From a virus: a stretch of 64,000 bases of DNA. Shown piece after piece: positions 1 through 64,000 of the stretch. The stretch spans positions 1-64,000 of IMG/VR virus record IMGVR_UViG_3300006086_000145; one strand, 5' to 3'. Numbering within the stretch: the first letter of the stretch is position 1; each line of letters opens with the position of its first letter. A program made the position numbers and the translations under genes. The notes under the pieces are model-generated. The model was not told where the DNA came from. It did no database searches and saw nothing but the letters and a program-made list of their open reading frames with translations.

Positions 1-1
1 A

Positions 2-27
2 AAAAAGGGGCTTAAGCCCCTTTTTAT
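2..27 (-). terminator. Rho-independent terminator after the CBM6 gene
   Basis: A perfect GGGGCTTAAGCCCC hairpin is flanked by A and T runs on both sides, so it could work in both directions. The stop codon of the - strand gene ending at 24 lies in the T run. Confidence 0.85.
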
Positions 28-1001
28 TGTATACTGCCTTGTGTTGGTGCAGCTATAAACTTTCTTGATGATGAAGATGATGATGATTTAGAACTACTCG
101 TTGAAACACTCGAACTACTCGCTAACACAGAACCGTCTGTAGGTGTTAATGTAGCCCATTCACTATATAAACCATTCGTATCTGCCGCAGCTATTTCAAA
201 ACGATTTATTGATTTCTGTAATGCTGTTGGTAAAGTAAAAATATAAGACGTTGTAGAACCTGGTGATACACTTGTTTCCCACACCACATTGTTATTTGTA
301 TCTCTAGCTCTAATATCATAACAACATAATTCTGATATTGCTAGTGGAGTACCATTCTCTCGTTGTGTAGGTGGTGTCCAATTTACACGTATAACACTAG
401 GTAATGATAATGCACAATTCGTTACAGGCGCACATGAACTAGATGTTGAAGACAAGCTACTAGATGCTGTGGTAGAACTACTTAATATTAAAGGTCCTGA
501 TGCCGTTACTGGCGCACTGCTAGAAGACGATGCTGCGGATGATGAAGCTGCTTGCAGTACAGGCGCAGGAACAATACCTAAATCGTATGAGAACCAATTT
601 AGATTAAAACTTCTACTAACTGTTAAAATTTTAAATACGTGCTGACCTGAAGTAAGATTCGCAGTATAAGTAACAGTTGTCCAATTTTGCCATCCTCCAG
701 TCATAGGTACGCTCACTGTTATAAGTGTTGCACCATTATCGTATAATACAAACTGTCCTAATGAATCATTTCCAGCTACACGGAATGCAAACGTGTATTG
801 TCCAGCGGTAGTAATAGTAACTGGTGCGTATTGTAACCAATCACCAGCATCAAAATACCCTACGTTATTACCACCACCAACATCGGCAGTCTGTTCAATC
901 TGAATACCACTCATTGTGGAAAAATTCTCTGCCCTTATAATGACAGCATTCGCACTGTATGAAAGTAAAAACATTAAACTAGCTAAAAGAAACTTTTTCA
1001 C
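24..1001 (-). CDS. Secreted CBM6 carbohydrate-binding protein with polyserine linkers and an Fn3-like domain
   Basis: The 325-residue product starts with a signal peptide (about residues 1-19, ending SANA). A family 6 carbohydrate-binding module follows (about 20-142), with the AENF start, the GYFDAGDWLQY segment, the TGGWQNW aromatic strand and the NLNWFSYDL end. Two serine-rich linkers (about 150-187 and 292-314) flank an Fn3-like domain containing VNWTPPTQRENGTPLA. There is no catalytic domain, so it should bind polysaccharide rather than cut it. The start is GTG at 1001 with a GGAGAAT ribosome site just upstream. Polyserine linkers with CBM6 are typical of secreted glycanases of Cellvibrio and Saccharophagus, which suggests capture from such a host. 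It may coat the host surface or the virion. Function is inferred; the domain call is firm. Confidence 0.85.
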   Translation of the reverse strand: MKKFLLASLMFLLSYSANAVIIRAENFSTMSGIQIEQTADVGGGNNVGYFDAGDWLQYAPVTITTAGQYTFAFRVAGNDSLGQFVLYDNGATLITVSVPMTGGWQNWTTVTYTANLTSGQHVFKILTVSRSFNLNWFSYDLGIVPAPVLQAASSSAASSSSSAPVTASGPLILSSSTTASSSLSSTSSSCAPVTNCALSLPSVIRVNWTPPTQRENGTPLAISELCCYDIRARDTNNNVVWETSVSPGSTTSYIFTLPTALQKSINRFEIAAADTNGLYSEWATLTPTDGSVLASSSSVSTSSSKSSSSSSSRKFIAAPTQGSIQ

Positions 1002-1022
1002 AATAATTCTCCGTAGAAAAGA

Positions 1023-1048
1023 AAATAGGGGGAAATTTCCCCCTATTT
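1023..1048 (-). terminator. Hairpin terminator after the Fn3-like repeat gene
   Basis: AATAGGGGGAAA and TTTCCCCCTATT form a perfect inverted repeat immediately after the stop codon of the - strand gene at 1050. The - strand tail (TTTCTTTTCTA) is T-rich. Confidence 0.8.
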
Positions 1049-1049
1049 A

Positions 1050-1661
1050 TTAAACGATTTCGCCTGCAGTTGGTGCGTCTGGTGCAGTGAAGTCGAATAC
1101 CGCACCGTGAATAACCAACGGGTCAGATTCATTTCCAGAAGCATCAGCTGCTGTAACGAATACTTCATACGTACCAGTAGCTGAAGGCACATTACTCAAA
1201 GAACCAATATTAACTGATACTTGAGTTGCTGGAGTAGCAGCACCACTACCAACAGGATTAGCTGCTGTATATGGCACAGAAGAATACGCAGTCGCATAGT
1301 CAAAAGGCGCACCTTCAACATTAATGCGGATGCGATGCTCTACTGTATCAGCAGAAGTTGATGGTAAAAAGCGGAGGGTTTTTGTGTTAAGTTTAGCCAT
1401 ATCATCGTACCTATATGATCCACAGTCTAGTTGATCTGATTCATTTCCAGCTGCGTCAACCGCAGTTATGAATATGGAATATGAACCAGGTTGTTTAGGA
1501 ATAAGGTCAGATAACCGTAAAGCTATCATTTCATTCCTTATAGCGGAGTATTGTAGACCGTAGTCAAACGCTTCGCATGTACTCGCAAATCGAATTCTGT
1601 GTTCTACCACATCAGACGATCCTGACTTGTTAAAACGCAGCGTTTTACTGTTGATTTTCAT
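1050..1661 (-). CDS. Two-repeat Fn3-like protein
   Basis: The 203 residues are a tandem duplication. Each half begins with TLRF...S.SxDxVEHRIR and ends with an xxVTAADASGNESD-type strand typical of fibronectin type III folds. The second half starts with its own methionine (MAKLNTKTLRF, about residue 88), so an internal start could produce a single-repeat product. The gene has a good ribosome site (AGGAAA) before 1661 and lies just upstream of the secreted CBM6 gene on the same strand. No signal peptide is seen, so it is more likely a virion adhesin part than a secreted protein. Function is inferred from fold only. Confidence 0.75.
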   Translation of the reverse strand: MKINSKTLRFNKSGSSDVVEHRIRFASTCEAFDYGLQYSAIRNEMIALRLSDLIPKQPGSYSIFITAVDAAGNESDQLDCGSYRYDDMAKLNTKTLRFLPSTSADTVEHRIRINVEGAPFDYATAYSSVPYTAANPVGSGAATPATQVSVNIGSLSNVPSATGTYEVFVTAADASGNESDPLVIHGAVFDFTAPDAPTAGEIV

Positions 1662-1717
1662 ACTCAGTTTCCTATAAAAATGCTCAAGAACTATGAGCTG
1701 TTTAAATTATTAGTAAT

Positions 1718-1731
1718 AAATACTGTAAATA
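1718..1731 (+). promoter_or_regulatory. Candidate phage promoter motif AAATACTGTAAATA
   Basis: The same 14 bases occur at 23025-23038. The motif starts 48 bases before the ATG at 1766 here and 49 bases before the ATG at 23074 there. Both sites lead + strand gene runs. Related copies precede 21119 and 54574. Confidence 0.5.
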
Positions 1732-1765
1732 TTGAAGACAATTGAAGTTATTTGGAGAGTACAAA

Positions 1766-2380
1766 ATGTTGACATGTCAGGACGCCTTAATCATTATTGT
1801 TATTTTATGTGTTATTGCATTTGTGGTGGACTATTTTAAATTGTGTGCAAACAATAATCTGGGTTTCATTGCCAATATAAAATATCAGGCCGAAGCTAGA
1901 CGAAGATTACGGAAGATGGAATTAGAGCGAATACGCGAAACCAGTGAGGATAAAAAAGTAAATACGGGTATAAAGTTTGATAGTATTATTAGGTTCAAAT
2001 TTACGGAACTCATTAGAGCTTCTTACATATATGGTGAAACTATTGTGCATCATAATACTAACCCTGTATGCGATTACAGTAAGGTGATAACAGGACATGT
2101 ATACCGACATGGTATAATGTATAGATCAGGTAGAGTAACCTATAGAGTAGAATTTACCACATTGGGTAAATTGCCTGATATGTACGAAGGTGATTATCAG
2201 TATCTTACACATAAGGTAGCATTGCATGATGGTTATAAATTGCCTGAATTAGAGGCACCTATCGAATTAATAGCGCAATACAAAAATTTAAAAGATGACG
2301 CTGCGGAACACGCTGCGGCGGATATGGAAAAAGCTGTACAATATATTTGTGGACATATTGTGAGACCAAAACATGACTAA
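1766..2380 (+). CDS. Membrane-anchored hypothetical protein
   Basis: First gene of the long + strand accessory run. The ATG at 1766 follows a GGAGAG ribosome site; a TTG eight codons upstream is less likely because it would place that site inside the gene. The 204-residue product has one N-terminal membrane segment (about residues 6-22) and then a basic, charged helix, followed by a mostly polar cytoplasmic domain. Its 3' end overlaps the next gene by 8 bases. I do not recognise the family. Confidence 0.75.
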   Translation: MLTCQDALIIIVILCVIAFVVDYFKLCANNNLGFIANIKYQAEARRRLRKMELERIRETSEDKKVNTGIKFDSIIRFKFTELIRASYIYGETIVHHNTNPVCDYSKVITGHVYRHGIMYRSGRVTYRVEFTTLGKLPDMYEGDYQYLTHKVALHDGYKLPELEAPIELIAQYKNLKDDAAEHAAADMEKAVQYICGHIVRPKHD

Positions 2381-2741
2381 TCGCGGATTATTTTTAGATG
2401 ATGAAAGGCCTATTCATCTGGTATATCAAAATCGTATTAGTAAATTCTCTGAGTGGGATACTGTTAAATCTCCTCGTGAATTTATTAAAAAGTTAGATGA
2501 CGCTATCGCATCCAATCAAATGTACGAAGTAATTAGTTTCGATTACTGGTTAGACCCAAGAAGTACAGTAACTGGTATGGATATGCTACAGAGAATGTTG
2601 ATGGTAGTTCACGAATCAGGACTACCGATGCCAGATTCTCTGTTTCATACTCGTGATGCGGAGAATGCAAAACGAATGCAAAAGGTTTACGAAGATTATA
2701 TTTCCAAATTCAACATCGAGGTCAAAAAAGTAGTGCTATGA
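2373..2741 (+). CDS. cPPR-type (cyclic-phosphate-processing receiver) domain protein
   Basis: The 122 residues match the receiver-like cPPR family. An N-terminal LFLDDERP strand supplies the acidic cluster. A central ISFDYWLDPRSTVTGMDML segment corresponds to the family's SFDHDL...TGxD motif, and a C-terminal SLFHTRDAENAKRMQ corresponds to the VHSxNPxGxxNM end. Family members are common in phages and are predicted to handle cyclic phosphate ends of RNA or nucleotides. The second motif has Tyr-Trp where His-Asp is usual, so the active site may be altered. It overlaps both neighbours by a few bases, indicating translational coupling. The fold call is fairly secure; activity is inferred. Confidence 0.7.
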   Translation: MTNRGLFLDDERPIHLVYQNRISKFSEWDTVKSPREFIKKLDDAIASNQMYEVISFDYWLDPRSTVTGMDMLQRMLMVVHESGLPMPDSLFHTRDAENAKRMQKVYEDYISKFNIEVKKVVL

Positions 2742-3025
2742 TTAAACTATACATACTAGCAGGAATTGGAGCAATAACCTTATTAGCATTAGTAGTTCTA
2801 GGAATTCTATATGCGATTGGTTTTATTTTAGAACGATTGAGTAAAAGTAATGCTGCTGTGCATTCGGCTGCACTTTCTGCCGAACTCGTTTCAATTGAAG
2901 GTAAAGAGAATCATTTGTTTACCTTTACACATGATGAAATTTCAAAACTTCTTATTGATGTGCACAACCACAGAGACATTAATTTAAGTGCTAACTCAGA
3001 GCATATTGTGCAAGAAATAAAATAG
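2738..3025 (+). CDS. Small membrane protein
   Basis: The 95-residue product has one strong N-terminal membrane span (about 4-30) and a short charged cytoplasmic tail with a possible short coiled coil. It starts in an ATGA overlap with the cPPR gene. Family not recognised. Confidence 0.7.
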   Translation: MIKLYILAGIGAITLLALVVLGILYAIGFILERLSKSNAAVHSAALSAELVSIEGKENHLFTFTHDEISKLLIDVHNHRDINLSANSEHIVQEIK

Positions 3026-3034
3026 GGTTTATTT

Positions 3035-3277
3035 ATGTACTCTGGAGATTTAGTAAGAAAATCTAAAATATACATTGCTATACATCAAGTAAATATGGGC
3101 AGTTCTAGCAATGTTCAAACCTTTTTATCTAGCGCGTATGCTGTACAACGCAATGGATTAAGTCCAATGTACGTACAACGTGTTCTACCTAAAGATGCAT
3201 GGTTTACAAAGAACAGCATACCTATGTTAGATGAACCACTTTTAAAAACTACTTTCATTCAATTTTATAAGGCTTAA
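3035..3277 (+). CDS. Small hypothetical protein
   Basis: 80 residues, soluble, with no membrane segment or cysteine pairs. It follows the upstream gene by nine bases (AGGGTTT before the ATG) and is two bases from the next start, so it belongs to the same operon. No family recognised. Confidence 0.65.
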   Translation: MYSGDLVRKSKIYIAIHQVNMGSSSNVQTFLSSAYAVQRNGLSPMYVQRVLPKDAWFTKNSIPMLDEPLLKTTFIQFYKA

Positions 3278-3279
3278 TT

Positions 3280-4125
3280 ATGAAACTGTACCACAATGTT
3301 CGCCGCTCCTATTTTGCTGTACGTAATGAGACTATTCGCACAAGCGTACTCGACACCATAAAGTACAATGAAGACGCAGATCGTCATGCGCAATCTTTAG
3401 CAGAATTACACGGCGCTTCTGGTTATCATCGTGACGCTAATGGTGTTGTAACAGGTCTCGTATTTAAAAGCACTGTACACAAAAACTTCAAACCTACCAA
3501 CAAATATAAATTCTCTATGCCGAAGAATGATGTAGCTAAATCCGCATTATCTACTTTGGAAGTACATAAGAATATGGAGCAGGTTCTGCTAGAGCAATTA
3601 GGCCCGGTCAACTATTTTGAATTCACCTATACTGTGAATGGAGTCGAATCCAAAGACGGTCTTGTTGTCTATGCTGGTGAAGGTATTCCATCTTTAGGTA
3701 TTAAACAAAACGGTGATGATCTTTATATCTTCATTCCAAATCGTGTAGCCGCCGCAGCTGATTTGAAACGTGACTATCCTAATGTGAATATAGATGAAGT
3801 GGTAGCGCCTGAATTACCAGCGCGTCTTATTTCATTGACGTTTGAACAATTGCGTAGTCTTAATGAACAACCTGCTGGTACCTACTCTTACCAAGTAACA
3901 GATTTAGAAGGTAAGAAAAACGTACTGTTCCAAGAGTTTAATCATTCTGAATTGTTTGAAGCAGATAGTACGGATGCGGATATTGTTAAAGCACTTGGCA
4001 CTATTATCTTGCGTCGTGCAGATGAAAAGACTTTGCCTAAATTTTACGAAGCACCTAACGATGGTAATGAGCACGTTGTTATGCAAATTCCATTGTGGAC
4101 AGCCATCGAAGCCGCTTCATTTTAA
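3280..4125 (+). CDS. Hypothetical protein, 281 aa
   Basis: A soluble, mixed alpha/beta protein. The first half is basic and helical; the second half has short hydrophobic strands (LGIKQNGDDLYIFIPNR). There is no signal peptide or membrane span. It is separated by two bases from the gene before and by 18 from the one after. Not recognised. Confidence 0.75.
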   Translation: MKLYHNVRRSYFAVRNETIRTSVLDTIKYNEDADRHAQSLAELHGASGYHRDANGVVTGLVFKSTVHKNFKPTNKYKFSMPKNDVAKSALSTLEVHKNMEQVLLEQLGPVNYFEFTYTVNGVESKDGLVVYAGEGIPSLGIKQNGDDLYIFIPNRVAAAADLKRDYPNVNIDEVVAPELPARLISLTFEQLRSLNEQPAGTYSYQVTDLEGKKNVLFQEFNHSELFEADSTDADIVKALGTIILRRADEKTLPKFYEAPNDGNEHVVMQIPLWTAIEAASF

Positions 4126-4143
4126 ATAACTGGGGATAGTATC

Positions 4144-4911
4144 GTGACAAGTATAAATGATTTTGTTACATATTGTGTAGATAACGTAAATAAATCACTA
4201 CTGTCTTCTCACTTGCGGACAGCGGGTAATGCTAGAACCGTTGTAGGTGAATCATTTTATGCAACATTTCAGGTGGATCCTTCACTAGAGGAGCGTATCG
4301 CCAAACAGCTTGGAGTTAAGTTAGAGAACGACGCATTTTATAGTGCTTTATCTCATGCAAAGCAGCAAGTAGAACGTCCAGAGTTCACCATTAACGTATT
4401 ACATAAAATGTGTACGCTAGTGGAAAATCCTGCGTTTCTTATTATTGATGATGCTACTTATAAAAGTTGTATGGATAACCCGCACTCTAGCCTGATTTTT
4501 AATTCTGATAAGAATACAGTTAAGTCTGATATTATTGGTTCTGTTGTTTTTCAGGATTTCAATCTGAAGATAGTGGGTCCACAATTTCTTGCAGATTCGG
4601 AATGCGCTTACACTAGTTTTCCAACTACTGTTATAGGTGAAAATACGTTTAAATACACAAGCGAGTTTAAGCTTTCAAATATTTCTTCTGGTGAAGAATC
4701 GCCTACTAATCCAATAGCTACTGCACTTACAGCTATACGTGATTGGCGTGATTCGACTATCCATAAGAAAGATAGCAATACAGCAATGTTTGATCGTATT
4801 AAACAGAAACAGACCACTGTAACTGTCTTGCGTAAAATAGCCATGGATGTTGATACAGACAACATGGTACAATTAATACTTCCAGAAGGTGCACCATTAT
4901 GGTTAAAATAA
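4144..4911 (+). CDS. Hypothetical protein, 255 aa, faint resemblance to capsid-fold proteins
   Basis: Starts at GTG 4144 with GGGGATAG upstream. The middle part (PAFLIIDDATYKS ... IIGSVVFQDFNLKIVGPQFL) has the order seen in the 217-aa protein at 9151-9804: a hydrophobic fixed strand, a 'w/y' helix, then a GxhGxhxhxxxxhxh pair of strands. The same order appears in many HK97-type capsid proteins. I infer a distant relationship between these two genes and only suspect a capsid-like fold. The last 13 bases overlap the next gene. Confidence 0.7.
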   Translation: MTSINDFVTYCVDNVNKSLLSSHLRTAGNARTVVGESFYATFQVDPSLEERIAKQLGVKLENDAFYSALSHAKQQVERPEFTINVLHKMCTLVENPAFLIIDDATYKSCMDNPHSSLIFNSDKNTVKSDIIGSVVFQDFNLKIVGPQFLADSECAYTSFPTTVIGENTFKYTSEFKLSNISSGEESPTNPIATALTAIRDWRDSTIHKKDSNTAMFDRIKQKQTTVTVLRKIAMDVDTDNMVQLILPEGAPLWLK

Positions 4912-5375
4912 GTTTAAACGGTGAGCTTGTAGTGCCAGATTCCCCTAAAACCGCAGAAGCCGTTAAACATAACGTGATAGATACACCAAACATGTGCTCT
5001 ACTGTCACGTTAGAAGTGCCTGAAGACCGTGTGAATACCAAGTACGAATTTTTACTAGAAGGTAAAGATATTGATGCGTGTCATGTTGTCATATATAACA
5101 CTCAGGATCAATTATGTTTAAATTGCTTGCGAGACATTATATATGACAAGGATAAAATTTATATAACGTGTTGTTTCGGTAGTGCAGGTAAGTATCGCAT
5201 TGTATTCATAACTTCTGCTACTACGCGAGTACAGAAATTGACGAAAGAGCGAATCCGTGAGATAGCTTTACAATCAGGTTTCACTGAGCGTGAGCAACCA
5301 AATGGTACAATCGCATTGAATGATTACGTGTTTAAATTCGTTGACGATATTTTCAACGAATTAGGATTAGATTAA
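4899..5375 (+). CDS. Hypothetical protein, 158 aa
   Basis: Begins inside the last codons of the preceding gene. The N-terminal 90 residues look like a beta-rich domain (alternating TVTLEVPEDR, KYEFLLEGKD, KYRIVFITSA), followed by a helical tail. Four cysteines are scattered without a metal-site pattern. Not recognised. Confidence 0.7.
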   Translation: MVKISLNGELVVPDSPKTAEAVKHNVIDTPNMCSTVTLEVPEDRVNTKYEFLLEGKDIDACHVVIYNTQDQLCLNCLRDIIYDKDKIYITCCFGSAGKYRIVFITSATTRVQKLTKERIREIALQSGFTEREQPNGTIALNDYVFKFVDDIFNELGLD

Positions 5376-5376
5376 C

Positions 5377-5649
5377 ATGAATGACATTCTGATATTTTTC
5401 TCACAGCCACCTATACTCATACTGTGCTCGCTTATGTTGCCTATTATGAGTGTTGGTGGTGTCTGGCTTTCTACTAGTAAGAAATACACAACTCGGTATT
5501 TAGGATTTATTTCTTGCCTATTATCACAAGTCTTTTGGTTCTATGTTGCCTACTATCATAAAGACCTTGGTCTGTTCATAAACTCTGTATTCTTTTCTAT
5601 GTTATGGCTATACCGAATACACGAATACAGACTAACAAAGGAGAAGTAA
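5377..5649 (+). CDS. Small three-span membrane protein
   Basis: 90 residues with three predicted membrane segments (about 10-30, 41-60 and 65-81) and a short basic tail. The pattern GFISCLLSQVFWFYVAYYHKD followed by LGLFINSVFF is common in small phage inner-membrane proteins of unknown role. One base separates it from each neighbour, so the two membrane genes here are co-translated. Confidence 0.7.
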   Translation: MNDILIFFSQPPILILCSLMLPIMSVGGVWLSTSKKYTTRYLGFISCLLSQVFWFYVAYYHKDLGLFINSVFFSMLWLYRIHEYRLTKEK

Positions 5650-5650
5650 C

Positions 5651-5890
5651 ATGTGGTCTAAGTTTAAAGAACGTGTACTGAACGTGATTGTATTTATTGT
5701 GATATTTCTATGCGCATGGCCATTTATTAATTACTTAGTTGCATTTGAACTAGCTCCAGTATTCTGGAACACGCATACAAGTAGTGGTGTCGATTTCGCA
5801 GTGGGCTTATGGCTACTCAGCATTATATCCCTATACTTTAATGTAGTCGTGGTTTGGCTATTTGTGCATGGAGATAAACATGGTAAGTAA
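5651..5890 (+). CDS. Small two-span membrane protein
   Basis: 79 residues with two hydrophobic segments (about 8-30 and 48-73) and a basic end. It directly follows another membrane gene. The 3' end overlaps the start of the next gene by 11 bases. Not recognised. Confidence 0.7.
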   Translation: MWSKFKERVLNVIVFIVIFLCAWPFINYLVAFELAPVFWNTHTSSGVDFAVGLWLLSIISLYFNVVVVWLFVHGDKHGK

Positions 5891-6233
5891 AAAACATCTA
5901 GCCGTAGCTATAGCAGGTATCAATGGTGATTTAAAAGCGCAGGTAGAATTTAATCGTCTACTACTTGATACTAGAAACGATATTGAAAAGTCCTGCGACA
6001 ACGCTTTTGTTGAAGCAGTAATGGGAGAAGCGAAGTCAGGTAATGAATTGGCTGCAGCATTAAAAGAATCTTTTGATAAGTCTACACTGCACATATTAAA
6101 GACAAACCAATTGTCCGCTTTGGATAAGTTTCTCTCATCTAATACAGGTTCTTTAACAATACCGTCACGACGTGGTATGACACACTGCATCCAACATGTT
6201 GACGATTTTCCATACATTATAGGTGCAGTATAA
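5880..6233 (+). CDS. Hypothetical protein, 117 aa
   Basis: I chose the ATG at 5880 because GGAGA lies at the correct distance; an upstream in-frame ATG at 5862 lacks such a site. Mostly helical and soluble, with a C-terminal hydrophobic end (FPYIIGAV). It shares its final A with the next start codon (TAATG). Family unknown. Confidence 0.65.
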   Translation: MVSKKHLAVAIAGINGDLKAQVEFNRLLLDTRNDIEKSCDNAFVEAVMGEAKSGNELAAALKESFDKSTLHILKTNQLSALDKFLSSNTGSLTIPSRRGMTHCIQHVDDFPYIIGAV

Positions 6234-6460
6234 TGGACACAGCAGTAGAGCAAGAAGTTAAGTGTTTCTCCATGCTAGGTTCTCTAAGTAGAGAATTAAC
6301 AACATTTACAGAGCACACCGCACCAGATTGGTTAACAAGTAAGAATACCCTAAAGGGTTCTACTATGGATGGTCGCTGGTTTTGGACAGACCACGTATTA
6401 ACATTAGAAATCGGTAAATCTATTAAAACAGATTTCAGCAAGATAACTAGAATTAAGTGA
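6233..6460 (+). CDS. Small hypothetical protein
   Basis: 75 residues, soluble. It starts in a TAATG overlap with the previous gene and is followed seven bases later by a zinc-ribbon gene. Nothing in it is recognised. Confidence 0.6.
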   Translation: MDTAVEQEVKCFSMLGSLSRELTTFTEHTAPDWLTSKNTLKGSTMDGRWFWTDHVLTLEIGKSIKTDFSKITRIK

Positions 6461-6467
6461 GGTATGT

Positions 6468-6689
6468 ATGGAGATTAGTATATCTGTGAAAACACCGTGT
6501 GCCACATGTTCTGGTGCAGGTTGTATGGATTGCGTAGTGTGTCCTACATGCGGACAAGAAGCAGATACTGGTGGAATATGTTTAGGCTGTAAAGCTGATC
6601 TTACACATTTGTATGGTAGAGACAAACCTAAATACACTCCCATCAATTGGGGCGAAACGGTAGCTGAAAATGGAAAATCTGAATCCTAA
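6468..6689 (+). CDS. Small zinc-finger protein (DnaJ-like CxxC cluster)
   Basis: The 73-residue product has CATCSGAGCMDCVVCPTCG and then CLGC. These paired CxxC knuckles resemble the cysteine-rich zinc centre of DnaJ and related zinc ribbons. There is no J domain. Such proteins usually bind nucleic acid or other proteins. A good AGGTATGT site precedes the ATG. The end overlaps the next gene by 20 bases. Confidence 0.7.
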   Translation: MEISISVKTPCATCSGAGCMDCVVCPTCGQEADTGGICLGCKADLTHLYGRDKPKYTPINWGETVAENGKSES

Positions 6690-7275
6690 TCTCTGCATCG
6701 ACATTACGTTTGGACAAGTCGATGGGAAAATCACACATATAAAAGGTGCACCGTTCGATGGTACTTCTTATTTGCTAAATACGGAGCTCGGTTGGGTTCA
6801 AGGTAGTTGGGAATCTAATTCCGACAACGTAGATGCTGTGTATGATGGTATTGTGTGTGCAGGTGCTAAATGGGTATTGTGCGATGGTAGAGAGTTGCAG
6901 TATAACGCAGTTACACAATATGCAATACTACCGAACGTATTTAAAAACAATGTACCTTCTAGTGAATTTCTAACAGGAATTCGTTCCGCAGCTTCAATGT
7001 TGTTTTATAAAGCCTGTAACACTTGGAAGCCTAAAAGTCACGGTCTACATGAGGCCTGTAAAGTAGAAGCACAGATACTTGATGCTGCCGCAGAGTCTGT
7101 GCTAGAACTAGAACTAGAACTAGAACCTGGTGAATACGCAAAGTGGAAAGAAATAACTAGATTGTCGAATGAACTGTACCATATACAAGAAACAATACGT
7201 GAAACAGTTATGCAAAACGGTGGCACGTGGTATAGCAACGATGTTAAGAAATCCATTCAAACTTTAATAAAATAG
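6670..7275 (+). CDS. Hypothetical protein, 201 aa
   Basis: Soluble. A beta-rich N-terminal half (FGQVDGKITHIKG ... GWVQGSW) is followed by a helical C-terminal half. A tandem six-base repeat (CTAGAA units, about 7102-7126) encodes an alternating Leu-Glu run at the junction. Starts inside the upstream zinc-finger gene. Not recognised. Confidence 0.75.
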   Translation: MENLNPNLCIDITFGQVDGKITHIKGAPFDGTSYLLNTELGWVQGSWESNSDNVDAVYDGIVCAGAKWVLCDGRELQYNAVTQYAILPNVFKNNVPSSEFLTGIRSAASMLFYKACNTWKPKSHGLHEACKVEAQILDAAAESVLELELELEPGEYAKWKEITRLSNELYHIQETIRETVMQNGGTWYSNDVKKSIQTLIK

Positions 7276-7285
7276 GGTGATTATC

Positions 7286-7567
7286 ATGGTAGAGACATTA
7301 ATAGGTTTTGTTGCATTATGTGTATTCCTAGTATTATATACCAAAGCAATACGTGCATCAGAACGTCAAAATATAATTAGCGAGTATAAAGAATCTATAG
7401 CAAATGCGCGTGATGCCTTAGCTACAATGCAAAAATATATCCACGTTGAATTGGAAGAAGCTGATTGCGTATTAGCCCAGTTGCAAGAGAATCATAAAAA
7501 TACAATCCGATTAATGTTTATTAAACATGTTGATATTAAAAAAGATAATACCTGTAGTTCAAACTAA
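7286..7567 (+). CDS. Membrane-anchored coiled-coil protein
   Basis: The ATG at 7286 sits seven bases after AGGGTG; a GTG at 7277 lies within that site and is less likely. The 93 residues carry one N-terminal membrane span and a following helix rich in Glu, Gln and Lys that probably forms a coiled coil. Not recognised. Confidence 0.65.
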   Translation: MVETLIGFVALCVFLVLYTKAIRASERQNIISEYKESIANARDALATMQKYIHVELEEADCVLAQLQENHKNTIRLMFIKHVDIKKDNTCSSN

Positions 7568-7584
7568 ACTATTATGAGATAATC

Positions 7585-7950
7585 ATGTACTGCTGTTACG
7601 TAAAAATAATTATTATAGCTTTCTTCCTAACACTTCTACTTCTAGTAAAGATAAAGCCAAAACAAAATAAAGTGCGCGTGGTAAAACACCATGTGCCGGC
7701 AGCATACCGAGTTATTGCTGTAAATGAACATTTACCTATAGGTACTATAGGAATTATAAGCAATGTCATCATTAAAAATGACGTTGTGTATGGCTATTTT
7801 AGACCTACACGTTTTATAGAATACCCAGTAAGCGATTTCTCTCACAAGTTATTACAAATAAATGGGTCTTGTGTAAAAATAGAAATGATTTGTGTTGAAC
7901 TGGTTAGTAAGAATGTGGCTATTTGGAGTGAAAACCATGCCGACGTATGA
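7585..7950 (+). CDS. Membrane-anchored hypothetical protein
   Basis: 121 residues with an N-terminal membrane span (about 6-22, IIIIAFFLTLLLLVKI) and a basic stop-transfer end. A small beta-rich domain follows (YRVIAVNEHLPIGTIGIISNV, VYGYFRPTRFIEYPVSDF) that reads like an SH3-type barrel. Its 3' end overlaps the next gene by 14 bases. Confidence 0.65.
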   Translation: MYCCYVKIIIIAFFLTLLLLVKIKPKQNKVRVVKHHVPAAYRVIAVNEHLPIGTIGIISNVIIKNDVVYGYFRPTRFIEYPVSDFSHKLLQINGSCVKIEMICVELVSKNVAIWSENHADV

Positions 7951-8128
7951 TTATGTTTGTCCAAACAAAGATTGCGAACAACATAATGTTGTAAAAGAAT
8001 TACAGCATAGTATAAAAGAAGATAGACCTAGTTGTGAAGTATGTGGAACTCGTTATGAAGTGTATCACACCGCAGCTCCTTCTGTATCTTATGTGGGTAA
8101 TTGGTTTACTACAACTGGAAAGTATTAA
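7937..8128 (+). CDS. FmdB-family zinc-ribbon protein
   Basis: The 63 residues begin MPTYDYVCPNKDCEQ and continue with CEVCGT and the terminal PSVSYVGNWFTTTGKY. This is the layout of the FmdB / 'putative regulatory protein' zinc ribbon: MPxYDYxCxxC, CxxCG, then pxxxfxGxGfyxTdy. The ATG at 7937 is preferred over upstream ATGs because of the family start and the GGAG 9 bases upstream. Family members are small, widespread and of uncertain regulatory role. Confidence 0.8.
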   Translation: MPTYDYVCPNKDCEQHNVVKELQHSIKEDRPSCEVCGTRYEVYHTAAPSVSYVGNWFTTTGKY

Positions 8129-8129
8129 C

Positions 8130-8765
8130 ATGAAACATGACTTCGATAAAGAGTGGTGTGAAAATATGGCAAGATTAGAAATAGATCATGACATAGCAGC
8201 AGGAGTTCCCAAGGTCGATGCTGAGCAAGAGTGGTCGGGTAGATGTAAAGAGTGTGGCATAACTTTTACTAAACAACGCAAAGATATGAAGAATATAATT
8301 GCAGGTCAGCTGCCCGGAGAATTACCATCATCTTGGGAGGCCGTCCCTTGCTGTTACATGGGGTCTAGTATATCCTCGTGTGCTATTCTGATGTACCCTA
8401 AAGTACGACATAGTATTCTAGCAACTGCTGTGGTTGCCGCAAGTAAAGTAGATTATGAAGATGCCGTTGACATTCCTAAAGCTGTGGATACTTCTCAGAA
8501 GTTTTACGATTGGTTACACTCGGATGCTATAGAAGTGCGACGCGGTATTGATGTTATTCCAATGCCAGAAGAAATTGATTGTACAAAAGAACCGTTCGAC
8601 GGCAAGCCTATTCTTCTTTATATAGAAGATGAAACATTAGGTACTGGTTGGATAGAATGTGTATGGCGATACACTGAAAGTACATCTTATTGGTTTGCTA
8701 CTGCAACAGGCCACTGTTTAAATCATTGTTTCAAACACTATTTACCTATAAATGCTAAGGAGTAG
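8130..8765 (+). CDS. Hypothetical protein with CxxC motif and DUF551-like C-terminus
   Basis: 211 residues from the ATG at 8130, two bases after the FmdB-like stop. CKECGITF suggests a half zinc ribbon. The C-terminal 55 residues (DGKPILLYIEDE ... WFATATG ... HYLPI) recall the DUF551 pattern 'dGxxVLvy ... W ... W.Pl' common in phages. Both assignments are tentative. Confidence 0.7.
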   Translation: MKHDFDKEWCENMARLEIDHDIAAGVPKVDAEQEWSGRCKECGITFTKQRKDMKNIIAGQLPGELPSSWEAVPCCYMGSSISSCAILMYPKVRHSILATAVVAASKVDYEDAVDIPKAVDTSQKFYDWLHSDAIEVRRGIDVIPMPEEIDCTKEPFDGKPILLYIEDETLGTGWIECVWRYTESTSYWFATATGHCLNHCFKHYLPINAKE

Positions 8766-8767
8766 TA

Positions 8768-9151
8768 ATGTTTCTAGCACTAACTATGGTTGCTGCAATG
8801 GCTGCACATCCTTATGCACATGTGTCTTCTCATACCACTACTACAACACATGTAGAATCACACACAGTATCACACGTAACGACAGAGGACGCAGTAACCC
8901 GTCCTGGCATGTCCGAAGAGGAATCTCAAGGCAAATCACCATCACCAGTATACACTTCCATTCATCCTAGAACCGTAGCACCTACCGAGGTGTCTTGTGA
9001 TAAAGTGCAAGACCCAGAACGCTGTCCAGATAATATGTTACCAGAAGCTGAACTTCACGAGGAGACTGATGACGTACATTCTCATCCAATAGTATGGTTC
9101 ATAGCCACGTTAGTTGTAATAGTTATATCAATCAAAATAGGAAAAGCATAA
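8768..9151 (+). CDS. Exported or membrane protein with C-terminal anchor
   Basis: 127 residues. A short hydrophobic start (MFLALTMVAAMAA) resembles a signal peptide. The middle is Thr/Ser/His/Pro-rich, with two cysteines nine residues apart (CDKVQDPERC), and the C-terminus is a clear membrane span (HPIVWFIATLVVIVISI). An AAGGAG site precedes the ATG. Its stop overlaps the next start (TAATG), placing it directly upstream of the capsid-like and AAA genes. The topology suggests an exposed periplasmic segment. Confidence 0.65.
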   Translation: MFLALTMVAAMAAHPYAHVSSHTTTTTHVESHTVSHVTTEDAVTRPGMSEEESQGKSPSPVYTSIHPRTVAPTEVSCDKVQDPERCPDNMLPEAELHEETDDVHSHPIVWFIATLVVIVISIKIGKA

Positions 9152-9804
9152 TGTTAAATATACAATCTAATCACATCATTCAAGTTTCAGAAGAATTAAA
9201 AAGTAGTCACATGCGCCACGTATTCACCAAAAGTGAAACGCCAATTGATTCCAGATCAGAACCATTTATTCTGGACGTTAAATACACGACTAACGAGGTA
9301 GAAGACGCCTATATTGATCTATCTTACCGTGTGGGTGCCCCATTAGAAAATCGTGTTATGTCAGAATCCTTCGAAGTAGCTGCGCATAAATTCACTACAA
9401 AAGTATTTGACTACAGCACCATTATTAAAATGTGTGACGCTGTAGAATTACCATCAACATTATTTCTAAATGCTTCTGTGTGGTCAGACTTCCTTACAAA
9501 TGATGCCCTGACAAGGGCGTTCGATCCTATAACAAAATATGAATATGTGTGTAATGGTATTCTAGGTAATCTTACCATAAATGGTAGAAATATAGAAGTA
9601 CGCACAGACGCATTTGAACACCCTAGCCACAAGTTTCAAAAACATCTAGCCGTACTGTTGGGCGCTAATGTTGGTGTTTACGAATCGACTATAGATGTAG
9701 TATTAGACGAACCAAACCAAACAGCTAAAATCACTCGTAAAGTTATTTGTAAAGCAGTACCTGAAAAAGTCGCTGTATTATCACTAGAAAATGGAGCAGT
9801 ATAA
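9151..9804 (+). CDS. Hypothetical protein, 217 aa, possible capsid-like fold; upstream partner of the AAA gene
   Basis: The start is the ATG at 9151 overlapping the upstream stop, with AGGAAAAG before it. The segment LFLNASVWSDFLTNDALTRAFDPITKYEYVCNG-ILGNLTINGRNIEVRTDAF has the 'w..l......dp.t..e...GilG.l.G..i..s...f' order of many tailed-phage major capsid proteins, although the protein is short for one. It abuts the BCS1-like ATPase gene with no gap, so it may be that enzyme's client or partner. It shares the order of elements with the protein at 4144-4911. Function not known. Confidence 0.7.
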   Translation: MLNIQSNHIIQVSEELKSSHMRHVFTKSETPIDSRSEPFILDVKYTTNEVEDAYIDLSYRVGAPLENRVMSESFEVAAHKFTTKVFDYSTIIKMCDAVELPSTLFLNASVWSDFLTNDALTRAFDPITKYEYVCNGILGNLTINGRNIEVRTDAFEHPSHKFQKHLAVLLGANVGVYESTIDVVLDEPNQTAKITRKVICKAVPEKVAVLSLENGAV

Positions 9805-11157
9805 ATGTTGATTGAGATTGGACATTGGTACTCAGAACTGTTAAAAACAAATCCAGTAATTGGTGGTATTATTTCAGTCTGGGCAATAACCGTAAGTACA
9901 CTTTTACTTCGATGGTTGCCTAAAATATTCTATGGGCTCATTGTGCGTAATCTAGTTGTATCTGTATCTATTTCAAATGCAACTGGCCATTATTGGCAAG
10001 AAATGCAGTACAGAGATTTTCTAATGTGGTTCAGCAGCACAAAATGGTTTAAGTTTTCTAAATCAGTTGCAATGCACTCAGGGTATTTTAGCAAGCGCAA
10101 CGACTTGAATCTAGTACGTGAAGGCAGAGCAGGTCTAGAGGAATCATTTTTAGATACAGTAACTGGACCAGGTTTAGGTACACACATATTCTTCGACAAA
10201 GGTAAGCTGTATTGGTTCGTATTAAAACGGTTGGAATCTTCTGGTGCTGAGAAACTAAAGGAAGAAATAATAATCTACACATTTGGACTTACAAATAAAA
10301 CTATCATTAAGCTGGGTGATAAGTTTGCATTGAAATTCGATACTAAAGCTAATCATGTTTTTAATTACATTAATAGTAGTTGGGAATTAACATCATCAGT
10401 ATTTCCACGAAGTTTAGAAACGGTTATAATGGATGATAGTGTTTTAAACAGTATTAAGAGTGAGATTGAGTTTGTAACCAACAACAGAAAGTGGTACATT
10501 GATCGAGGCTTCGCACCTAAATCCACAATCGTACTTTATGGTTCACCTGGAGGTGGTAAAACATCATTGATTCGCGCGCTTGCGAGTCATTACAATAGAA
10601 ACATTTACTCTCTCAATCTATCTACATTGAGTGATATTTCTCTGGCAAAAGCCATATCATCTATACCTAAAAATTCTTTTCTACTGATAGAGGATTTTGA
10701 AGGTACTTCTGCTGTACAATCCCGACAAGAGAAACAAGATACAAATGATGATGGTATGTACATCGTAGAGAAACCTAAGGAAGAAGGTTCTGAAATTCCT
10801 ATGTTTCAACCGCTAACTATAAGTGGTGTTCTAAATGCGTTCGATGGTATTATCCCTATAGATGGTGTTATTACGTTTATGACTACCAATCACTTAGAAC
10901 AAGTTGATGCTGCTGTATTAAGAAGTGGTCGAGTTGATTTGAAGTTAGAAATAACTGCACTGACCCCACCACTAATAAAACGCTATATAGCAGTTATGTA
11001 CCCAGAGATAGACTATTCCGTATACGCGAATTTAGAATTCTGTCCTATAATGGGCTGTGAATTACACAAGTTATTTTCTAGGAATAAATTCGATGGAAGA
11101 AAATTTATTAGCCAGCTTTCGTGTACACAAAAAGTGGCGCTGCATTCAGTGCAATAA
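9805..11157 (+). CDS. BCS1-type membrane AAA+ ATPase
   Basis: 450 residues. One membrane span lies near the N-terminus (about 18-36), followed by a BCS1-N-like region (about 40-200). The linker SSVFPRSLETVIMDD...WYIDRGFAPK matches the BCS1 consensus. The AAA module has Walker A GSPGGGKT (246-253), Walker B FLLIEDFEG (292-300), the LTISGVLNAFDG helix, sensor-1 MTTNH and the RSGRVD arginine finger. In mitochondria BCS1 forms a heptamer that moves folded Rieske protein across the inner membrane; bacterial relatives have mostly unknown roles. The family assignment is secure. Here it should act at the cytoplasmic membrane, perhaps on the product of the abutting gene at 9151. Confidence 0.95.
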   Translation: MLIEIGHWYSELLKTNPVIGGIISVWAITVSTLLLRWLPKIFYGLIVRNLVVSVSISNATGHYWQEMQYRDFLMWFSSTKWFKFSKSVAMHSGYFSKRNDLNLVREGRAGLEESFLDTVTGPGLGTHIFFDKGKLYWFVLKRLESSGAEKLKEEIIIYTFGLTNKTIIKLGDKFALKFDTKANHVFNYINSSWELTSSVFPRSLETVIMDDSVLNSIKSEIEFVTNNRKWYIDRGFAPKSTIVLYGSPGGGKTSLIRALASHYNRNIYSLNLSTLSDISLAKAISSIPKNSFLLIEDFEGTSAVQSRQEKQDTNDDGMYIVEKPKEEGSEIPMFQPLTISGVLNAFDGIIPIDGVITFMTTNHLEQVDAAVLRSGRVDLKLEITALTPPLIKRYIAVMYPEIDYSVYANLEFCPIMGCELHKLFSRNKFDGRKFISQLSCTQKVALHSVQ

Positions 11158-11323
11158 ATGGTTTTATCGTAATCCTACTTATGCTGCTATATGTACTTGG
11201 TATGGTGATTTAGGTAGACCACCTTTTACGCTTCCAAATAATAGATTACCTGCTTCTGAGCTTTATTTGCATGTAAATCGACCTATAATTGCAAAAGTAG
11301 TTTATTGCGAAAACTGTAAATAA
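11093..11323 (+). CDS. Small zinc-ribbon protein
   Basis: The ATG at 11093 has AGGAA upstream and lies within the end of the AAA gene, so the two are coupled. The 76 residues contain WRCIQCNKWF near the start and YCENC at the end, forming a two-knuckle zinc ribbon with a 44-residue insert. Role unknown. Confidence 0.65.
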   Translation: MEENLLASFRVHKKWRCIQCNKWFYRNPTYAAICTWYGDLGRPPFTLPNNRLPASELYLHVNRPIIAKVVYCENCK

Positions 11324-11343
11324 GTGTATATGAGAGAAATACT

Positions 11344-11781
11344 ATGATAAACGATCCAACATTAGAAAATAGTAGACCTGACGGATTTTACTATTCTAAT
11401 CCACTAACTCGTAAAGGTCCGTTCATTACGCGCAGTAAAGACAGTCGAGGCGTAGAATCTAATCAAGACCGATGTATACACTCTATTGTATATCCAAATG
11501 GTATTATACATTTAGTGTTAGATGACGAAAAAGAAAAAGCACTAAATGATCTGTGTAAACATTTTTATGTGCCTCAGGTATTAAAAGCGGATGAATTTGA
11601 AGTAGGTAAATTTTATTATCTTATTTCAAAGCAAACTGGAGAACAAACTATCGAGCAATGCAAGTTAAAAGGTAGTTGGAAATATTTCGGTCAAGAAATT
11701 TGGTCGTATGAAACACACTCACGATTCTATGTGCATGGTCCCGTTCCAATGTACCATGGCACAAGTTTGAAAGAGGAATGA
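11344..11781 (+). CDS. Hypothetical protein, 145 aa
   Basis: Soluble with no cysteine pairs. The second half (FEVGKFYYLISKQTGE ... EIWSYETHSRFYVHGPVPM) looks like a small beta domain. The stop overlaps the start of the next gene (ATGAGTATG). Not recognised. Confidence 0.7.
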   Translation: MINDPTLENSRPDGFYYSNPLTRKGPFITRSKDSRGVESNQDRCIHSIVYPNGIIHLVLDDEKEKALNDLCKHFYVPQVLKADEFEVGKFYYLISKQTGEQTIEQCKLKGSWKYFGQEIWSYETHSRFYVHGPVPMYHGTSLKEE

Positions 11782-12074
11782 GTATGTTCTCAAACTTTTT
11801 ATGGACTTTCATATTCATACTACTTTCACTATCTAGTATGGTGAATCTCCTCATCTGGTTAAAAGTAAAACGTGGACCCGTACGACTAGGTCCGGTTAGA
11901 GTGCGTATAGATTTCAGTGTGCTTAATGCCGGTGAGGTTGTGCAGCTGCCTCACATTGTAACAGATTTGAATAACAGGTACTTCGGTTTAATTGTACACA
12001 GAGTAGCGTGTCAAGATAAACTGTATCGGTACGTAACTATAGCCGTACCATTAGAATATTTGGAGAATGTATGA
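11778..12074 (+). CDS. Membrane-anchored hypothetical protein
   Basis: 98 residues with one N-terminal span (about 6-25) and then a small beta-rich domain (VRVRIDFSVLNAGEVVQLPHIV). It is the first of three consecutive overlapping membrane-anchored genes, joined by 4-base overlaps to the next. Confidence 0.7.
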   Translation: MSMFSNFLWTFIFILLSLSSMVNLLIWLKVKRGPVRLGPVRVRIDFSVLNAGEVVQLPHIVTDLNNRYFGLIVHRVACQDKLYRYVTIAVPLEYLENV

Positions 12075-12538
12075 TGTTGTGGGGAATTTTCGTAATCTTA
12101 TTATTGGCAGCTGTGATTATTGCAGCTATTTTCTATAACAAGAACTACAATAACCTTCTTGAAAAACACAATACTTTGCTGGATAGAATTAAAGTTGTAC
12201 GCAGTGAAATTAACTCTAGTACCAAGGAAAATGATACCGTAAATGTCAATGTGTTAAATATTATTTTGAGATTATTAGTATCGAATGAACATGACGACAA
12301 CCACTATAACATACATAACATGTTGTCACGTTTAAGCGATTCTAATGCTGGATATAATACGTTATCGGGACCTTGCGAGTTTGTTAATGATTGGACAGGC
12401 CCTGATGGTAAGAAGTATGAATGGAAACAGATCGTTGTTGTGAAAACTATTCTTAGGGATAAACACGGTAAATATTTTGCTCTATTAGAACGTACTGGCG
12501 CTTTAGTGCCTACTGTTAAACTTCGGAGAATAGCATAA
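12071..12538 (+). CDS. Membrane-anchored coiled-coil protein, paralogue of the next gene
   Basis: 155 residues: a membrane span (about 4-22), a helical stalk (residues 25-75) and a C-terminal beta domain ending KTILRDKHGKYFALLERTG...VKLRRIA. The next gene has the same architecture, with EFVFRDIYGNMFLQIEG...AKFFRAV at its end, so the pair look like diverged duplicates. It overlaps both neighbours by 1-4 bases. Confidence 0.7.
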   Translation: MMLWGIFVILLLAAVIIAAIFYNKNYNNLLEKHNTLLDRIKVVRSEINSSTKENDTVNVNVLNIILRLLVSNEHDDNHYNIHNMLSRLSDSNAGYNTLSGPCEFVNDWTGPDGKKYEWKQIVVVKTILRDKHGKYFALLERTGALVPTVKLRRIA

Positions 12539-13029
12539 TGACCCATTTAGATATGGTGAGTTTGGAATTAAAACTAAATTTGTTATTTGTGCTTGCAATG
12601 GCAACACTTGTAATTATTTGTGTTAATGGTATTATTCGCATCATAGAATCCATCCACACTATGCACATGGATAGAAAGAACGATAACATATCAAATCAAA
12701 TAGTAGAATTACAGGATGAAATCCTTTCAACTTATCAGTCTTCTGATTTAATTAATGCACATACCTTACATCATGCGTTCGGTAAATTGGCAAGAGGTGT
12801 GAAGCCAAACTTAAGTGTACTTAAGTTACATGATAATTATGCTTACACTGAATTGTGGAATAAAGAGTTACGATACACCGGCCCCTATCCACAGTATAGA
12901 GGTAAAATCTACAAGACTGAGTTTGTATTCCGCGACATATATGGTAATATGTTCCTACAAATAGAAGGTGAACTGTTGGAAGCAAAATTCTTTCGAGCAG
13001 TTGAGACAGAGAGTGTGCAAGAATGCTGA
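12538..13029 (+). CDS. Membrane-anchored coiled-coil protein, paralogue of the previous gene
   Basis: 163 residues with an N-terminal span (about 12-32), a helical stalk and a C-terminal beta domain like that of the gene before. Shared landmarks are a stalk ending in 'H..l..l', then a GP...K.Y/Y.. segment and the 'RD.yGn.f' hairpin. Function unknown; probably a membrane hetero-pair. Confidence 0.7.
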   Translation: MTHLDMVSLELKLNLLFVLAMATLVIICVNGIIRIIESIHTMHMDRKNDNISNQIVELQDEILSTYQSSDLINAHTLHHAFGKLARGVKPNLSVLKLHDNYAYTELWNKELRYTGPYPQYRGKIYKTEFVFRDIYGNMFLQIEGELLEAKFFRAVETESVQEC

Positions 13030-13343
13030 TACGAACTACTGTCAAAACAATTGAAATATTAGGTTGTCCTACAAAAGAAGAACTGCACATGTGGGCGTAT
13101 AACAGTGGTAACACAACTGAATTGCATGTTAAGCTGACATCTAATGGTACTATAAAAGGTGCTACAAACTTCCATACAACATCTGAACAGATTAGACGGT
13201 ACGTTGAAGCCTATCTGCTAAACAATAATCGTTTAACCAGATTGAAACACTTTCACATGTACGGTGTTAGGACTATAGAGGATATATACTCAACATCGAT
13301 GGAGATGTTCACAAAACACAATATACCTACAGCTACCGTATAG
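13023..13343 (+). CDS. Hypothetical protein, 106 aa, last gene of its run
   Basis: Soluble; overlaps the upstream gene by seven bases. A hairpin just after the stop marks the end of the run. Not recognised. Confidence 0.65.
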   Translation: MLIRTTVKTIEILGCPTKEELHMWAYNSGNTTELHVKLTSNGTIKGATNFHTTSEQIRRYVEAYLLNNNRLTRLKHFHMYGVRTIEDIYSTSMEMFTKHNIPTATV

Positions 13344-13351
13344 GAGAATAA

Positions 13352-13392
13352 ATATTTTTGGCTATATTCTTAGTGTAAGATAGCCAAAATAT
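13352..13392 (+). terminator. Hairpin at the end of the first + strand run
   Basis: TTTTGGCTAT (13356-13365) and ATAGCCAAAA (13380-13389) form a perfect ten-base stem with a 14-base loop. ATA/TAT pairs extend it past one bulged T. There is no T tract after it, so it may be a weak terminator or an mRNA-end stabiliser. Confidence 0.55.
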
Positions 13393-13503
13393 GTGTTAAA
13401 CAAAAACACGCTTTGAAAAACCTAGAACTATCCTGCTTATACTTCCAACAGCTACAAAATATCCTACCGATAGCAATTAAAAACCAATAATCTAATAATT
13501 CCA

Positions 13504-13531
13504 TTGACAGTAAAACTTCCTATTATGTAAT
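13504..13531 (+). promoter_or_regulatory. Sigma70-like promoter before the zinc-ribbon gene
   Basis: A perfect TTGACA (13504-13509) and TGTAAT (13526-13531, one mismatch to TATAAT) are 16 bases apart, in the 210-base gap between two gene runs and about 25 bases before the start at 13554. The rest of that gap shows only the upstream hairpin. Confidence 0.6.
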
Positions 13532-13553
13532 TGAATTTTAAGTAAGGTGATAT

Positions 13554-14288
13554 ATGTTAAATAAAATCAAACTGTGGTATGCTGACTATAAATGGAAGCA
13601 GCAACATGAAGATACGTTAAAGAAACAAGGCTGGGATACAAAATGCCATTCTTGTAATAAGTGGTACTTCACAGACAACGTTGGTAAGTATTTGGGTGAA
13701 GATGCTGACGGTTGTTTGCATTACAAATGCACGGCTTGTCAAACCAAATCCATGTATATGGTGACGATGCTACCTATATATGTAAGTGAGTCTACATTCG
13801 TAGAGCTTGACCGTCCTTACAAAGTATTTGATAAGGATGAATTTAGATACTACAGAATGAAAACTACTACAGGAGCTTATGAATACAGAACAATATTGAG
13901 AGACCTTTTACTAGCTATCGTTACACATAACGAATCAACTGATAAATATTTTATGAAATCATACGATGGTACAACGTATGATGATAAGAATCTTATGAAA
14001 GCTGAACCCAAGCCTGTAGATAGTATGTACCATGCCGAAGCAATATTAGCCAATCTTGTTAATCTGCAAAGAAAACAGATAGGTTCCATGTATAGAACTC
14101 CCACTTCTTCTATTCGATATACTTGGGAATTAATTTGTGCTAAATGTGGCACAGGTACTAAGTTGAATTCGGAAGATACTTTACCGATTGATGTGGTAAA
14201 TCTTGCAAACAATAAAGCGGCTTACTTAATGTTTGATTGTAAACATTGTGAATCTCGCTACAGTTTAGGATATACAAATCATGTTTGA
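13554..14288 (+). CDS. Zinc-ribbon protein, 244 aa
   Basis: Two separate cysteine sites are visible: CHSCNKWYF with KCTACQ near the N-terminus (residues about 31-58), and LICAKCG with FDCKHC near the C-terminus. Each is a CxxC...CxxC ribbon. The central part (residues 70-190) is mixed alpha/beta without recognised motifs. First gene after the sigma70-like promoter, with AAGGTG upstream of the ATG. Probably binds nucleic acid or a protein partner; function unknown. Confidence 0.75.
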   Translation: MLNKIKLWYADYKWKQQHEDTLKKQGWDTKCHSCNKWYFTDNVGKYLGEDADGCLHYKCTACQTKSMYMVTMLPIYVSESTFVELDRPYKVFDKDEFRYYRMKTTTGAYEYRTILRDLLLAIVTHNESTDKYFMKSYDGTTYDDKNLMKAEPKPVDSMYHAEAILANLVNLQRKQIGSMYRTPTSSIRYTWELICAKCGTGTKLNSEDTLPIDVVNLANNKAAYLMFDCKHCESRYSLGYTNHV

Positions 14289-14532
14289 TACAAACAATGC
14301 AAGAGTAGTTAGTGTATTTCCAAACGATAAGGGTGAATTGGAAGTAGTGTATCGTTACCCTTCTATGACAAGGTACGGTAATGGTATGCAAGTACCTGAC
14401 AAAGTCGAGAAACATATTTTTGGTGTTGTTGATGGTAAAATTGCGCGTACAAAAGTTATTACAGGTACACACATTCCTGCTAAGCAATTACAAGAAAGAA
14501 TTGAATTCCCATCTGAAGAACTGTTAGGGTAG
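14281..14532 (+). CDS. Small hypothetical protein, 83 aa
   Basis: Begins in the last codons of the preceding gene. Beta-rich (VVSVFPNDKGELEVVYRYPS) with a helical end. Not recognised. Confidence 0.65.
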   Translation: MFDTNNARVVSVFPNDKGELEVVYRYPSMTRYGNGMQVPDKVEKHIFGVVDGKIARTKVITGTHIPAKQLQERIEFPSEELLG

Positions 14533-14535
14533 ACT

Positions 14536-15066
14536 ATGAATAAACCACATGTAAAGAAGTTAGTCGAAGACGTTATTTTTAACATTAAATGGGTACTGCC
14601 GTTATTTTATCTTGCATTAGTTGTAGTGTTGGGTCAAACTGGTTATGTATTCTTGCTCGAAGTGTGGCGCATGGTTCTAAATGTACCAAGCACTGTAGAG
14701 CAGATGAAAATTGTAGCATTGGATTTTGCGGATACCGTGATGATCGCTAATCTTATCAAGATGATTATTACTGGTTCGTATAATTCGTTTATATGCAAAG
14801 ATCACGGACATGCTAATGAACGTATCAGTAGTGGTATGTTGAAGATAAAGATTATGACTTCAATCATTATCGTTAGTGGTATGGGTTTGTTAAGGGATTA
14901 CGTTACAGACTCCCTTGAGCCTGCAATCAGTACAAAACATTTAACCATATTCATTGTATTCCTAATAGGTGCAATTGCACTAAGTGTGATTGAATATTTG
15001 CACTTGTTGGGTGAACGCATTGAACATGATTTACACAAGGAAACTAAACATGATTCGCATGATTAA
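14536..15066 (+). CDS. YqhA / UPF0114-family inner-membrane protein
   Basis: 176 residues with three to four membrane spans. Conserved landmarks of the UPF0114 (YqhA) family are present in order: the WVLPLFYLALVVVL first span, DFADTVMIANLIKMIITGSYNSF, the LKIKIMTSIIIVSGMGLLRDYV span, and a final hydrophobic span ending in EYLH. The His- and Asp-rich tail is longer than in YqhA. The family's biochemical role is not firmly known. The next gene, a lipoprotein, starts inside its 3' end, so the two are co-translated and may form an envelope pair. Confidence 0.85.
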   Translation: MNKPHVKKLVEDVIFNIKWVLPLFYLALVVVLGQTGYVFLLEVWRMVLNVPSTVEQMKIVALDFADTVMIANLIKMIITGSYNSFICKDHGHANERISSGMLKIKIMTSIIIVSGMGLLRDYVTDSLEPAISTKHLTIFIVFLIGAIALSVIEYLHLLGERIEHDLHKETKHDSHD

Positions 15067-15505
15067 ATATTTGTTGCTATCTTTGCTGCTTGTAGGTTGT
15101 AGTGAACAGCATCACCAACATCACCACAAGGCGCATGTTGTAGAATCTAAGAAAGTTTTAGATGATGGTAGTTACATGTACTACTACATGTTTTATGAGT
15201 CAACTCGATATGATAGCGCAACGAGTGCACCTGTTGCGTACTATACCAACACTTCTCGTATTACCTCGTACAACAATATTTCACCAACACCCGTATCTAG
15301 TGGTAAAGTACCAGCAGATGTTGAAGAACAAGAACACTCTGAAACTGTATCCGAGATAGACTTTGAAACAGGTCAGATGACAGAACAACTAGAGTTGGAT
15401 TTTGAAAATGTCGATACCGCCTCAGGCACTTCTACAGAAGTTGATACAAGTGGTGGTAGTACGGATAGTGGTGATTCTGGCGATTCTGGCGGAGGTGGGG
15501 AATAA
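15050..15505 (+). CDS. Lipoprotein with acidic Ser/Gly-rich tail
   Basis: From the ATG at 15050 (AAGGAAAC upstream) the product has a lipoprotein signal ending LLLVGC, then a His-rich segment (HHQHHHKAH) and a long low-complexity acidic, Ser/Asp/Gly-rich end. The second in-frame ATG at 15059 is an alternative. It is nested in the 3' end of the YqhA-like gene. It should be lipid-anchored at the inner or outer membrane and natively disordered beyond that. The short His run suggests metal binding but this is speculative. Confidence 0.75.
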   Translation: MIRMIKYLLLSLLLVGCSEQHHQHHHKAHVVESKKVLDDGSYMYYYMFYESTRYDSATSAPVAYYTNTSRITSYNNISPTPVSSGKVPADVEEQEHSETVSEIDFETGQMTEQLELDFENVDTASGTSTEVDTSGGSTDSGDSGDSGGGGE

Positions 15506-15551
15506 AACTTTTATAAACCGTATTCAATTCAATTATTTATAGGTGTTTATT

Positions 15552-15893
15552 ATGAAAAAGTATTTATGTTTAGTTCTAGTTATTTTGTTGACAAGCAGCT
15601 GTGGTTATTCTTCACGTTCTAATGATTTAACTGGCCAAGTTAAGTTTGTAACTAATAAAACACCTATTATCTGTGATGACTTCTCTGAAGTATCCTTATC
15701 TTTAGGTGTTGTCCGCAACGGTGTAGGTTCGATGTCAACACAGGATATGGATATGGAAGTGCCTGCACAATTAGTGGATTCTATTGTAAAAGCAAAAGAT
15801 AATGGTAAGTTAGTTAAAGTTGTCTATGATACACGCAGATTCTCTTGGTGTCGTCCACAATACGTTGTACGCAAAGTAGAAATACTGGAGTAA
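15552..15893 (+). CDS. Small lipoprotein, 113 aa
   Basis: The ATG at 15552 is chosen because AGGTG is correctly spaced. The signal MKKYLCLVLVILLTSSC is a canonical lipobox. The mature part is about 95 residues of beta-rich sequence with two later cysteines that could pair. It is the second lipoprotein in a row; together with the YqhA-like protein it suggests an envelope-directed group. Function unknown. Confidence 0.75.
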   Translation: MKKYLCLVLVILLTSSCGYSSRSNDLTGQVKFVTNKTPIICDDFSEVSLSLGVVRNGVGSMSTQDMDMEVPAQLVDSIVKAKDNGKLVKVVYDTRRFSWCRPQYVVRKVEILE

Positions 15894-15898
15894 GTTGT

Positions 15899-16285
15899 AT
15901 GACCGACTACATAGAGTATCAATCGCCTAGTGCTTGGCAAGTAGAAATTGCAGAGTTTAATGAAGGTTTAAAACGCTTTCCAAAACGCGACTGTAGCGAT
16001 GATGTTGAAAACTTCGGATACGACTCCATATCAGATTTTATGCAACTACTTTCTGATATGGATAGAACAAATACTGCAATTCATTATTCACTCACATTAG
16101 ACAAGCATGTATTTACATTTCAAACGTATGATATCCAGTTTCTATCTAAATGTCTTGGCTACAATTCAATTCAACATTTATTGTCGATTGCTAAGGCTCT
16201 AGGTGTTTATAGATGTGTAGTGTTAAACGGTGGTCTTAGAACGTATCATACCTTAATGCTACATTTCGATAGGAAATATGAGTAA
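15899..16285 (+). CDS. Member of a three-copy phage-specific family (GY..l.DF...S)
   Basis: 128 residues from the ATG at 15899 (GGAG upstream). The core (NFGYDSISDFMQLLSDM ... KCLGYNSIQHLLSIAKALGV) aligns by eye with the C-terminal halves of the proteins at 18686-19372 and 19369-20040. All share 'GY...l.DF' about 45-60 residues before 'lGy/f......l......lgv'. Unlike those two it lacks the N-terminal domain. Function unknown. Confidence 0.7.
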   Translation: MTDYIEYQSPSAWQVEIAEFNEGLKRFPKRDCSDDVENFGYDSISDFMQLLSDMDRTNTAIHYSLTLDKHVFTFQTYDIQFLSKCLGYNSIQHLLSIAKALGVYRCVVLNGGLRTYHTLMLHFDRKYE

Positions 16286-16346
16286 TACTACCCATGTTAT
16301 TTTACCTTTGTTGTATGTCAACGCATTAGGAGTTCCTTATGATTAA
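16278..16346 (+). CDS. Possible 22-residue peptide linking two genes
   Basis: An ATG at 16278, just after AGGAAA and overlapping the upstream stop, opens a 22-codon frame whose stop overlaps the next start (ATGATTAA). The placement fits translational coupling, but the peptide has no recognised feature and could be incidental. Confidence 0.35.
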   Translation: MSNTTHVILPLLYVNALGVPYD

Positions 16347-16770
16347 AACGCTATGTGTTGGTACGTGCTCAACTACTCTTGGTGATGATGTATGTAAAGG
16401 CTGCAAGCGTTTTTGTCACGAGATAGTTCAATGGAATGGAATGACGGGTGAGGAGAAATCTGCAATCATTACGAGGTGTGACAATCTAATGCTGCAAATT
16501 GCCAGACGCTTCTTTGTCGTAAATCAATATGGCTTATTGAAATCAAAGCTAGAATCTGTAAACATAGAATGTAGAAGTGATATGCACCCCGCCTCTTGGA
16601 TATTTGAACTTCTACGCACTTCATCACAATTCGTTCCAGAAGAGTTTGGACTTCACGTATTACCACCGTACGACAAGCTCCCATTATCGAAAATTCGCTC
16701 TCTGATGGATACGTGGTATTATAATGATGCCACGTTATTCTTTCATCAACAAACAAAGGCATTAAAATGA
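16339..16770 (+). CDS. DUF1289-type cysteine-cluster protein
   Basis: The N-terminal 45 residues match DUF1289: CVGTC, then CKGCKRFCHEIVQWNGMTGEEKSAI, which corresponds to the family's 'C.g.C....... C.GC.Rt..EI..W..ms..er..i'. DUF1289 proteins are normally about 60-80 residues; here a further 95-residue helical domain follows. The cysteines (6, 10, 19, 22, 26) may bind iron-sulfur or zinc. It overlaps the HAD gene by four bases, suggesting a shared pathway. Confidence 0.75.
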   Translation: MIKTLCVGTCSTTLGDDVCKGCKRFCHEIVQWNGMTGEEKSAIITRCDNLMLQIARRFFVVNQYGLLKSKLESVNIECRSDMHPASWIFELLRTSSQFVPEEFGLHVLPPYDKLPLSKIRSLMDTWYYNDATLFFHQQTKALK

Positions 16771-17585
16771 GTGTATTTGTATTTGATCTTGATGACACTG
16801 TTGTCAATGCACTTCCAGAATTTGGTGAATTGGCTGCAAAGATTGACCCCAACGTGTTACATTGGCGCGAGTGGAATAAACGCGCTACCCATGAATATTT
16901 AAACATTCCTATCGAAGAATGGCTAAAGCACATTACCGATTCTGATTTGTTTACTACGGCTAGACCTAAACCAGGATTGTGGTTAATCAATCAGTTGTAT
17001 AAAGACGACCACGATATTCATTTTGTTACTAACAGAGGTTTCGATCCTAACGGTAAAGTAAAATCGGATATTTGGCTTAGACAGCACAGGGTTAATTACA
17101 GCTCTTTGCATGTATTACCACTGTTTGATAGCAAAGCAGATTTTATTCTCAAAACATTCGGTAAAGTTGATTACTTCTTTGATGATACTGTGGAGCACTG
17201 TATGGATGCTTTCACTAAAGAAGCGTGTAAAGTACCTGTGTTAGTTAATGCTCCTTGGAATATTGATGTTGAATGTGGCGGCAAGTTTATGCGCATTGAT
17301 AGCTTACGTGATTTTAACTTACATCAAGTTAGAAGCGGCCCAGCAACAAGTTATATGCAAATGAAGAAGTGGCAGATGGGGCAATTCCTACATAACAATG
17401 TGCGGGATGAATGTTGTCCTGACTTTAGCTGCTGTGGTGGTGAGCCTTGGTCGCAGCACACACGCAACGCATTTGTCGAACACTATGAAGCGGGCAAAGA
17501 TACTAGCGCATTCTTAGCATTAGCACTTTCTGGTATTGTACCTGCTAGCGTACACGTTGCTGGAGGTCCAAATGAAACCCATTGA
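16767..17585 (+). CDS. HAD-family phosphatase (5'-nucleotidase-like) with CCPDFSCC tail domain
   Basis: Residues 1-190 carry the HAD motifs: FDLDDTVVN (Asp7 nucleophile, Asp9), FVTNRGF for motif II, and YFFDDTVEH for motif IV, similar to phage-type 5'(3')-deoxyribonucleotidases. Residues about 195-260 form a separate domain with DECCPDFSCCGGEPW followed by 'R.aF......g.......l....l'. I have the impression that this module recurs in other phage proteins of unknown role. The enzyme would hydrolyse a phosphate, most likely from a nucleotide; the substrate is inferred. It overlaps genes on both sides. Confidence 0.8.
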   Translation: MSVFVFDLDDTVVNALPEFGELAAKIDPNVLHWREWNKRATHEYLNIPIEEWLKHITDSDLFTTARPKPGLWLINQLYKDDHDIHFVTNRGFDPNGKVKSDIWLRQHRVNYSSLHVLPLFDSKADFILKTFGKVDYFFDDTVEHCMDAFTKEACKVPVLVNAPWNIDVECGGKFMRIDSLRDFNLHQVRSGPATSYMQMKKWQMGQFLHNNVRDECCPDFSCCGGEPWSQHTRNAFVEHYEAGKDTSAFLALALSGIVPASVHVAGGPNETH

Positions 17586-18258
17586 TTTAGAAACTGCCAA
17601 TATGATGGTGCAGACCGCACAAGATAATCTAAACGATATATCTGCACAATTACGAAAATTGAAATACGGTGAACATGTTGGTGGTGGTAGTACACTGAAT
17701 ACGCGCTATGCGAGTTCTAGTTACACCTCACTTGCTGCTGCGTTGATTCGTTTGGAGTGTCTTGCTATCAAGACACAGGAGAAAATGTCGGAGCTTGGTA
17801 AGTTTGGCTTGTCTAATAGTGAATTGAGTGATGCTATCGGTAAAGTCATTTGTAGATTAAAGATGACGGACTTTAAAGATTATTTTGTCAAAGAGCCTGT
17901 TACATCCGTAAGTATAGGTTTTATCACACGTAAACCAACTGCCTTTCCAAATCTACATCAAGGACAATACATTATTATCTTACACCGATCGGATACCACC
18001 GCATCTGTCATTACGTGTGCTGTACACAATCAAACGCCCTACATACGTGCATCATGCACTAGCTCAACGATCTATACAATACCTAGCGAGTTTGTAGCAA
18101 AAATAAATCTTGAGTTGCCTGTAAAAGAAATTGTAATGCCTGCAATAATGAATGTTTTGCAAGATACTGTGCGTGAAGAATTTTACAAGCACTTAAATGA
18201 TTCACAACTTCCAGCAACTAACTGGACCAAAGAAGGAATACACTATGTCGAACAGTGA
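17572..18258 (+). CDS. Hypothetical protein, 228 aa
   Basis: The ATG at 17572 has a strong GGAGG site and lies within the end of the HAD gene. The N-terminal third is a helical hairpin (ETANMMVQTAQDNLNDISAQLRKL), the middle is beta-rich and the end helical. Not recognised. It overlaps the next gene by 14 bases. Confidence 0.75.
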   Translation: MKPIDLETANMMVQTAQDNLNDISAQLRKLKYGEHVGGGSTLNTRYASSSYTSLAAALIRLECLAIKTQEKMSELGKFGLSNSELSDAIGKVICRLKMTDFKDYFVKEPVTSVSIGFITRKPTAFPNLHQGQYIIILHRSDTTASVITCAVHNQTPYIRASCTSSTIYTIPSEFVAKINLELPVKEIVMPAIMNVLQDTVREEFYKHLNDSQLPATNWTKEGIHYVEQ

Positions 18259-18679
18259 TACGCTACTAGCAGAAGTAAAATCTTTTGATGAGCGCATGAT
18301 TGATTTAATGCGCGCCAACGTAGGACTGCTTCTCACAGAAGAAGAATTGCAGAAAATTATGACTCGTGGTATCGAGGAGCTTTTCTTCAAAGAACGCAAA
18401 GTAATTCCAAACCCACATAGACCTACTGATTACCGTATGGAACCCGCTCTGATGGAAGTAGCGTTGCTGGATATTGTACGTGCTAAAGTTCCAGACGCTC
18501 TCAATCTTTGGTTCAAAGACAATCCGGAGAAGATTCAAGAACTGATTAACAATTGTGTAGGTGCAAACGTAGAACAATTCCTTGCTAAGGCAATTGCAGG
18601 ACTGTTCCAGAATTCGTTTCAGAATATGCAATGGAGTATTCAAAGTAATATTCTGCAACAAATTCAACCACAGCGGTAA
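18245..18679 (+). CDS. Helical hypothetical protein, 144 aa
   Basis: The ATG at 18245 is preceded by GAAGGAA. The product is almost wholly helical and ends in a Gln/Asn-rich segment. No membrane span. It is coupled to the gene before. Unknown family. Confidence 0.7.
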   Translation: MSNSDTLLAEVKSFDERMIDLMRANVGLLLTEEELQKIMTRGIEELFFKERKVIPNPHRPTDYRMEPALMEVALLDIVRAKVPDALNLWFKDNPEKIQELINNCVGANVEQFLAKAIAGLFQNSFQNMQWSIQSNILQQIQPQR

Positions 18680-18685
18680 TCTGCT

Positions 18686-19372
18686 ATGAACGTAGAACTT
18701 CAAGATGCTTACCGAGCAATACGGGGTATCGTATTGCACCATGTAGGTCATGTATATAATATAGAAGTAGGTGATAGTAGTGTTACGTTTACATTAACGT
18801 ATGTTCCAGACATTTTATCTATACTGATTCAGAATGCTGGTACTAGAACTGAATTGGTAATATCGCACACATCAAAAATACATGAGTACCATGATGTGAT
18901 TCGCTGCTTCTTGGATGAAACGTCTTACGCAGATAGAGTGGAAACTGCTATCAAGCGATACAAAGCATACTACCAACACCAGACATTAAAGTATTTCAAC
19001 ATCAAGCGTAACCTAGCCAGATACGCTGACCTTCTACATTTAGGCGATGCTAATATGAAAGACTTCGGTTATAAAAATGCCGTTGATTTCATTTTAACAA
19101 TGTCACACCTGTATGATAAGAAGATACTCACACACGTCAGCTTTAATGAGATTAAACATGACGGTGAGAACAATGGATTTGGCGTAACCATTTGCAGTGA
19201 AGATAAGATTTATAAGGCATTAGGTTATGACAGGGATTCGGAACTAAACAAAGTTTTAAAAGTGCTAGGTATTAACTATTTCTCACACTCGCCTGTTAAA
19301 GTTGTACCTAGTAATAAGAAACGTCCATATAGTAAACCTGTATATCAATTACAATTAGGATTCTTCAAATGA
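18686..19372 (+). CDS. Member of the three-copy GY..l.DF family, 228 aa
   Basis: A helical and beta-rich N-terminal domain (residues 1-105) precedes the shared C-terminal domain (DFGYKNAVDFILTMSHL ... KALGYDRDSELNKVLKVLGI). The following gene has the same layout and length and overlaps by four bases, so they are tandem duplicates. No catalytic motif is seen. Confidence 0.75.
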   Translation: MNVELQDAYRAIRGIVLHHVGHVYNIEVGDSSVTFTLTYVPDILSILIQNAGTRTELVISHTSKIHEYHDVIRCFLDETSYADRVETAIKRYKAYYQHQTLKYFNIKRNLARYADLLHLGDANMKDFGYKNAVDFILTMSHLYDKKILTHVSFNEIKHDGENNGFGVTICSEDKIYKALGYDRDSELNKVLKVLGINYFSHSPVKVVPSNKKRPYSKPVYQLQLGFFK

Positions 19373-20040
19373 TGCTAACTAGACAAGAACCTACACCACA
19401 AGAACTAACTGTTGATTACGTTAGAAACAAACTAAAGTATTTCGGCATCGAGCTATTAAAAGCTGGTAATGTGTATACTGCTATAAGTTATACCCATAGA
19501 TTCGCTATGGTACAACATTCTACTCTTAATGTGTTTGATATTGCTGTATTTCACAATAACTCCAGAATATTTTATCGTATAGTTAGTTTTAACAAATACG
19601 GTCAAAGTGCTTATATTCAAGAAATAATTGATCTATTTACAAGCAGTATCACCAAATCGGAAGCCGCTATACGCGCTTGTGTACCAAACTTAATAGCACA
19701 GTGTAAAGGTTTAGATAAGTATTTCAAGGCATTAGGTTATGCGGATATTATGGATTTCTTAATAGTCTCGGCTCGTAATGTGAATATGCAAAGCAATGCA
19801 GAGTTGGAGCTTATAAGAACTAAAGATGGTATTACTATTAATATCTTTTCACAAGATATACACTGTTCCAAGTTATTAGGTTTCCGTAACAATGAACAAT
19901 TCCGTCGCACTGTTATGCCATTGTTTAAAAATGTATATGGATTTGGCTACTATTTCTATCGCCAGAATAACCATAAGTATGTTACACAGGATGTTACTGG
20001 CATGTATGTTCTGTCATTGAATTTTCTATGTGCTCAATAA
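19369..20040 (+). CDS. Member of the three-copy GY..l.DF family, 223 aa
   Basis: Same two-part layout as the gene before it: an N-terminal domain of about 110 residues, then LDKYFKALGYADIMDFLIVSA ... KLLGFRNNEQFRRTVMPLF. Divergence is high, so duplication is old. Function unknown. Confidence 0.75.
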   Translation: MMLTRQEPTPQELTVDYVRNKLKYFGIELLKAGNVYTAISYTHRFAMVQHSTLNVFDIAVFHNNSRIFYRIVSFNKYGQSAYIQEIIDLFTSSITKSEAAIRACVPNLIAQCKGLDKYFKALGYADIMDFLIVSARNVNMQSNAELELIRTKDGITINIFSQDIHCSKLLGFRNNEQFRRTVMPLFKNVYGFGYYFYRQNNHKYVTQDVTGMYVLSLNFLCAQ

Positions 20041-20088
20041 TTTTAATGCAATGACCTAACAGCGACAGCCATACAATAAGGATTTATA

Positions 20089-20499
20089 ATGATCTTTTCC
20101 TGTATTACTGCATACACACTATGTAGCTATTATGACTGCATTATAGATTTGCATCTGGTGCCAGTCTTAGTGGTATCTAAACAACCATATTTAGATAGGA
20201 CTAATGCAACATCCCCACTTCCAAACGCAGAATTAGTATTACCAAATGATTATGCTGATGAGGAGTACATAACAGTACCGTTGTGGGATGTTACAGTACG
20301 TAACATGCGTATGTGTTATGAAAGCGGTGTTTTGTCATTTAACCGCGTAGAAGACAATGCGGAGTTTAAAGTACCTGTTGAATATATCCCTATGCTTAAA
20401 TCAAGCGGTGATGAGATTATATTTGAATTCGATCCTAAGGACTTTAAAATGATGCGAGTTTTCAGTAAACAAAAACCTAAATTGAGAGTAGTAAAATGA
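20089..20499 (+). CDS. SspB-like ClpX adaptor, copy 1
   Basis: The 136-residue protein resembles SspB, which delivers ssrA-tagged and other substrates to the ClpXP protease. IDLHLVPVLVVS (19-30) matches the 'DN.lTPhlvVd' strand. GVLSFNRVEDNAEFKVPVEYIPML (80-103) matches 'i.FnArFgG.p..v.vP..avlai'. The protein ends KPKLRVVK, nearly identical to the C-terminal LRVVK segment with which E. coli SspB docks on ClpX. The body is diverged and has an insert at about 33-58. Preceded by AAGGA; overlaps the next gene by four bases. The body match alone is moderate; the tail, shared with the gene at 23074, raises it. Confidence 0.65.
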   Translation: MIFSCITAYTLCSYYDCIIDLHLVPVLVVSKQPYLDRTNATSPLPNAELVLPNDYADEEYITVPLWDVTVRNMRMCYESGVLSFNRVEDNAEFKVPVEYIPMLKSSGDEIIFEFDPKDFKMMRVFSKQKPKLRVVK

Positions 20500-20849
20500 C
20501 AGCACTAAAAGGAAGCAGCCGTACATTGAATATGTTGACAAGCGCGTTCAAGTCCTCAAGTAAACATTCAAAAACAGCAATAGTTTGTGTTTCTGAGGAT
20601 GCCTCACTAGAGTTAGCGCGCGAGTTTGAACGCATGTTTATTAATTCAACAACTATCAATAGTACAACAGTCACAACTGGTTCTAATACTGTTACATTCT
20701 TACCATTCGATGATAGCTCGATTGATTGGAACGCTATGTCCGCTTCAGGTTACGATGCAACCTTATTCGATCATGCCGCAATTGAAGCCAAGTTACCTCT
20801 CACTTTGGCTGAGTATGTTCGTTATAACGATGTTGCTGTAACAGTGTAG
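20496..20849 (+). CDS. Hypothetical protein, 117 aa, coupled to SspB-like copy 1
   Basis: Begins in an ATGA overlap with the SspB-like gene. It has an alpha/beta start (TAIVCVSEDASLELAREFERMF) and a Thr/Ser-rich middle. It could be a partner or client of the adaptor by position only. Not recognised. Confidence 0.7.
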   Translation: MTALKGSSRTLNMLTSAFKSSSKHSKTAIVCVSEDASLELAREFERMFINSTTINSTTVTTGSNTVTFLPFDDSSIDWNAMSASGYDATLFDHAAIEAKLPLTLAEYVRYNDVAVTV

Positions 20850-20861
20850 TAAGGTGCTATC

Positions 20862-21053
20862 ATGGCTAAATTTTCCGTTAATGATAGAGTTTCCTACACA
20901 ATTTTAAAATCAGGCACATCTACTGGCGTAATAACAGAAGTAGAGAAATGTAATGGTGTTCAGAGATATACCATTGAAGCCGATTGTGAATTCCCTATAA
21001 CTCGTAAGGTTTCACAACACGTTCCAGAAAAGAATATCGCTATCTTGCGATGA
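20862..21053 (+). CDS. Small SH3-like beta-barrel protein
   Basis: 63 residues with the alternating pattern of a KOW/SH3-like barrel: FSVNDRVSYTILKSGTSTGVITEV, RYTIEADC, VPEKNIAIL. Such proteins often bind nucleic acid or proteins. AAGGTG lies upstream. Family inferred from pattern only. Confidence 0.65.
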   Translation: MAKFSVNDRVSYTILKSGTSTGVITEVEKCNGVQRYTIEADCEFPITRKVSQHVPEKNIAILR

Positions 21054-21086
21054 AGTGCGTTGCGGGTACATTGTTTTCTAACACGT

Positions 21087-21104
21087 TATAATAAATACTG
21101 CAAC
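21087..21104 (+). promoter_or_regulatory. Variant of the AAATACTG motif with a TATAAT box
   Basis: TATAATAAATACTGCAAC shares TAATAAATACTG with the site at 1714-1725 and lies just before the gene at 21119. No matching -35 box is visible. It is the start of the region holding the two structured RNAs. Confidence 0.4.
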
Positions 21105-21118
21105 GCTAAGGATCTATG

Positions 21119-21475
21119 ATGGAACTTCAAGATGCTGGTGCGAATTTACGCATCATTCAACGCATACTTCGCATGCCATTTGCTTCTAATAAGTTAATGG
21201 ATTTCGATGAATGTGAATTGGAAGAGCTGGTCACAGATAAGAATTGTTTTGTACTTATCTTAGGCTATGAAACTCTCCGACGTTTGCAATCAAATCCGGA
21301 GTACGAACTAAATTTTCAACAATACCACCGTGAGACCGACTACACTAGATTTGTTGTAGGTAAGTTATATAACAAATTGGTGATGACTTGTTATTCCGTA
21401 CCTAAGGATGCGTTCATCGCAGTTATGCAGACGCAAAATTCTAATACGGCTAGTGCTATAAACGTAATTCTTTAA
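21119..21475 (+). CDS. Hypothetical protein, 118 aa
   Basis: Two ATGs lie at 21116 and 21119; the second is better spaced from AAGGA. Helical N-terminal half, mixed end. The first structured non-coding region begins directly after its stop. Not recognised. Confidence 0.65.
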   Translation: MELQDAGANLRIIQRILRMPFASNKLMDFDECELEELVTDKNCFVLILGYETLRRLQSNPEYELNFQQYHRETDYTRFVVGKLYNKLVMTCYSVPKDAFIAVMQTQNSNTASAINVIL

Positions 21476-21482
21476 AGTGTTT

Positions 21483-21735
21483 GCAGTTTCACATTCACCT
21501 AAAACATAGGTATGGTGACTACGCTTCGGAAATATGGTTGTTGTAACAGCGTAGCTAAACTGCACGGTATGCGGACTTACTTAGGTTCTTATGTTTCAAC
21601 CTCATTCAACTAGGTAAGCGTCTTTATCCTACTCCCGAAAGGCGCAGAGCCGTCAATCAACCGCAGATTGTTATGTCTGGTAGTTCGGTATACTCCGATT
21701 CCGCCCAACTGCTGTAGCCTACACTTATCGAAAGA
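21483..21735 (+). ncRNA. Structured non-coding RNA candidate, copy A
   Basis: The 310-base gap between genes has no credible frame but many perfect stems. GCAGTTT/AAACTGC (21483-21489 with 21557-21563) encloses CTACGC/GCGTAG (21519-21524 with 21549-21554) and a CACC/GGTG hairpin, giving a three-way junction. CTTACTTAG/CTAGGTAAG (21576-21584 with 21610-21618) forms another long stem. The 3' half shares GGTAAGCG, AGAGCCGTnAATCA, CGCAG, TATACTC and ACTGnTGTAGC in the same order with the gap at 22702-22965. Conserved blocks interleaved with different stems indicate a functional RNA. I do not recognise the class; no tRNA, tmRNA or RNase P hallmark is present. Confidence 0.65.
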
Positions 21736-21785
21736 TATTTGTGACAGGAACAATCATTTTTAATTTCACTTAGATAAGGTGTATT

Positions 21786-22004
21786 ATGACACAACAAGAT
21801 AATGAAATGACTGATGAAGAATTTATCGGTTATTGTGAAATACATTGCGCTACGCAAAGAGCTTTATTCTTAGGTCGTGATATAAACCGTATGTATGCTC
21901 TAGCAGGTAGAACAGATACAAGAGTACCGGAAGGTGAATGGTTTACCGTACGCAGTCAAATGATGGCATTGTGCGATTCTGCTAGAAAGAGATTAGCAAA
22001 ATGA
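21786..22004 (+). CDS. Small hypothetical protein, 72 aa
   Basis: Acidic helical start (TQQDNEMTDEEFIGYCEIHC) and basic end. Follows structured RNA A with AAGGTG before the ATG. Overlaps the next gene by four bases. Confidence 0.65.
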   Translation: MTQQDNEMTDEEFIGYCEIHCATQRALFLGRDINRMYALAGRTDTRVPEGEWFTVRSQMMALCDSARKRLAK

Positions 22005-22339
22005 ATATTGACATAACCTTACCTAAAAATGAAGAAATTGAATACCCTGAATTTCGTACCGTGCGTGACGGTGGTTCGGTATTATTCGAGTTCAATAAAA
22101 AGCGGTACATGATACGCGGTGGTATTGCTTGTGAATCATTAGGTATGATAGGTGCACCTGTTTACGATACAGTTATGGGTAGATTATCTGTATCAGAACA
22201 AGATTGTAATGAATTGGCAGTTAATTGTATTACATGGGCCAAGAAAACTGAAAACGAATATCACCGTAAAATGCTTAATCTGTGTGCAGATCGTTGCAAA
22301 GATTACGTTACCTGTTACGAACCGAGAAATATTGAATGA
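22001..22339 (+). CDS. Hypothetical protein, 112 aa
   Basis: Beta-rich N-terminal half (GGSVLFEFNKKRYMIRGGIA) and a helical C-terminal half with four cysteines (about residues 81-108). Part of a three-gene coupled group with ATGA-type overlaps on both sides. The next protein shares the 'RDGGSV' start, hinting at a common small domain. Not recognised. Confidence 0.7.
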   Translation: MNIDITLPKNEEIEYPEFRTVRDGGSVLFEFNKKRYMIRGGIACESLGMIGAPVYDTVMGRLSVSEQDCNELAVNCITWAKKTENEYHRKMLNLCADRCKDYVTCYEPRNIE

Positions 22340-22701
22340 CAGTTTATATAGCAATGCACCGTGATGGTGGTTCAGTTTCTGTAACACACAAAGAAACAAA
22401 AACAGAATATTACATAGACCATCGTGTTGGTAGTGACACTAAAGGTTTGGTATTCTCAGACTTACATAAATATATTGTTGTGTGTAAAAATGATGCCAAA
22501 GAAGTTGCACGCGAACTAAAAGAATGGTTAACGATTTGGTTAGACGAACAACCTATAACACAACAATCTAAGAAAATTCAGGTACAAAATATTGTAGAAA
22601 TAATTGAAAATGCTGTCCATAAATTGGAAGAACATTACGATGAATTCTACACAACAAGATTCCAAGAATTTGAAAGTCGTAGACGTGCAAGAATAGCTTG
22701 A
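22336..22701 (+). CDS. Hypothetical protein, 121 aa
   Basis: Beta-rich start (HRDGGSVSVTHKETKTEYYI) then long charged helices ending in a basic RRRARIA. The second structured RNA begins right after its stop. Not recognised. Confidence 0.7.
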   Translation: MTVYIAMHRDGGSVSVTHKETKTEYYIDHRVGSDTKGLVFSDLHKYIVVCKNDAKEVARELKEWLTIWLDEQPITQQSKKIQVQNIVEIIENAVHKLEEHYDEFYTTRFQEFESRRRARIA

Positions 22702-22965
22702 GTTGGAAGTGAGCGATAGCATTAGTACATGCGTTGCGTGATCTAGGTGGTTTGCATTAAGAAGGATCACACGTACTCGGTAAGCGAACCTTATGCTTTA
22801 TTGTAAGGCGTTGCATTAGAGCAGCGTAGAGCCGTTAATCATTCGCAGGTTTATCACAGTTGTTGTATGACGGGGTGAGTGAAAAATCCACCCAAATGAC
22901 CGCGTACAATAGGGTTCAGCTATACTCACAGCATCCTTGCCTGTACTGTTGTAGCGAAAACATTA
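22702..22965 (+). ncRNA. Structured non-coding RNA candidate, copy B
   Basis: The 372-base gap between genes holds no convincing frame. It carries the ordered blocks of copy A: GGTAAGCG (22779-22786), AGAGCCGTTAATCA (22828-22841), CGCAG (22844-22848), TATACTC (22921-22927) and ACTGTTGTAGC (22945-22955). Its own stems are GTGATC/GATCAC (22738-22743 with 22765-22770), ACCTTA/TAAGG, GTTGC/GCAGC, and TTGTA...CGG...GGGTG/CACCC...CCG...TACAA (22863-22909). The last replaces a shorter segment in A. Blocks conserved while stems differ in length argue for a real RNA family with two members. The remainder of the gap (22966-23073) holds the promoter-like motif and inverted repeat. Confidence 0.65.
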
Positions 22966-23024
22966 GGTTATACACATCATCCTATTGCTAGTAGTTTGTA
23001 CTCTGGGGATAAACCATTTTCTAC

Positions 23025-23064
23025 AAATACTGTAAATATACTATGAACTTAACTATATTTACAG
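23025..23064 (+). promoter_or_regulatory. AAATACTGTAAATA motif with an 11-base inverted repeat
   Basis: The 14-base motif (23025-23038) is identical to that at 1718-1731. Here CTGTAAATATA (23030-23040) is repeated inverted as TATATTTACAG (23054-23064) with a 13-base spacer, ending nine bases before the start codon at 23074. It could be an operator over the promoter or a hairpin covering the ribosome site. Confidence 0.5.
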
Positions 23065-23073
23065 GCGATAATC

Positions 23074-23574
23074 ATGTTAAAACAGTTCTGCACCAATATC
23101 GAAGTAGTACAAAACCACATCAACATGTTGTCTATGATGGGTTACGACCCACATATACAATTGTCAAGAAAGCCTAGTTTCTCGCGCGCCCAAATACTCC
23201 TATTATCTCCAGTCGAACTATCATTACCAAAATCCCTACAAGATCGTAAAAAAGTAACGCTACGTGCTGCGACACGTTCCATGACGAACTACAATATAGA
23301 TTATGAGAACGCTGTTATTGCATTCAACACAACATTTAACGGTGTTCCTTTCCGCTGTGTATTGCCATTAGAGAATATTATTGGCGTTAGCACCGGTGAT
23401 TCTGCACCCTCTGAGGATAAAGCATTCTACTTTGAGTATAACTTTGGATCTCCAAGCGAACCCATATACATTATTCCTAATCCACTTGCGTCCAAATATA
23501 ACAAGAAAGAATCTAAAGAGTTTTTCGAGAACTCTCACTTCCCAGCTAAACCAACATTAACGGTTGTCAAATAA
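23074..23574 (+). CDS. SspB-like ClpX adaptor, copy 2
   Basis: 166 residues. GYDPHIQLS (23-31) matches the SspB 'LTPhlvVd' strand. YENAVIAFNTTFNGVPFRCVLPLENIIGVSTGD (77-109) matches 'n..i.FnArFgGvp..v.vPl.AVlaIYA', and DKAFYFEY matches the 'g.mFe' strand. A Lys/Ser/Asn-rich linker leads to the C-terminal AKPTLTVVK, which corresponds to the ClpX-docking tail RPALRVVK of E. coli SspB. The folded domain, flexible linker and docking tail thus follow SspB order and length (166 versus 165 residues). It would act in the cytoplasm, bringing chosen proteins to host ClpXP, or competing with host SspB. Its last base is the first base of the exonuclease start codon. Confidence 0.78.
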   Translation: MLKQFCTNIEVVQNHINMLSMMGYDPHIQLSRKPSFSRAQILLLSPVELSLPKSLQDRKKVTLRAATRSMTNYNIDYENAVIAFNTTFNGVPFRCVLPLENIIGVSTGDSAPSEDKAFYFEYNFGSPSEPIYIIPNPLASKYNKKESKEFFENSHFPAKPTLTVVK

Positions 23575-24389
23575 TGCGCACTCTAGTACTAGATGGTAAC
23601 TACTATTTGTACCGTGCATACTACGCTAGTTTCAAAGCCCAATTGACTACTAGAAAGGGTGAACCAACTGGCGTTATCACATTCTTCTATCACATGATAA
23701 AACCTTTGTTACGTGAACAGCAAAACATAATCGTGACATTTGACCATGAGAGTAGAAACTTCCGTTACGATTTATATGCCGATTACAAACTGCATCGCAA
23801 ACCGTGTCCAGACGACCTAAAGGTACAGAAACCTATTATCCGCAAACTATGTCGCGCGTTTGGACTTCCAGTGTTGAATATAAAAGGTGTTGAAGCCGAC
23901 GATGTTCTTGGTACTATTGCAAAGCACTACACTGAAAATGAAATGCAGCTTACAATTCTAACTGGCGATAAAGACTGCGCACAGTTTATTTCCAAGTATG
24001 TAGATTTGCTTGATACTAAGGCACAGAAACGTACTACGTTGAAATCATTATTGGAAGAGAAAGGCTTAACACCAAAACAAGTAACATACTTTCTTGCAAT
24101 GAAAGGTGATAAGACTGACCATATTCCTGGTGTGTACGGCGTTGGTGATGTAATTGCACTAAAGCTCATTAAAGAGTATGGTACTCTGAAAAATATTGTT
24201 GCTAATATAGACAACATTAAGGGTGCGACAGGTAAAAGGTTATCAGAGCAATTAGATAACTTGCGACTGTCCTACAAGTTGGTGAAATGCAAAACAGATG
24301 TTGATATAGATTTTGATTGTCTGACTCGCACACCAAGTAATAAACCTCTTGTTAAACATATTCTTGATAAATACGAGATACGGCAATGA
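23574..24389 (+). CDS. 5'-3' exonuclease (Pol I N-domain / FEN-like)
   Basis: 271 residues with the full set of 5'-nuclease motifs: VLDGNYYLYRAYY at the N-terminus, FDHESRNFRYDLYADYKLHR for the helical-arch base, GVEADDVLGTIA and LTGDKDCAQFIS metal-site acids, and KGDKTDHIPGVYGVGDVIALKLIKEYG for the H3TH DNA-binding segment. Length fits phage T5/T7-type and free-standing Pol I 5'-nuclease domains. It removes RNA primers or flaps during phage replication, or degrades host DNA. It is the only obvious replication enzyme in view. Overlaps the adaptor gene before it and the GroEL-apical gene after it (four bases). Confidence 0.95.
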   Translation: MRTLVLDGNYYLYRAYYASFKAQLTTRKGEPTGVITFFYHMIKPLLREQQNIIVTFDHESRNFRYDLYADYKLHRKPCPDDLKVQKPIIRKLCRAFGLPVLNIKGVEADDVLGTIAKHYTENEMQLTILTGDKDCAQFISKYVDLLDTKAQKRTTLKSLLEEKGLTPKQVTYFLAMKGDKTDHIPGVYGVGDVIALKLIKEYGTLKNIVANIDNIKGATGKRLSEQLDNLRLSYKLVKCKTDVDIDFDCLTRTPSNKPLVKHILDKYEIRQ

Positions 24390-25183
24390 TAGACGAGACA
24401 CGTTTCGATCAAGGTTACTTATCACCTTACTTTATTAACAACGATTCTGAATTGAACGTAGTGTTTGAAAATGCGTATGTTTTATTAGTTGATGGAGAAC
24501 TCAACGAAATAGAACCCTTTCTTCCTATACTAACGGAAGTTATTAATTCAAAACGTCCACTGATTATTATTGCTGAGGATATTATAGGCAAGGCGTTATC
24601 TACGCTAGTAGTGAATAAGATACGTGGTTACATAAGAGTAGTTGCGTGTAAAGCACCAGGATTCGGTGAGTTAAGAAAAGGTGCTTTACAAAATATTGCG
24701 ACAATCACAAGTGCTACTATTGTATCTGAGTCAACAGTATCTACAATAAAACTATCGCATTTAGGAACAGCAAATAGAGTTATCGTAGATCGTGATACTA
24801 CATTTATTTCTGTAGGTATTATTGACGAAGAACATACACCTAAAATAACTGAATCTGAAAGTTTTAATGGTCATCCAATAGTAGTACCATTTGAACCTGA
24901 AGAAAATCCTATTAAACGGTCTCAACTCGATAATCGTGATGCTAAAGATAATCGTATCTTAAAACTTGCATTAGCTCTCGCCAGTTATGAGATTGATGAG
25001 CCACACGAAGACGGTGATAATATAGGTAGTGTTAGCGTTCCTAATTTTATGGTTTGGATGGAAGCTGAACACGATGGTGATTGTACGCGATCTGCTCACA
25101 CTTGTATGCGATGCTTAGCCGATCACTGGTTACGCAAAGCGAAGTTCATTGTAAGTTATCAGGATGTGCATAATGAAAGTTGA
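24386..25183 (+). CDS. Free-standing GroEL apical domain with a novel C-terminal extension
   Basis: Residues 1-145 align without gaps of note to E. coli GroEL 191-336, the substrate-binding apical domain. TRFDQGYLSPYFIN matches GMQFDRGYLSPYFIN, and IIIAEDIIGKALSTLVVNKIRG and KAPGFGELRKGALQNIATIT also match. The substrate and GroES contact residues Tyr199, Tyr203, Phe204, Leu234, Leu237, Leu259, Val263 and Val264 are all kept as Tyr11, Tyr15, Phe16, Leu46, Leu49, Leu71, Val75 and Val76. The equatorial (ATPase, ring-forming) and intermediate domains are absent, and no frame nearby supplies them. The upstream sequence is the complete exonuclease gene. Residues 150-265 are not GroEL-like and include His229, Cys233, His238, Cys240, Cys243 and His247, a possible metal site. 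It resembles engineered minichaperones and could bind unfolded clients, GroES or host GroEL substrates without ATP. Confidence 0.95.
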   Translation: MIDETRFDQGYLSPYFINNDSELNVVFENAYVLLVDGELNEIEPFLPILTEVINSKRPLIIIAEDIIGKALSTLVVNKIRGYIRVVACKAPGFGELRKGALQNIATITSATIVSESTVSTIKLSHLGTANRVIVDRDTTFISVGIIDEEHTPKITESESFNGHPIVVPFEPEENPIKRSQLDNRDAKDNRILKLALALASYEIDEPHEDGDNIGSVSVPNFMVWMEAEHDGDCTRSAHTCMRCLADHWLRKAKFIVSYQDVHNES

Positions 25184-25200
25184 TGTAATACAAGTAGAGA

Positions 25201-25311
25201 ATGTTAAATAACACCGTAGGACAACATGGTTCCACACCTGTGGAGTAGCATTAAAACCGCCCCTAAATGGTGTGTTCCAATAACGTGAAGCTGATACAAT
25301 TTATGTTAAAT
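25201..25311 (+). repeat. 102-base structured element flanked by ATGTTAAAT direct repeats
   Basis: ATGTTAAAT occurs at 25201-25209 and 25303-25311, exactly 102 bases apart. Between them ACACC...TAGG pairs with CCTA...GGTGT, enclosing a TCCAC-ACCT-GTGGA hairpin. In-frame stops fill the segment. It looks like an inserted structured element or a tiny RNA in front of the small gene at 25303. Confidence 0.5.
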
Positions 25312-25440
25312 CGTGAAGAATTAGAGGCAGAATTACGAGAAGACCTAAAAACAGTTATGGTCGAAGGTGAAGTATTGACAGATGAGGTAATCAAATCCGC
25401 TAAAGTAGTATGCAATGCCAGTAATCAATACTATTACTAG
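25303..25440 (+). CDS. Small acidic protein, 45 aa
   Basis: An ATG at 25303 opens a 45-codon frame with an acidic helical start (MLNREELEAELREDL) that reads like real coding sequence. No strong ribosome site is seen; in-frame GTG 25285 and ATG 25267 are alternatives. It is the last gene before the convergent - strand block. Confidence 0.45.
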   Translation: MLNREELEAELREDLKTVMVEGEVLTDEVIKSAKVVCNASNQYYY

Positions 25441-25472
25441 ATAAAGATATTTCAATTTCCATAACATCAACC

Positions 25473-26042
25473 TTACTTTAGTGATCTTGCTAAGAATATT
25501 TTAAATTTTGTATTCACCATTAAATCATCAATGTTTTTAGAATGTAATGTGGAATAATCGTAATTCGCATTGAAGAAGTTTGATTGTATGCTGCCGTCTG
25601 ACAGTTGCCAAACACTACCAACAACAAATTTATTTTTCACGAAGTGATTACGGCGCACAATTATGTTATATCTATGCTGCTCCTTATCATCATTATTAAC
25701 TCCTTTCACTGCATCTGGATATAACTGCTTCACAGCGATAAATAGAGAATCTGTTAAATCTCTATTTGTTTTATCTGACGAGTCATTAGGTTCCCAGTAC
25801 TCAACAGGCTTACCTTCTAAAAACGTCAACTCTTTTAACTTCAACGCTGAGCCAACCTGATGTGGATCGTGCTTGTAATCTTCGACGCCACGCAAAGCTA
25901 GTTTACCATTAAAAATGCGTTGAACACCTATCACCTTAATATAAGCCGTTGTCTTATCGTATCTTTTACGTGATGCATATTTACCAATAAGTAAGTCCAA
26001 CTCTGAATCAGGAATATCCTTAAAAAAGTCTATCAAAGCCAT
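25473..26042 (-). CDS. Hypothetical protein, 189 aa, after the endolysin gene
   Basis: Last gene of the long - strand block. Soluble, mixed alpha/beta, rich in Lys and Asp, with no signal peptide or known motif. A tiny gene overlaps its start. It ends 33 bases from the converging + strand frame. Confidence 0.75.
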   Translation of the reverse strand: MALIDFFKDIPDSELDLLIGKYASRKRYDKTTAYIKVIGVQRIFNGKLALRGVEDYKHDPHQVGSALKLKELTFLEGKPVEYWEPNDSSDKTNRDLTDSLFIAVKQLYPDAVKGVNNDDKEQHRYNIIVRRNHFVKNKFVVGSVWQLSDGSIQSNFFNANYDYSTLHSKNIDDLMVNTKFKIFLARSLK

Positions 26043-26130
26043 CAGATTGTAACATTTCAGGTAACTTTATCTTAGGCTTATTCTTTTTAATGCTTACTAC
26101 ATTTGTTGATAAAGAAAATTCGATTTCCAT
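26020..26130 (-). CDS. Small protein, 36 aa
   Basis: ATG at 26130 with AGGATAAG upstream; the stop lies inside the start of the next gene (22-base overlap). It begins MEIEFSLSTNVV, like the MEIFISLSSNEIVV start of the 67-residue protein at 27919-28122, and continues with a basic stretch, so the two are probably related. Confidence 0.55.
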   Translation of the reverse strand: MEIEFSLSTNVVSIKKNKPKIKLPEMLQSDGFDRLF

Positions 26131-26134
26131 TATC

Positions 26135-26680
26135 TTATCCTATTGAGAATGATTGTTTGCGATTGTGTCCAAAGCGATTCCAGCTAACATGGACCCAACC
26201 ACTACCCGGAACTTTGGGATTAACAAACTCTAAGATCAACTGATCGAACTCTAAATTAGCTGAAATCCAGTTGTACACGTCTTGATTAGAGACACCTACG
26301 ATATGAATATCTGCTGCACACGCGGCTGGATGCGACTTACGTTGAAAGTAAGAGAACCAAGCATCTGGAGCATTCGGGTCGATACCACGTTGTTTGCACC
26401 AATCAACAAACGCTGCTGCACACTCATAGTGCTCCAACGCTTCGCAACGGTACCAACTATTAATATTAACACCGTGTCCAGTTATGGAAAAGAAATGTGC
26501 TCTAATCTTCTCAAGCACATTCTCTGCCAATGCCTTTGCATTCAACAAAAACTCTGGATTGTAAACTTGGTTATCAATACCTTGACGGTCAGCATCATAA
26601 CTATCTACTACTTCATGATACTGGAAGTGTTCTGATATTTGATCGTTTGTTTTACCGATAATTACAGGTAATGCGCTCAT
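26135..26680 (-). CDS. Endolysin: M15-family zinc peptidase
   Basis: 181 residues matching peptidase M15 (M15_3 type). The order is SEHFQYHEVVDS, NPEFLLNAKALAENVLEKIRAHF, INSWYRC, KSHPAACAADIH, then SGWVHVSW. The zinc ligands are His117, Asp124 and His164. Such enzymes cleave peptide bonds in peptidoglycan stem peptides (D-Ala-D-Ala or L-Ala-D-Glu type). There is no signal peptide, so a holin must release it. The next genes upstream in the transcript look like a spanin and a holin, which makes a full lysis cassette. Confidence 0.88.
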   Translation of the reverse strand: MSALPVIIGKTNDQISEHFQYHEVVDSYDADRQGIDNQVYNPEFLLNAKALAENVLEKIRAHFFSITGHGVNINSWYRCEALEHYECAAAFVDWCKQRGIDPNAPDAWFSYFQRKSHPAACAADIHIVGVSNQDVYNWISANLEFDQLILEFVNPKVPGSGWVHVSWNRFGHNRKQSFSIG

Positions 26681-26691
26681 AATAATTCACC

Positions 26692-27153
26692 TTAGAAATG
26701 TGAGGCTAGACCAAGAACAATTATAATCTTATAGAACAAAGAATCCCACAATTTAGATTTTTCTTCATTACGCAACTGTGTTTCTGTTCGAGACAAATCT
26801 TGTTCTAAATCATTAGCCCGTCGTTCTTCTGCCTTAGCCATATTCAACAAAGCATTATTCTGCGTTACAAGGGCATTAGAAGCATCAATGGTCGCAGTAA
26901 GCACCTGAGCATTCTTATTTGCCTTGTCTTTAAATTCACGTAACTTATCAAAATCATCTTTCTCAAAAGCTGCTACTGTATGCCCGTTATACGGTACAAC
27001 AATTGCTTTTGTTTCTGGATAAGTTTCTACAGTTACATGGATAGGATCCATAGATTTAATATCACTGTAGTGGTTTGTAGGCTTTACTTGCAATTCTGTA
27101 GCACAACCAGTTAGCAATACTACACACAGTACAAACAAATACTTCATCATCAT
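26692..27153 (-). CDS. Candidate unimolecular spanin (u-spanin)
   Basis: 153 residues with a lipoprotein signal ending LLTGC (acylated Cys17), a periplasmic part with a predicted coiled coil (about residues 75-132, KANKNAQVL ... TETQLRNEE), and a C-terminal hydrophobic span (about 136-153, DSLFYKIIIVLGLASHF). An outer-membrane lipid anchor plus an inner-membrane C-terminal span is the defining layout of u-spanins such as T1 gp11, which fuse the membranes at the end of lysis. It starts in a four-base overlap with the holin candidate and is followed by the endolysin. Confidence 0.72.
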   Translation of the reverse strand: MMMKYLFVLCVVLLTGCATELQVKPTNHYSDIKSMDPIHVTVETYPETKAIVVPYNGHTVAAFEKDDFDKLREFKDKANKNAQVLTATIDASNALVTQNNALLNMAKAEERRANDLEQDLSRTETQLRNEEKSKLWDSLFYKIIIVLGLASHF

Positions 27154-27554
27154 TTTTTCTCCTCAATAACAGCATCATTTGCCTTAGCAATAATAGAGAC
27201 GGTTGCTTTATCGTCTTTTGCAACAAGAGATTGATACGCATCTAGTTCTTGTTGCGTAGGTGCTTTATTAATCAAACTATCTGCCATATACGCCATAGTG
27301 ATATACGTAATGGCGTGCATATCATTAGTTGTCATGTAATTGGTAACAGCAGCTCCTGTAATGGTAAACCAACTGCTCATAGTGCGTACAAAATAGCAGC
27401 GGATATAATCCCAAGGATGCACACCTTCTGAAATAAATTTCTTCACAAGACGAATGCTAAAGCCTGCTGTGCTAAATAGACCTATCATAGCAACATCTTT
27501 AACTTGAGCAATATCAAATCCTGCAATAGTAGTAACTGCTGTCATATCATTCAC
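27150..27554 (-). CDS. Candidate holin
   Basis: 134 residues with about three hydrophobic segments (roughly 17-37, 60-72 and 77-93) and a charged C-terminal tail (KANDAVIEEKK). Position directly before the spanin and endolysin genes and small size suggest a holin. Family not recognised, so the call rests on topology and context. Confidence 0.6.
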   Translation of the reverse strand: MNDMTAVTTIAGFDIAQVKDVAMIGLFSTAGFSIRLVKKFISEGVHPWDYIRCYFVRTMSSWFTITGAAVTNYMTTNDMHAITYITMAYMADSLINKAPTQQELDAYQSLVAKDDKATVSIIAKANDAVIEEKK

Positions 27555-27568
27555 CTATACGATTAGAA

Positions 27569-27892
27569 TTAGTTTTTGTTCCATTCGTCTACAGAGGCCT
27601 GAACATCTGGAGTCGGTACGGTTGGTTTAAGTTGTATATCTTCTGCTTTCTGTACTGCTACTTCCACTTGCGCTTGGGCAACTACAACTTCTTTATGGTC
27701 GTCTTCAATGACCTTTTCATTTTCCACATTCGTGGTGTTTTCCTGAACTACTCTAGCGCTATCTGCTTTTCTTTGCATATAATACTGATAGCTAAAGAAT
27801 GCTAAAACAGCACTAAGTATTGCCACTACTATAGGAACAATAGCTGCATACTTGGCTTTTAATGTAGATATAATCTGATCGGTGTTCATCAT
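27569..27892 (-). CDS. Single-span membrane protein of the lysis region
   Basis: 107 residues: one N-terminal membrane span (about 15-38) followed by a long Val/Glu/Gln-rich helix likely to form a coiled coil, then a Pro-rich end. The layout is like an inner-membrane spanin or a holin antagonist. Given the separate u-spanin candidate, its lysis role is uncertain. Confidence 0.65.
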   Translation of the reverse strand: MMNTDQIISTLKAKYAAIVPIVVAILSAVLAFFSYQYYMQRKADSARVVQENTTNVENEKVIEDDHKEVVVAQAQVEVAVQKAEDIQLKPTVPTPDVQASVDEWNKN

Positions 27893-27918
27893 AATAAATC
27901 CCCTACTGATTTAATGTT

Positions 27919-28122
27919 TTATTTGTCGATACCAAAATTATCCATGCGATGGTGTCCGCGAATATTATTCTCTTTTAAAATACGAGCATTTTCTTTATTC
28001 GCTTTCTCCGCCATTTTTATTTGTGCTCTGCGACGTTTCTTCTTAATACCACTAATCTTACTTTGCACATTACTGTCTGACACAACTATTTCGTTTGACG
28101 ACAATGAAATGAATATTTCCAT
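27919..28122 (-). CDS. Small basic protein, 67 aa
   Basis: Begins MEIFISLSSNEIVV and continues with a strongly basic helix (SGIKKKRRRAQIKMAEKANKE). The start resembles the 36-residue protein at 26020-26130. It could bind nucleic acid or be a capsid-associated peptide. Its start overlaps the upstream stop (TAATG). Confidence 0.6.
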   Translation of the reverse strand: MEIFISLSSNEIVVSDSNVQSKISGIKKKRRRAQIKMAEKANKENARILKENNIRGHHRMDNFGIDK

Positions 28123-28343
28123 TATATTACAATGAGTTCTAAAGGAACTATCGCCTCTTTGTTTACTGCAATGTTTACTTTGTTGCCTTCACAGCGCGTT
28201 ATGAAAATTACATCAGCCTTTATGTGTTGGAAAACAAAGTTGTGTTTATCTCGCTCAAACTCAGAATCAGCTCCACTACAATCAATAACATAATGATCTA
28301 ATTCTATAACACTTTCACCAACAATATGATTAGTAGGTAACAT
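28122..28343 (-). CDS. Small hypothetical protein, 73 aa
   Basis: The ATG at 28343 has AAGGTG upstream; a further upstream in-frame start would overlap the previous gene and lacks a site. Beta-rich, with two cysteines. Not recognised. Confidence 0.6.
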   Translation of the reverse strand: MLPTNHIVGESVIELDHYVIDCSGADSEFERDKHNFVFQHIKADVIFITRCEGNKVNIAVNKEAIVPLELIVI

Positions 28344-28347
28344 TATA

Positions 28348-28770
28348 TCACACCTTATAATCAATTTGAACAGAGAAATGATACCCAGGCACCGCATTAT
28401 TAACCGTAGACACCGTGAATGCTAATAGATCATTAGCAGCTAATGTTGCTGAGGTTAACGCAGTACCTAAAACATCTAGTAATTGTACACCAGAATTAAA
28501 TGTAGCAGTGTAAATAGTAGTACCATTATTTTGCACAGTTACAGTGAATGAATTAGTTGGAATAGCAATCCCCACACCGAAGTGCAATGCACTTATAGTA
28601 CAGGCTACAGGAACATACCAAGATGTTTTATATCCTACTTGCAATGCACCTATTATAGCCAATGTGTGATCTAATGTGATACCACTAGGTGTGTAACCTT
28701 GCAATGCTTGAGTAGATGTAGAATTAACTGGATATGCTTCATCGACAATAGTTACACCGTCAAAGTTCAT
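28348..28770 (-). CDS. Beta-sandwich virion protein, 140 aa
   Basis: Thr/Val/Asn-rich beta sequence (SFTVTVQNNGTTIYTATFNSG, ALTSATLAANDLLAFTVSTV). The following gene encodes a similar domain (ITVKKNGISVTTSPIVIT...TTLAAAMITNKV..GDYFTADVVQVG), so the pair share a small jelly-roll-like fold, probably tail-fibre tip or decoration proteins. Fold is inferred from pattern. Confidence 0.65.
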   Translation of the reverse strand: MNFDGVTIVDEAYPVNSTSTQALQGYTPSGITLDHTLAIIGALQVGYKTSWYVPVACTISALHFGVGIAIPTNSFTVTVQNNGTTIYTATFNSGVQLLDVLGTALTSATLAANDLLAFTVSTVNNAVPGYHFSVQIDYKV

Positions 28771-28771
28771 A

Positions 28772-29179
28772 TTAAGCTCCAGTTATTACATAGTTTATCT
28801 TCACGGTCAGATCAGAACCTGATGTGGTGCTGCCTACTTGGACAACGTCTGCTGTGAAATAATCTCCAGCAACACCTGTAACTTTATTTGTAATCATTGC
28901 AGCCGCCAAAGTAGTATTTACGTTAGTGTTCGCAGTAATAACAATAGGTGAAGTTGTAACAGATATGCCATTTTTCTTAACAGTTATCTGAATATCACTA
29001 CCTACAGAAGGTGTTTCCACACGACTTACAATAGAAGTAATACGAATTGCGTTAGTTAGTGTCCAACGAGTAACGCCTGTTACTACTGCCAGAGTACCGG
29101 CTTGGGTTAATGTTTTATCTTTAGCTTGTCCAATAAGTAGACTGCTTGAGCCTGCGAGTACTGGGCTATCAACGAGCAT
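28772..29179 (-). CDS. Beta-sandwich virion protein, 135 aa
   Basis: The ATG at 29179 with GGAGACA upstream is preferred; extending further would run through the terminator hairpin of the previous gene. Same domain type as the next gene, with a longer N-terminal arm. Likely part of the distal tail. Confidence 0.65.
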   Translation of the reverse strand: MLVDSPVLAGSSSLLIGQAKDKTLTQAGTLAVVTGVTRWTLTNAIRITSIVSRVETPSVGSDIQITVKKNGISVTTSPIVITANTNVNTTLAAAMITNKVTGVAGDYFTADVVQVGSTTSGSDLTVKINYVITGA

Positions 29180-29190
29180 GATTTGTCTCC

Positions 29191-29219
29191 GAAATAAAAA
29201 TGGGCCCACAAGGAGCCCA
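29191..29219 (-). terminator. Terminator after the 189-aa tail protein gene
   Basis: TGGGC and GCCCA (29201-29205 and 29215-29219) form a GC stem directly after the stop at 29226, followed on the - strand by TTTTTATTTC. Confidence 0.75.
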
Positions 29220-29225
29220 ATGGGA

Positions 29226-29795
29226 TTAGACAAGAGTACCTGCTAAAGTAAACGAAACGTCTGAAATGAATTGATCTGCTGTAGTTGGTGCTTTCACAAC
29301 AAGTAGTTCACCTGCACTAAACAGGATATCCCCACTACCCACTTGAGTATAAACACCAACTGTTTCGCCACCAGCAAAAAACAAACTACCTATTGCAACA
29401 CTCTGACCAGTACGACTGATTCGAGTTATAGAAAAGGTAGTATCAACACTTGGAGCATTGAGTGCTTGGGCTAGACAGCTCTCAAATCCAGATTTCAGTT
29501 TAAAACTTCTTACCGCCAAATGCCGTTGAATAACAGCAGCATTTGCAATACCTCCAATCGTACAACCACTCACATCGTATGGAACTAAATCATTGTTTGG
29601 ATATTTCACGACCCAAGCCGATTCAGCAGCAACGTAAATGTATATCCCAGCAGAGTTATTACCTGACTTTGAAGTTAGTTCAAACTCTGTACCATCAGCA
29701 GCACTAGCAGGTAAAGTTGTACCTCTGTGTGCATCATCTAGGATTGTACGTACAATCTGACTCCCACTAGCTAGTTGTAATCCATCTGCTAACAT
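29226..29795 (-). CDS. Probable tail-fibre protein, 189 aa
   Basis: Low in Lys, rich in Ser/Gly/Thr/Ala. The N-terminal half has a helical start and EFELTSKSGNNSAGIYIYVAAESAWVVKY; the second half is beta-rich. Located among tail-fibre genes. No enzyme motif. Confidence 0.65.
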   Translation of the reverse strand: MLADGLQLASGSQIVRTILDDAHRGTTLPASAADGTEFELTSKSGNNSAGIYIYVAAESAWVVKYPNNDLVPYDVSGCTIGGIANAAVIQRHLAVRSFKLKSGFESCLAQALNAPSVDTTFSITRISRTGQSVAIGSLFFAGGETVGVYTQVGSGDILFSAGELLVVKAPTTADQFISDVSFTLAGTLV

Positions 29796-29805
29796 AGGTC
29801 GCCTC

Positions 29806-30024
29806 CTATCGGCAAGCTGCTGTACCGCTACGTGCCGAAGAGAATGTGATCACAGCATTGTAAGCATCTGTAACAGTTACGCTAAGTGGTAGAATCTTTG
29901 TTAAAACACTATTCACGTAAATATAAGTATCAATGATTGGTGCCATTGTACCTAAGTTGTGATTAATGTTCCAAGTTGTGGAGGCAGTGGCTTGTGTATG
30001 TGTATAACTTCTAACAGTTTGCAT
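29806..30024 (-). CDS. Single TWnInHnL-type tail domain protein, 72 aa
   Basis: The entire protein is one copy of a small beta domain: YTHTQATASTTWNINHNLG, then a hydrophobic pair, P..V...DAYNAVITFSSARSGTA. The same domain occurs twice in the next gene upstream and at the C-termini of the proteins at 30688-32385 and 34809-35651. It is likely a tail-fibre tip module. Confidence 0.7.
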   Translation of the reverse strand: MQTVRSYTHTQATASTTWNINHNLGTMAPIIDTYIYVNSVLTKILPLSVTVTDAYNAVITFSSARSGTAACR

Positions 30025-30035
30025 ACGGCCTCCAA

Positions 30036-30635
30036 TTAGATCGCGCGGATCATACCAGTTTGTGGTGTGCTAAACGTAATAGTCGCTTGGTTCAACGAGT
30101 CATGTACAATCGACAGTGGTTGAACTTCCGCATTACCAATGAACACACGAATTGCTGGATAATAACCGAGAGTGTGTGGAACAACCCAAGTCGTAGAAGC
30201 AACAGAGAAAGTCTGCTCATACGCAAAGTTTGGACGATCACTACCTTCAATTGAACCGAGCATAAGAATAGCTCTACCTGCTTGCGCATTAATGAAGGTA
30301 ACAGTAGTTGTATCAAACGTCTGCACAATAGTGTCTGGAACAATATGATTACCAGAACCATCAATAATCTGAACAATAGTATTGCTACTGTTAAGATTGT
30401 GATTAATAGTCCAAGTAGTTGCAGCCACAGCTTGAGTATAGATGAATGTGTCAACTTCATTCGTTAACGGAACCCAAAAAGGCACACCATTATCTATTTC
30501 GACACATATCATTACACGTTTGTCTTTAAAGATAAAACTTCCAGGCTTAGCCGTTGCTGGAAAATTTACCACTGTTTCCAGCGTTATATTTTTCAGTAGG
30601 TTACCCTGGAGATCAATTGTACCATTATGTTTCAT
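30036..30635 (-). CDS. Tail protein with two TWnInHnL domains, 199 aa
   Basis: The N-terminus (MKHNGTIDLQGNLLKN) resembles tail-fibre attachment sequences, followed by 'PGSFIFKDKRVMICVEIDNGVPFWVPL'. Two tandem copies of the small beta domain then appear, IYTQAVAATTWTINHNLN and YEQTFSVASTTWVVPHTLG. Likely a fibre-tip or receptor-contact protein. Confidence 0.75.
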   Translation of the reverse strand: MKHNGTIDLQGNLLKNITLETVVNFPATAKPGSFIFKDKRVMICVEIDNGVPFWVPLTNEVDTFIYTQAVAATTWTINHNLNSSNTIVQIIDGSGNHIVPDTIVQTFDTTTVTFINAQAGRAILMLGSIEGSDRPNFAYEQTFSVASTTWVVPHTLGYYPAIRVFIGNAEVQPLSIVHDSLNQATITFSTPQTGMIRAI

Positions 30636-30650
30636 CGCATCACTCCAGAA

Positions 30651-30680
30651 ATTAAGGGTGCTGTACTAGCCACCCTTAAT
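30651..30680 (-). terminator. Hairpin after the 565-aa tail-fibre gene
   Basis: ATTAAGGGTG and CACCCTTAAT form a perfect ten-base stem with a ten-base loop just beyond the stop at 30688. The - strand tail is TTTCTGG, so termination may be partial. Confidence 0.6.
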
Positions 30681-30687
30681 AAGCCAA

Positions 30688-32385
30688 TTAGTTAGCTAAA
30701 CCAGTAACAATTGCGCGGAATTTCTGAGCTACGGCAAAAGTAACAGACAAAGCATTGGCGCTGGTGAATGTGATTGATTCAGGGATAATCACTTCATCAA
30801 GTTCATCAACGATGCTAACTTGAACATACTTGTTGTTCATGTTGTGGGTAACAGTTGCAGAGGTAACAGCAGAAGCTGTACCATCATACATGAAGTAACC
30901 CGCAGCCAAACGAGTGGTCAAGTTAGTGATAGCAGTAGTAGAACCCGCTACCAAACCAGTTACGTAACCTTTAGATACCGCAGTAGTTGAGCTACCAGCT
31001 GATTGGTCAGAAGAAGACAAGGTCAAAGGACCAGTCATTGCTTGAGCACCATCACGGTATACAACACGGTTACGTAATTCAGTGTCATCAATAGAAACAC
31101 CAGTACCGTCTACAATGATACCAGAAGCAGAGGCAGTTTTAACAGACAGTGCAGTACCGCCAGCGCCTTGCAAACCGTTACCAACGATAGAAGTGTTCAA
31201 ATGAGAAGCAACAACACCATTTGCAGCGATAGTCAAACCAGAGGTAGACAATGCTAACGCAGCATCCGACAGTTTAACCGACAACTGTGCATTAGATGCA
31301 GTAGATGCAGTAGAACCATCAACTGTGGTGAACAAGCCACCAGCTGCCAATGCGTCAACACCAACTTCATTAGTTGGTAATGAAGTGATACCTGCACCAA
31401 GGTTTACAGAAATAGTATTGCCAGATTTTGACAAGCCTACGCCAGTAGTTACACCAGACAATCCACCGAACTCAGCCCAGTTAGTACCGTTATAACGAAT
31501 GAACATACCGCCCAAACGATCCCAAGCCAAAGCGCCTTGGCCTTGAGCAACTACGTCATACGCAACAACGAAAGCAGTACCGTTGTATTGTACAATGTCG
31601 TTAGCTGCTACGCCAGAGATTGTACCGAAATTGGCATGCAATGCTGCAGGGTTGCTGATAACATAACGAGCACCTGTTGCAGGAGTAGCACCTGGATCCA
31701 AAGTAGCATCAACTTGAACACCGTCTACGTCTGCTTGGAAATCCATCTTAGAAAGTGCAACATCTAAGTCGATTTTACGCAAAGCATCCGTAGCATTTAC
31801 AGGTGCAGCAATACCTGTCAAGGTGTTGCCACCAAGATTCAAAGCACCGCCTAAGGTATCACCAGCTTTGTTAACTGGTACGTAACCGATAGTAGCTTGT
31901 TTGCCATTCAATTGAGTTTGAATTGCAGAAGTTACGCCGTGTACGTATTCAATTTCAGCAGCAGTGGTGGTAGCAGCAACAGCAACTTTACCACTTGAAT
32001 CAGAAACTACAGCAAGGCTTGCGCCCAAGTTTGCAGAAACGATTGAAGTAGCAGCACCAGTGATGGTAGCTTGTTTAGTAGCCAAGCCAGTATCAACATA
32101 ACCTTTTGCAGCAGCAGTAGTATCAGGTGCACCAGTTTGGTCAGCAGAAGACAAGGTCAAAGGACCTGTCATAGAAGCAGAGCCATCGAGTTTCATGTAC
32201 TGAGACAATGCACCTGAACCAGTTGCAATGATTTGTACTGAAACACCATCGTAATATTTCAACGCAAGAGTAGTAGTGTTGTACCAAGCTTGTGATAACG
32301 CGGGAGAAGCTGGATCGGTTGCCAATTGTTCAAATTTCAAATTCTTAATCTGACCAGCGACCGATAAGTGACCATTGAGATTCAT
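30688..32385 (-). CDS. Tail-fibre protein with T4/lambda-type repeats, 565 aa
   Basis: The start MNLNGHLSVAGQIKNLKFEQLA is a fibre-attachment type sequence. Phage fibre repeats follow, including DGSASMTGPLTLSSADQ and GAQAMTGPLTLSSSDQ with '...AAAKGYV' ends. A long central part resembles other large-phage fibre shafts (VALSKMDFQADVDGVQVD). The C-terminus is one TWnInHnL-type beta domain (TVTHNMNN...IIPESITF). A trimeric fibre is expected. The protein probably binds the host receptor together with the downstream small tip proteins. Confidence 0.85.
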   Translation of the reverse strand: MNLNGHLSVAGQIKNLKFEQLATDPASPALSQAWYNTTTLALKYYDGVSVQIIATGSGALSQYMKLDGSASMTGPLTLSSADQTGAPDTTAAAKGYVDTGLATKQATITGAATSIVSANLGASLAVVSDSSGKVAVAATTTAAEIEYVHGVTSAIQTQLNGKQATIGYVPVNKAGDTLGGALNLGGNTLTGIAAPVNATDALRKIDLDVALSKMDFQADVDGVQVDATLDPGATPATGARYVISNPAALHANFGTISGVAANDIVQYNGTAFVVAYDVVAQGQGALAWDRLGGMFIRYNGTNWAEFGGLSGVTTGVGLSKSGNTISVNLGAGITSLPTNEVGVDALAAGGLFTTVDGSTASTASNAQLSVKLSDAALALSTSGLTIAANGVVASHLNTSIVGNGLQGAGGTALSVKTASASGIIVDGTGVSIDDTELRNRVVYRDGAQAMTGPLTLSSSDQSAGSSTTAVSKGYVTGLVAGSTTAITNLTTRLAAGYFMYDGTASAVTSATVTHNMNNKYVQVSIVDELDEVIIPESITFTSANALSVTFAVAQKFRAIVTGLAN

Positions 32386-32443
32386 ATAAAACTCCTAAAG
32401 ATGCGTCGGGATTAACGCTATACTTAAATTACAGAATACAAAA

Positions 32444-33235
32444 CTACGCAGATACTTTCTTAATTAGGTCCACATCCTTAACAAATGGAAAGGACTTCAA
32501 CTTTTGTAGTAGGTTACTAGACGCTTTAGTTCCCCCTACGGTGTCCTCATACCGATTCGAGTAATCCCGAACTTCGATATTGAAAGACTCTACGCTGATC
32601 AAGGTTTCAACATAGTACAGGAGTCTCTCTACTTCGGAGCACACGCCTGTTTGATCCTCATACGTCTGTGTAAGATCATCCATGTATAAAATCAAACCAT
32701 CTGGAAATGACTGATTTGAAGTTACCTTGCGCTTTACTATATTTGAACCTAACAAACAATCAAGCTCAAATAGTTCAAACATTGTAGCGTTCAGGTAAGC
32801 TATGAGCGATTCTGTTATGAAAGAGAATGCTAAAATAGGAGGCTTACCCGCAGCACAATCTATTGAATGGTAAAATGCGAATAACAGTTGTTGATGTATC
32901 TTTATCCAATGGCGTATAAAATTGGAATCAAATATATCAATATGCTTATCAAATATTTCGCATATACCTTTGAAAGATTTGCGCAATTCATTGCCAATGA
33001 TATTAGTGTCATCAGCAAGAATAACGTCTTTGTCTAAGAATTGGTTTTCAACAAAGTATAGCACGTTGTTGTGGGTATTAAACATCAGCAGAAGGACTTC
33101 TCGCGCAGTCTCACTTATACCGTGTTTACTACTAATAGTTTCGTTCAAGATAAAAGCCTTGGAGTTGTAGAATCCTTCCAAGGCTTTAGCTGACGCTGAA
33201 CGGTAGCGTATGTTGTTACGTACAAAATGAGTCAT
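32444..33235 (-). CDS. Hypothetical protein, 263 aa
   Basis: Helix-rich and acidic with a soluble profile, unlike its fibre neighbours; no repeats or collagen. It lies immediately before (in transcription, after) a membrane coiled-coil protein with one base between them. Not recognised; possibly a fibre assembly factor. Confidence 0.7.
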   Translation of the reverse strand: MTHFVRNNIRYRSASAKALEGFYNSKAFILNETISSKHGISETAREVLLLMFNTHNNVLYFVENQFLDKDVILADDTNIIGNELRKSFKGICEIFDKHIDIFDSNFIRHWIKIHQQLLFAFYHSIDCAAGKPPILAFSFITESLIAYLNATMFELFELDCLLGSNIVKRKVTSNQSFPDGLILYMDDLTQTYEDQTGVCSEVERLLYYVETLISVESFNIEVRDYSNRYEDTVGGTKASSNLLQKLKSFPFVKDVDLIKKVSA

Positions 33236-33236
33236 T

Positions 33237-33770
33237 TTATAAAGGCCGGTTACGATCTTGGATTCTGGACATACCTAACAATGCACCAATGATTTGACTT
33301 TGCTTATCACTGATATTGTGCATTGCACGTATGAGTTCTTGCATCATGGTGTGTAACATATCGTCACGCGATTTTGAACCATGATGTTGTTCAACAATAT
33401 TAGATAACATTGTGCGAATTTCAGCTACAGCCGTTATTGCGACACTGTCCTTCTTATCCATCATACCATCTAGTTTATCTAAAGCCTGAATAATCTTTTC
33501 TACTGCTTTGTCCGGATTATTTTTTATATCTGCTTCTAATCTCTGCAATACTTCATTGAACCTAAGATTCTGATCTAACAGTTTATTCAAAGTAGTATCG
33601 CTAACAACATCCAATTTACCTTCTAGCTCTTTATTGTCTTTTTTAAGTTGTCGATTCTCCGAAATTAGAGGCAACACAAATAAGTAGTAGCCTATTAGGC
33701 AAGCTACAGCAACTATAACCGAAGCAATAGTTGGTAAAGGAGTATTTACGAGCACTTCTATACCATTCAT
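33237..33770 (-). CDS. Membrane-anchored coiled-coil protein, 177 aa
   Basis: The ATG at 33770 has AAGG upstream; a GTG eight codons earlier is less likely. One N-terminal membrane span (about 14-36) precedes long helices (LKKDNKELEGKL ... DKLDGMMDKKDS) predicted to be a coiled coil. The layout resembles phage inner-membrane lysis or superinfection proteins, but no family is recognised. Confidence 0.65.
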   Translation of the reverse strand: MNGIEVLVNTPLPTIASVIVAVACLIGYYLFVLPLISENRQLKKDNKELEGKLDVVSDTTLNKLLDQNLRFNEVLQRLEADIKNNPDKAVEKIIQALDKLDGMMDKKDSVAITAVAEIRTMLSNIVEQHHGSKSRDDMLHTMMQELIRAMHNISDKQSQIIGALLGMSRIQDRNRPL

Positions 33771-33784
33771 ATTCAAAAACCTTT

Positions 33785-34060
33785 TTATTTGCACTCAATG
33801 TTAGTAGGCTCTACATTGATGTGCTGGTATTTGTTCGCATCGAGTGTGATTTTAACTTTAGATAGCTTTGGTTTAAGTTCCGTACAATCTTTCCCTTCAG
33901 TAGAAGTTGTCACACAGGTCTCAACGACACATGCTAAGGTAGATAGTGCTACAATTTCCTTACTGCGATTTTCGGATGTCGTGAATATAGGTACTAGTGA
34001 TACAATAAGAAGTAGCACAATAACAGACACTATAAGCACTCTCGCTATCCAGAGATTCAT
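33785..34060 (-). CDS. Small single-span protein, 91 aa
   Basis: An N-terminal membrane span (about 5-25) and a periplasmic part with four cysteines (CVVETCVTTSTEGKDC and a final Cys) that could form disulfides. It overlaps the exported protein gene by four bases, so they may act together in the envelope. Confidence 0.6.
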   Translation of the reverse strand: MNLWIARVLIVSVIVLLLIVSLVPIFTTSENRSKEIVALSTLACVVETCVTTSTEGKDCTELKPKLSKVKITLDANKYQHINVEPTNIECK

Positions 34061-34809
34061 CGTATTTTTAATTCCTCAGATTTAACTGCCTCGAATATTT
34101 CGTTTTGTTTATTCAAAACAGTAATACGTTGTAGATTTACTTCAACTGTCATTTTATCTGAATGTGAGACAATATTTTTAGGTTCTATCCATAGAGATAC
34201 GGCAGTGTTTGAATCTGGTCTAAAAATAGAGAACTCTAAATGCTTTGAATTTTGCATAAACATTTTTGATATAGTGTCACCAAAAATGAAATGCTCTGTG
34301 TCAGAATCATACAAGGAAGGTAACAAGTTAATAATAACGATGTTTTCCTTATGTTCTAATTCTGACAACAAAATCTTTAAATGTAATTGGGTTTTAATGC
34401 GATGGACTTCTCCAAGCTGAGTTGGACAATATGTATCACACACTACATGTATAGCAGATTTAGGCTCGAATGCCTGAACAATCCGTTTAATTTGTGTGGA
34501 ATAGTTGTCAACTCGGGAGAAAAGAGGAATAACGGTCAGATTACTAGAAGCTGGCACGTCATCGAATCCCAGTACGACTAAATTATCGTATTTCTTAGCA
34601 GTTAGGATAGCAGTGATAGTATCTTTACGGTTGTCATAGGCATCATAAATGAAGTCCCGTACTGTAAAGATATGAACTGTGGAAGGGTAGTAGTTAGCTA
34701 ATGTGTTGTCGTAGATTCTTGCAGCGTCCCCAGATTCCACAATCAATGTAGATGCAAAAGAAGCAGCGTTACATGATAACGCTAGGATGACGCTGAATAG
34801 TCGAATCAT
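34057..34809 (-). CDS. Exported hypothetical protein, 250 aa
   Basis: A clean signal peptide (about residues 1-19, ending SFAS) precedes an alpha/beta protein. TLIVESGDAARIYDN, DNLVVLGFDDVPASS and IVIINLLPSLYDSD stand where a SGNH-hydrolase would have blocks I, III and V, but the key Ser and Asn are not clear, so I do not claim an enzyme. It overlaps genes on both sides and is probably periplasmic. Confidence 0.65.
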   Translation of the reverse strand: MIRLFSVILALSCNAASFASTLIVESGDAARIYDNTLANYYPSTVHIFTVRDFIYDAYDNRKDTITAILTAKKYDNLVVLGFDDVPASSNLTVIPLFSRVDNYSTQIKRIVQAFEPKSAIHVVCDTYCPTQLGEVHRIKTQLHLKILLSELEHKENIVIINLLPSLYDSDTEHFIFGDTISKMFMQNSKHLEFSIFRPDSNTAVSLWIEPKNIVSHSDKMTVEVNLQRITVLNKQNEIFEAVKSEELKIR

Positions 34810-35651
34810 TAGAATATTACCTTAGGTGATATTTCTGCACGACCTAAAAATGGAATTGCAAAAATGATTTGCACATTGGCAGCATCTATTATTTGGATAG
34901 ATGCTGGAATTACTTTCATGTTGTTTGTATCGAATACTTCTACAAGCACATTAGATTTGTTAAACGTGTGCGTTATGTTCCAAGTATCGGAAGCCGCAGT
35001 TGGTGTGTATACAAGAACACGTAGTCCTATAATCTCAGATTCTAAAACTTGGACCCTTGTACGTAAGTTTACAAACTGTGTGTTTAAATTCGTTTGCAAA
35101 GTCTTTACGGTAGTAGTTAGAGAACGTACAGCGTTCAACGCAGTGTCAATCCAACTTCTAGGTACAACTTCTGTAGATAAATAATCTCCGACAGGTGTAG
35201 GTCTAGGTGTCAATGCACCTGTCATCGAACCTCCAGTTAAATCTAATGCACCTACATCAGCCGCCGTAGTATTGTGAGGGTTACCCGCAGTCGCAACATG
35301 GTCCCTTGCATACTGATCTGATGGTATAGCAGTATCCCAAGTTTGCGCGATCCAAACAGCACTCAATACAGTCATTTCAACCCAAGTCTGGTTATAACCA
35401 TTGCTAGGTGTTCTATTAACTCTGCGTAGAACTTTATTGAAGTTCGGAGAACTGGAATCAGTAACAAGCCACATTAAATCAAGTGGCATAACTGCGGTGT
35501 AAGGTTCAGCAGTAGCTACTATAAATCTAATTGGTTGGTACGATGTAACACTATCCTGTAATGTAATTGTTACAGGGTTTGCAGACGTTAAGCCACGTTT
35601 ATTAGCATACGTCATCAACCCTGTAACTAGGTCTGAAACTGTTGAGTACAT
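34809..35651 (-). CDS. Tail-fibre protein, 280 aa
   Basis: Contains ATAGNPHNTTAADVGALDLTGGSMTGAL, the conserved hinge of many phage fibres (NPH....DVGA, then G..MTG.L). A helical trimer-forming stretch follows (LTTTVKTLQTNLNTQFVNLRTRVQVLESE) and a C-terminal TWnInHtF beta domain. The N-terminal 110 residues likely attach it to the baseplate. Confidence 0.82.
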   Translation of the reverse strand: MYSTVSDLVTGLMTYANKRGLTSANPVTITLQDSVTSYQPIRFIVATAEPYTAVMPLDLMWLVTDSSSPNFNKVLRRVNRTPSNGYNQTWVEMTVLSAVWIAQTWDTAIPSDQYARDHVATAGNPHNTTAADVGALDLTGGSMTGALTPRPTPVGDYLSTEVVPRSWIDTALNAVRSLTTTVKTLQTNLNTQFVNLRTRVQVLESEIIGLRVLVYTPTAASDTWNITHTFNKSNVLVEVFDTNNMKVIPASIQIIDAANVQIIFAIPFLGRAEISPKVIF

Positions 35652-35666
35652 AATTGAGTGCCCTTA

Positions 35667-36134
35667 TTAGATGCCTTCTCGGAGCTTATTAATACCTTTA
35701 ACAACTTGTAATAAAGTAGCAGCATCTACAGTTTTTAATTCGTGTCCATTTGCTGTTATAACACGTAAATTAAATGACTTCTTTGGATCAATGTTAGATA
35801 ACATTAAACATTGTGTGGCATGTGCGCTAGCCACATCATCCGCACAGTACACGGTATCGTTTAATGAAAAACCTTCTGCCACTTTATTGATAATATCGCG
35901 TTTAGCATTCGGTATAGCACCAGCTTCTACAGAAGCGATACTAGCACCTGAATCCACCATTTGACCCAATGCTACATTTACACTAAAGTCTGCAGGACGT
36001 CTACATAGAGTGCTGTGTTGTGCTTGGCTTATTTGGATAGAGTTTGCAGGTATCTCGTGAACTTTATGTTGATTACTGTTATATAACCCTAGTATCTCAC
36101 CAATTGAATTGTAACTAACGTAATATATGTTCAT
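35667..36134 (-). CDS. Tail-fibre-associated protein, DUF4376-like
   Basis: 155 residues from the ATG at 36134. MNIYYVSYNSIGEILGLY... resembles the N-termini of fibre assembly proteins. The rest (VNVALGQMVDSG..., VYCADDVASAHATQCLMLSN..., ANGHELKTVDAATLLQVVKGINKL) follows the DUF4376 pattern of a short helix pair ending with 'l...d...ll.v...i..l'. Probably a fibre chaperone or small structural subunit. Confidence 0.6.
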   Translation of the reverse strand: MNIYYVSYNSIGEILGLYNSNQHKVHEIPANSIQISQAQHSTLCRRPADFSVNVALGQMVDSGASIASVEAGAIPNAKRDIINKVAEGFSLNDTVYCADDVASAHATQCLMLSNIDPKKSFNLRVITANGHELKTVDAATLLQVVKGINKLREGI

Positions 36135-36135
36135 A

Positions 36136-36909
36136 TTATTGCACCAAGTACCAATAGAAATCCCAACCAGTTGCAGCCGCACCTGCTAACAAACCATTAT
36201 CTGCGGTTAGAGTTACAGAGCCGCTGCTTATTGTAGTCACACCAACTTTATTTGCGACCGCAGAAGTTGGATCAATCCATTGCAGGACAAAGCTCAAGGC
36301 ATTAGTATCTACAGAAGCAGTAAGCGCACTAGGTAGTAAAACAGTTTTTATTTGACCCACAGTAGCATCCGTGTATCTACCCCATTGCATAACGCGGCCT
36401 GTGCTCATCTTCTCACTAGATGCCGTAGCACTAGTTGTGTATATAGGACTAGCACCATCTGTACCCGCAGGGCCTTGAGGTCCCGTAGGACCGGCAGGGC
36501 CAGTAGCACCTTGAGGACCAATAGAACCCAAAGTACCAGAAGCCCCAGCAGGACCAATAGGACCAGCATCACCTTTTGGTCCAGTACAACCTGGAATACC
36601 ATTAGCACCATCTTTACCATTGCGTCCAGAAGGGCCTGGATTACCTTGAGGCCCAGTTGAACCTCTAGGACCTACACCTATGTTAGCTACAGTCATAAAT
36701 CCTGGAACTTGAAGTATAGTAGAATCTGAGCGCGTTAATTCTAACACACCTGTATCACTATTATACTTAGCACTAGAAACATAAATATCTTGCTGCTGTC
36801 CACTACTAGGAGATTGGGCTTCTACCGCAGAACCATTATACACCAATTGATCTTTTGGTTGAGCATTTGCTCCAACACCTATCATAGATACGGGCGTTTT
36901 TGTTAGCAT
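36136..36909 (-). CDS. Collagen-like tail protein 1, 257 aa
   Basis: Start chosen at the ATG at 36909 with AAGGT upstream. An N-terminal beta module ([19 protein letters not shown]...[13 protein letters not shown]) precedes a Gly-X-Y run of about 25 triplets with a single cysteine ([10 protein letters not shown]). The C-terminal domain (about 85 residues) is not collagen and is unlike the other three copies. Gly-X-Y trimers form rigid stalks in phage fibres. It is the first of four paralogues in this strand block. Confidence 0.82.
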
Positions 36910-36919
36910 ATCAATTACC

Positions 36920-37087
36920 TTACGAAGTTGGTAACCAAGTTGTGTTATCTGCACTGCGAACTTGTGTATTAAAGGGGCCCATAGGGACCCAAGCATTGTT
37001 CGCAGGACTTCTAACTTTCCAACCGTAGTTACTAAAGTTTTTTACCCAAGATGATTGGGCTGTCTTACGGACTTGTAAAACTATCAT
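36920..37087 (-). CDS. Small virion protein, 55 aa, paralogue of the N-terminus of the 1114-aa protein
   Basis: The ATG at 37087 lies in an ATGA overlap with the stop of the upstream gene and has GGAAAG before it. [25 protein letters not shown]...[10 protein letters not shown] aligns with NDWLDICQSEWHVRNAANTDWIRL...RHGTNNYWLP at the start of the 1114-residue protein encoded just upstream. It is therefore a stand-alone copy of that attachment-type domain. Confidence 0.75.
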
Positions 37088-40000
37088 GGTGCTTTCCTCT
37101 GAGTCTTATTATAGATGTGGTATCCTACTTGAGTCGTCGGATTTACAACATACGTGTAAGGCTTTAAATTACTTGAAAATGCAGTGTTAGTTCCTTGATT
37201 AGTCCACACACCATTAACTGCTGTCCAGTATGTATTAGTTTCCATACTATAAACCGCACCACCCGCTACTGTAGTTCCAGGAGAAGTCACATTAGAGAAC
37301 GTAGCAGCAGCTTGAGAATAAGCGTAGAAGCCTATAGGTGATGATGTTTTAAATCTAAACAAACTTGGGTTACTGTTTAAATCAAGTGTACATGTTTGTC
37401 CATATACATTGCTTCCAAACGGTGTAGTTTGAAACGTAAATACATCACCAGCTCTAGTAACACGAATTTTCGTAGAGCCTCCACTCCAAGGTCCGCGTAC
37501 GGGCGTTTCAGCAGCAGGATAAGAGGATATCTCTGTTTGAAACAAGTTATTAACAAGAAGTACACCAAATCCGGATAAAGGTGGATCACCTCCACCAGTA
37601 CGTGCTATAACTAATGAATACACTGAACCGGAGGCTTGAGCAAAACCTATGACCAAACCTATAGTGTCATCATCCGGGTCCGTACTAGACAGAGTAGCTT
37701 CAAACACATAATCTGAATAAGCGGTTGGTGATACAATACTTATAGGATTAGTAGAATTTATTGAATTTGAAAAACTGTTGGCCGCACTATCATAAGACCA
37801 AGATGTAGCAGCCGCATCCCTTGCCATTTGAGCTGCACTGTCGTTCACATAATACATAGCACCATTAACTCTAGGCCATGTATTAAAAATAGTAGACAAA
37901 CTAGGTGCAGCATTAGCAGCCATATAAGTATTTGCTTGCGATACAGTGTCGAAAATAGGTGCATTTATTTGTTGTATCAACGGTGTGTTGTTTGTATACG
38001 TTTTAGTGTATTCAAAATAATCACCGTACCAATCATTAGAGGTTGTAGTTGCTATACGACTTCCACCATCTAATATAGAACAACAAAACCAAGCATTGTT
38101 GGTACCTGACGTAGTGTTCTCTAACAATGCTGTTAAGAAATACTGACCCGGCGGTACTGTAATTGAACTCGTTGTAACACTTGGTAAGGAATACTCCCCT
38201 ACTAACATTGGTGTAGGTAAATTTGGTCCAGATATATAAAGAGCACAATAGTCATCAGCATGACCTGGTACAGTTAAATGACCGTCAGTTAGATTGAGCA
38301 TCGTCATTAAAACTGCACACGAGAATTCCTTCATTTTAAGATCAGCAGATAGGCCTATCTTCTTACTACCATTATAAACACTTACATAATAGCTGGTGTC
38401 TTCAAATACATGAGGCATACCAGTCATAAAATTCTGCATGCCAATGTGTGCATCCCAAACAGTGGGGCAATACGTGGTTTGTTGCCACCAAGAAGGTCCT
38501 GCTACTCTACCAACAGCAGCACTATTAATACCGACAGCATTAGGAATAACTAACGTACCGTATCCCCAAGCAGCGTAACGATACACGACACCAGTAGATT
38601 CAATACGATTACCATTGTAATCAATATGTATGTTATCCGGTACCCCGGTACCGTCACCCGGAGAGGGTCCAACACCTATAGTAGCATACTCGACTAAACA
38701 GAAAGCATTTGCAGCAGCAGTAAATGCAACTACAGTATCACCTAATGTTTTATCTGCGAATGTTTGACCGCATGTTACTAGTACAGCAGTTGGTCCCGGA
38801 CATTCAACTAGAAACGCCCACGTAGTTTGACCAGAACCTGTAACACGCACACGCACATCACCAGAAGCTGGGTTATACGGGAATGTTATCTGACCTTCGT
38901 TAGATACTGCACCTGTAGTCGCAATTAACGTCTGGCCTTGGTATACGTCAAATGTATCAGGAATAGCGAAGGCATTATAACGCAATATAGAATCACCGGC
39001 TGTTGAGCCTAAATCGAAATAAATATCTGTAGCTCCAGCACCACCAGATTTAACTGAGTTGTTAGGATCACAAGGTGCTGGTTTAGCGCTACTACCTGCA
39101 GCATCAGGACATGATATGTTATACGCCCATGTAGTATCACCCGAAGAAGAGGTTATACGAACCATAATCTTAGTGTTATTACCTATAGGTGTGTATTGAA
39201 ATTTCAACGTACCTGTATTAGATACAGCCGTACCTGTTGTTGCTATCTTTGTACTACCTTGGAAAATATCCATCTGATCTGGAATATTAAACATTTGATA
39301 GTCAACAACAACTTGACCAGCAGTAGAACCCATATCATGTACAACTTCATTGATTGGTCCACTACCTGTACTAGGTTGAAAGTTACCTAAACAAGGTGCA
39401 GGGTTAGTCAATGTACCTAATTCATTCTTCGTACCAGGACATGGAATACGTAACGACCATGTGTTTGTAGCAATATCAGTACGCGCACGTATAAATATGT
39501 TGTGGTCACCTCCACCGGCAGCACTATCGTATTGAAATGATAGTCTACCTGTACCTTGTACATGACCATTTGTATCTGCTACTGAAACGCCGGCATAATA
39601 TATAACGAACCCAGTAAAACCATTACTCGCATCGTATTCAATATCTACTTGGCCAGAAACACCACCAAGATTTACATACGCTTCTGTAATAAGAGAAGCA
39701 CCATCGCTATTGATAGTACACGGACAGTTATTTGGAGAAGTTTTAGTACCAGCTCCCGTTCCTGTACTAGGTGCAGCTGGTTTGACAGTTTCAGGTACAC
39801 CTGTGCCCGGTCTAGGTAATACTGTAGTACCATCAGGTTTTTTCACAACAGCAGCATTTGCACCACAGGCATCTGGCAAGTCATAGCCAGTAGGGTAAGT
39901 ACCACCAGAATATGTACCACCAGGACAAGATTTATCTCCAGAACCAGCAGAAGATTTATCTACAGTCTTGCTTGTATAATCTGGATTATTTGGTGAGTTA

Positions 40001-40428
40001 TTACCAGTGTTGTTTACTATTACAGGTGGGGTGGTTGGAGTTGTAGTACCGCCTGATGGTCCAGTTGGTGTAACTGTAGGTACAACAACAGGTTTTGGTT
40101 TAACGTAAGTTGTAGGATCCCATGGATTTACTTGTGTTGTTTCATTAGGATAACCGACATCAGGACTTTTAACTGTAGGCACAGGACTACCCGTACCGTT
40201 AGTACCCTTACCGTCAACTGTACCACCATAAGCATCAGTAGTACAGTCATCATCAGATAAGCAGTTTACTGGTAACCAATAGTTATTAGTACCGTGACGA
40301 ACCATAAGACCTTGCGCGGGAGTCAAGCGAATCCAATCTGTGTTGGCAGCGTTACGCACATGCCATTCTGACTGGCATATATCTAGCCAGTCGTTATTAT
40401 TCACCATTCTAATACGAAGACGTGCCAT
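37084..40428 (-). CDS. Large repeat-containing adhesin / tail protein, 1114 aa
   Basis: The N-terminal domain (residues 1-55, W-rich) is duplicated in the small gene after it. A Pro/Thr/Gly linker leads to three about 90-residue beta repeats, each 'hhDhGSTAGqvhhdY...ipD..di.qG...iattG.vsn.G.l.f.Y.......v.vr....tTWa..i.CPg', and a fourth divergent one. The C-terminal third holds a LamG/concanavalin-like domain (YVFEATLSSTDPDDDTIGLVIGF ... FGVLL ... KIRVTRAGDVFTFQT...IGFYAYSQAAATFSNV). Paired CP motifs at repeat ends suggest disulfides or metal sites. I infer host-glycan binding by a side fibre. Confidence 0.82.
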   Translation of the reverse strand: MARLRIRMVNNNDWLDICQSEWHVRNAANTDWIRLTPAQGLMVRHGTNNYWLPVNCLSDDDCTTDAYGGTVDGKGTNGTGSPVPTVKSPDVGYPNETTQVNPWDPTTYVKPKPVVVPTVTPTGPSGGTTTPTTPPVIVNNTGNNSPNNPDYTSKTVDKSSAGSGDKSCPGGTYSGGTYPTGYDLPDACGANAAVVKKPDGTTVLPRPGTGVPETVKPAAPSTGTGAGTKTSPNNCPCTINSDGASLITEAYVNLGGVSGQVDIEYDASNGFTGFVIYYAGVSVADTNGHVQGTGRLSFQYDSAAGGGDHNIFIRARTDIATNTWSLRIPCPGTKNELGTLTNPAPCLGNFQPSTGSGPINEVVHDMGSTAGQVVVDYQMFNIPDQMDIFQGSTKIATTGTAVSNTGTLKFQYTPIGNNTKIMVRITSSSGDTTWAYNISCPDAAGSSAKPAPCDPNNSVKSGGAGATDIYFDLGSTAGDSILRYNAFAIPDTFDVYQGQTLIATTGAVSNEGQITFPYNPASGDVRVRVTGSGQTTWAFLVECPGPTAVLVTCGQTFADKTLGDTVVAFTAAANAFCLVEYATIGVGPSPGDGTGVPDNIHIDYNGNRIESTGVVYRYAAWGYGTLVIPNAVGINSAAVGRVAGPSWWQQTTYCPTVWDAHIGMQNFMTGMPHVFEDTSYYVSVYNGSKKIGLSADLKMKEFSCAVLMTMLNLTDGHLTVPGHADDYCALYISGPNLPTPMLVGEYSLPSVTTSSITVPPGQYFLTALLENTTSGTNNAWFCCSILDGGSRIATTTSNDWYGDYFEYTKTYTNNTPLIQQINAPIFDTVSQANTYMAANAAPSLSTIFNTWPRVNGAMYYVNDSAAQMARDAAATSWSYDSAANSFSNSINSTNPISIVSPTAYSDYVFEATLSSTDPDDDTIGLVIGFAQASGSVYSLVIARTGGGDPPLSGFGVLLVNNLFQTEISSYPAAETPVRGPWSGGSTKIRVTRAGDVFTFQTTPFGSNVYGQTCTLDLNSNPSLFRFKTSSPIGFYAYSQAAATFSNVTSPGTTVAGGAVYSMETNTYWTAVNGVWTNQGTNTAFSSNLKPYTYVVNPTTQVGYHIYNKTQRKAP

Positions 40429-40442
40429 ATCACTATCACCTA

Positions 40443-40949
40443 TTATGGTTTAACCCACAATGCACCTGGGCCGGCTGCTGCTCCTGGATCTTCTGCTGTT
40501 ATGTAAATAGCCACAAAACCCGTATCACCTTTATCACCTTTTTCACCTTGCGGACCTGGTCTACCTTCAGGACCTTGAATACCTGGAGTGCCTTGAGGTC
40601 CAGTTGAACCCGGGGTGCCGGGTGGACCTTGACAACCAGTAGGGCCTTGCAAACCATCAATACCTAAAAGACCATCTGCACCATTAGTACCACTAACACC
40701 TTGCGGACCGGGAGCACCTATACCTATACTTCCGGGTGTCATAAATCCACTAATCTGTATATTCGTACCATCTGCGAATGTCAATGTAACAACACCGCTA
40801 ACATCATCATAACTACCCGATACTACATTCTTACTAGTTGTGCTAGGGTCTGACGCAACAACAACCTGTTCACCATCAAATCTAACGTCAGAGGCTGTAG
40901 AACCTCTAGCATCCAGCATTGACAATGGGGGTTTAGTTAATCCACTCAT
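40443..40949 (-). CDS. Collagen-like tail protein 2, 168 aa
   Basis: N-terminal beta module (VSGSYDDVSGVVTLTFADG...ISGFMTPGSIGIG), Gly-X-Y run of about 22 triplets with one cysteine (GPTGCQGPPG), and a short C-terminal EDPGAAAGPGALWVKP cap. The cap is also present, slightly varied, in copies 3 and 4. Likely a trimeric fibre stalk. Confidence 0.82.
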   Translation of the reverse strand: MSGLTKPPLSMLDARGSTASDVRFDGEQVVVASDPSTTSKNVVSGSYDDVSGVVTLTFADGTNIQISGFMTPGSIGIGAPGPQGVSGTNGADGLLGIDGLQGPTGCQGPPGTPGSTGPQGTPGIQGPEGRPGPQGEKGDKGDTGFVAIYITAEDPGAAAGPGALWVKP

Positions 40950-40973
40950 AAATACCTCAGTTCATCAATACTA

Positions 40974-41675
40974 TTAAGGCCATTTGATCGTTCCAAGGGC
41001 TGGATCCGATATAGTCGTTGTAGGTGGTACAACGACCGTAGTCGTAGCTGGAGGTTGTACACTTGGGTTTACCCACAATGCTCCAGCACCAGCAGCAGAA
41101 CCCGGATCAGTGCTAGATACTACTACATTAACGCTTCCTGGAGCACCGGCAGTTCCTGGAGCACCAGAGGGACCCTGATCACCTCTAGGGCCAGTAGGGC
41201 CGGGGGAACCTAGAACACCTGCAGGACCTTGAACACCTTGTGGACCTTGTGGACCAGTAAGACCTCTAGGGCCGGGAGGGCCTTGAAGACCTTGACGACC
41301 ATCTGGACCCTGTACACCTAAAGAGCCAGAAGGTCCTGGGGGTCCCATACATCCCATAGAACCTGGAGCACCGGGAGCACCGGGTTGGCCTGGAGCACCG
41401 TCTTTTCCAGTAAGACCTTGTGGACCAGTAGGGCCGGGAGGAATTTTTGCAGCAGTAGGAAAACCACCCACACGCACACTATCACCGTTAGATAATGTTA
41501 ATGTTAGAATACCTAATACGGGATCGTAAGTACCGGATTGGATTTCAGATACACTAGATTGACTAGGTGTTGTTACAGTAAGACGCTCAGACTGGACTAC
41601 AATCTCAGATTGATCTGGACTTCCGGGTGCTTTTATTTGAGAAACTAATGGACGTGTTAAACCAAAATTAGACAT
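40974..41675 (-). CDS. Collagen-like tail protein 3, 233 aa
   Basis: Same plan as copy 2 with the longest Gly-X-Y run (about 37 triplets) and one cysteine ([10 protein letters not shown]). [18 protein letters not shown] cap is followed by a Pro/Thr tail and an extra ALGTIKWP end. The N-terminal module reads [20 protein letters not shown]...[10 protein letters not shown]. Confidence 0.82.
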
Positions 41676-41684
41676 AATTACCTC

Positions 41685-42446
41685 TTAGACAGGCTTGCCC
41701 CACAATAATGAACCGTCTGTAGGTGCAGTAGCAGATACTACAACAGCGGCAACTGGAGATACGCCTGCAGGTCCAGAAGAACCTAACGAAGCAGTACAAC
41801 TCTGACCTTTTCTACCTCTAGCACCGTCATCCCCATATCTACCCTGTTCGCCGGGAATACCTTGCATTCCAGCAAGACCTGGTTGACCTATTTGACCGGC
41901 AGGGCCCTGTACACCATCAGCACCAGCAGCGCCCGGTACACCAGCAGGACCTGTAGCACCGGTAGCACCAGCACAACCAGTATCACCATCAAAACCGTTG
42001 AAGCCATCGTTCCCGGGCATACCGTCATTTCCAGGTACACCTTTGGGTCCAGTAGGACCTACACCAAAATCTGTTTGCACGAGAAAATGTGGAATTGTAA
42101 TAACACTACCATCAGCTTTAATGATAGATAGTGTGCCAGATTTATCGTTGAAGTCGGCTTGCACTATATTAGTAGCAGATGAGGTTGACGTATCAGCAAA
42201 CGCAACTTTATTAGTAGTATCATCCCGCTGTAGTGTTGTATTCTGTATATTAGCACCAATCGCTTCAAAATCTGACAATCTTAAATCAGTTAGAGGTGAT
42301 CCTAATGTAGTTGGATAAACATTAGGATCATTTTGAGATACAGTGTTAGTTAATGGTACTTGACCTACAGGAACAGTTTGCTTCTTTCCTTCCAATAAGT
42401 TAGAAAGTAGCGGACTGCTTGTTACACCAGTAAGCATATTAATCAC
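41685..42446 (-). CDS. Collagen-like tail protein 4, 253 aa
   Basis: Longer N-terminal extension (about 95 residues) before the shared beta module (ADFNDKSGTLSIIKADG...IPHFLVQTDFGVG). The Gly-X-Y run has about 30 triplets and one cysteine (GDTGCAGATG), and the cap is shortened (TAPTDGSLLWGKPV). The start overlaps the upstream assembly-protein gene by eight bases. Confidence 0.82.
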   Translation of the reverse strand: MINMLTGVTSSPLLSNLLEGKKQTVPVGQVPLTNTVSQNDPNVYPTTLGSPLTDLRLSDFEAIGANIQNTTLQRDDTTNKVAFADTSTSSATNIVQADFNDKSGTLSIIKADGSVITIPHFLVQTDFGVGPTGPKGVPGNDGMPGNDGFNGFDGDTGCAGATGATGPAGVPGAAGADGVQGPAGQIGQPGLAGMQGIPGEQGRYGDDGARGRKGQSCTASLGSSGPAGVSPVAAVVVSATAPTDGSLLWGKPV

Positions 42447-42957
42447 CTATTTGAATGAAGTTTACTAAATGTTTTTCTATCTCATCTTCTGTAAGCGCAT
42501 TATAAACAGATTCAAGAACGTGGTGCATTTCTTGAATCTGTTTATTCCTGTAATACATGTAATACTGCAGGATAGCACGTACTTGGTCCAAATACAATTT
42601 AACATTTGAAAAAGTAATGTAATGTGTTTCTAAACTCAGACATAAAGACATATCACTAAGGTCGGCTCTACTTAATACTATAGGAATATCCAGTCCCGTA
42701 TATGTATAAGTAGAAATGCGTTTGGTACATTCATCTTTTATCTTAGCAATAGTTTTATTTCTAACAGCTTCAATATCTTTCGATACTATAATAATAATAT
42801 CTCCAGACACATGGCGGTATAAGGTTCCTTCGGACATACCTGAACAAACTTTATCATACAACCATTTTTGAACATAAATAGCACCATCTATTACTATGGT
42901 GCTTTCAGAATGTCCAGTAACTAACCCTGTACTGTTTACTATTAAAAAATAGTGCAT
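42439..42957 (-). CDS. Tail-fibre assembly-like protein, 172 aa
   Basis: MHYFLIVNSTGLVTGHSES resembles the start of fibre assembly and DUF4376-type proteins. The C-terminal half (YITFSNVKLYLDQVRAILQYYMYYRNKQIQEMHHVLESVYNAL) is helical with the expected spacing. It sits between a baseplate fibre gene and the collagen-like genes. Tentative. Confidence 0.6.
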   Translation of the reverse strand: MHYFLIVNSTGLVTGHSESTIVIDGAIYVQKWLYDKVCSGMSEGTLYRHVSGDIIIIVSKDIEAVRNKTIAKIKDECTKRISTYTYTGLDIPIVLSRADLSDMSLCLSLETHYITFSNVKLYLDQVRAILQYYMYYRNKQIQEMHHVLESVYNALTEDEIEKHLVNFIQIGD

Positions 42958-42958
42958 A

Positions 42959-45283
42959 TTAATTCACCACAGGAAGGGCGAGCACATTTATATCTAATAA
43001 TAAAAGACTACCGTACTGGGCAATGTTTGCGTTTTGTACACGCATCTTAACAACAATATCAACATAACCAGCAGGTACGTTTGACTTAACAATATCTAAC
43101 ACTTGGGTTAAAGATGCGTTAGCTATTGCGGTAGCGCCATGCGTACTAACCCCTTGCAGAGAACTAAAGCCTGCAACACCTGTACCTTTAATATCGCGAC
43201 CGTACTCGGGTTCGTTGTTACCTGTAGTTCTAAAGCCTATAACATACTGGATAACTTCTAATCCGTCTACAGACGCAAATCCGGGCCCAAGACGTGCAGA
43301 AAAATCCGCACAAATCATCATGCGAATACTATCAGTAAGAGTAATACGTTGTGTATAAACAATCTCACTGGTATCTTCTAATCTACTGCGCGTACTTATT
43401 TTAAAGTCGGTTGTAGGTGTGTACTGTTCAGCCAACGTACTACTAATCTTGTAATTAGGATATACACCATCAATGCGCATGCCAGCACCGCTCATGAAAT
43501 TTATCTGCGGAATAGGCAGTATAACATCAGGAGCGTCATGGCGTAATAGCTTAATATTTTTGTGTGTTACCACAGCATCTTTTACAATACCAACAAGATT
43601 AGTTTGTGGTGTACCATTACTTAACACGTTATTGAATATTGTTACTTCTATTTGCAAGTTTCCAGGCGCAGCAGAAGACAACACAATCATGTTATCAACA
43701 AGCGAGTACAGTTTACGATGAATATGCGTACCGCTAACTGAAACAAATGTGTGGTTCTTTGTCTGCGGAGATACAGGCAATTCGATGAACAATGTATCAC
43801 CAACAGTAACTGTGGTCGTACTAACAACCTCTGTAGAGTAACCTTCTTCTTGCTTCATCACAAACAAACTACATTCTAATTCCAGACCATCTGGAATAGG
43901 TGATACAAACACAATGCTTTGAGAATTTGGATCATAGTTGTAAGTTGTCGTGCTTTGACGAATACCTTCGATATATGCCCACACGTACTGAGAACTTTCA
44001 ATGGGTTGTGATAGAGAAAACGATTGCGTACTTCCATCACCGGTGAATGTGTTAGTAACTATGTCAACATACGTACCAGTTCCAGGCTCTTTCGTAATAA
44101 GACGAAAATCAATCGGAGTATTCTCTGGAATGTTTTCAGAAAATTCTAATTCTGCTGAACTAATATCAAACGCTGTCTTATGCTGAGTAATACCGCCGAG
44201 TGCAGGTGAGCAATAGTTTACGTTCTTAACAATGATGTTACCTAAAGAATAACGTGATTGTGTACCATTACCTGTATCGTTCAATGATGCTACGCGCATT
44301 CTACCTGGAGCAATGTACAGCGTATTAAGATTACTACCTGTGTTTTTAGGAGGTGCCCATACAGGTAAGTTAGCAACGCCGCGTGTCAACACCCAATCAT
44401 TTGGAATATTAGTCATCTGAGGTGGATAAGTATTAACGCTACCTCCTGAGCCAGACAACTTTCGCCATACAACTACAGTACATGTTGTATCGAAGTTTAA
44501 GAACGCGGTATCTGACTTCAATTTAAAGGTTTGTGTCGCACTATTGAAGTAGAATTTACGAGTCTGACCACGAGCAGGTCCTGATACAACATAAACGAGC
44601 ACTACTTCACCGCTCTGGAATGATACAGAGCCTAAAAGGCCAGTTGCTGTGAATTCTGAATTAGATGCACCAGAATTAGGTAAGCCTGAGAATATGCGAT
44701 CATATCCACTAAATGCCCACTGCAACGAGCCTGCACCAAATTTCAACGCTACACCTGCAGATGTAGTACCATCAGCATTCTCAATCAAACTCAACACAGA
44801 TACTACGTTAAAGTCGCTAGAGTCCGGTGGCCCTAATGTTACTTCTGACGGTGTACTTGGAATGCTACTGTAACTACCAAACGCTACATTGATAACACCA
44901 ACGTCACATTTGGTTGTAGATAACAGAACGCTCAGCTCGTGCGTTTCACCTTGAATCAATTGCAATGGTGTGTCGAATACGCAACGACCGAACATAATGT
45001 TGTTCGGTAAGAATACACCAATCTCTTTGCATATAAGACCTGCGCCTATTGCAGATGGATTTATACGAAAGGTGAAACGCACTACGTTGTTGCTAATGAC
45101 TTCAACATAACCTATAGTGCCTTGAATTAAGATGTTACCATGAATATCTAAATCTGCATCTGATGAATTCAGGTCACTATCACCAATCTTATAACTTTCA
45201 ACATCAATTAAAATACCAGAGGCAGACGCATTGAGCGCCGCCTTGAGTCCCAAGTCTGTCAAATGTAGGATGTTATCACCCAT
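42959..45283 (-). CDS. Tail-collar / baseplate fibre protein, 774 aa
   Basis: The N-terminal 150 residues match the phage tail-collar fibre domain (DUF3751 type): ILHLTDLGLKAALNASASGILIDVESYKIGDS, ILIQGTIGYVEVISNNVVRFTFRIN, ICKEIGVFLPNNIMFGRCVFD. Beta-rich segments follow, including TFTGDGSTQSFSLSQPIESSQYVWAYIEGIRQ, a 'predicted receptor-side' beta module common in fibres. The C-terminus is beta-sandwich-like. It likely attaches directly to the baseplate outer ring. Confidence 0.78.
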   Translation of the reverse strand: MGDNILHLTDLGLKAALNASASGILIDVESYKIGDSDLNSSDADLDIHGNILIQGTIGYVEVISNNVVRFTFRINPSAIGAGLICKEIGVFLPNNIMFGRCVFDTPLQLIQGETHELSVLLSTTKCDVGVINVAFGSYSSIPSTPSEVTLGPPDSSDFNVVSVLSLIENADGTTSAGVALKFGAGSLQWAFSGYDRIFSGLPNSGASNSEFTATGLLGSVSFQSGEVVLVYVVSGPARGQTRKFYFNSATQTFKLKSDTAFLNFDTTCTVVVWRKLSGSGGSVNTYPPQMTNIPNDWVLTRGVANLPVWAPPKNTGSNLNTLYIAPGRMRVASLNDTGNGTQSRYSLGNIIVKNVNYCSPALGGITQHKTAFDISSAELEFSENIPENTPIDFRLITKEPGTGTYVDIVTNTFTGDGSTQSFSLSQPIESSQYVWAYIEGIRQSTTTYNYDPNSQSIVFVSPIPDGLELECSLFVMKQEEGYSTEVVSTTTVTVGDTLFIELPVSPQTKNHTFVSVSGTHIHRKLYSLVDNMIVLSSAAPGNLQIEVTIFNNVLSNGTPQTNLVGIVKDAVVTHKNIKLLRHDAPDVILPIPQINFMSGAGMRIDGVYPNYKISSTLAEQYTPTTDFKISTRSRLEDTSEIVYTQRITLTDSIRMMICADFSARLGPGFASVDGLEVIQYVIGFRTTGNNEPEYGRDIKGTGVAGFSSLQGVSTHGATAIANASLTQVLDIVKSNVPAGYVDIVVKMRVQNANIAQYGSLLLLDINVLALPVVN

Positions 45284-45295
45284 GGTATATTCCTG

Positions 45296-45520
45296 TTATT
45301 CAGCTATAGGCAGTGGAAGGCAAACGCGATCAGATTGGCAGTAAAATGTCTGTTCACCACCAGAATAAGCAATCCCCATTTGTTTTCCACATTTAGGACA
45401 GATACCTGGCATTTCAAGTATCATAGCATTGCTTGAAACACTTTCTTGTTGATGTTGAACTGGTGGACGGGCTAGTGGATTTACTACAACACCACTGCCA
45501 GAAGGTAAATTAACTTTCAT
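45296..45520 (-). CDS. Small zinc-ribbon protein in the baseplate gene group
   Basis: 74 residues: a disordered start with a Pro-rich patch, then ICPKCGKQMGIAYSGGEQTFYCQSDRVC, a CxxC...C(x5)C metal site. Location between baseplate genes suggests a small virion or assembly factor. Confidence 0.65.
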   Translation of the reverse strand: MKVNLPSGSGVVVNPLARPPVQHQQESVSSNAMILEMPGICPKCGKQMGIAYSGGEQTFYCQSDRVCLPLPIAE

Positions 45521-45560
45521 AACATTCTCCTAAAAGGTTTGATCTAAATTATAGTGTATC

Positions 45561-48500
45561 TTAGCCACTGATTATATAGAAAAAGCCTCCTGAAGTTGCA
45601 GTAGGTGCTATATCTATTTTCAACACGAGTGTTTTGTTATCTGGCATAAATTTTATTTCATTCACACTAGAACCTGAAATAGCAGGAAGCCCCATATCTG
45701 CGTATGTTATGTATCGCATAAATGTTAACTGACCCGTACTTTGTGAAATGGAGTACAGTGATATATAACTACTAATGTGTGACGCCGTCGAACTAACAAG
45801 TATTGCGCAATACTTGTTATCATAGGATACTGCTGGTGTTTGTGTGCCAACATTACCTGATACTGGTGTTGCTGTTCCAATAGTCTGTACTGTTTTCAAT
45901 TCACCTGTTGTAGAATCTACAGAACTTAATATCATTTGACCCGGCGTCTGTGTGTTATTTGTTATAACGCTACACATTTGTGAAATGCAATATATTTGAG
46001 AATTTATACTGTAGTACATACAACCATAAAAACCTAAAGTGTTAGGTTTATACGTAGGCAGACTTTCAGTAAAAGACGAACCATCATATATATACGATAC
46101 TCTATTATATAAAGATGCGCCAGTAGATAACTGCAACCTACAACAAAAATCCATTATGTCATTAGGAAAATTTGAATAAGCCGCATCAAATACAAAAATA
46201 CGGCTTATTGTTCCAGAAACACCATCAGTAGGCAAAGAAATTTCTTGAACAAATTGTAGTGAATTTCCAACTATTTTATATACTCGAAGACCGTAGTACG
46301 GTAAAACAGGCAGTCCTGTTTTAACATACTCCAACGTTACTTGAATAAAAATAAATTCAGTACCATCAGAAACTTTCTTGTAATAAGGTCGAATGTAACT
46401 TTGTATACTATACGCGTAACCCGCAGTAAGAGAGACTAAAGATGATAAGTCTATATAAGTTGTAGGTAACCAAGCACTTCCATCAAAATATGTATAGTAC
46501 AATTTAGAGTTATTTAAGAATAAAATAAAATTCCCAGCTGAACCATTATAGTTAATAGCTCCTCCTGCGGTTGATGCTCCAGTTGCTCCAGATATATGCA
46601 AAGGATAGGTCGTTAGCCCTGTGCCTGAATATAAATTAGGGTTAAGTACAAGGGGAGCTTGTTGATTTGTTGATGTACACCCAGCAATTAAAACATTATT
46701 TGCATCGTATATAGTAAAACCATTAGCATAGTTAAATCCTGTTCCTGACTGGACTCCAAAGTTATAAGCTGCAGGTAAACTAAGTGCGCGGGCATTTATT
46801 TTTTGAAACGCCATAACCGCGGTTGTGGTGACTGCAATAGTTTTAGTTACAGTACCTACAACAACTTGCATAGTATAAGAAGCACCTGAGGTGAACGTGC
46901 TAGGTACTGTAACAACTCTATTAGCTAATGTAATTGCACTTGGTGCACTGACAAGACTAAACACAGCTTCAGGGGGGTTAACGCGACCATGACCTGCAAT
47001 TACAGTTTCGCCTGTGTAAAACACTTCAACGGAATACGTACCAGTTCCACCTGTTGCAATAGATGAAGGTCCTGTAAACAAGGCAGCTATGGCTACTTTG
47101 TGTTGTACCGTAATTGTTTTAGAAATACTGATACTATAGTTTTCATAAACACCAGTTATGGTCAACGTGCTTGTAGCGTCGGCTGTCAGGTTGCTAGGTG
47201 TTGTGTACTTACCTGTACTATCAATGCTGCCTGATGTAACAGCAAACACCAATGTACTCGGATTAACTGGTAAGCCTGTTCCTGGTAATGTAGTCATTCC
47301 AGCTCGAAACACTTCAACACTGAATTGCAAAACACCACCTTCAAGTGTGGACAAACTACCCAACAAATTGGCAGATACGATTGCGGGCGGTGCACCATGT
47401 ACAAGCACACTAGATGTTGCAGTGATTGCAGAATGGTGACCATCATTGAACACCGCACTTATTGTAACTGTAACATTCGATTGCAAATCACCAGTTTTTA
47501 ACAAACCAGTCTGATCTATTGTAACTAAAGAACTGCCAGTAACAGACCACACAACTTGACCAGAACCGGGTACTGCACCTTGGCCTTGAACAAGTGTTTG
47601 TTTATTAGTAAATGTTTCTACAGAAAACTGTGCAGTACTATTCTTATCGACGGTGCTAGGTCCTGATAATAGTATTTGATTTATGAAAACATCATCTACA
47701 ATTAATACTGTTTTCTTATCTTGAATAGCATGACCGTTATAGCTCCACGTAGCATTAACTACCACTGTAGCTGGTTGGTGATTTATACTGCGCAAATATC
47801 CATTGTTATCAATGATAGCTACTGTGTTATCTACATCTAGTGCCCAATCGTTCGACAGCGACAACACACTAGGGCAGTTTTGAAACTTACATAACAATGT
47901 GTAAGAACCTATTTGTGATGTTGTTATCTGATCAGGACCATCAATGCGATACGTAATAGGCACATCAGGACCAGGAGGTGTGTAATCTTTAACTACAATA
48001 GGATAATACGCCACTTCTTTAAAGTAAGTAGCAACTACAATAACTTTGGTATCTTTATCAACGATTCTGCCTTGTAAAACACCAGGAGATACAACGTCTG
48101 CCGCAGCTTCTGGGTCGTTAGTAACATCTGGTGACATAACAGACCATTGTGGTTGCACGATATGTGTAGTACCATCCGTATATAACGCAGTCGCAGAAAG
48201 AGAAATTCGTTTAGATTCTAATACCTCTGATGGTCCTGCTATTGTTAATCCACTTATCAACGCTATTTTAGGAATAACTACAATAAGCTTTTTCTGAGTG
48301 TAGGTAACCAGGCCAGCAGTATAACTAGCTACTAATTCTATTGAACTTGCTGTAGGTGCAAATACACTCAACACACCAGCGCTTAAACTAACAAACGAGG
48401 GGTTACCTGTTACACTCATGGTAGCCGTAACTTCAACATCTTTACCTGTGCTGTAGTGGGCTAAACATCGGTAAGTAGCATTAACACCTTCTAATACGTT

Positions 48501-51500
48501 ATCTGGTCCAATGATCGTTATATGCTCTAAAGTAACTTGCGTTACGTGTACAGTTACAGAGGCTTGTGCAGACAGACCATTAGCAATTGCATTTATGGTC
48601 AACGGTGTATCTGCACTAACACTACCTGTTGATAACAAACCTGTGTTATCTATACTAAACTTGCTTGTACTCCAACTAGCTGCAACATAGATAGTGCTAT
48701 TATCGCTCCAAGTTAATCTGGCTTGATACTGCGCTGCGGATAATTCTGAAACACTAACAGGACCTGCAATTGTAAGTGATTTAGGTGTTACAGTTACTAT
48801 AGTTACATTTACAGGTTTTGTAGATACAGTTTTAGCACCATTGAATTGGAACGTAGCTGTAATTGTAGCACTATAATTGTTATTCGGTCTGTTTGCCGTA
48901 GCATTACCTTGCTGATCTATATATAAACTTGGTGTTGAAGTTTCCCACAACACTAGTTCTGGCTTGGAAGTACCATTGCTATACAATACATTTGCAACGT
49001 ATTGAACGGTAGTACCTTCAATGATTGTAGCAGGACCTGCAATACTCATATCCATAACATATAAGTTAGTGTTCACATGAGTAAGCAGAGTATTGCCTGT
49101 AGCTTGTACAACGCTACCATCAGCATTCGTATAACTACCTTGTACATAAAGTGTTTGATCTACTGGTGGATTATCAGAAGAAAGTGTTTCGTTGGTAAAT
49201 CTAGCGTATGGATTTAACACAGAGTATATTGCACCAACAACAGGGCGATAGAAACCATCTGAGTAATAACCGTCCATTCCAAATATACCACTTTGTCCAC
49301 CAACAAGTGTATCAGGCCCAGTCAGCGTAGCGTGTAATAGTGCGGGTGCTGTTGCCTTTAACGTAATCGCAACTGTATCATTAACACCCTGATACGACGC
49401 TGTTACGTGGACAATAGTATCTACAGTAACTTTGTTGAAGTGTGCTACACCTAGTAAATCAAATGTAACTAGATCTGGTCGATCTGTTGACCACGTTGGA
49501 CTTATTAAACGAATGACTGTGTAACCTGTATTTTCCTCGGCATGTCCAAACGAAACTTTATAAGTAGCGTTACCAATACCAGGAAAATCAGTGCGATATA
49601 AATACCACGTTTGCACAATACCGCCAATGTTACGTAAGACCGCTATAGGACCATTCTGAATTCCAATACTACCATCTGAAGGCCAACTAGCTCCATCCCA
49701 TCCACCTTGCAGATTAGTGGACGTATTTGTAAATTCAGCTATACCTAGATTACTTGGAGTAGCGAAATAACCGTAATGACCTGAGGTTACATTTATCGTG
49801 AACGTAGCATTCGCGTTTGATACGAATTGCGAAGTCAACGACAATATACCACTATCGTTATGAATTCCGATAACACCTAGCCCATAAACAGGAAAATGTG
49901 GTGAAGTAGGTGCAACACCTTTTACAAAATCTGACGCATGTGGAATGCTTATTTGACAATTAGAACCTAATGTACCTATTGATAAGTTGTTTTCGTAAGA
50001 CACAGTGTATGTAACAGAACCTAGAGCAGGGAAATCTGTGCGATATAAATACCATGGTACATCATTCGTACCAACTGTGTGCATTACAAGTGAAGGTCCG
50101 GCATCGCTACCTATAACATCAACAGGCCAACGTGCTCCGTCCCAGCCACCTACAAAACCATTCGTATCAGTAAATGTAACTTTACCCAAAGCCGCAGGAC
50201 TCGCAAAGTAACCGTATTGTCCAGCGGGTACATTTATAGTGAAAGAGTGTTGTGCCATATCAGATATAGCAGTTAAGGTGTTCAATTGTGTATCTGTAGC
50301 TAGTTCAAATCCAGTGCCGTATCTAGGTGCAGAAGAAACAACACAAGATACGGGATTAACAACGATGTTTAAACCTACACATAGATTACCTGACGTAAAC
50401 GCCACATTAAACGTAGCATCAATGCCTGCAAAGTCAGTGCGATACACATACCAGTTAGAAGTTACTGTGTTCACAGTTCTACTTATAGTTTTGGGTCCGT
50501 ATGTGCTACCTATATCACCTACTGCCCAAGTAGCTCCATCCCAACCCCCAATAAAACCATTAGAGTCAGTGAATGTGGCAAGACCAAGTTCAACTGGATA
50601 CACAAAATACGCAAACTGAGCATCCGTAGGAGTTGTCGTGATTGCAGTATTCGCGGTAGTTGTCAATGTCTGCACAATAGCTGCTGTAATACCAGCGTCT
50701 GTGATAAGACCTTCATTACCTTGAGCTATAACAGGATAACCAGAAACACAATTTGTTGGGCAATTGGAAACTGTTATTGAAAGTGCTGTACCTGCGTGTT
50801 CAAACGTCACGTTAAACGTAGTGCTACCTAAGCTGGGGAAATCTGTGCGATAAAGATAGTAGGATACTGTATTACCTTGTAGCGTACGTGTTACAGCTAC
50901 AGGACCTGTAGTAGTACCAATACTTCCATCTGTAGGCCATCCCGCACCATCCCAACCACCTTGTAGACCATTACTATCTGTGAATGATGCCATACCAAGT
51001 GCTATAGGATATGCAAAGTACCCATATTTACCGTTATCAATGTTTAACGTAAAAGGTTGATTCGATGTACTAGGTAATGCGTATTGCAATGAGTCTAAAA
51101 CAGAGCCTGAATTGTATCCTGCTAAACCTGTACCATAAATAGGAAATATAGGTACAGAAGTTGGAGTACAGACTGTAGGTGGTGGAGCTGGCGGTAATAT
51201 CACAGTCTTGTCAACAACGTCACATGAACTCTTACGATTGTATTGCACTGTAACAGTGTATGTAACAGAACCTAGTGCAGGGAAATCTGTACGGTACAAA
51301 TTCCAATCTCTGAATTGACTGTCAATCAGACGCTTAACTACAATTGGACCAGTAGTTGCACCAACAGTACCATCTACCCAAGTAGCACCATCCCATCCAC
51401 CAGAGAAACCATTAGAGTCGGTGAACGTGAGATTACCTAATTCAACAGGGCTCGCAATATAACCAAACTGACCTGCAGGTATGGATAGCGTGATGTTTTG

Positions 51501-52349
51501 TGTAGCGGTATGGGTCACAGTAGTAAGTGCCGTTATATCTGCATCAGTCTTAACAGAAGCTGCGGTACCGTAAGCAATTGTACTAACATCATAACAGGGG
51601 ACTTGAGAAAACAGAGCCTGAGCCTGTAGGGGTATGCTAGATTCAGATTCTACAGAGATTGGAGCTAAACTACGGACAGATAATACGTTATGTACACCAT
51701 CACCAACAGTTCTGTAATGCACAGGATTCACAAACACCGCAGCAGTCATATCTAATTCAGCTTGTATGTTTGTAATAAAATAAAACTTGTTTACTACTTG
51801 ATTTATAGGTGCAAATTCAAAATACGCAGCAAGCAAACGGTCTTCAAGTGTTTTACCAATTGGTAATATCAGACCACGATCATCGGGTAATAATTCCATA
51901 CCAAGATCAATATGTGTAGTGCCGTACCAATCACCACCATCTTGTAATAGCGGACCTTGCGGCTCTGCATAGAAATTGGTGTAGTCATTTGTGAACAGAT
52001 TGGTAACTTCAACATCACGACCTAATACATACGCAATAGAGCGTTTAAAATCGTGTGTACCGCTAATTTCGTGGAACAAACTCAACATGTACACAGAACG
52101 ACTCAGTCGGTCAATGTTACTTTGAATTAAGTCTGCTGGAATGTCGAACCCCAATTGCTTAATAGTGTTAGCAATGATGAATGGATCAGTTGTTTCTACG
52201 ATGTGTCGAATGTCTTCCAATTCACCAATAGGTTCACGAATCTGTTCTTGAATAACTTCTGATAATGCTGTGAAGAAATCTAACCACATAGGTTGATTTT
52301 CAAACATGCTGGGCTGTAGTTTCTCAAAGACTATTTGTTCTGCTGCCAT
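45561..52349 (-). CDS. Giant baseplate/adhesin protein with five GGWDGA repeats and about nine Ig-like domains, 2262 aa
   Basis: The N-terminal about 230 residues (FENQPMWLDFFTALSEVIQEQIREPIGELEDIRHIVETTDP) resemble P2 gpI-type / baseplate wedge proteins. Directly next to the baseplate-J gene, they fit the usual J-I order. Five repeats of about 120 residues follow, each with FTDSNG..GGWDGA.W...IG...GP...R......YlYRTDFP..G...Y.V. About nine BIG2-type Ig-like domains come next (each starting 'h.i.GP..v.eg...qy.a...ysdG'). The end (last about 400 residues) has beta-propeller-like strands. This fuses a baseplate part to a very long adhesive fibre. It should span the tail base and reach the cell surface. 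Confidence 0.82.
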   Translation of the reverse strand: MAAEQIVFEKLQPSMFENQPMWLDFFTALSEVIQEQIREPIGELEDIRHIVETTDPFIIANTIKQLGFDIPADLIQSNIDRLSRSVYMLSLFHEISGTHDFKRSIAYVLGRDVEVTNLFTNDYTNFYAEPQGPLLQDGGDWYGTTHIDLGMELLPDDRGLILPIGKTLEDRLLAAYFEFAPINQVVNKFYFITNIQAELDMTAAVFVNPVHYRTVGDGVHNVLSVRSLAPISVESESSIPLQAQALFSQVPCYDVSTIAYGTAASVKTDADITALTTVTHTATQNITLSIPAGQFGYIASPVELGNLTFTDSNGFSGGWDGATWVDGTVGATTGPIVVKRLIDSQFRDWNLYRTDFPALGSVTYTVTVQYNRKSSCDVVDKTVILPPAPPPTVCTPTSVPIFPIYGTGLAGYNSGSVLDSLQYALPSTSNQPFTLNIDNGKYGYFAYPIALGMASFTDSNGLQGGWDGAGWPTDGSIGTTTGPVAVTRTLQGNTVSYYLYRTDFPSLGSTTFNVTFEHAGTALSITVSNCPTNCVSGYPVIAQGNEGLITDAGITAAIVQTLTTTANTAITTTPTDAQFAYFVYPVELGLATFTDSNGFIGGWDGATWAVGDIGSTYGPKTISRTVNTVTSNWYVYRTDFAGIDATFNVAFTSGNLCVGLNIVVNPVSCVVSSAPRYGTGFELATDTQLNTLTAISDMAQHSFTINVPAGQYGYFASPAALGKVTFTDTNGFVGGWDGARWPVDVIGSDAGPSLVMHTVGTNDVPWYLYRTDFPALGSVTYTVSYENNLSIGTLGSNCQISIPHASDFVKGVAPTSPHFPVYGLGVIGIHNDSGILSLTSQFVSNANATFTINVTSGHYGYFATPSNLGIAEFTNTSTNLQGGWDGASWPSDGSIGIQNGPIAVLRNIGGIVQTWYLYRTDFPGIGNATYKVSFGHAEENTGYTVIRLISPTWSTDRPDLVTFDLLGVAHFNKVTVDTIVHVTASYQGVNDTVAITLKATAPALLHATLTGPDTLVGGQSGIFGMDGYYSDGFYRPVVGAIYSVLNPYARFTNETLSSDNPPVDQTLYVQGSYTNADGSVVQATGNTLLTHVNTNLYVMDMSIAGPATIIEGTTVQYVANVLYSNGTSKPELVLWETSTPSLYIDQQGNATANRPNNNYSATITATFQFNGAKTVSTKPVNVTIVTVTPKSLTIAGPVSVSELSAAQYQARLTWSDNSTIYVAASWSTSKFSIDNTGLLSTGSVSADTPLTINAIANGLSAQASVTVHVTQVTLEHITIIGPDNVLEGVNATYRCLAHYSTGKDVEVTATMSVTGNPSFVSLSAGVLSVFAPTASSIELVASYTAGLVTYTQKKLIVVIPKIALISGLTIAGPSEVLESKRISLSATALYTDGTTHIVQPQWSVMSPDVTNDPEAAADVVSPGVLQGRIVDKDTKVIVVATYFKEVAYYPIVVKDYTPPGPDVPITYRIDGPDQITTSQIGSYTLLCKFQNCPSVLSLSNDWALDVDNTVAIIDNNGYLRSINHQPATVVVNATWSYNGHAIQDKKTVLIVDDVFINQILLSGPSTVDKNSTAQFSVETFTNKQTLVQGQGAVPGSGQVVWSVTGSSLVTIDQTGLLKTGDLQSNVTVTISAVFNDGHHSAITATSSVLVHGAPPAIVSANLLGSLSTLEGGVLQFSVEVFRAGMTTLPGTGLPVNPSTLVFAVTSGSIDSTGKYTTPSNLTADATSTLTITGVYENYSISISKTITVQHKVAIAALFTGPSSIATGGTGTYSVEVFYTGETVIAGHGRVNPPEAVFSLVSAPSAITLANRVVTVPSTFTSGASYTMQVVVGTVTKTIAVTTTAVMAFQKINARALSLPAAYNFGVQSGTGFNYANGFTIYDANNVLIAGCTSTNQQAPLVLNPNLYSGTGLTTYPLHISGATGASTAGGAINYNGSAGNFILFLNNSKLYYTYFDGSAWLPTTYIDLSSLVSLTAGYAYSIQSYIRPYYKKVSDGTEFIFIQVTLEYVKTGLPVLPYYGLRVYKIVGNSLQFVQEISLPTDGVSGTISRIFVFDAAYSNFPNDIMDFCCRLQLSTGASLYNRVSYIYDGSSFTESLPTYKPNTLGFYGCMYYSINSQIYCISQMCSVITNNTQTPGQMILSSVDSTTGELKTVQTIGTATPVSGNVGTQTPAVSYDNKYCAILVSSTASHISSYISLYSISQSTGQLTFMRYITYADMGLPAISGSSVNEIKFMPDNKTLVLKIDIAPTATSGGFFYIISG

Positions 52350-52354
52350 TTTTA

Positions 52355-53803
52355 TTACACCGAGAGTGAACGCTCAGAATAGAACGTAGAAATGTCTGGA
52401 ATACCGTTTAACACAACATAGGATGTGGCGTCAGATGGAATAACTTCTTCTATGGGGCTGTCTACAATAACATAATCTACACCTTTAATACCTTTTATTG
52501 CGCCCATAATATCTGACTGCGACAATCTGCGTCCTAAGATACCTGGTTTCTTCTTAAACAATTTCAATATAGCTTCCGCAGCTGCAATCTGTACTTCACC
52601 ATCCAATGCTGTAGGCAATAGTGCAATACGCACTTTAACATTAACAAACAACTTAGATGGGTTCCAAGTCTGGATATTATAAGCGTCATGCAACATTGGA
52701 CGTAGCACATCAAGAATAGACTGCCACGCAGCCGACTTGGGATTTGGATTAGTACCGCCAAACACATCATCGTTTTCAGGAAGTAAACATATACGAATTG
52801 TATTCATCCAACGATAGTCATTTGGTGCTATATCGCGTTGACCGAATGTAGCACAATCGGCTACACCTGCGATACCCATTATAGTGCTGCGAATATCTGC
52901 TGTAGAAATACTGCGGCGTTTAGTACGAGCCATGTTAGGTGCAAACATCTTATAGTACAGTGAGTTTTTCTCATCTGAACCACCTGCAATTGCAGAAATA
53001 GATTTACCCTTAACACTAGTATCTGAAACTTGTTTAATGGCAAGACCAGGTAGACCTACATTACCAGCAGCACCTGTTGTTTTAGCGTACTGAATAATTA
53101 GGTCTTCTTCCAAAGATAATGCTTTACCGAATTGACCATCACCAAAGAATAGGCTAACATCACCATCCCTTGTTGTACTACCAAAATAAACAGTATCGTC
53201 AGCAGTATGTTCAAAAATAGCTTTATCTGTTTTAGTCCAAGATGTAACTGAGCCTGTGTTTCTATTACGTGTGAATACTAACAAGTCCGCCTCAGAAACG
53301 ACAAAACCCGGCTCATTGAGAAAGAACTCTTTGAGTGCCAGGTCTGTCATATCTGCTAAAGAAATGGTCTGTTCCGCATACGTACCTACGTACATATTAA
53401 CATTTGAAATTGTTTGACCTGGCGGTATAACATACTGTGATCGAACGAATGCTTGAACACCATTAACGTCGAATTGTGTGTAAGGCGGTACATACTTCGT
53501 TGATGTACTATAATTCGACAGTTCGGCTGTTAGGCTAGCGCAGGTCTTTCTAGCGATATTTACACCTAACATTCGCGTGCCTGCGAATATACTCGTATCT
53601 CTAACCGCTACGGGTAAGAACGCTTCACGTAAACTAACGTCAATGTAATACTGGTTCGATACTGAACTACCTGCAAACAAATCTAGTATCGTTGTACCAA
53701 CACTAGTAGGTAAAGTATCTATCCAAGTAGGTTTAGCCGCAAGTTTGGCAGACAGTTGGTCATAGAGTAATTGGAAATCTGGAGTAACATTACTTACTGT
53801 CAC
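52355..53803 (-). CDS. Baseplate wedge protein, gp6 / baseplate-J-like
   Basis: 482 residues of the Baseplate_J / T4 gp6 family. LDLFAGSSVSNQYYIDVSLREAFLPVAVRDTSIFAGTRMLGVN forms the N-terminal helical module. DDTVYFGSTTRDGDVSLFFGDGQFGKAL and TTGAAGNVG make the core, and ISTADIRSTIMGIAGVADCATFGQRD with RLSQSDIMGAIKGIKGVDYVIVD form the C-terminal module. It forms the ring of baseplate wedges and marks a contractile tail. It lies between the gp25-like gene and the giant fibre gene, overlapping the former by four bases. Confidence 0.9.
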   Translation of the reverse strand: MTVSNVTPDFQLLYDQLSAKLAAKPTWIDTLPTSVGTTILDLFAGSSVSNQYYIDVSLREAFLPVAVRDTSIFAGTRMLGVNIARKTCASLTAELSNYSTSTKYVPPYTQFDVNGVQAFVRSQYVIPPGQTISNVNMYVGTYAEQTISLADMTDLALKEFFLNEPGFVVSEADLLVFTRNRNTGSVTSWTKTDKAIFEHTADDTVYFGSTTRDGDVSLFFGDGQFGKALSLEEDLIIQYAKTTGAAGNVGLPGLAIKQVSDTSVKGKSISAIAGGSDEKNSLYYKMFAPNMARTKRRSISTADIRSTIMGIAGVADCATFGQRDIAPNDYRWMNTIRICLLPENDDVFGGTNPNPKSAAWQSILDVLRPMLHDAYNIQTWNPSKLFVNVKVRIALLPTALDGEVQIAAAEAILKLFKKKPGILGRRLSQSDIMGAIKGIKGVDYVIVDSPIEEVIPSDATSYVVLNGIPDISTFYSERSLSV

Positions 53804-54183
53804 GATGCTATACCTCTGGATAAGTTAAATACAAATGTTTGATTTTGTTTTTCTAATTCAGGTGCTATATACTGTATCTCAACATAATATTGCGTATTGT
53901 CGTAATCAGGAATTACCACAATACTTGTGAATTGTACACGAAACTCTTGGTTATTATATAACGCTAGTTCCATATCATGTTTAATATTCTGAGCAGTCAC
54001 ATCATCAATAGGGTCAAATAACCAACGATTCACATTAGAACCATTTCTAGGTCTAAACCACTTTGATCTTATTGGTGTGTCAAATATAATAGTTATGTTT
54101 TGATTAATAGCATCAGCATCTGCGACTATTTCATTTGGAACGTAGTCAATAGAAAATGATATATCGGAATATGTTGCAGCCAT
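53800..54183 (-). CDS. Baseplate wedge protein, gp25-like
   Basis: 127 residues of the GPW/gp25 family. DADAINQNITIIFDTPIRSKWFRPRNGSNVNRWLFDPIDD corresponds to 'l.qni..il.tp.gerf..P.fG..l...lfep', and the end has the 'v.i.y..' strand. gp25 connects the wedge to the sheath in contractile tails. The start lies four bases after the PAAR stop. Confidence 0.88.
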   Translation of the reverse strand: MAATYSDISFSIDYVPNEIVADADAINQNITIIFDTPIRSKWFRPRNGSNVNRWLFDPIDDVTAQNIKHDMELALYNNQEFRVQFTSIVVIPDYDNTQYYVEIQYIAPELEKQNQTFVFNLSRGIAS

Positions 54184-54187
54184 GATA

Positions 54188-54484
54188 TTAGAATCCTGCG
54201 AAAGTTGTCATTGAACCAGTAGCGGCTTTATCGCCACAACTACATTGGTGCATCATCAAATGTTTTGCAAGACCATCACTGAAAGTAGTTTGACTGCCTT
54301 GGCTAGCTGTAGGTGTGTGACAACCCATAGCAGGACAACAATGTAAAGCGTATTGATCTGACATACGAACTGTAGGCATCTGGTCGGTGAACACAGTCGT
54401 ACTACCAGTAGCTGTTTTACTTGGGGGAAAGCATCCGTGTCCAGTCGTAGAATCTGCACCTAATCTAACTGCACCGTATGACAT
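54188..54484 (-). CDS. PAAR-type spike tip protein
   Basis: 98 residues with three PAAR-like turns: AVRLGADSTTGHGCFPPSKTATGS, TVRMSDQYALHCC...GCHTPTASQGSQTTF and KHLMMHQCSCGDKAATGS. His and Cys residues suit the metal site at the spike tip. PAAR proteins sharpen the central spike of contractile injection machines. First gene of its - strand block, divergent from 54574. Confidence 0.92.
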   Translation of the reverse strand: MSYGAVRLGADSTTGHGCFPPSKTATGSTTVFTDQMPTVRMSDQYALHCCPAMGCHTPTASQGSQTTFSDGLAKHLMMHQCSCGDKAATGSMTTFAGF

Positions 54485-54538
54485 GAAATTCTCCTAATAG
54501 GTTTTGTGCATGTAAATTATCGTGAAAAATATAGGTGC

Positions 54539-54551
54539 AAAACTGTAAATA
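54539..54551 (+). promoter_or_regulatory. Variant of the AAATACTGTAAATA motif
   Basis: AAAACTGTAAATA (one T shorter than the copies at 1718 and 23025) begins 35 bases before the start codon at 54574, in the divergent gap between the PAAR gene and the + strand group. Confidence 0.4.
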
Positions 54552-54573
54552 AATAGTACAAGGAGAAAATACT

Positions 54574-54825
54574 ATGTTTGATCTAACCAAATCAAAATCG
54601 AACCAGAAAATAGACGATACACAAAAAGAGTTTTATATTGCGTTTCGTAAGCTAGAAAAGGCTTATCAGGAAGCAGGTAAAAATTTCTACACAGAAGTAG
54701 CGAAAGCAGATAATCAGGATAGAACACATTCATTGAGGTTCAAAGAAAACAAAGTGCGATCTGTGTTATTGGAAGCCACTATGTTGAATTTGAATGAAGA
54801 TTTCGTAAACAACGCTGAATTTTAA
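54574..54825 (+). CDS. Small helical protein, 83 aa
   Basis: Charged and almost all helical. An AAGGAG site precedes the ATG. First of five + strand genes lying between two blocks of tail genes. Not recognised. Confidence 0.7.
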   Translation: MFDLTKSKSNQKIDDTQKEFYIAFRKLEKAYQEAGKNFYTEVAKADNQDRTHSLRFKENKVRSVLLEATMLNLNEDFVNNAEF

Positions 54826-54837
54826 AAGGTATATTAT

Positions 54838-55386
54838 ATGGCTAAAGCACAGAAAGAAACAAAAGAACTTCCACAAGAAAGAATGGTATCCGTTAAACAA
54901 TTGTACGCACAGAAACAACTGCGAGATGCGTTGCACAATCTCATTGATAGTTACAGTAGAGTTGACTATGACGATGCTGTAGGTAGCACACTGCCCGACC
55001 TATGGACTGAGGTTGCTCAGAATGTGGCAGGTAAGCATGGTGTTTCTATGGAGCAAAGAAAAGCTGCAAAGGAAGTAGGATTCAAACTAGCGTATAACAA
55101 TTTGGATGAGCCTGGTGCAAGTTTAATCATTGATATTGTGTTAGCAACTGCACAAATACCTCAAAGTGCGCGTAGCAAATTTTTCGAGAAGATTATAGAT
55201 CAAAGTATAAAGTGTGACTCTTTTAAATTGTATATAGCTGATTTCCGTGATGATAACGTAATACCTGCAATAAATTGGCTACAGCTTGCGTATAAAAATG
55301 AAAAGAATCAATTTGCGGAGTTTGTAAAGAGATTCTGGACAGCACACGGAACAGAACTAACAAAACTTCAAGGCTTTAGTAGATAA
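54838..55386 (+). CDS. Hypothetical helical protein, 182 aa
   Basis: Helix-rich, Ala/Lys/Gln-rich N-terminus and a compact acidic-basic middle. No known motif. Located between the first + strand gene and the thymidylate-synthase-like gene. Confidence 0.75.
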   Translation: MAKAQKETKELPQERMVSVKQLYAQKQLRDALHNLIDSYSRVDYDDAVGSTLPDLWTEVAQNVAGKHGVSMEQRKAAKEVGFKLAYNNLDEPGASLIIDIVLATAQIPQSARSKFFEKIIDQSIKCDSFKLYIADFRDDNVIPAINWLQLAYKNEKNQFAEFVKRFWTAHGTELTKLQGFSR

Positions 55387-55401
55387 CTCTAGGAGAAGTA
55401 C

Positions 55402-56649
55402 GTGGAAGCATATTTAAAAACAGTCGAAGAATTACTTACGTGTCCTGTGCGCGAAAACAGAACTGGTGTTGATACACTAGGTAAAGTAGTTAATCTAACA
55501 GAATACAACACTAACTACGGCACTACTTTAAATGCAGTATCTAGTAAATCATTACCACTTAAAAGTGTTCTTGGTGAACTACGTTGTTTCATTCAAGGTA
55601 AAACAAGTGCTGCCGATTTTGGCGCTGCTGGTTGTAACGTATGGTACGAGAATGCTAACGAACATGGTGTTAATCCAAATGCTTGGTTGAGTAATACATT
55701 TCGTAAAGGTACAGACGATCTAGGTCCTATTTATGGTGCTCAGTGGCGTCGCTGGAAAGATACCGTGTTGTTTGAGTGTGAAGAATTAATTGCAGATGAT
55801 GTTAATCGCGGACCCATATCAGCAACAACTGAACGTCAGTTAAAACAAGAACAAGAACATAAGATGTTTAGACATTACATCAAATTGGGGTACCGACTAG
55901 ATGGTACGTATTCAAAGCAATTGGATACAAAGAAAGTTACGGTGTTTGTACTGTATCGTGAAGTAGATCAATTGAAGAACGCTGTAGATACTATCATTAA
56001 ATCACCTAACAGCCGCCGTGTTTTAGTTTTAGGTTGGAATCCAGCAGTGTTGGAGCAAATAGCTTTACCTGCTTGTCATGTATTGCAGCAATACTTGTGT
56101 ACTGAATTGATGTTACACGAGCGCGTACAAGCATTACACGCAAGAGTTACACATGATGTAGAATGGTATGGAAATGAAAGACTTTCAAGACAGAAAGAAT
56201 TAACAGTATTTGGCGATTGGATATATTCAAATGTGTCAAAAGCTGCTTTCTCAAGGGACGTTTTCACACACGAAGTATTGGACAGTTTGAACGTACCCAG
56301 ACACCGTTTAGACTTAATCATGTTTCAGAGAAGTGCCGATTTTGTATTGGGAAGTCCATTCAATATCGCAAGCTACGATATGATGTTGAACAAGATGGCA
56401 CGTGTGACGAACACTGCACCTGGCAGTTTATTTTATCTTACTGGTGATACGCATATTTATGTTACACACTTGGATGCAGCTAGAGAGCAAATCGAACGCG
56501 GTCCTCATGAAGAAAACAGAGGACGTTTCTTAATTAACCCTATCATCAAAACATTGGAAGATTTAGAAAACTCTACTGCGGACGACTATAAGTTTGTTGG
56601 TTACAAGAATAAAGGCAAGTTAGAAAACCCTACACCTATGGCAATTTAG
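55402..56649 (+). CDS. Thymidylate-synthase-family pyrimidine methylase, enlarged (415 aa)
   Basis: Starts at GTG 55402 after AGGAGAAG. All ThyA landmarks are present: ENRTGVDTLGKVV (Arg20), Glu59 in GELRCFIQG, DLGPIYGAQWRRW, the catalytic PACHVLQQY (Cys225), FQRSADFVLGSPFNIASY (Arg310, Asp313, Asn321), GDTHIYVTH (His351) and the C-terminal PMAI. Asn321, equivalent to E. coli Asn177, points to a uracil rather than cytosine substrate, so dUMP methylation or hydroxymethylation. About 150 extra residues lie in two insertions (about 120-190 and 232-300). The usual PPC is PAC here. Which C1 unit is added cannot be told from sequence. It could supply dTMP or a modified base for phage DNA. Confidence 0.9.
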   Translation: MEAYLKTVEELLTCPVRENRTGVDTLGKVVNLTEYNTNYGTTLNAVSSKSLPLKSVLGELRCFIQGKTSAADFGAAGCNVWYENANEHGVNPNAWLSNTFRKGTDDLGPIYGAQWRRWKDTVLFECEELIADDVNRGPISATTERQLKQEQEHKMFRHYIKLGYRLDGTYSKQLDTKKVTVFVLYREVDQLKNAVDTIIKSPNSRRVLVLGWNPAVLEQIALPACHVLQQYLCTELMLHERVQALHARVTHDVEWYGNERLSRQKELTVFGDWIYSNVSKAAFSRDVFTHEVLDSLNVPRHRLDLIMFQRSADFVLGSPFNIASYDMMLNKMARVTNTAPGSLFYLTGDTHIYVTHLDAAREQIERGPHEENRGRFLINPIIKTLEDLENSTADDYKFVGYKNKGKLENPTPMAI

Positions 56650-56693
56650 TTTGATTTAATTTAATGACACGGATGTCTTTTTAGGATAACACA

Positions 56694-57905
56694 ATGAGCA
56701 TAACTAATTACGAACAAGAAAAACTGCAATTAGCTTCAGGTAAGAGTTTTATTATATACTTAGATAAGGACTCTGGAACTAAATATATTTCGGCCGCAGC
56801 GATAATCAGGTACGTATGCAGTTGCTCACAAGGCGCAGCAGAAATCTTTATTATGCGCGAGCTGGATAATTGTTTAGAGGAACAAGCAGGTGCGGCTATG
56901 ACTGTGTTTATGTATGACGTAGACTATTTAGATGCGTTTATAGAGAAACTAAGTACAATGCGGCCAGACAAAACAAGAATACAGGAGATAGAGGATATGT
57001 TACGTACACTAAAAACACCTAAGAAAAATGTACAACGTCCAACAGCACCAGAATGTATGGTTAAAGAAGTTATACGCGATGTACATGTGGAGAATGCTAA
57101 GAAATTCTTTGAAGCATCTGTACAACCAGAAAAGAAAGAATCACCTAGTGAGGCCGTTAAGAAATCATGGAATACATTTCAAAGAAAATTACGGGAAGAT
57201 GATCCTGTAAAAGAAATGCCAGTTAAAGTGCCTGAAACTATAGAAACAAAAATATGCCAAGAACAGCCAGTGGTTGCTGTAGTAGCAGCATCAGCAGAAG
57301 ATGTTTCAAAGAAAGCAGAGATAAAGGTATTATCAAAAGAAGTACCTGCGAAAATAAAGTCTGCACAAATTGTAGATAGTGCTGATAATATTTCAGAACT
57401 ATTAGGCACTCCGGTAAAGTTGGTAAAACATAAAATAAGTTTACGTGTATCTGCAATAAAAGTATATGTGAATCACAACAACATTATTTTAGCTGTGGAT
57501 GCTCCAAGTGTTGTCGCAGCTATTAATCCGTATGGTCACTACGGTAGTTTAACGTACAATGTGCGAAATCTATTTATAGGTGAGAATCATTCTGCTATAC
57601 GAATGGAAGATTACCATGAATTGTGCGATTGTGTTATAAAAGAAAGTCCTCTGAGTAAGTATCAGCGGTCACGAGCAATTCAAATATCGTGCATGACCGC
57701 AAATGAAATAATGCTGGCAGGCAATGTAACTGATATTAAAGATAGAGTTGACATTATAAATGAAGTGCCTAGCTTAGAAAGAATTCTTAGCAATATGAAT
57801 ATGCTATACACTGCTTTGCAAGGCAGCGAACCAACAAACGAAGAATTGAAAACTGTATTCACCAACTTAAATAAAGATATTAAGAAGTTTATAGGAAGTT
57901 TGTAA
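56694..57905 (+). CDS. Hypothetical protein, 403 aa
   Basis: An N-terminal alpha/beta part (residues 1-95), a charged linker rich in Lys/Pro/Val/Glu (about 105-235), and a C-terminal alpha/beta domain (about 240-403). The linker suggests a flexible two-domain protein, often seen in scaffolds or DNA-associated factors. No motif recognised. The stop TAA ends at 57905, abutting the next start. Confidence 0.75.
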   Translation: MSITNYEQEKLQLASGKSFIIYLDKDSGTKYISAAAIIRYVCSCSQGAAEIFIMRELDNCLEEQAGAAMTVFMYDVDYLDAFIEKLSTMRPDKTRIQEIEDMLRTLKTPKKNVQRPTAPECMVKEVIRDVHVENAKKFFEASVQPEKKESPSEAVKKSWNTFQRKLREDDPVKEMPVKVPETIETKICQEQPVVAVVAASAEDVSKKAEIKVLSKEVPAKIKSAQIVDSADNISELLGTPVKLVKHKISLRVSAIKVYVNHNNIILAVDAPSVVAAINPYGHYGSLTYNVRNLFIGENHSAIRMEDYHELCDCVIKESPLSKYQRSRAIQISCMTANEIMLAGNVTDIKDRVDIINEVPSLERILSNMNMLYTALQGSEPTNEELKTVFTNLNKDIKKFIGSL

Positions 57906-58334
57906 ATGTCTGAGATACTGAACAACAAAACAGTAATTGATTTTACAAAGAGATTAGCGCGAGAATTGAACCTAAAGCCTGTACGTACCGAAAATCTTAT
58001 TTCATTATCCGCACCTGTAAAGAGCGCAACTTGTGAAATAGTGTTTTATGAATTCCGTATTCTAAAATCTGCAAAAGAGTTATTTGTCACGATAACATTG
58101 TGTCAGCAGTTTAAAGATGTAATGAAACGTGTAGAAGTCATTTATATAAATGGGTATGTAGTTGAAGGAAGTTGGGTACCAGATGTGGAATACTCGATAA
58201 CTGAATTGTCAAAGAGATTCGCTCAGAAAGATAATACCAGATTTAAAAATATGTTACTTAAATCTGGTATTATTGATGAGCAGTATGATGACAAGGATCT
58301 AAATAAATTGGAGGGATTAATTAGGTTGAGTTAG
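57906..58334 (+). CDS. Hypothetical protein, 142 aa
   Basis: Last + strand gene before the convergent tail block, overlapping the end of the - strand gene by 18 bases. Alpha/beta, with the strands IVFYEFRIL and LFVTITLC. A 16-base perfect inverted repeat lies within its 3' part. Unknown family. Confidence 0.7.
   Translation: MSEILNNKTVIDFTKRLARELNLKPVRTENLISLSAPVKSATCEIVFYEFRILKSAKELFVTITLCQQFKDVMKRVEVIYINGYVVEGSWVPDVEYSITELSKRFAQKDNTRFKNMLLKSGIIDEQYDDKDLNKLEGLIRLS
58231..58273. terminator. Perfect 16-base inverted repeat inside the 3' end of a gene
   Basis: ATAATACCAGATTTAA (58231-58246) is repeated inverted as TTAAATCTGGTATTAT (58258-58273) around an 11-base loop. It sits in codons of the + strand gene, 44-86 bases before the convergent overlap. 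There is no T tract. It may limit read-through between converging units or stabilise mRNA ends. Confidence 0.5.
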
Positions 58335-58991
58335 CTCAAACGTCTTACCGAAATCATTGTTTGGCCAATCAGTTAATACATTTGATGTCCAAACTTTCCA
58401 CGCATCGTCAGGTGTAGTTGCAGCTAAAACTAGGTTCTTCTTTAATCTACACAATCTAATAACTGAACTACTCCAAGCACCTAAAGCTAGTCCGCATTGA
58501 ACTAATTCCGCACGTTTAAAGTATGCTGTTGTATTGTCATACTTTGTCCATTCTTGGTATCCAGGAAGAGCACTCAATTGATCTACCGTGATTCCATTGA
58601 TAGTAGCAGTTGTTGCAATCATAGTAACTGCTGCTGTCCAATTGTCTCTCGAATCTTTATCCGATTGAAAGTGTGCACCACCGTAATAGAAACCACTCAG
58701 AAATAAGTTGTCACGATAATCTGTAAACAAGGAAGTGATGTATGTCTGCACTTCACTTAAAGATTTATAAACATAAGTAAATGTGGCTGTAACTATACCA
58801 TTAGCTAATGTATATATCATAGGACTATGATCGTGCATATTAGCATTATAACCATCAGGTAGAGTTATAACGTACGGATAAATATTCTGTGTTATACGTA
58901 CATCAACATCTAATAAACTTTGATCTACTGTGAGTTCAAATGAATCTCCAACAACAGTAGAATTTTCCGAATCCCAGATTATATATAACAT
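58317..58991 (-). CDS. Tail-fibre-associated protein, DUF4376-like, 224 aa
   Basis: A beta-rich N-terminal half of about 90 residues, then AHFQSDKDSRDNWTAAVTMIA ... GYQEWTKYDNTTAYFKRAELVQCGLALGAWSSSV. This corresponds to the DUF4376 pattern 'fqsD..S...i..a......... w.t.dg..v.lt..el..l...v......'. Such proteins are common at the ends of fibre operons and are often annotated as fibre assembly factors. Its 3' end overlaps the converging gene. Confidence 0.7.
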   Translation of the reverse strand: MLYIIWDSENSTVVGDSFELTVDQSLLDVDVRITQNIYPYVITLPDGYNANMHDHSPMIYTLANGIVTATFTYVYKSLSEVQTYITSLFTDYRDNLFLSGFYYGGAHFQSDKDSRDNWTAAVTMIATTATINGITVDQLSALPGYQEWTKYDNTTAYFKRAELVQCGLALGAWSSSVIRLCRLKKNLVLAATTPDDAWKVWTSNVLTDWPNNDFGKTFELTQPN

Positions 58992-58993
58992 AC

Positions 58994-59923
58994 TTACAGC
59001 TCTTGAATAGTAAAAATGAATGAGGCTGGAGGTAAAGTTACACCACCAACTGTCGTTAGTCCACCTTGTATTTTAAATGATTGTCCTGCTGTCACGGAAA
59101 CAATAGCTTCGGCAAGTATACAACTTTGCAAAATACTCGCAGCATTCGCTATACTGTAGGCAGATGCTGACTGCAATTGCGTGTAAGTGCCAGTAGAAGT
59201 TGGGGCAGACGCTATACGCAATCCCCAACTAACACTAGACCCTGTTGATCGAAACGCACTAGCCTGTACAGTCAATCTATAGCGACCCGCTTTTGTTATA
59301 GTAACTATGCTATTAGTAGTTGTTGTAGAGTGTGTGAATGCCGAATCTTTTATATATTCCACATCTAGCGCTTGATCTACCCAGGTATTCAAATTGGTGT
59401 AAACAGCATTGGTAGATACACTAGCAACGAATAGATTTTTCGTTGCTCCATTTAAATCCGAAAAGTTACCTGTTGTTGCAACAGTCGCAAGCCCTGTTAC
59501 TGCACTAGCCGGTAATGTTGGTACAGATATAGTACCATCTCCAGCTATTGCAATATTTGTACCTACTTTAACTCCACCCAATGCAGAAGATGTTGCTACA
59601 GGTACTGCTGTTAAATAAGAAGTGTTTGATCCTGAAGTTACTCTACCCTTAGCGTCGACGGTCACGTTGTTATAAGTACCTGCTGTTACGCCTGTTGTAG
59701 CCAACGTCATCGTAATAGAAGTTGTACCAGATCCAGTTGCATCACCAGAAATTGTAACTGTTTGATTTGCAGTAATATCTACAATAGCGTCTGCACCATT
59801 GTTTTTCTTGATATACACTTTACCATCATAGGTATTTATAGCGAACTCACCAAGACTTAAATCTGTCACGAGAGGTGTTTTATTTTGTACTGCGGATCGT
59901 TTAACTAATATTGTATTTGCCAT
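58994..59923 (-). CDS. Tail-fibre protein with C1q-like tip, 309 aa
   Basis: The N-terminus (ILVKRSAVQNKTPLVTDLSLGEFAINTYDGKVYIKKNNG) matches the fibre N-domain seen in major tropism determinants and other phage fibres. VTISGDATGSGTTSITMTLATTGVTAGTY and VDAKGRVTSG are classic fibre shaft repeats. The C-terminal 130 residues (LDVEYIKDSAFTHSTTTTNSIVTITKAGRYRLTVQASAFR) look like a C1q/TNF-type jelly-roll receptor tip. Confidence 0.82.
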   Translation of the reverse strand: MANTILVKRSAVQNKTPLVTDLSLGEFAINTYDGKVYIKKNNGADAIVDITANQTVTISGDATGSGTTSITMTLATTGVTAGTYNNVTVDAKGRVTSGSNTSYLTAVPVATSSALGGVKVGTNIAIAGDGTISVPTLPASAVTGLATVATTGNFSDLNGATKNLFVASVSTNAVYTNLNTWVDQALDVEYIKDSAFTHSTTTTNSIVTITKAGRYRLTVQASAFRSTGSSVSWGLRIASAPTSTGTYTQLQSASAYSIANAASILQSCILAEAIVSVTAGQSFKIQGGLTTVGGVTLPPASFIFTIQEL

Positions 59924-59946
59924 TAGGAATATTCCTGCGCATAGAA

Positions 59947-59968
59947 AAGGGTACTATATAGTACCCTT
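59947..59968 (-). terminator. Terminator after the 676-aa tail protein gene
   Basis: AAGGGTACTATATAGTACCCTT is a perfect palindrome followed on the - strand by TTTTCTAT, 14 bases after the stop at 59982. Confidence 0.8.
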
Positions 59969-59981
59969 ATTGGTATAACTG

Positions 59982-62012
59982 TTAAATGAACGCTCCAAAG
60001 AACAGACCTTTAGAGGCACCTGAACCCGCACCTGTAAATATCCAACCAGTGTTACCACCCCCATCAATCGAGTTAGTGCCTGCAGACCATTTATTCGCAG
60101 GTGTCGCATTAGAATTAGACACATTTATATAATCAAGCGATATGACAGAAGCACCAGATTTAACAAGAGTGAATGTTCCAGATTGGGCACCTATAGTAAC
60201 TAGATAACTAGCAGCACCTGCGGCGGACCAACCTGCAAATGTATTAGAGCTGCCAGATGCGAATAAAATACTATGGGCAGCAGCTTTTGTACTGTTCAAG
60301 TTAGCAAATGTATTATTACCGTTTATATTAAAGGTAGTAATTGACGCACCTGCTAAAGTCAGTGTATTGTAGGTTAAATTTCCACCATTTAACGTAACAG
60401 ACGCTGGTGAAGCTGTAGGTGCAAATGTTAATACTGTTGGAGCGTTCCAAGTAAAGTTTGTGGACGACATATCCAAAACAGTACCAGACCCTGTTAGTTT
60501 CAGCGTATTTACACCTAGGTTAGCTGTTCTGACCGACCCAGACGTACTTACTAGACTGCCTAGTAATACAGTAGAACCACTAAGTGAAATACCTCCAGAA
60601 TTAACAGTAAGTGCACCTAGCACTGTAAAGTTATTAGAGTTTATATACGTAGCACCGGAAATACAGGCCACAGTCAAGGATAGATAGATCCAACCATTAC
60701 CACTACCAAATCCAAACGATCCTGTTGTAGGTGAACCCAACACTAAATCTGGAAATGCTCCTGAATTTCCATTAGATATGGGTACAGGGTTATTAACTGT
60801 ACTTAATCCAGCTTTTAATGTTATAGGTCCCAAGTTAGTTGCAGTATAATTACCTGAACCATTATACGTTATATCATGTATAAATATAGGATTTCCAGAT
60901 GTGTTAGTTAATGATAGTCCCGGACTCAGCGTCACAGAATCATCTGGAAGTGGAGGCCAACCATTAGACCACGTAGATGAGCTGAACCAATCACCACTAG
61001 CAATTTGATTTACTGAAACACCAGCATCGAGAGTAATACTAGAGCCGGATACGGGACCATCGTTTCCAGTTTGGAAATTACCCACATGCTGGCTTTGCAA
61101 GCTAGTGAACCAGTTCGCTGAACCGGCTGCGGTAAAGTTAGACAGTAATACAGCACTACCTGAAACTGTACCATTAACAGACATAGTAACATTGCGTACT
61201 CTTGGATATTTGGCCTGACCTGCCATAGAAAACGCACTTGTTACAGTCTGGGTTGTGTTGAAAAAATCAACTAAATAAACATTTAGATTGTTCAGCACTA
61301 AATGCAGGTTAGTATACGAACAGTTCTGCTGAATATTAACCGTAGTGGATACTAATGGTGTAATATTAACTGTCCCTAGAGTCAACGCTGCATTCCAGCC
61401 TGTAACAACATTCAACGTACTAGATGTAGCACTAGAAAATGTACCTGATGCTGGATTAAATGTACCAGTTACAGTTATCGGCGAAGTCGCTGGACTGAAT
61501 ACGGCACCTGTGTTTGTATTAAAGTTTACAAAGTTACAAGTTGCACCATTTGTAACTATGGTACACAAATTCTTGATAGTAACAGTCTGACAAGAAAAAG
61601 CACTACTAAATGTGTATGTGATAGCATTAGAGCCTGTACCAAATACAATATTTGAATTGCTTAAAAAACCTGCGGATGCTATAGTAAAAGAACCTGTAGT
61701 AGGAACAAAACTTAATGTTCCGATAGCACCGCCAATTACTTTTGTCAGCGTCATCGAACCTAATAAGGATAATGTACTTGATGTATTGGTCCAAACTAAC
61801 GTACCAGGGTAACTAGTAGTTGTAATTGATGCACAAATACCTGTTGTTATACTGCATTGAAAACTTCCACTGTTTGCATCGAAGATTACGGCATCCGACG
61901 CGGTAGGGATAGAAGCGCCTCCAGCGCCTCCACTTGTAGTTGACCAGCATGCAGTATTACTGGCATCCCAAATCTGGTTTGCACTAGCTGCTATATAAAA
62001 TCTATTAGCCAT
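59982..62012 (-). CDS. Beta-helix-like tail protein, 676 aa
   Basis: The start RFYIAASANQIWDASNTACWSTTSGGAGGASIPTASDAVIFDANSG is a module I have seen in other phage virion proteins. The rest is Ser/Thr/Asn/Gly-rich and repetitive, with short strands every 20-25 residues, as in parallel beta-helix or stacked-strand fibres. The low Lys/Arg content and central DDSVTLSPGLSLTNTSG repeat of the N-terminal module suggest a long adhesive stalk. No catalytic residues are seen. It precedes the C1q-tipped fibre gene with a terminator between. Confidence 0.75.
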   Translation of the reverse strand: MANRFYIAASANQIWDASNTACWSTTSGGAGGASIPTASDAVIFDANSGSFQCSITTGICASITTTSYPGTLVWTNTSSTLSLLGSMTLTKVIGGAIGTLSFVPTTGSFTIASAGFLSNSNIVFGTGSNAITYTFSSAFSCQTVTIKNLCTIVTNGATCNFVNFNTNTGAVFSPATSPITVTGTFNPASGTFSSATSSTLNVVTGWNAALTLGTVNITPLVSTTVNIQQNCSYTNLHLVLNNLNVYLVDFFNTTQTVTSAFSMAGQAKYPRVRNVTMSVNGTVSGSAVLLSNFTAAGSANWFTSLQSQHVGNFQTGNDGPVSGSSITLDAGVSVNQIASGDWFSSSTWSNGWPPLPDDSVTLSPGLSLTNTSGNPIFIHDITYNGSGNYTATNLGPITLKAGLSTVNNPVPISNGNSGAFPDLVLGSPTTGSFGFGSGNGWIYLSLTVACISGATYINSNNFTVLGALTVNSGGISLSGSTVLLGSLVSTSGSVRTANLGVNTLKLTGSGTVLDMSSTNFTWNAPTVLTFAPTASPASVTLNGGNLTYNTLTLAGASITTFNINGNNTFANLNSTKAAAHSILFASGSSNTFAGWSAAGAASYLVTIGAQSGTFTLVKSGASVISLDYINVSNSNATPANKWSAGTNSIDGGGNTGWIFTGAGSGASKGLFFGAFI

Positions 62013-62017
62013 AATAA

Positions 62018-64000
62018 TTACACCTGATTCATGCCAGTAGCATAGTAGTTACCACTACCATCATACCAGAAGTTAATAATGGCTTTCTTGTTGTTCACAC
62101 CTGCCCATACTGCACCAAACCAAATCACAGCAGCTGGCCATGTGAATGTTTGTGCTGTACTAGCACCGCTAGAATCAACGTACATTTGTAAATGACATGG
62201 ACCAGCAGGGTTCGTAAACGTGTAAGTGATAGCACCAGTAGGTTGTGTCTGCTTGTAAGCATTAGCAGCAGTCCAGTCTACAGCGATAGTGCCAGTTGTT
62301 GTAGCTAATACTGGTTGACTGTTAAACGTAACAGTTTTAACGCCACTGATAGGTTGGTTAGACATAGCAATAGGTGTGCTTGTACTAACTGCATCTGTAA
62401 TGCCATAACCAGCAATAGTTGTTGGGTTAGTTGCTGCTGTTACTCTACCTTTTGCGTCCACTGTTACCGATTTATAAGTACCAGCCGATACTCCGCTATT
62501 CGCAAGAGTAAGTGCTATAGCGTTGGTACCACTACCAGTTGCATCACCAGATACTGTGATAGATTGGTTAGCGGTTAAGTAGGTGTTGGTATCGTATGTG
62601 ATTACACCAGCAGTGCTCTTAACTAGACCAGTACCGGATAGTGCTGATTGCGCATCCGTAATACCATAACCAGACAGAGTAGTTGGATTAGTACCTGAAG
62701 TAACACGACCTTTGGCATCAACAGTTACTTTAGAATATGAACCTGCGGAAACACCTGTGTTAGCTAAGGTTAATGTAATAGCTGTGGTACCACTACCAGT
62801 TGCATCACCAGAAACTGCTATAGATTGGTTACCTGTTAAATAAGAGCTAGTATCAAAAGATGCCACACCGTTAGTAAACTTAACTAATCCGGTAACTGCC
62901 GTTGATAATGCAGCAACACTTGTTAAGTTCGCATTACCAGCTTGTTTACTATTAAATGTAGTCCAGTCTGTGCTACTCAACTGACCTGATATAACAGCAC
63001 TCGCTGTTGCCATCGTAAGGGATAGTGTAGGAGTAGTTCCGGAATTACTTACGCTGCCTGTGAAACCATTAGCATTAGTAAATGAGAATGAGGTAACAGT
63101 ACCTGTATTATTAGTAAAGCCATTTGGGTTTGTAGCGTTGTAAGGTGTGAATCCCAATGCTGAGGTAACATCAGAAGATAACAACGTAACAGCGCCTACA
63201 CGACCAAACACAGAACTAACGTCTGAAGTTCCGCCCTGTATCGCATCCCAAGTAACTCCGTCGAATATGATAATATCGCCGACAGTCCAATTTGAGTTGC
63301 CATCGATGCTAGTGTTGCCTGCAACACTTACTTTGTAATAATAACCTTTGGTTCCTGTACCAGCTACAAGTGTAGGAGTATTCGTACTAGCGTTCCAAGT
63401 GCCTTGATAAATAGTCGCACCTACAATCGCTGCGGGTAATTGGCCTGAGGCAATTTTACCATCGCTACCTAATGTTGCCACACCATTAGCGACACCTAAT
63501 TGACTGTTATCTACTTTCGAATTCAAAGCTGTTTGCTGGGCGGTGCTTACAGGCTTGTTAGTATCTGAGGTATTATCAACATTTGACAATCCAACGTCAG
63601 CTTTTGCAAGAGTAATATCACCAATACGACCTGCAACACTAGTAACTGGTGCTACAGTCAAGTAACTATTGGTATCTAAGGACGCAACACCGTTAATAAA
63701 CTTAACTAAACCAGTAGATGCTGAGGACAAGGCTGCAACACTAGTCAGATTAGCGTTACCTGCTTGTTTACCGTTGAATGTGTTCCAATCAGTGGACGAT
63801 AGTTGTCCAGCTTGTGTTGCACTTGCACTTTGTAATGTAAGTGATAGTGTAGGAGTAGTGCTGGAATTACTAACACTTCCAGTAAAACCGTTAGCACTAG
63901 TAAATGCAAATGTGGTAACAGAGCCCAAGTTGCTTGTATAGTTGTTTGGGTTTGTAGCGTTGTATGGTGTAAAACCTAACGCGGCTTGTGCGTCTGTAAT
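62018..64000 (-). CDS. Tail-fibre shaft protein (5' end outside the window)
   Basis: The reading frame stays open to base 64000, so the N-terminus lies beyond. At least 660 residues are present. They consist of near-identical modules: 'ALGFTPYNATNPNGFTNNTGTVTSFSFTNANGFTGSVSNSGTTPTLSLTM', 'QLSSTDWNTFNGKQAGNANLTSVAAL' and 'ITVSGDATGSGTNAIALTLANSGVSAGTY...VDAKGRVT'. Each recurs two or three times, as in lambda-stf-like fibre shafts. The C-terminus (HLQMYVDSSGASTAQTFTWPAAVIWFGAVWAG) is a compact tip. The 59-kb fibre repeats the same shaft motif, so recombination between fibre genes is likely. Confidence 0.85.
   Translation of the reverse strand: MTDAQAALGFTPYNATNPNNYTSNLGSVTTFAFTSANGFTGSVSNSSTTPTLSLTLQSASATQAGQLSSTDWNTFNGKQAGNANLTSVAALSSASTGLVKFINGVASLDTNSYLTVAPVTSVAGRIGDITLAKADVGLSNVDNTSDTNKPVSTAQQTALNSKVDNSQLGVANGVATLGSDGKIASGQLPAAIVGATIYQGTWNASTNTPTLVAGTGTKGYYYKVSVAGNTSIDGNSNWTVGDIIIFDGVTWDAIQGGTSDVSSVFGRVGAVTLLSSDVTSALGFTPYNATNPNGFTNNTGTVTSFSFTNANGFTGSVSNSGTTPTLSLTMATASAVISGQLSSTDWTTFNSKQAGNANLTSVAALSTAVTGLVKFTNGVASFDTSSYLTGNQSIAVSGDATGSGTTAITLTLANTGVSAGSYSKVTVDAKGRVTSGTNPTTLSGYGITDAQSALSGTGLVKSTAGVITYDTNTYLTANQSITVSGDATGSGTNAIALTLANSGVSAGTYKSVTVDAKGRVTAATNPTTIAGYGITDAVSTSTPIAMSNQPISGVKTVTFNSQPVLATTTGTIAVDWTAANAYKQTQPTGAITYTFTNPAGPCHLQMYVDSSGASTAQTFTWPAAVIWFGAVWAGVNNKKAIINFWYDGSGNYYATGMNQV

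Follow-up and report, generated by a model that had tools for sequence, protein, structure and literature searches.

Genomic setting of the two intergenic regions

The window, the whole stretch of 64,000 nt analysed here (positions 1-64000), comes from a virus contig of 64,911 nt and contains two intergenic regions, 21476-21785 (310 nt) and 22702-23073 (372 nt), which hold the putative RNA copies A and B, 1.2 kb apart. All genes around the copies point rightward, and neither gap contains a long sense-strand open frame. Gene calling agreed with the first-pass annotation that these are the only two gene-free gaps above 300 nt; a simple gene chainer left a third gap (18259-18685), but a 160-aa ORF at 18197-18679 occupies it. 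Each copy starts at most about 25 nt after the preceding stop codon, and the distance from its end to the next same-strand start codon is 68 nt for A and 118 nt for B. Copy A is followed by a small gene of no known family and copy B by a gene for a probable SspB-like adaptor, after which come exonuclease and GroEL-like genes. The features are collected in Table 1.

The baseplate gp6-like protein shared 48% identity with its counterpart in Pseudomonas phage PaBG, 43-45% with those in Lu11 and HRDY3, and 61-62% with those in three IMG/VR contigs, including the long contigs L020 (220 kb) and L021 (225 kb). Because of these identities, we take the window to be a piece of a PaBG/Lu11-like jumbo myophage genome. 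L020 and L021 retain the structural module at 26-57 kb but almost nothing of the region at 1-26 kb, inside which both RNA copies lie.

Table 1. Positions of the elements of copies A and B and of the features 3' of them.
Feature	Position	Strand	Remark
A 5' domain, three-way junction	21482-21564	+	fold energy z -2.9 vs shuffles
A junction closing stem TGCAGTTT/AAACTGCA	21482-21489 / 21557-21564	+	flush with block 1
A block 1 CGGTATGCGGA	21565-21575	+	alignment with B
A putative P2 5' strand	21566-21575	+	10/10 pairs, one bulged G
A hairpin 1, 9 bp, CTTACTTAG/CTAGGTAAG	21576-21618	+	
A hairpin 2, 7 bp, CGTCTTT/AAAGGCG	21619-21644	+	flush with hairpin 1
A conserved core AGAGCCGTCAATCAACCGCAG	21646-21670	+	21/25 identity with B
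A small hairpin 3, CAATC/GATTG, loop AACCGCA	within 21646-21670	+	
A block 4 TTCGGTATACT, putative P2 3' strand	21684-21694	+	
A 3' block ACTGCTGTAGC	21708-21718	+	
ORF 3' of copy A, 72 aa	21786-22004	+	no known family
B 5' stem region, AGTAC/GTACT and GTGATC/GATCAC	22724-22777	+	weak, z -0.3
B block 1 CGGTAAGCGAA	22778-22788	+	alignment with A
B putative P2 5' strand	22779-22788	+	
B hairpin 1, 7 bp, CCTTATG/TGTAAGG	22789-22808	+	
B hairpin 2, 6 bp, CGTTGC/GCAGCG	22809-22826	+	flush with hairpin 1
B conserved core AGAGCCGTTAATCATTCGCAG	22828-22851	+	core comparison with A
B small hairpin 3, AATC/GGTT, loop ATTCGCA	within 22828-22851	+	
Long extra stem, B only, TTGTTGTATG/CGTACAATAG, inner GGGTG/CACCC	22860-22912	+	
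B block 4 TTCAGCTATACT, putative P2 3' strand	22915-22926	+	two bulged A
B 3' block ACTGTTGTAGC	22945-22955	+	
Perfect inverted repeat, 11 bp, between copy B and next start codon	23030-23064	+	3' arm reaches ribosome-binding region
ORF 3' of copy B, 166 aa	23074-23574	+	probable SspB-like ClpXP adaptor, C-terminal LTVVK tail

Shared core and re-alignment of block 1

Both copies contain the core GCG.AGAGCCGT.AATCA..CGCAG in a collinear context with 21 of 25 positions identical; among 1,470 pairs of equally long stretches drawn at random from the window, one reached this level. Windows of 15 nt lying 3' of the core were no better than shuffles. The first-pass annotation had described five ordered blocks common to the two gaps, and both gaps do contain them in that order, those of A being at 21565, 21646, 21662, 21688 and 21708; the exception is its site for block 1 of A, GGTAAGCG at 21613, which is actually the 3' arm of hairpin 1 continuing into hairpin 2. 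Two alignments pair CGGTAAGCG(A)AC of B with CGGTATGCG(G)AC of A at 21565, and the true equivalent of the B block therefore lies there. The blocks TATACTC and ACTGnTGTAGC keep their order in both copies, each being only weakly significant when taken alone. Between the re-aligned block 1 and AGAGCC there are exactly two hairpins with the same geometry in A and B: hairpin 1 begins 2 nt after CGGTAWGCG, hairpin 2 abuts it (0 nt), and 1 nt is left before AGAGCC, with stems of 9 and 7 bp in A and of 7 and 6 bp in B.

Structural support

Seven double compensatory changes separate A from B in the two abutting hairpins, four of them in the first and three in the second. The total reached by hairpin tiling was matched by 2 of 20,000 dinucleotide shuffles for A and by 77 of 20,000 for B. 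The three-way junction proposed for copy A also stood, its 5' domain folding better than shuffles (Table 1), while the wider statement that the variable stems pair perfectly held for hairpins 1 and 2 but not throughout; the stem upstream in B is weak. Folding energies of the whole gaps were unremarkable (z -0.97 for A, -0.63 for B).

In addition, a long-range helix (P2) joining block 1 to TATACT in block 4 is moderately supported as a prediction, with 10 pairs per copy (GGUAUGCGGA/UUCG[G]UAUACU in A and GGUAAGCGAA/UUC[A]GCU[A]UACU in B, bulges in brackets) and one more double compensatory change (eight in total); about 7% of shuffles per copy do as well for P2 alone, and in silico, competing folds are favoured by 6-9 kcal/mol. 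In the alignments A4 and A5 the loops were shortened so that the rows align, and A5 is also without bulges. Every one of the 27 pairs forms in both rows (100%), compared with about 40% when the partners are slid, and these pair counts are biased towards the structure, which was derived from the same two sequences on which it is scored. Of the other candidate pairings, CGGU/GCCG, GAG/CUC and UAUA/UGUA, the first and last entered model R1, showed no covariation and are not claimed. A loop pseudoknot (AACCUUA/UAGGGUU in B, CUACU/GGUAG in A) competes with hairpin 1 and was set aside.

By homology, hairpin geometry, compensatory changes and position, the two gaps most probably encode a single orphan structured RNA in two paralogous copies. 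Two homologues thus share a fold and compensatory changes, as a structured RNA family does, and from the sequence we consider it highly probable that both gaps hold a real structured RNA. We regard it as quite unlikely that the gaps are unrelated and have a coincidental core with stems found after the fact: the whole-gap energies are ordinary, the blocks and stem geometry were chosen post hoc and there are two sequences only, but independent signals agree, namely the core identity and the tiling in both copies. An element acting as DNA (an origin, a recombination or packaging site, or a repeated operator), with which the perfect inverted repeat adjoining copy B would agree, is very unlikely; the spacing of the blocks varies while the stems covary, which suits RNA folding and not fixed protein-DNA contacts.

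Search for known families and further members

Covariance search with 4,227 Rfam families, a check suggested in the first-pass annotation, gave no match at gathering thresholds over the window and none at E<=5; at E<=10 the only entries were NEAT1_2 (E 8.8) and NsiR4 (E 1.9), which are far below threshold and meaningless. ARAGORN found no tRNA or tmRNA, and neither gap has a tmRNA tag-like reading frame. With the blocks, the compensatory stems, the tiling and the lack of an open frame, the earlier description of homologous structured RNAs outside known classes is thus well supported. A ribozyme, or a degenerate self-splicing or mobile (intron-like) RNA core in two copies, would equally combine a conserved core at the junction with peripheral stems that vary; we consider it unlikely, as no group I or II intron or ribozyme core was matched by Rfam models at E<=10, the ORFs on either side do not obviously look like split exons and no adjoining endonuclease gene was recognised.

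Another proposed check, a covariance model from the two sequences run against other phages, yielded no third member: the models recover A and B, with nothing convincing in 37 and 38 other phage records, closest relatives included. Weak covariance matches (E 0.04-1) in L224, L229, L238, L242 and L318 were coding or without hairpins, and matches in Y3 and IMG/VR relatives were attributed to chance. A covariance search of 369 bacterial genomes of one class found nothing, and blastn against phage and plasmid collections gave no match covering the core. Exact and relaxed core patterns occurred in IMG/VR and GTDB genomes at about the chance number, as expected by our own estimates, and the other blocks were absent around the matches inspected. 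The family is therefore known from two paralogs in one genome, with no conservation across independent genomes found in the collections searched.

Downstream genes and start regions

The protein at 23074-23574 has sub-threshold matches to SspB (Pfam, E 0.031; PDB, E about 0.3); its AlphaFold model is of low confidence (pLDDT 48), and the Foldseek list was unusable. The ORF at 20089-20499 is a paralog (27-28% identical) with the tail LRVVK, the sub-threshold Pfam match being obtained for 23074-23574 only. Both paralogs end in KPxLxVVK and are the sole ORFs in the window ending in VVK or VIK, and E. coli SspB has a C-terminal end much like this. From these features the two proteins are probable SspB-like ClpXP adaptors with ClpX-binding-like tails.

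Among 30 gene starts, pairing is highest (0.92) in the region of the one behind copy B, owing to the 11-bp hairpin; the start region behind A (0.48) is not sequestered. Promoter-like sites were about as frequent as expected by chance, and neither copy is flanked by a terminator-like site. No similarity was seen between the genes directly 3' of A and of B.

Proposed mechanism

We tentatively favour a cis-acting intercistronic leader of the next cistron, a reading to which we give somewhat less than an even chance. Both copies would be transcribed within the rightward operon, with the 5' stem leading to a junction that gives off hairpin 1, hairpin 2 abutting it, and the small hairpin 3. This junction would be lined by the conserved strand AGAGCCGUnAAUCAnnCGCAG together with the 3' block ACUGnUGUAGC and is probably closed by pairing of blocks 1 and 4; in copy A, the 3' block may possibly form a pseudoknot with the hairpin 3 loop (GCAG/CTGC). 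The junction would bind a protein or a small ligand, and this binding would set the translation or stability of the 72-aa gene behind A and of the SspB-like adaptor behind B. RNAs that bind a ligand or a protein typically have a conserved junction and variable peripheral stems, and this resemblance was therefore counted for the leader, together with the location of each copy just 5' of a same-strand start and the strongly paired start behind B. Against it stand the two sequences only, the ordinary folding energy, the unsequestered start behind A and the weak P2, and the sense-strand position 5' of a gene is automatic because all genes run rightward.

A trans-acting RNA is almost as probable: the copies would be cut from the operon transcript as discrete RNAs of about 150-250 nt and, as a sponge, scaffold or decoy, bind the ribosome or a protein of the host or phage. 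Tandem paralogs are common among small RNAs, the dissimilarity of the genes 3' of A and B suits such a role, and phages are known to carry stable RNAs whose function is unknown (T4 rnaC and rnaD; GOLLD and ROOL, PMC12286853), but the terminator and promoter results speak against it, as does the failure to identify a processing signal. The position, start-pairing and promoter/terminator data tip the balance slightly from a free RNA towards an intercistronic leader, without separating the two readings. The more specific idea of a new phage RNA class, whose two paralogs in one operon would sense a phage or host factor and control the SspB-like ClpXP adaptor cistron, appears rather improbable.

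Comparison with known systems

T4 rnaC and rnaD (species 1 and 2) are likewise two neighbouring phage structured RNAs of unknown function, but by inspection they share no core sequence with copies A and B, and by annotation they sit in a tRNA cluster, whereas no tRNA was found in the present window. GOLLD and ROOL are likewise phage-encoded structured RNAs without an assigned function; they are far larger (many GOLLD exceed 800 nt) and often lie near tRNA islands (PMC12286853), and copies A and B matched neither in the Rfam search. With riboswitches and protein-binding mRNA leaders the copies have in common a conserved multi-helix junction, variable outer stems and a position 5' of genes, but they match no known aptamer class, and a sequestered start is found behind B only. 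Cellular SspB relatives bind the tag encoded by tmRNA (ssrA), and copies A and B adjoin probable SspB-like adaptor genes, but they have neither a tRNA-like domain nor a tag reading frame. SspB was reported in phage pf16, where likewise no ssrA-like RNA was found (PMC5587285).

The RNA is thus a jumbo phage structured RNA without an Rfam family, an orphan known from two copies. Two diverged paralogs in one genome provide an internal comparison, from which a foldable minimal core and exact mutants can be defined. If the SspB-like link is functional, an RNA element would be tied to phage manipulation of host protein degradation.

Other features of the window

The two genes between the RNA copies (22001-22339 and 22336-22701) have a common RDGGSV segment and could be weak paralogs (E 0.16), which may hint at local duplication. 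The ORF at 24386-25183 matches the GroEL apical region alone (PHROG 5725, positions 190-343), its C-terminal part being without a match, and is a possible apical-domain-only chaperonin. Several tail-region proteins are collagen-like with G-X-Y repeats (36136-36996, 40443-42446), and the thymidylate synthase at 55402-56649 has 415 aa compared with 335 in the matched PHROG profile, so an insertion is possible. The motif CTGTAAATATA (at most one mismatch) occurs 9 times in the window against 3.5 expected, for example at 23030, 23054, 54543 and 1723, and is possibly a phage promoter or operator.
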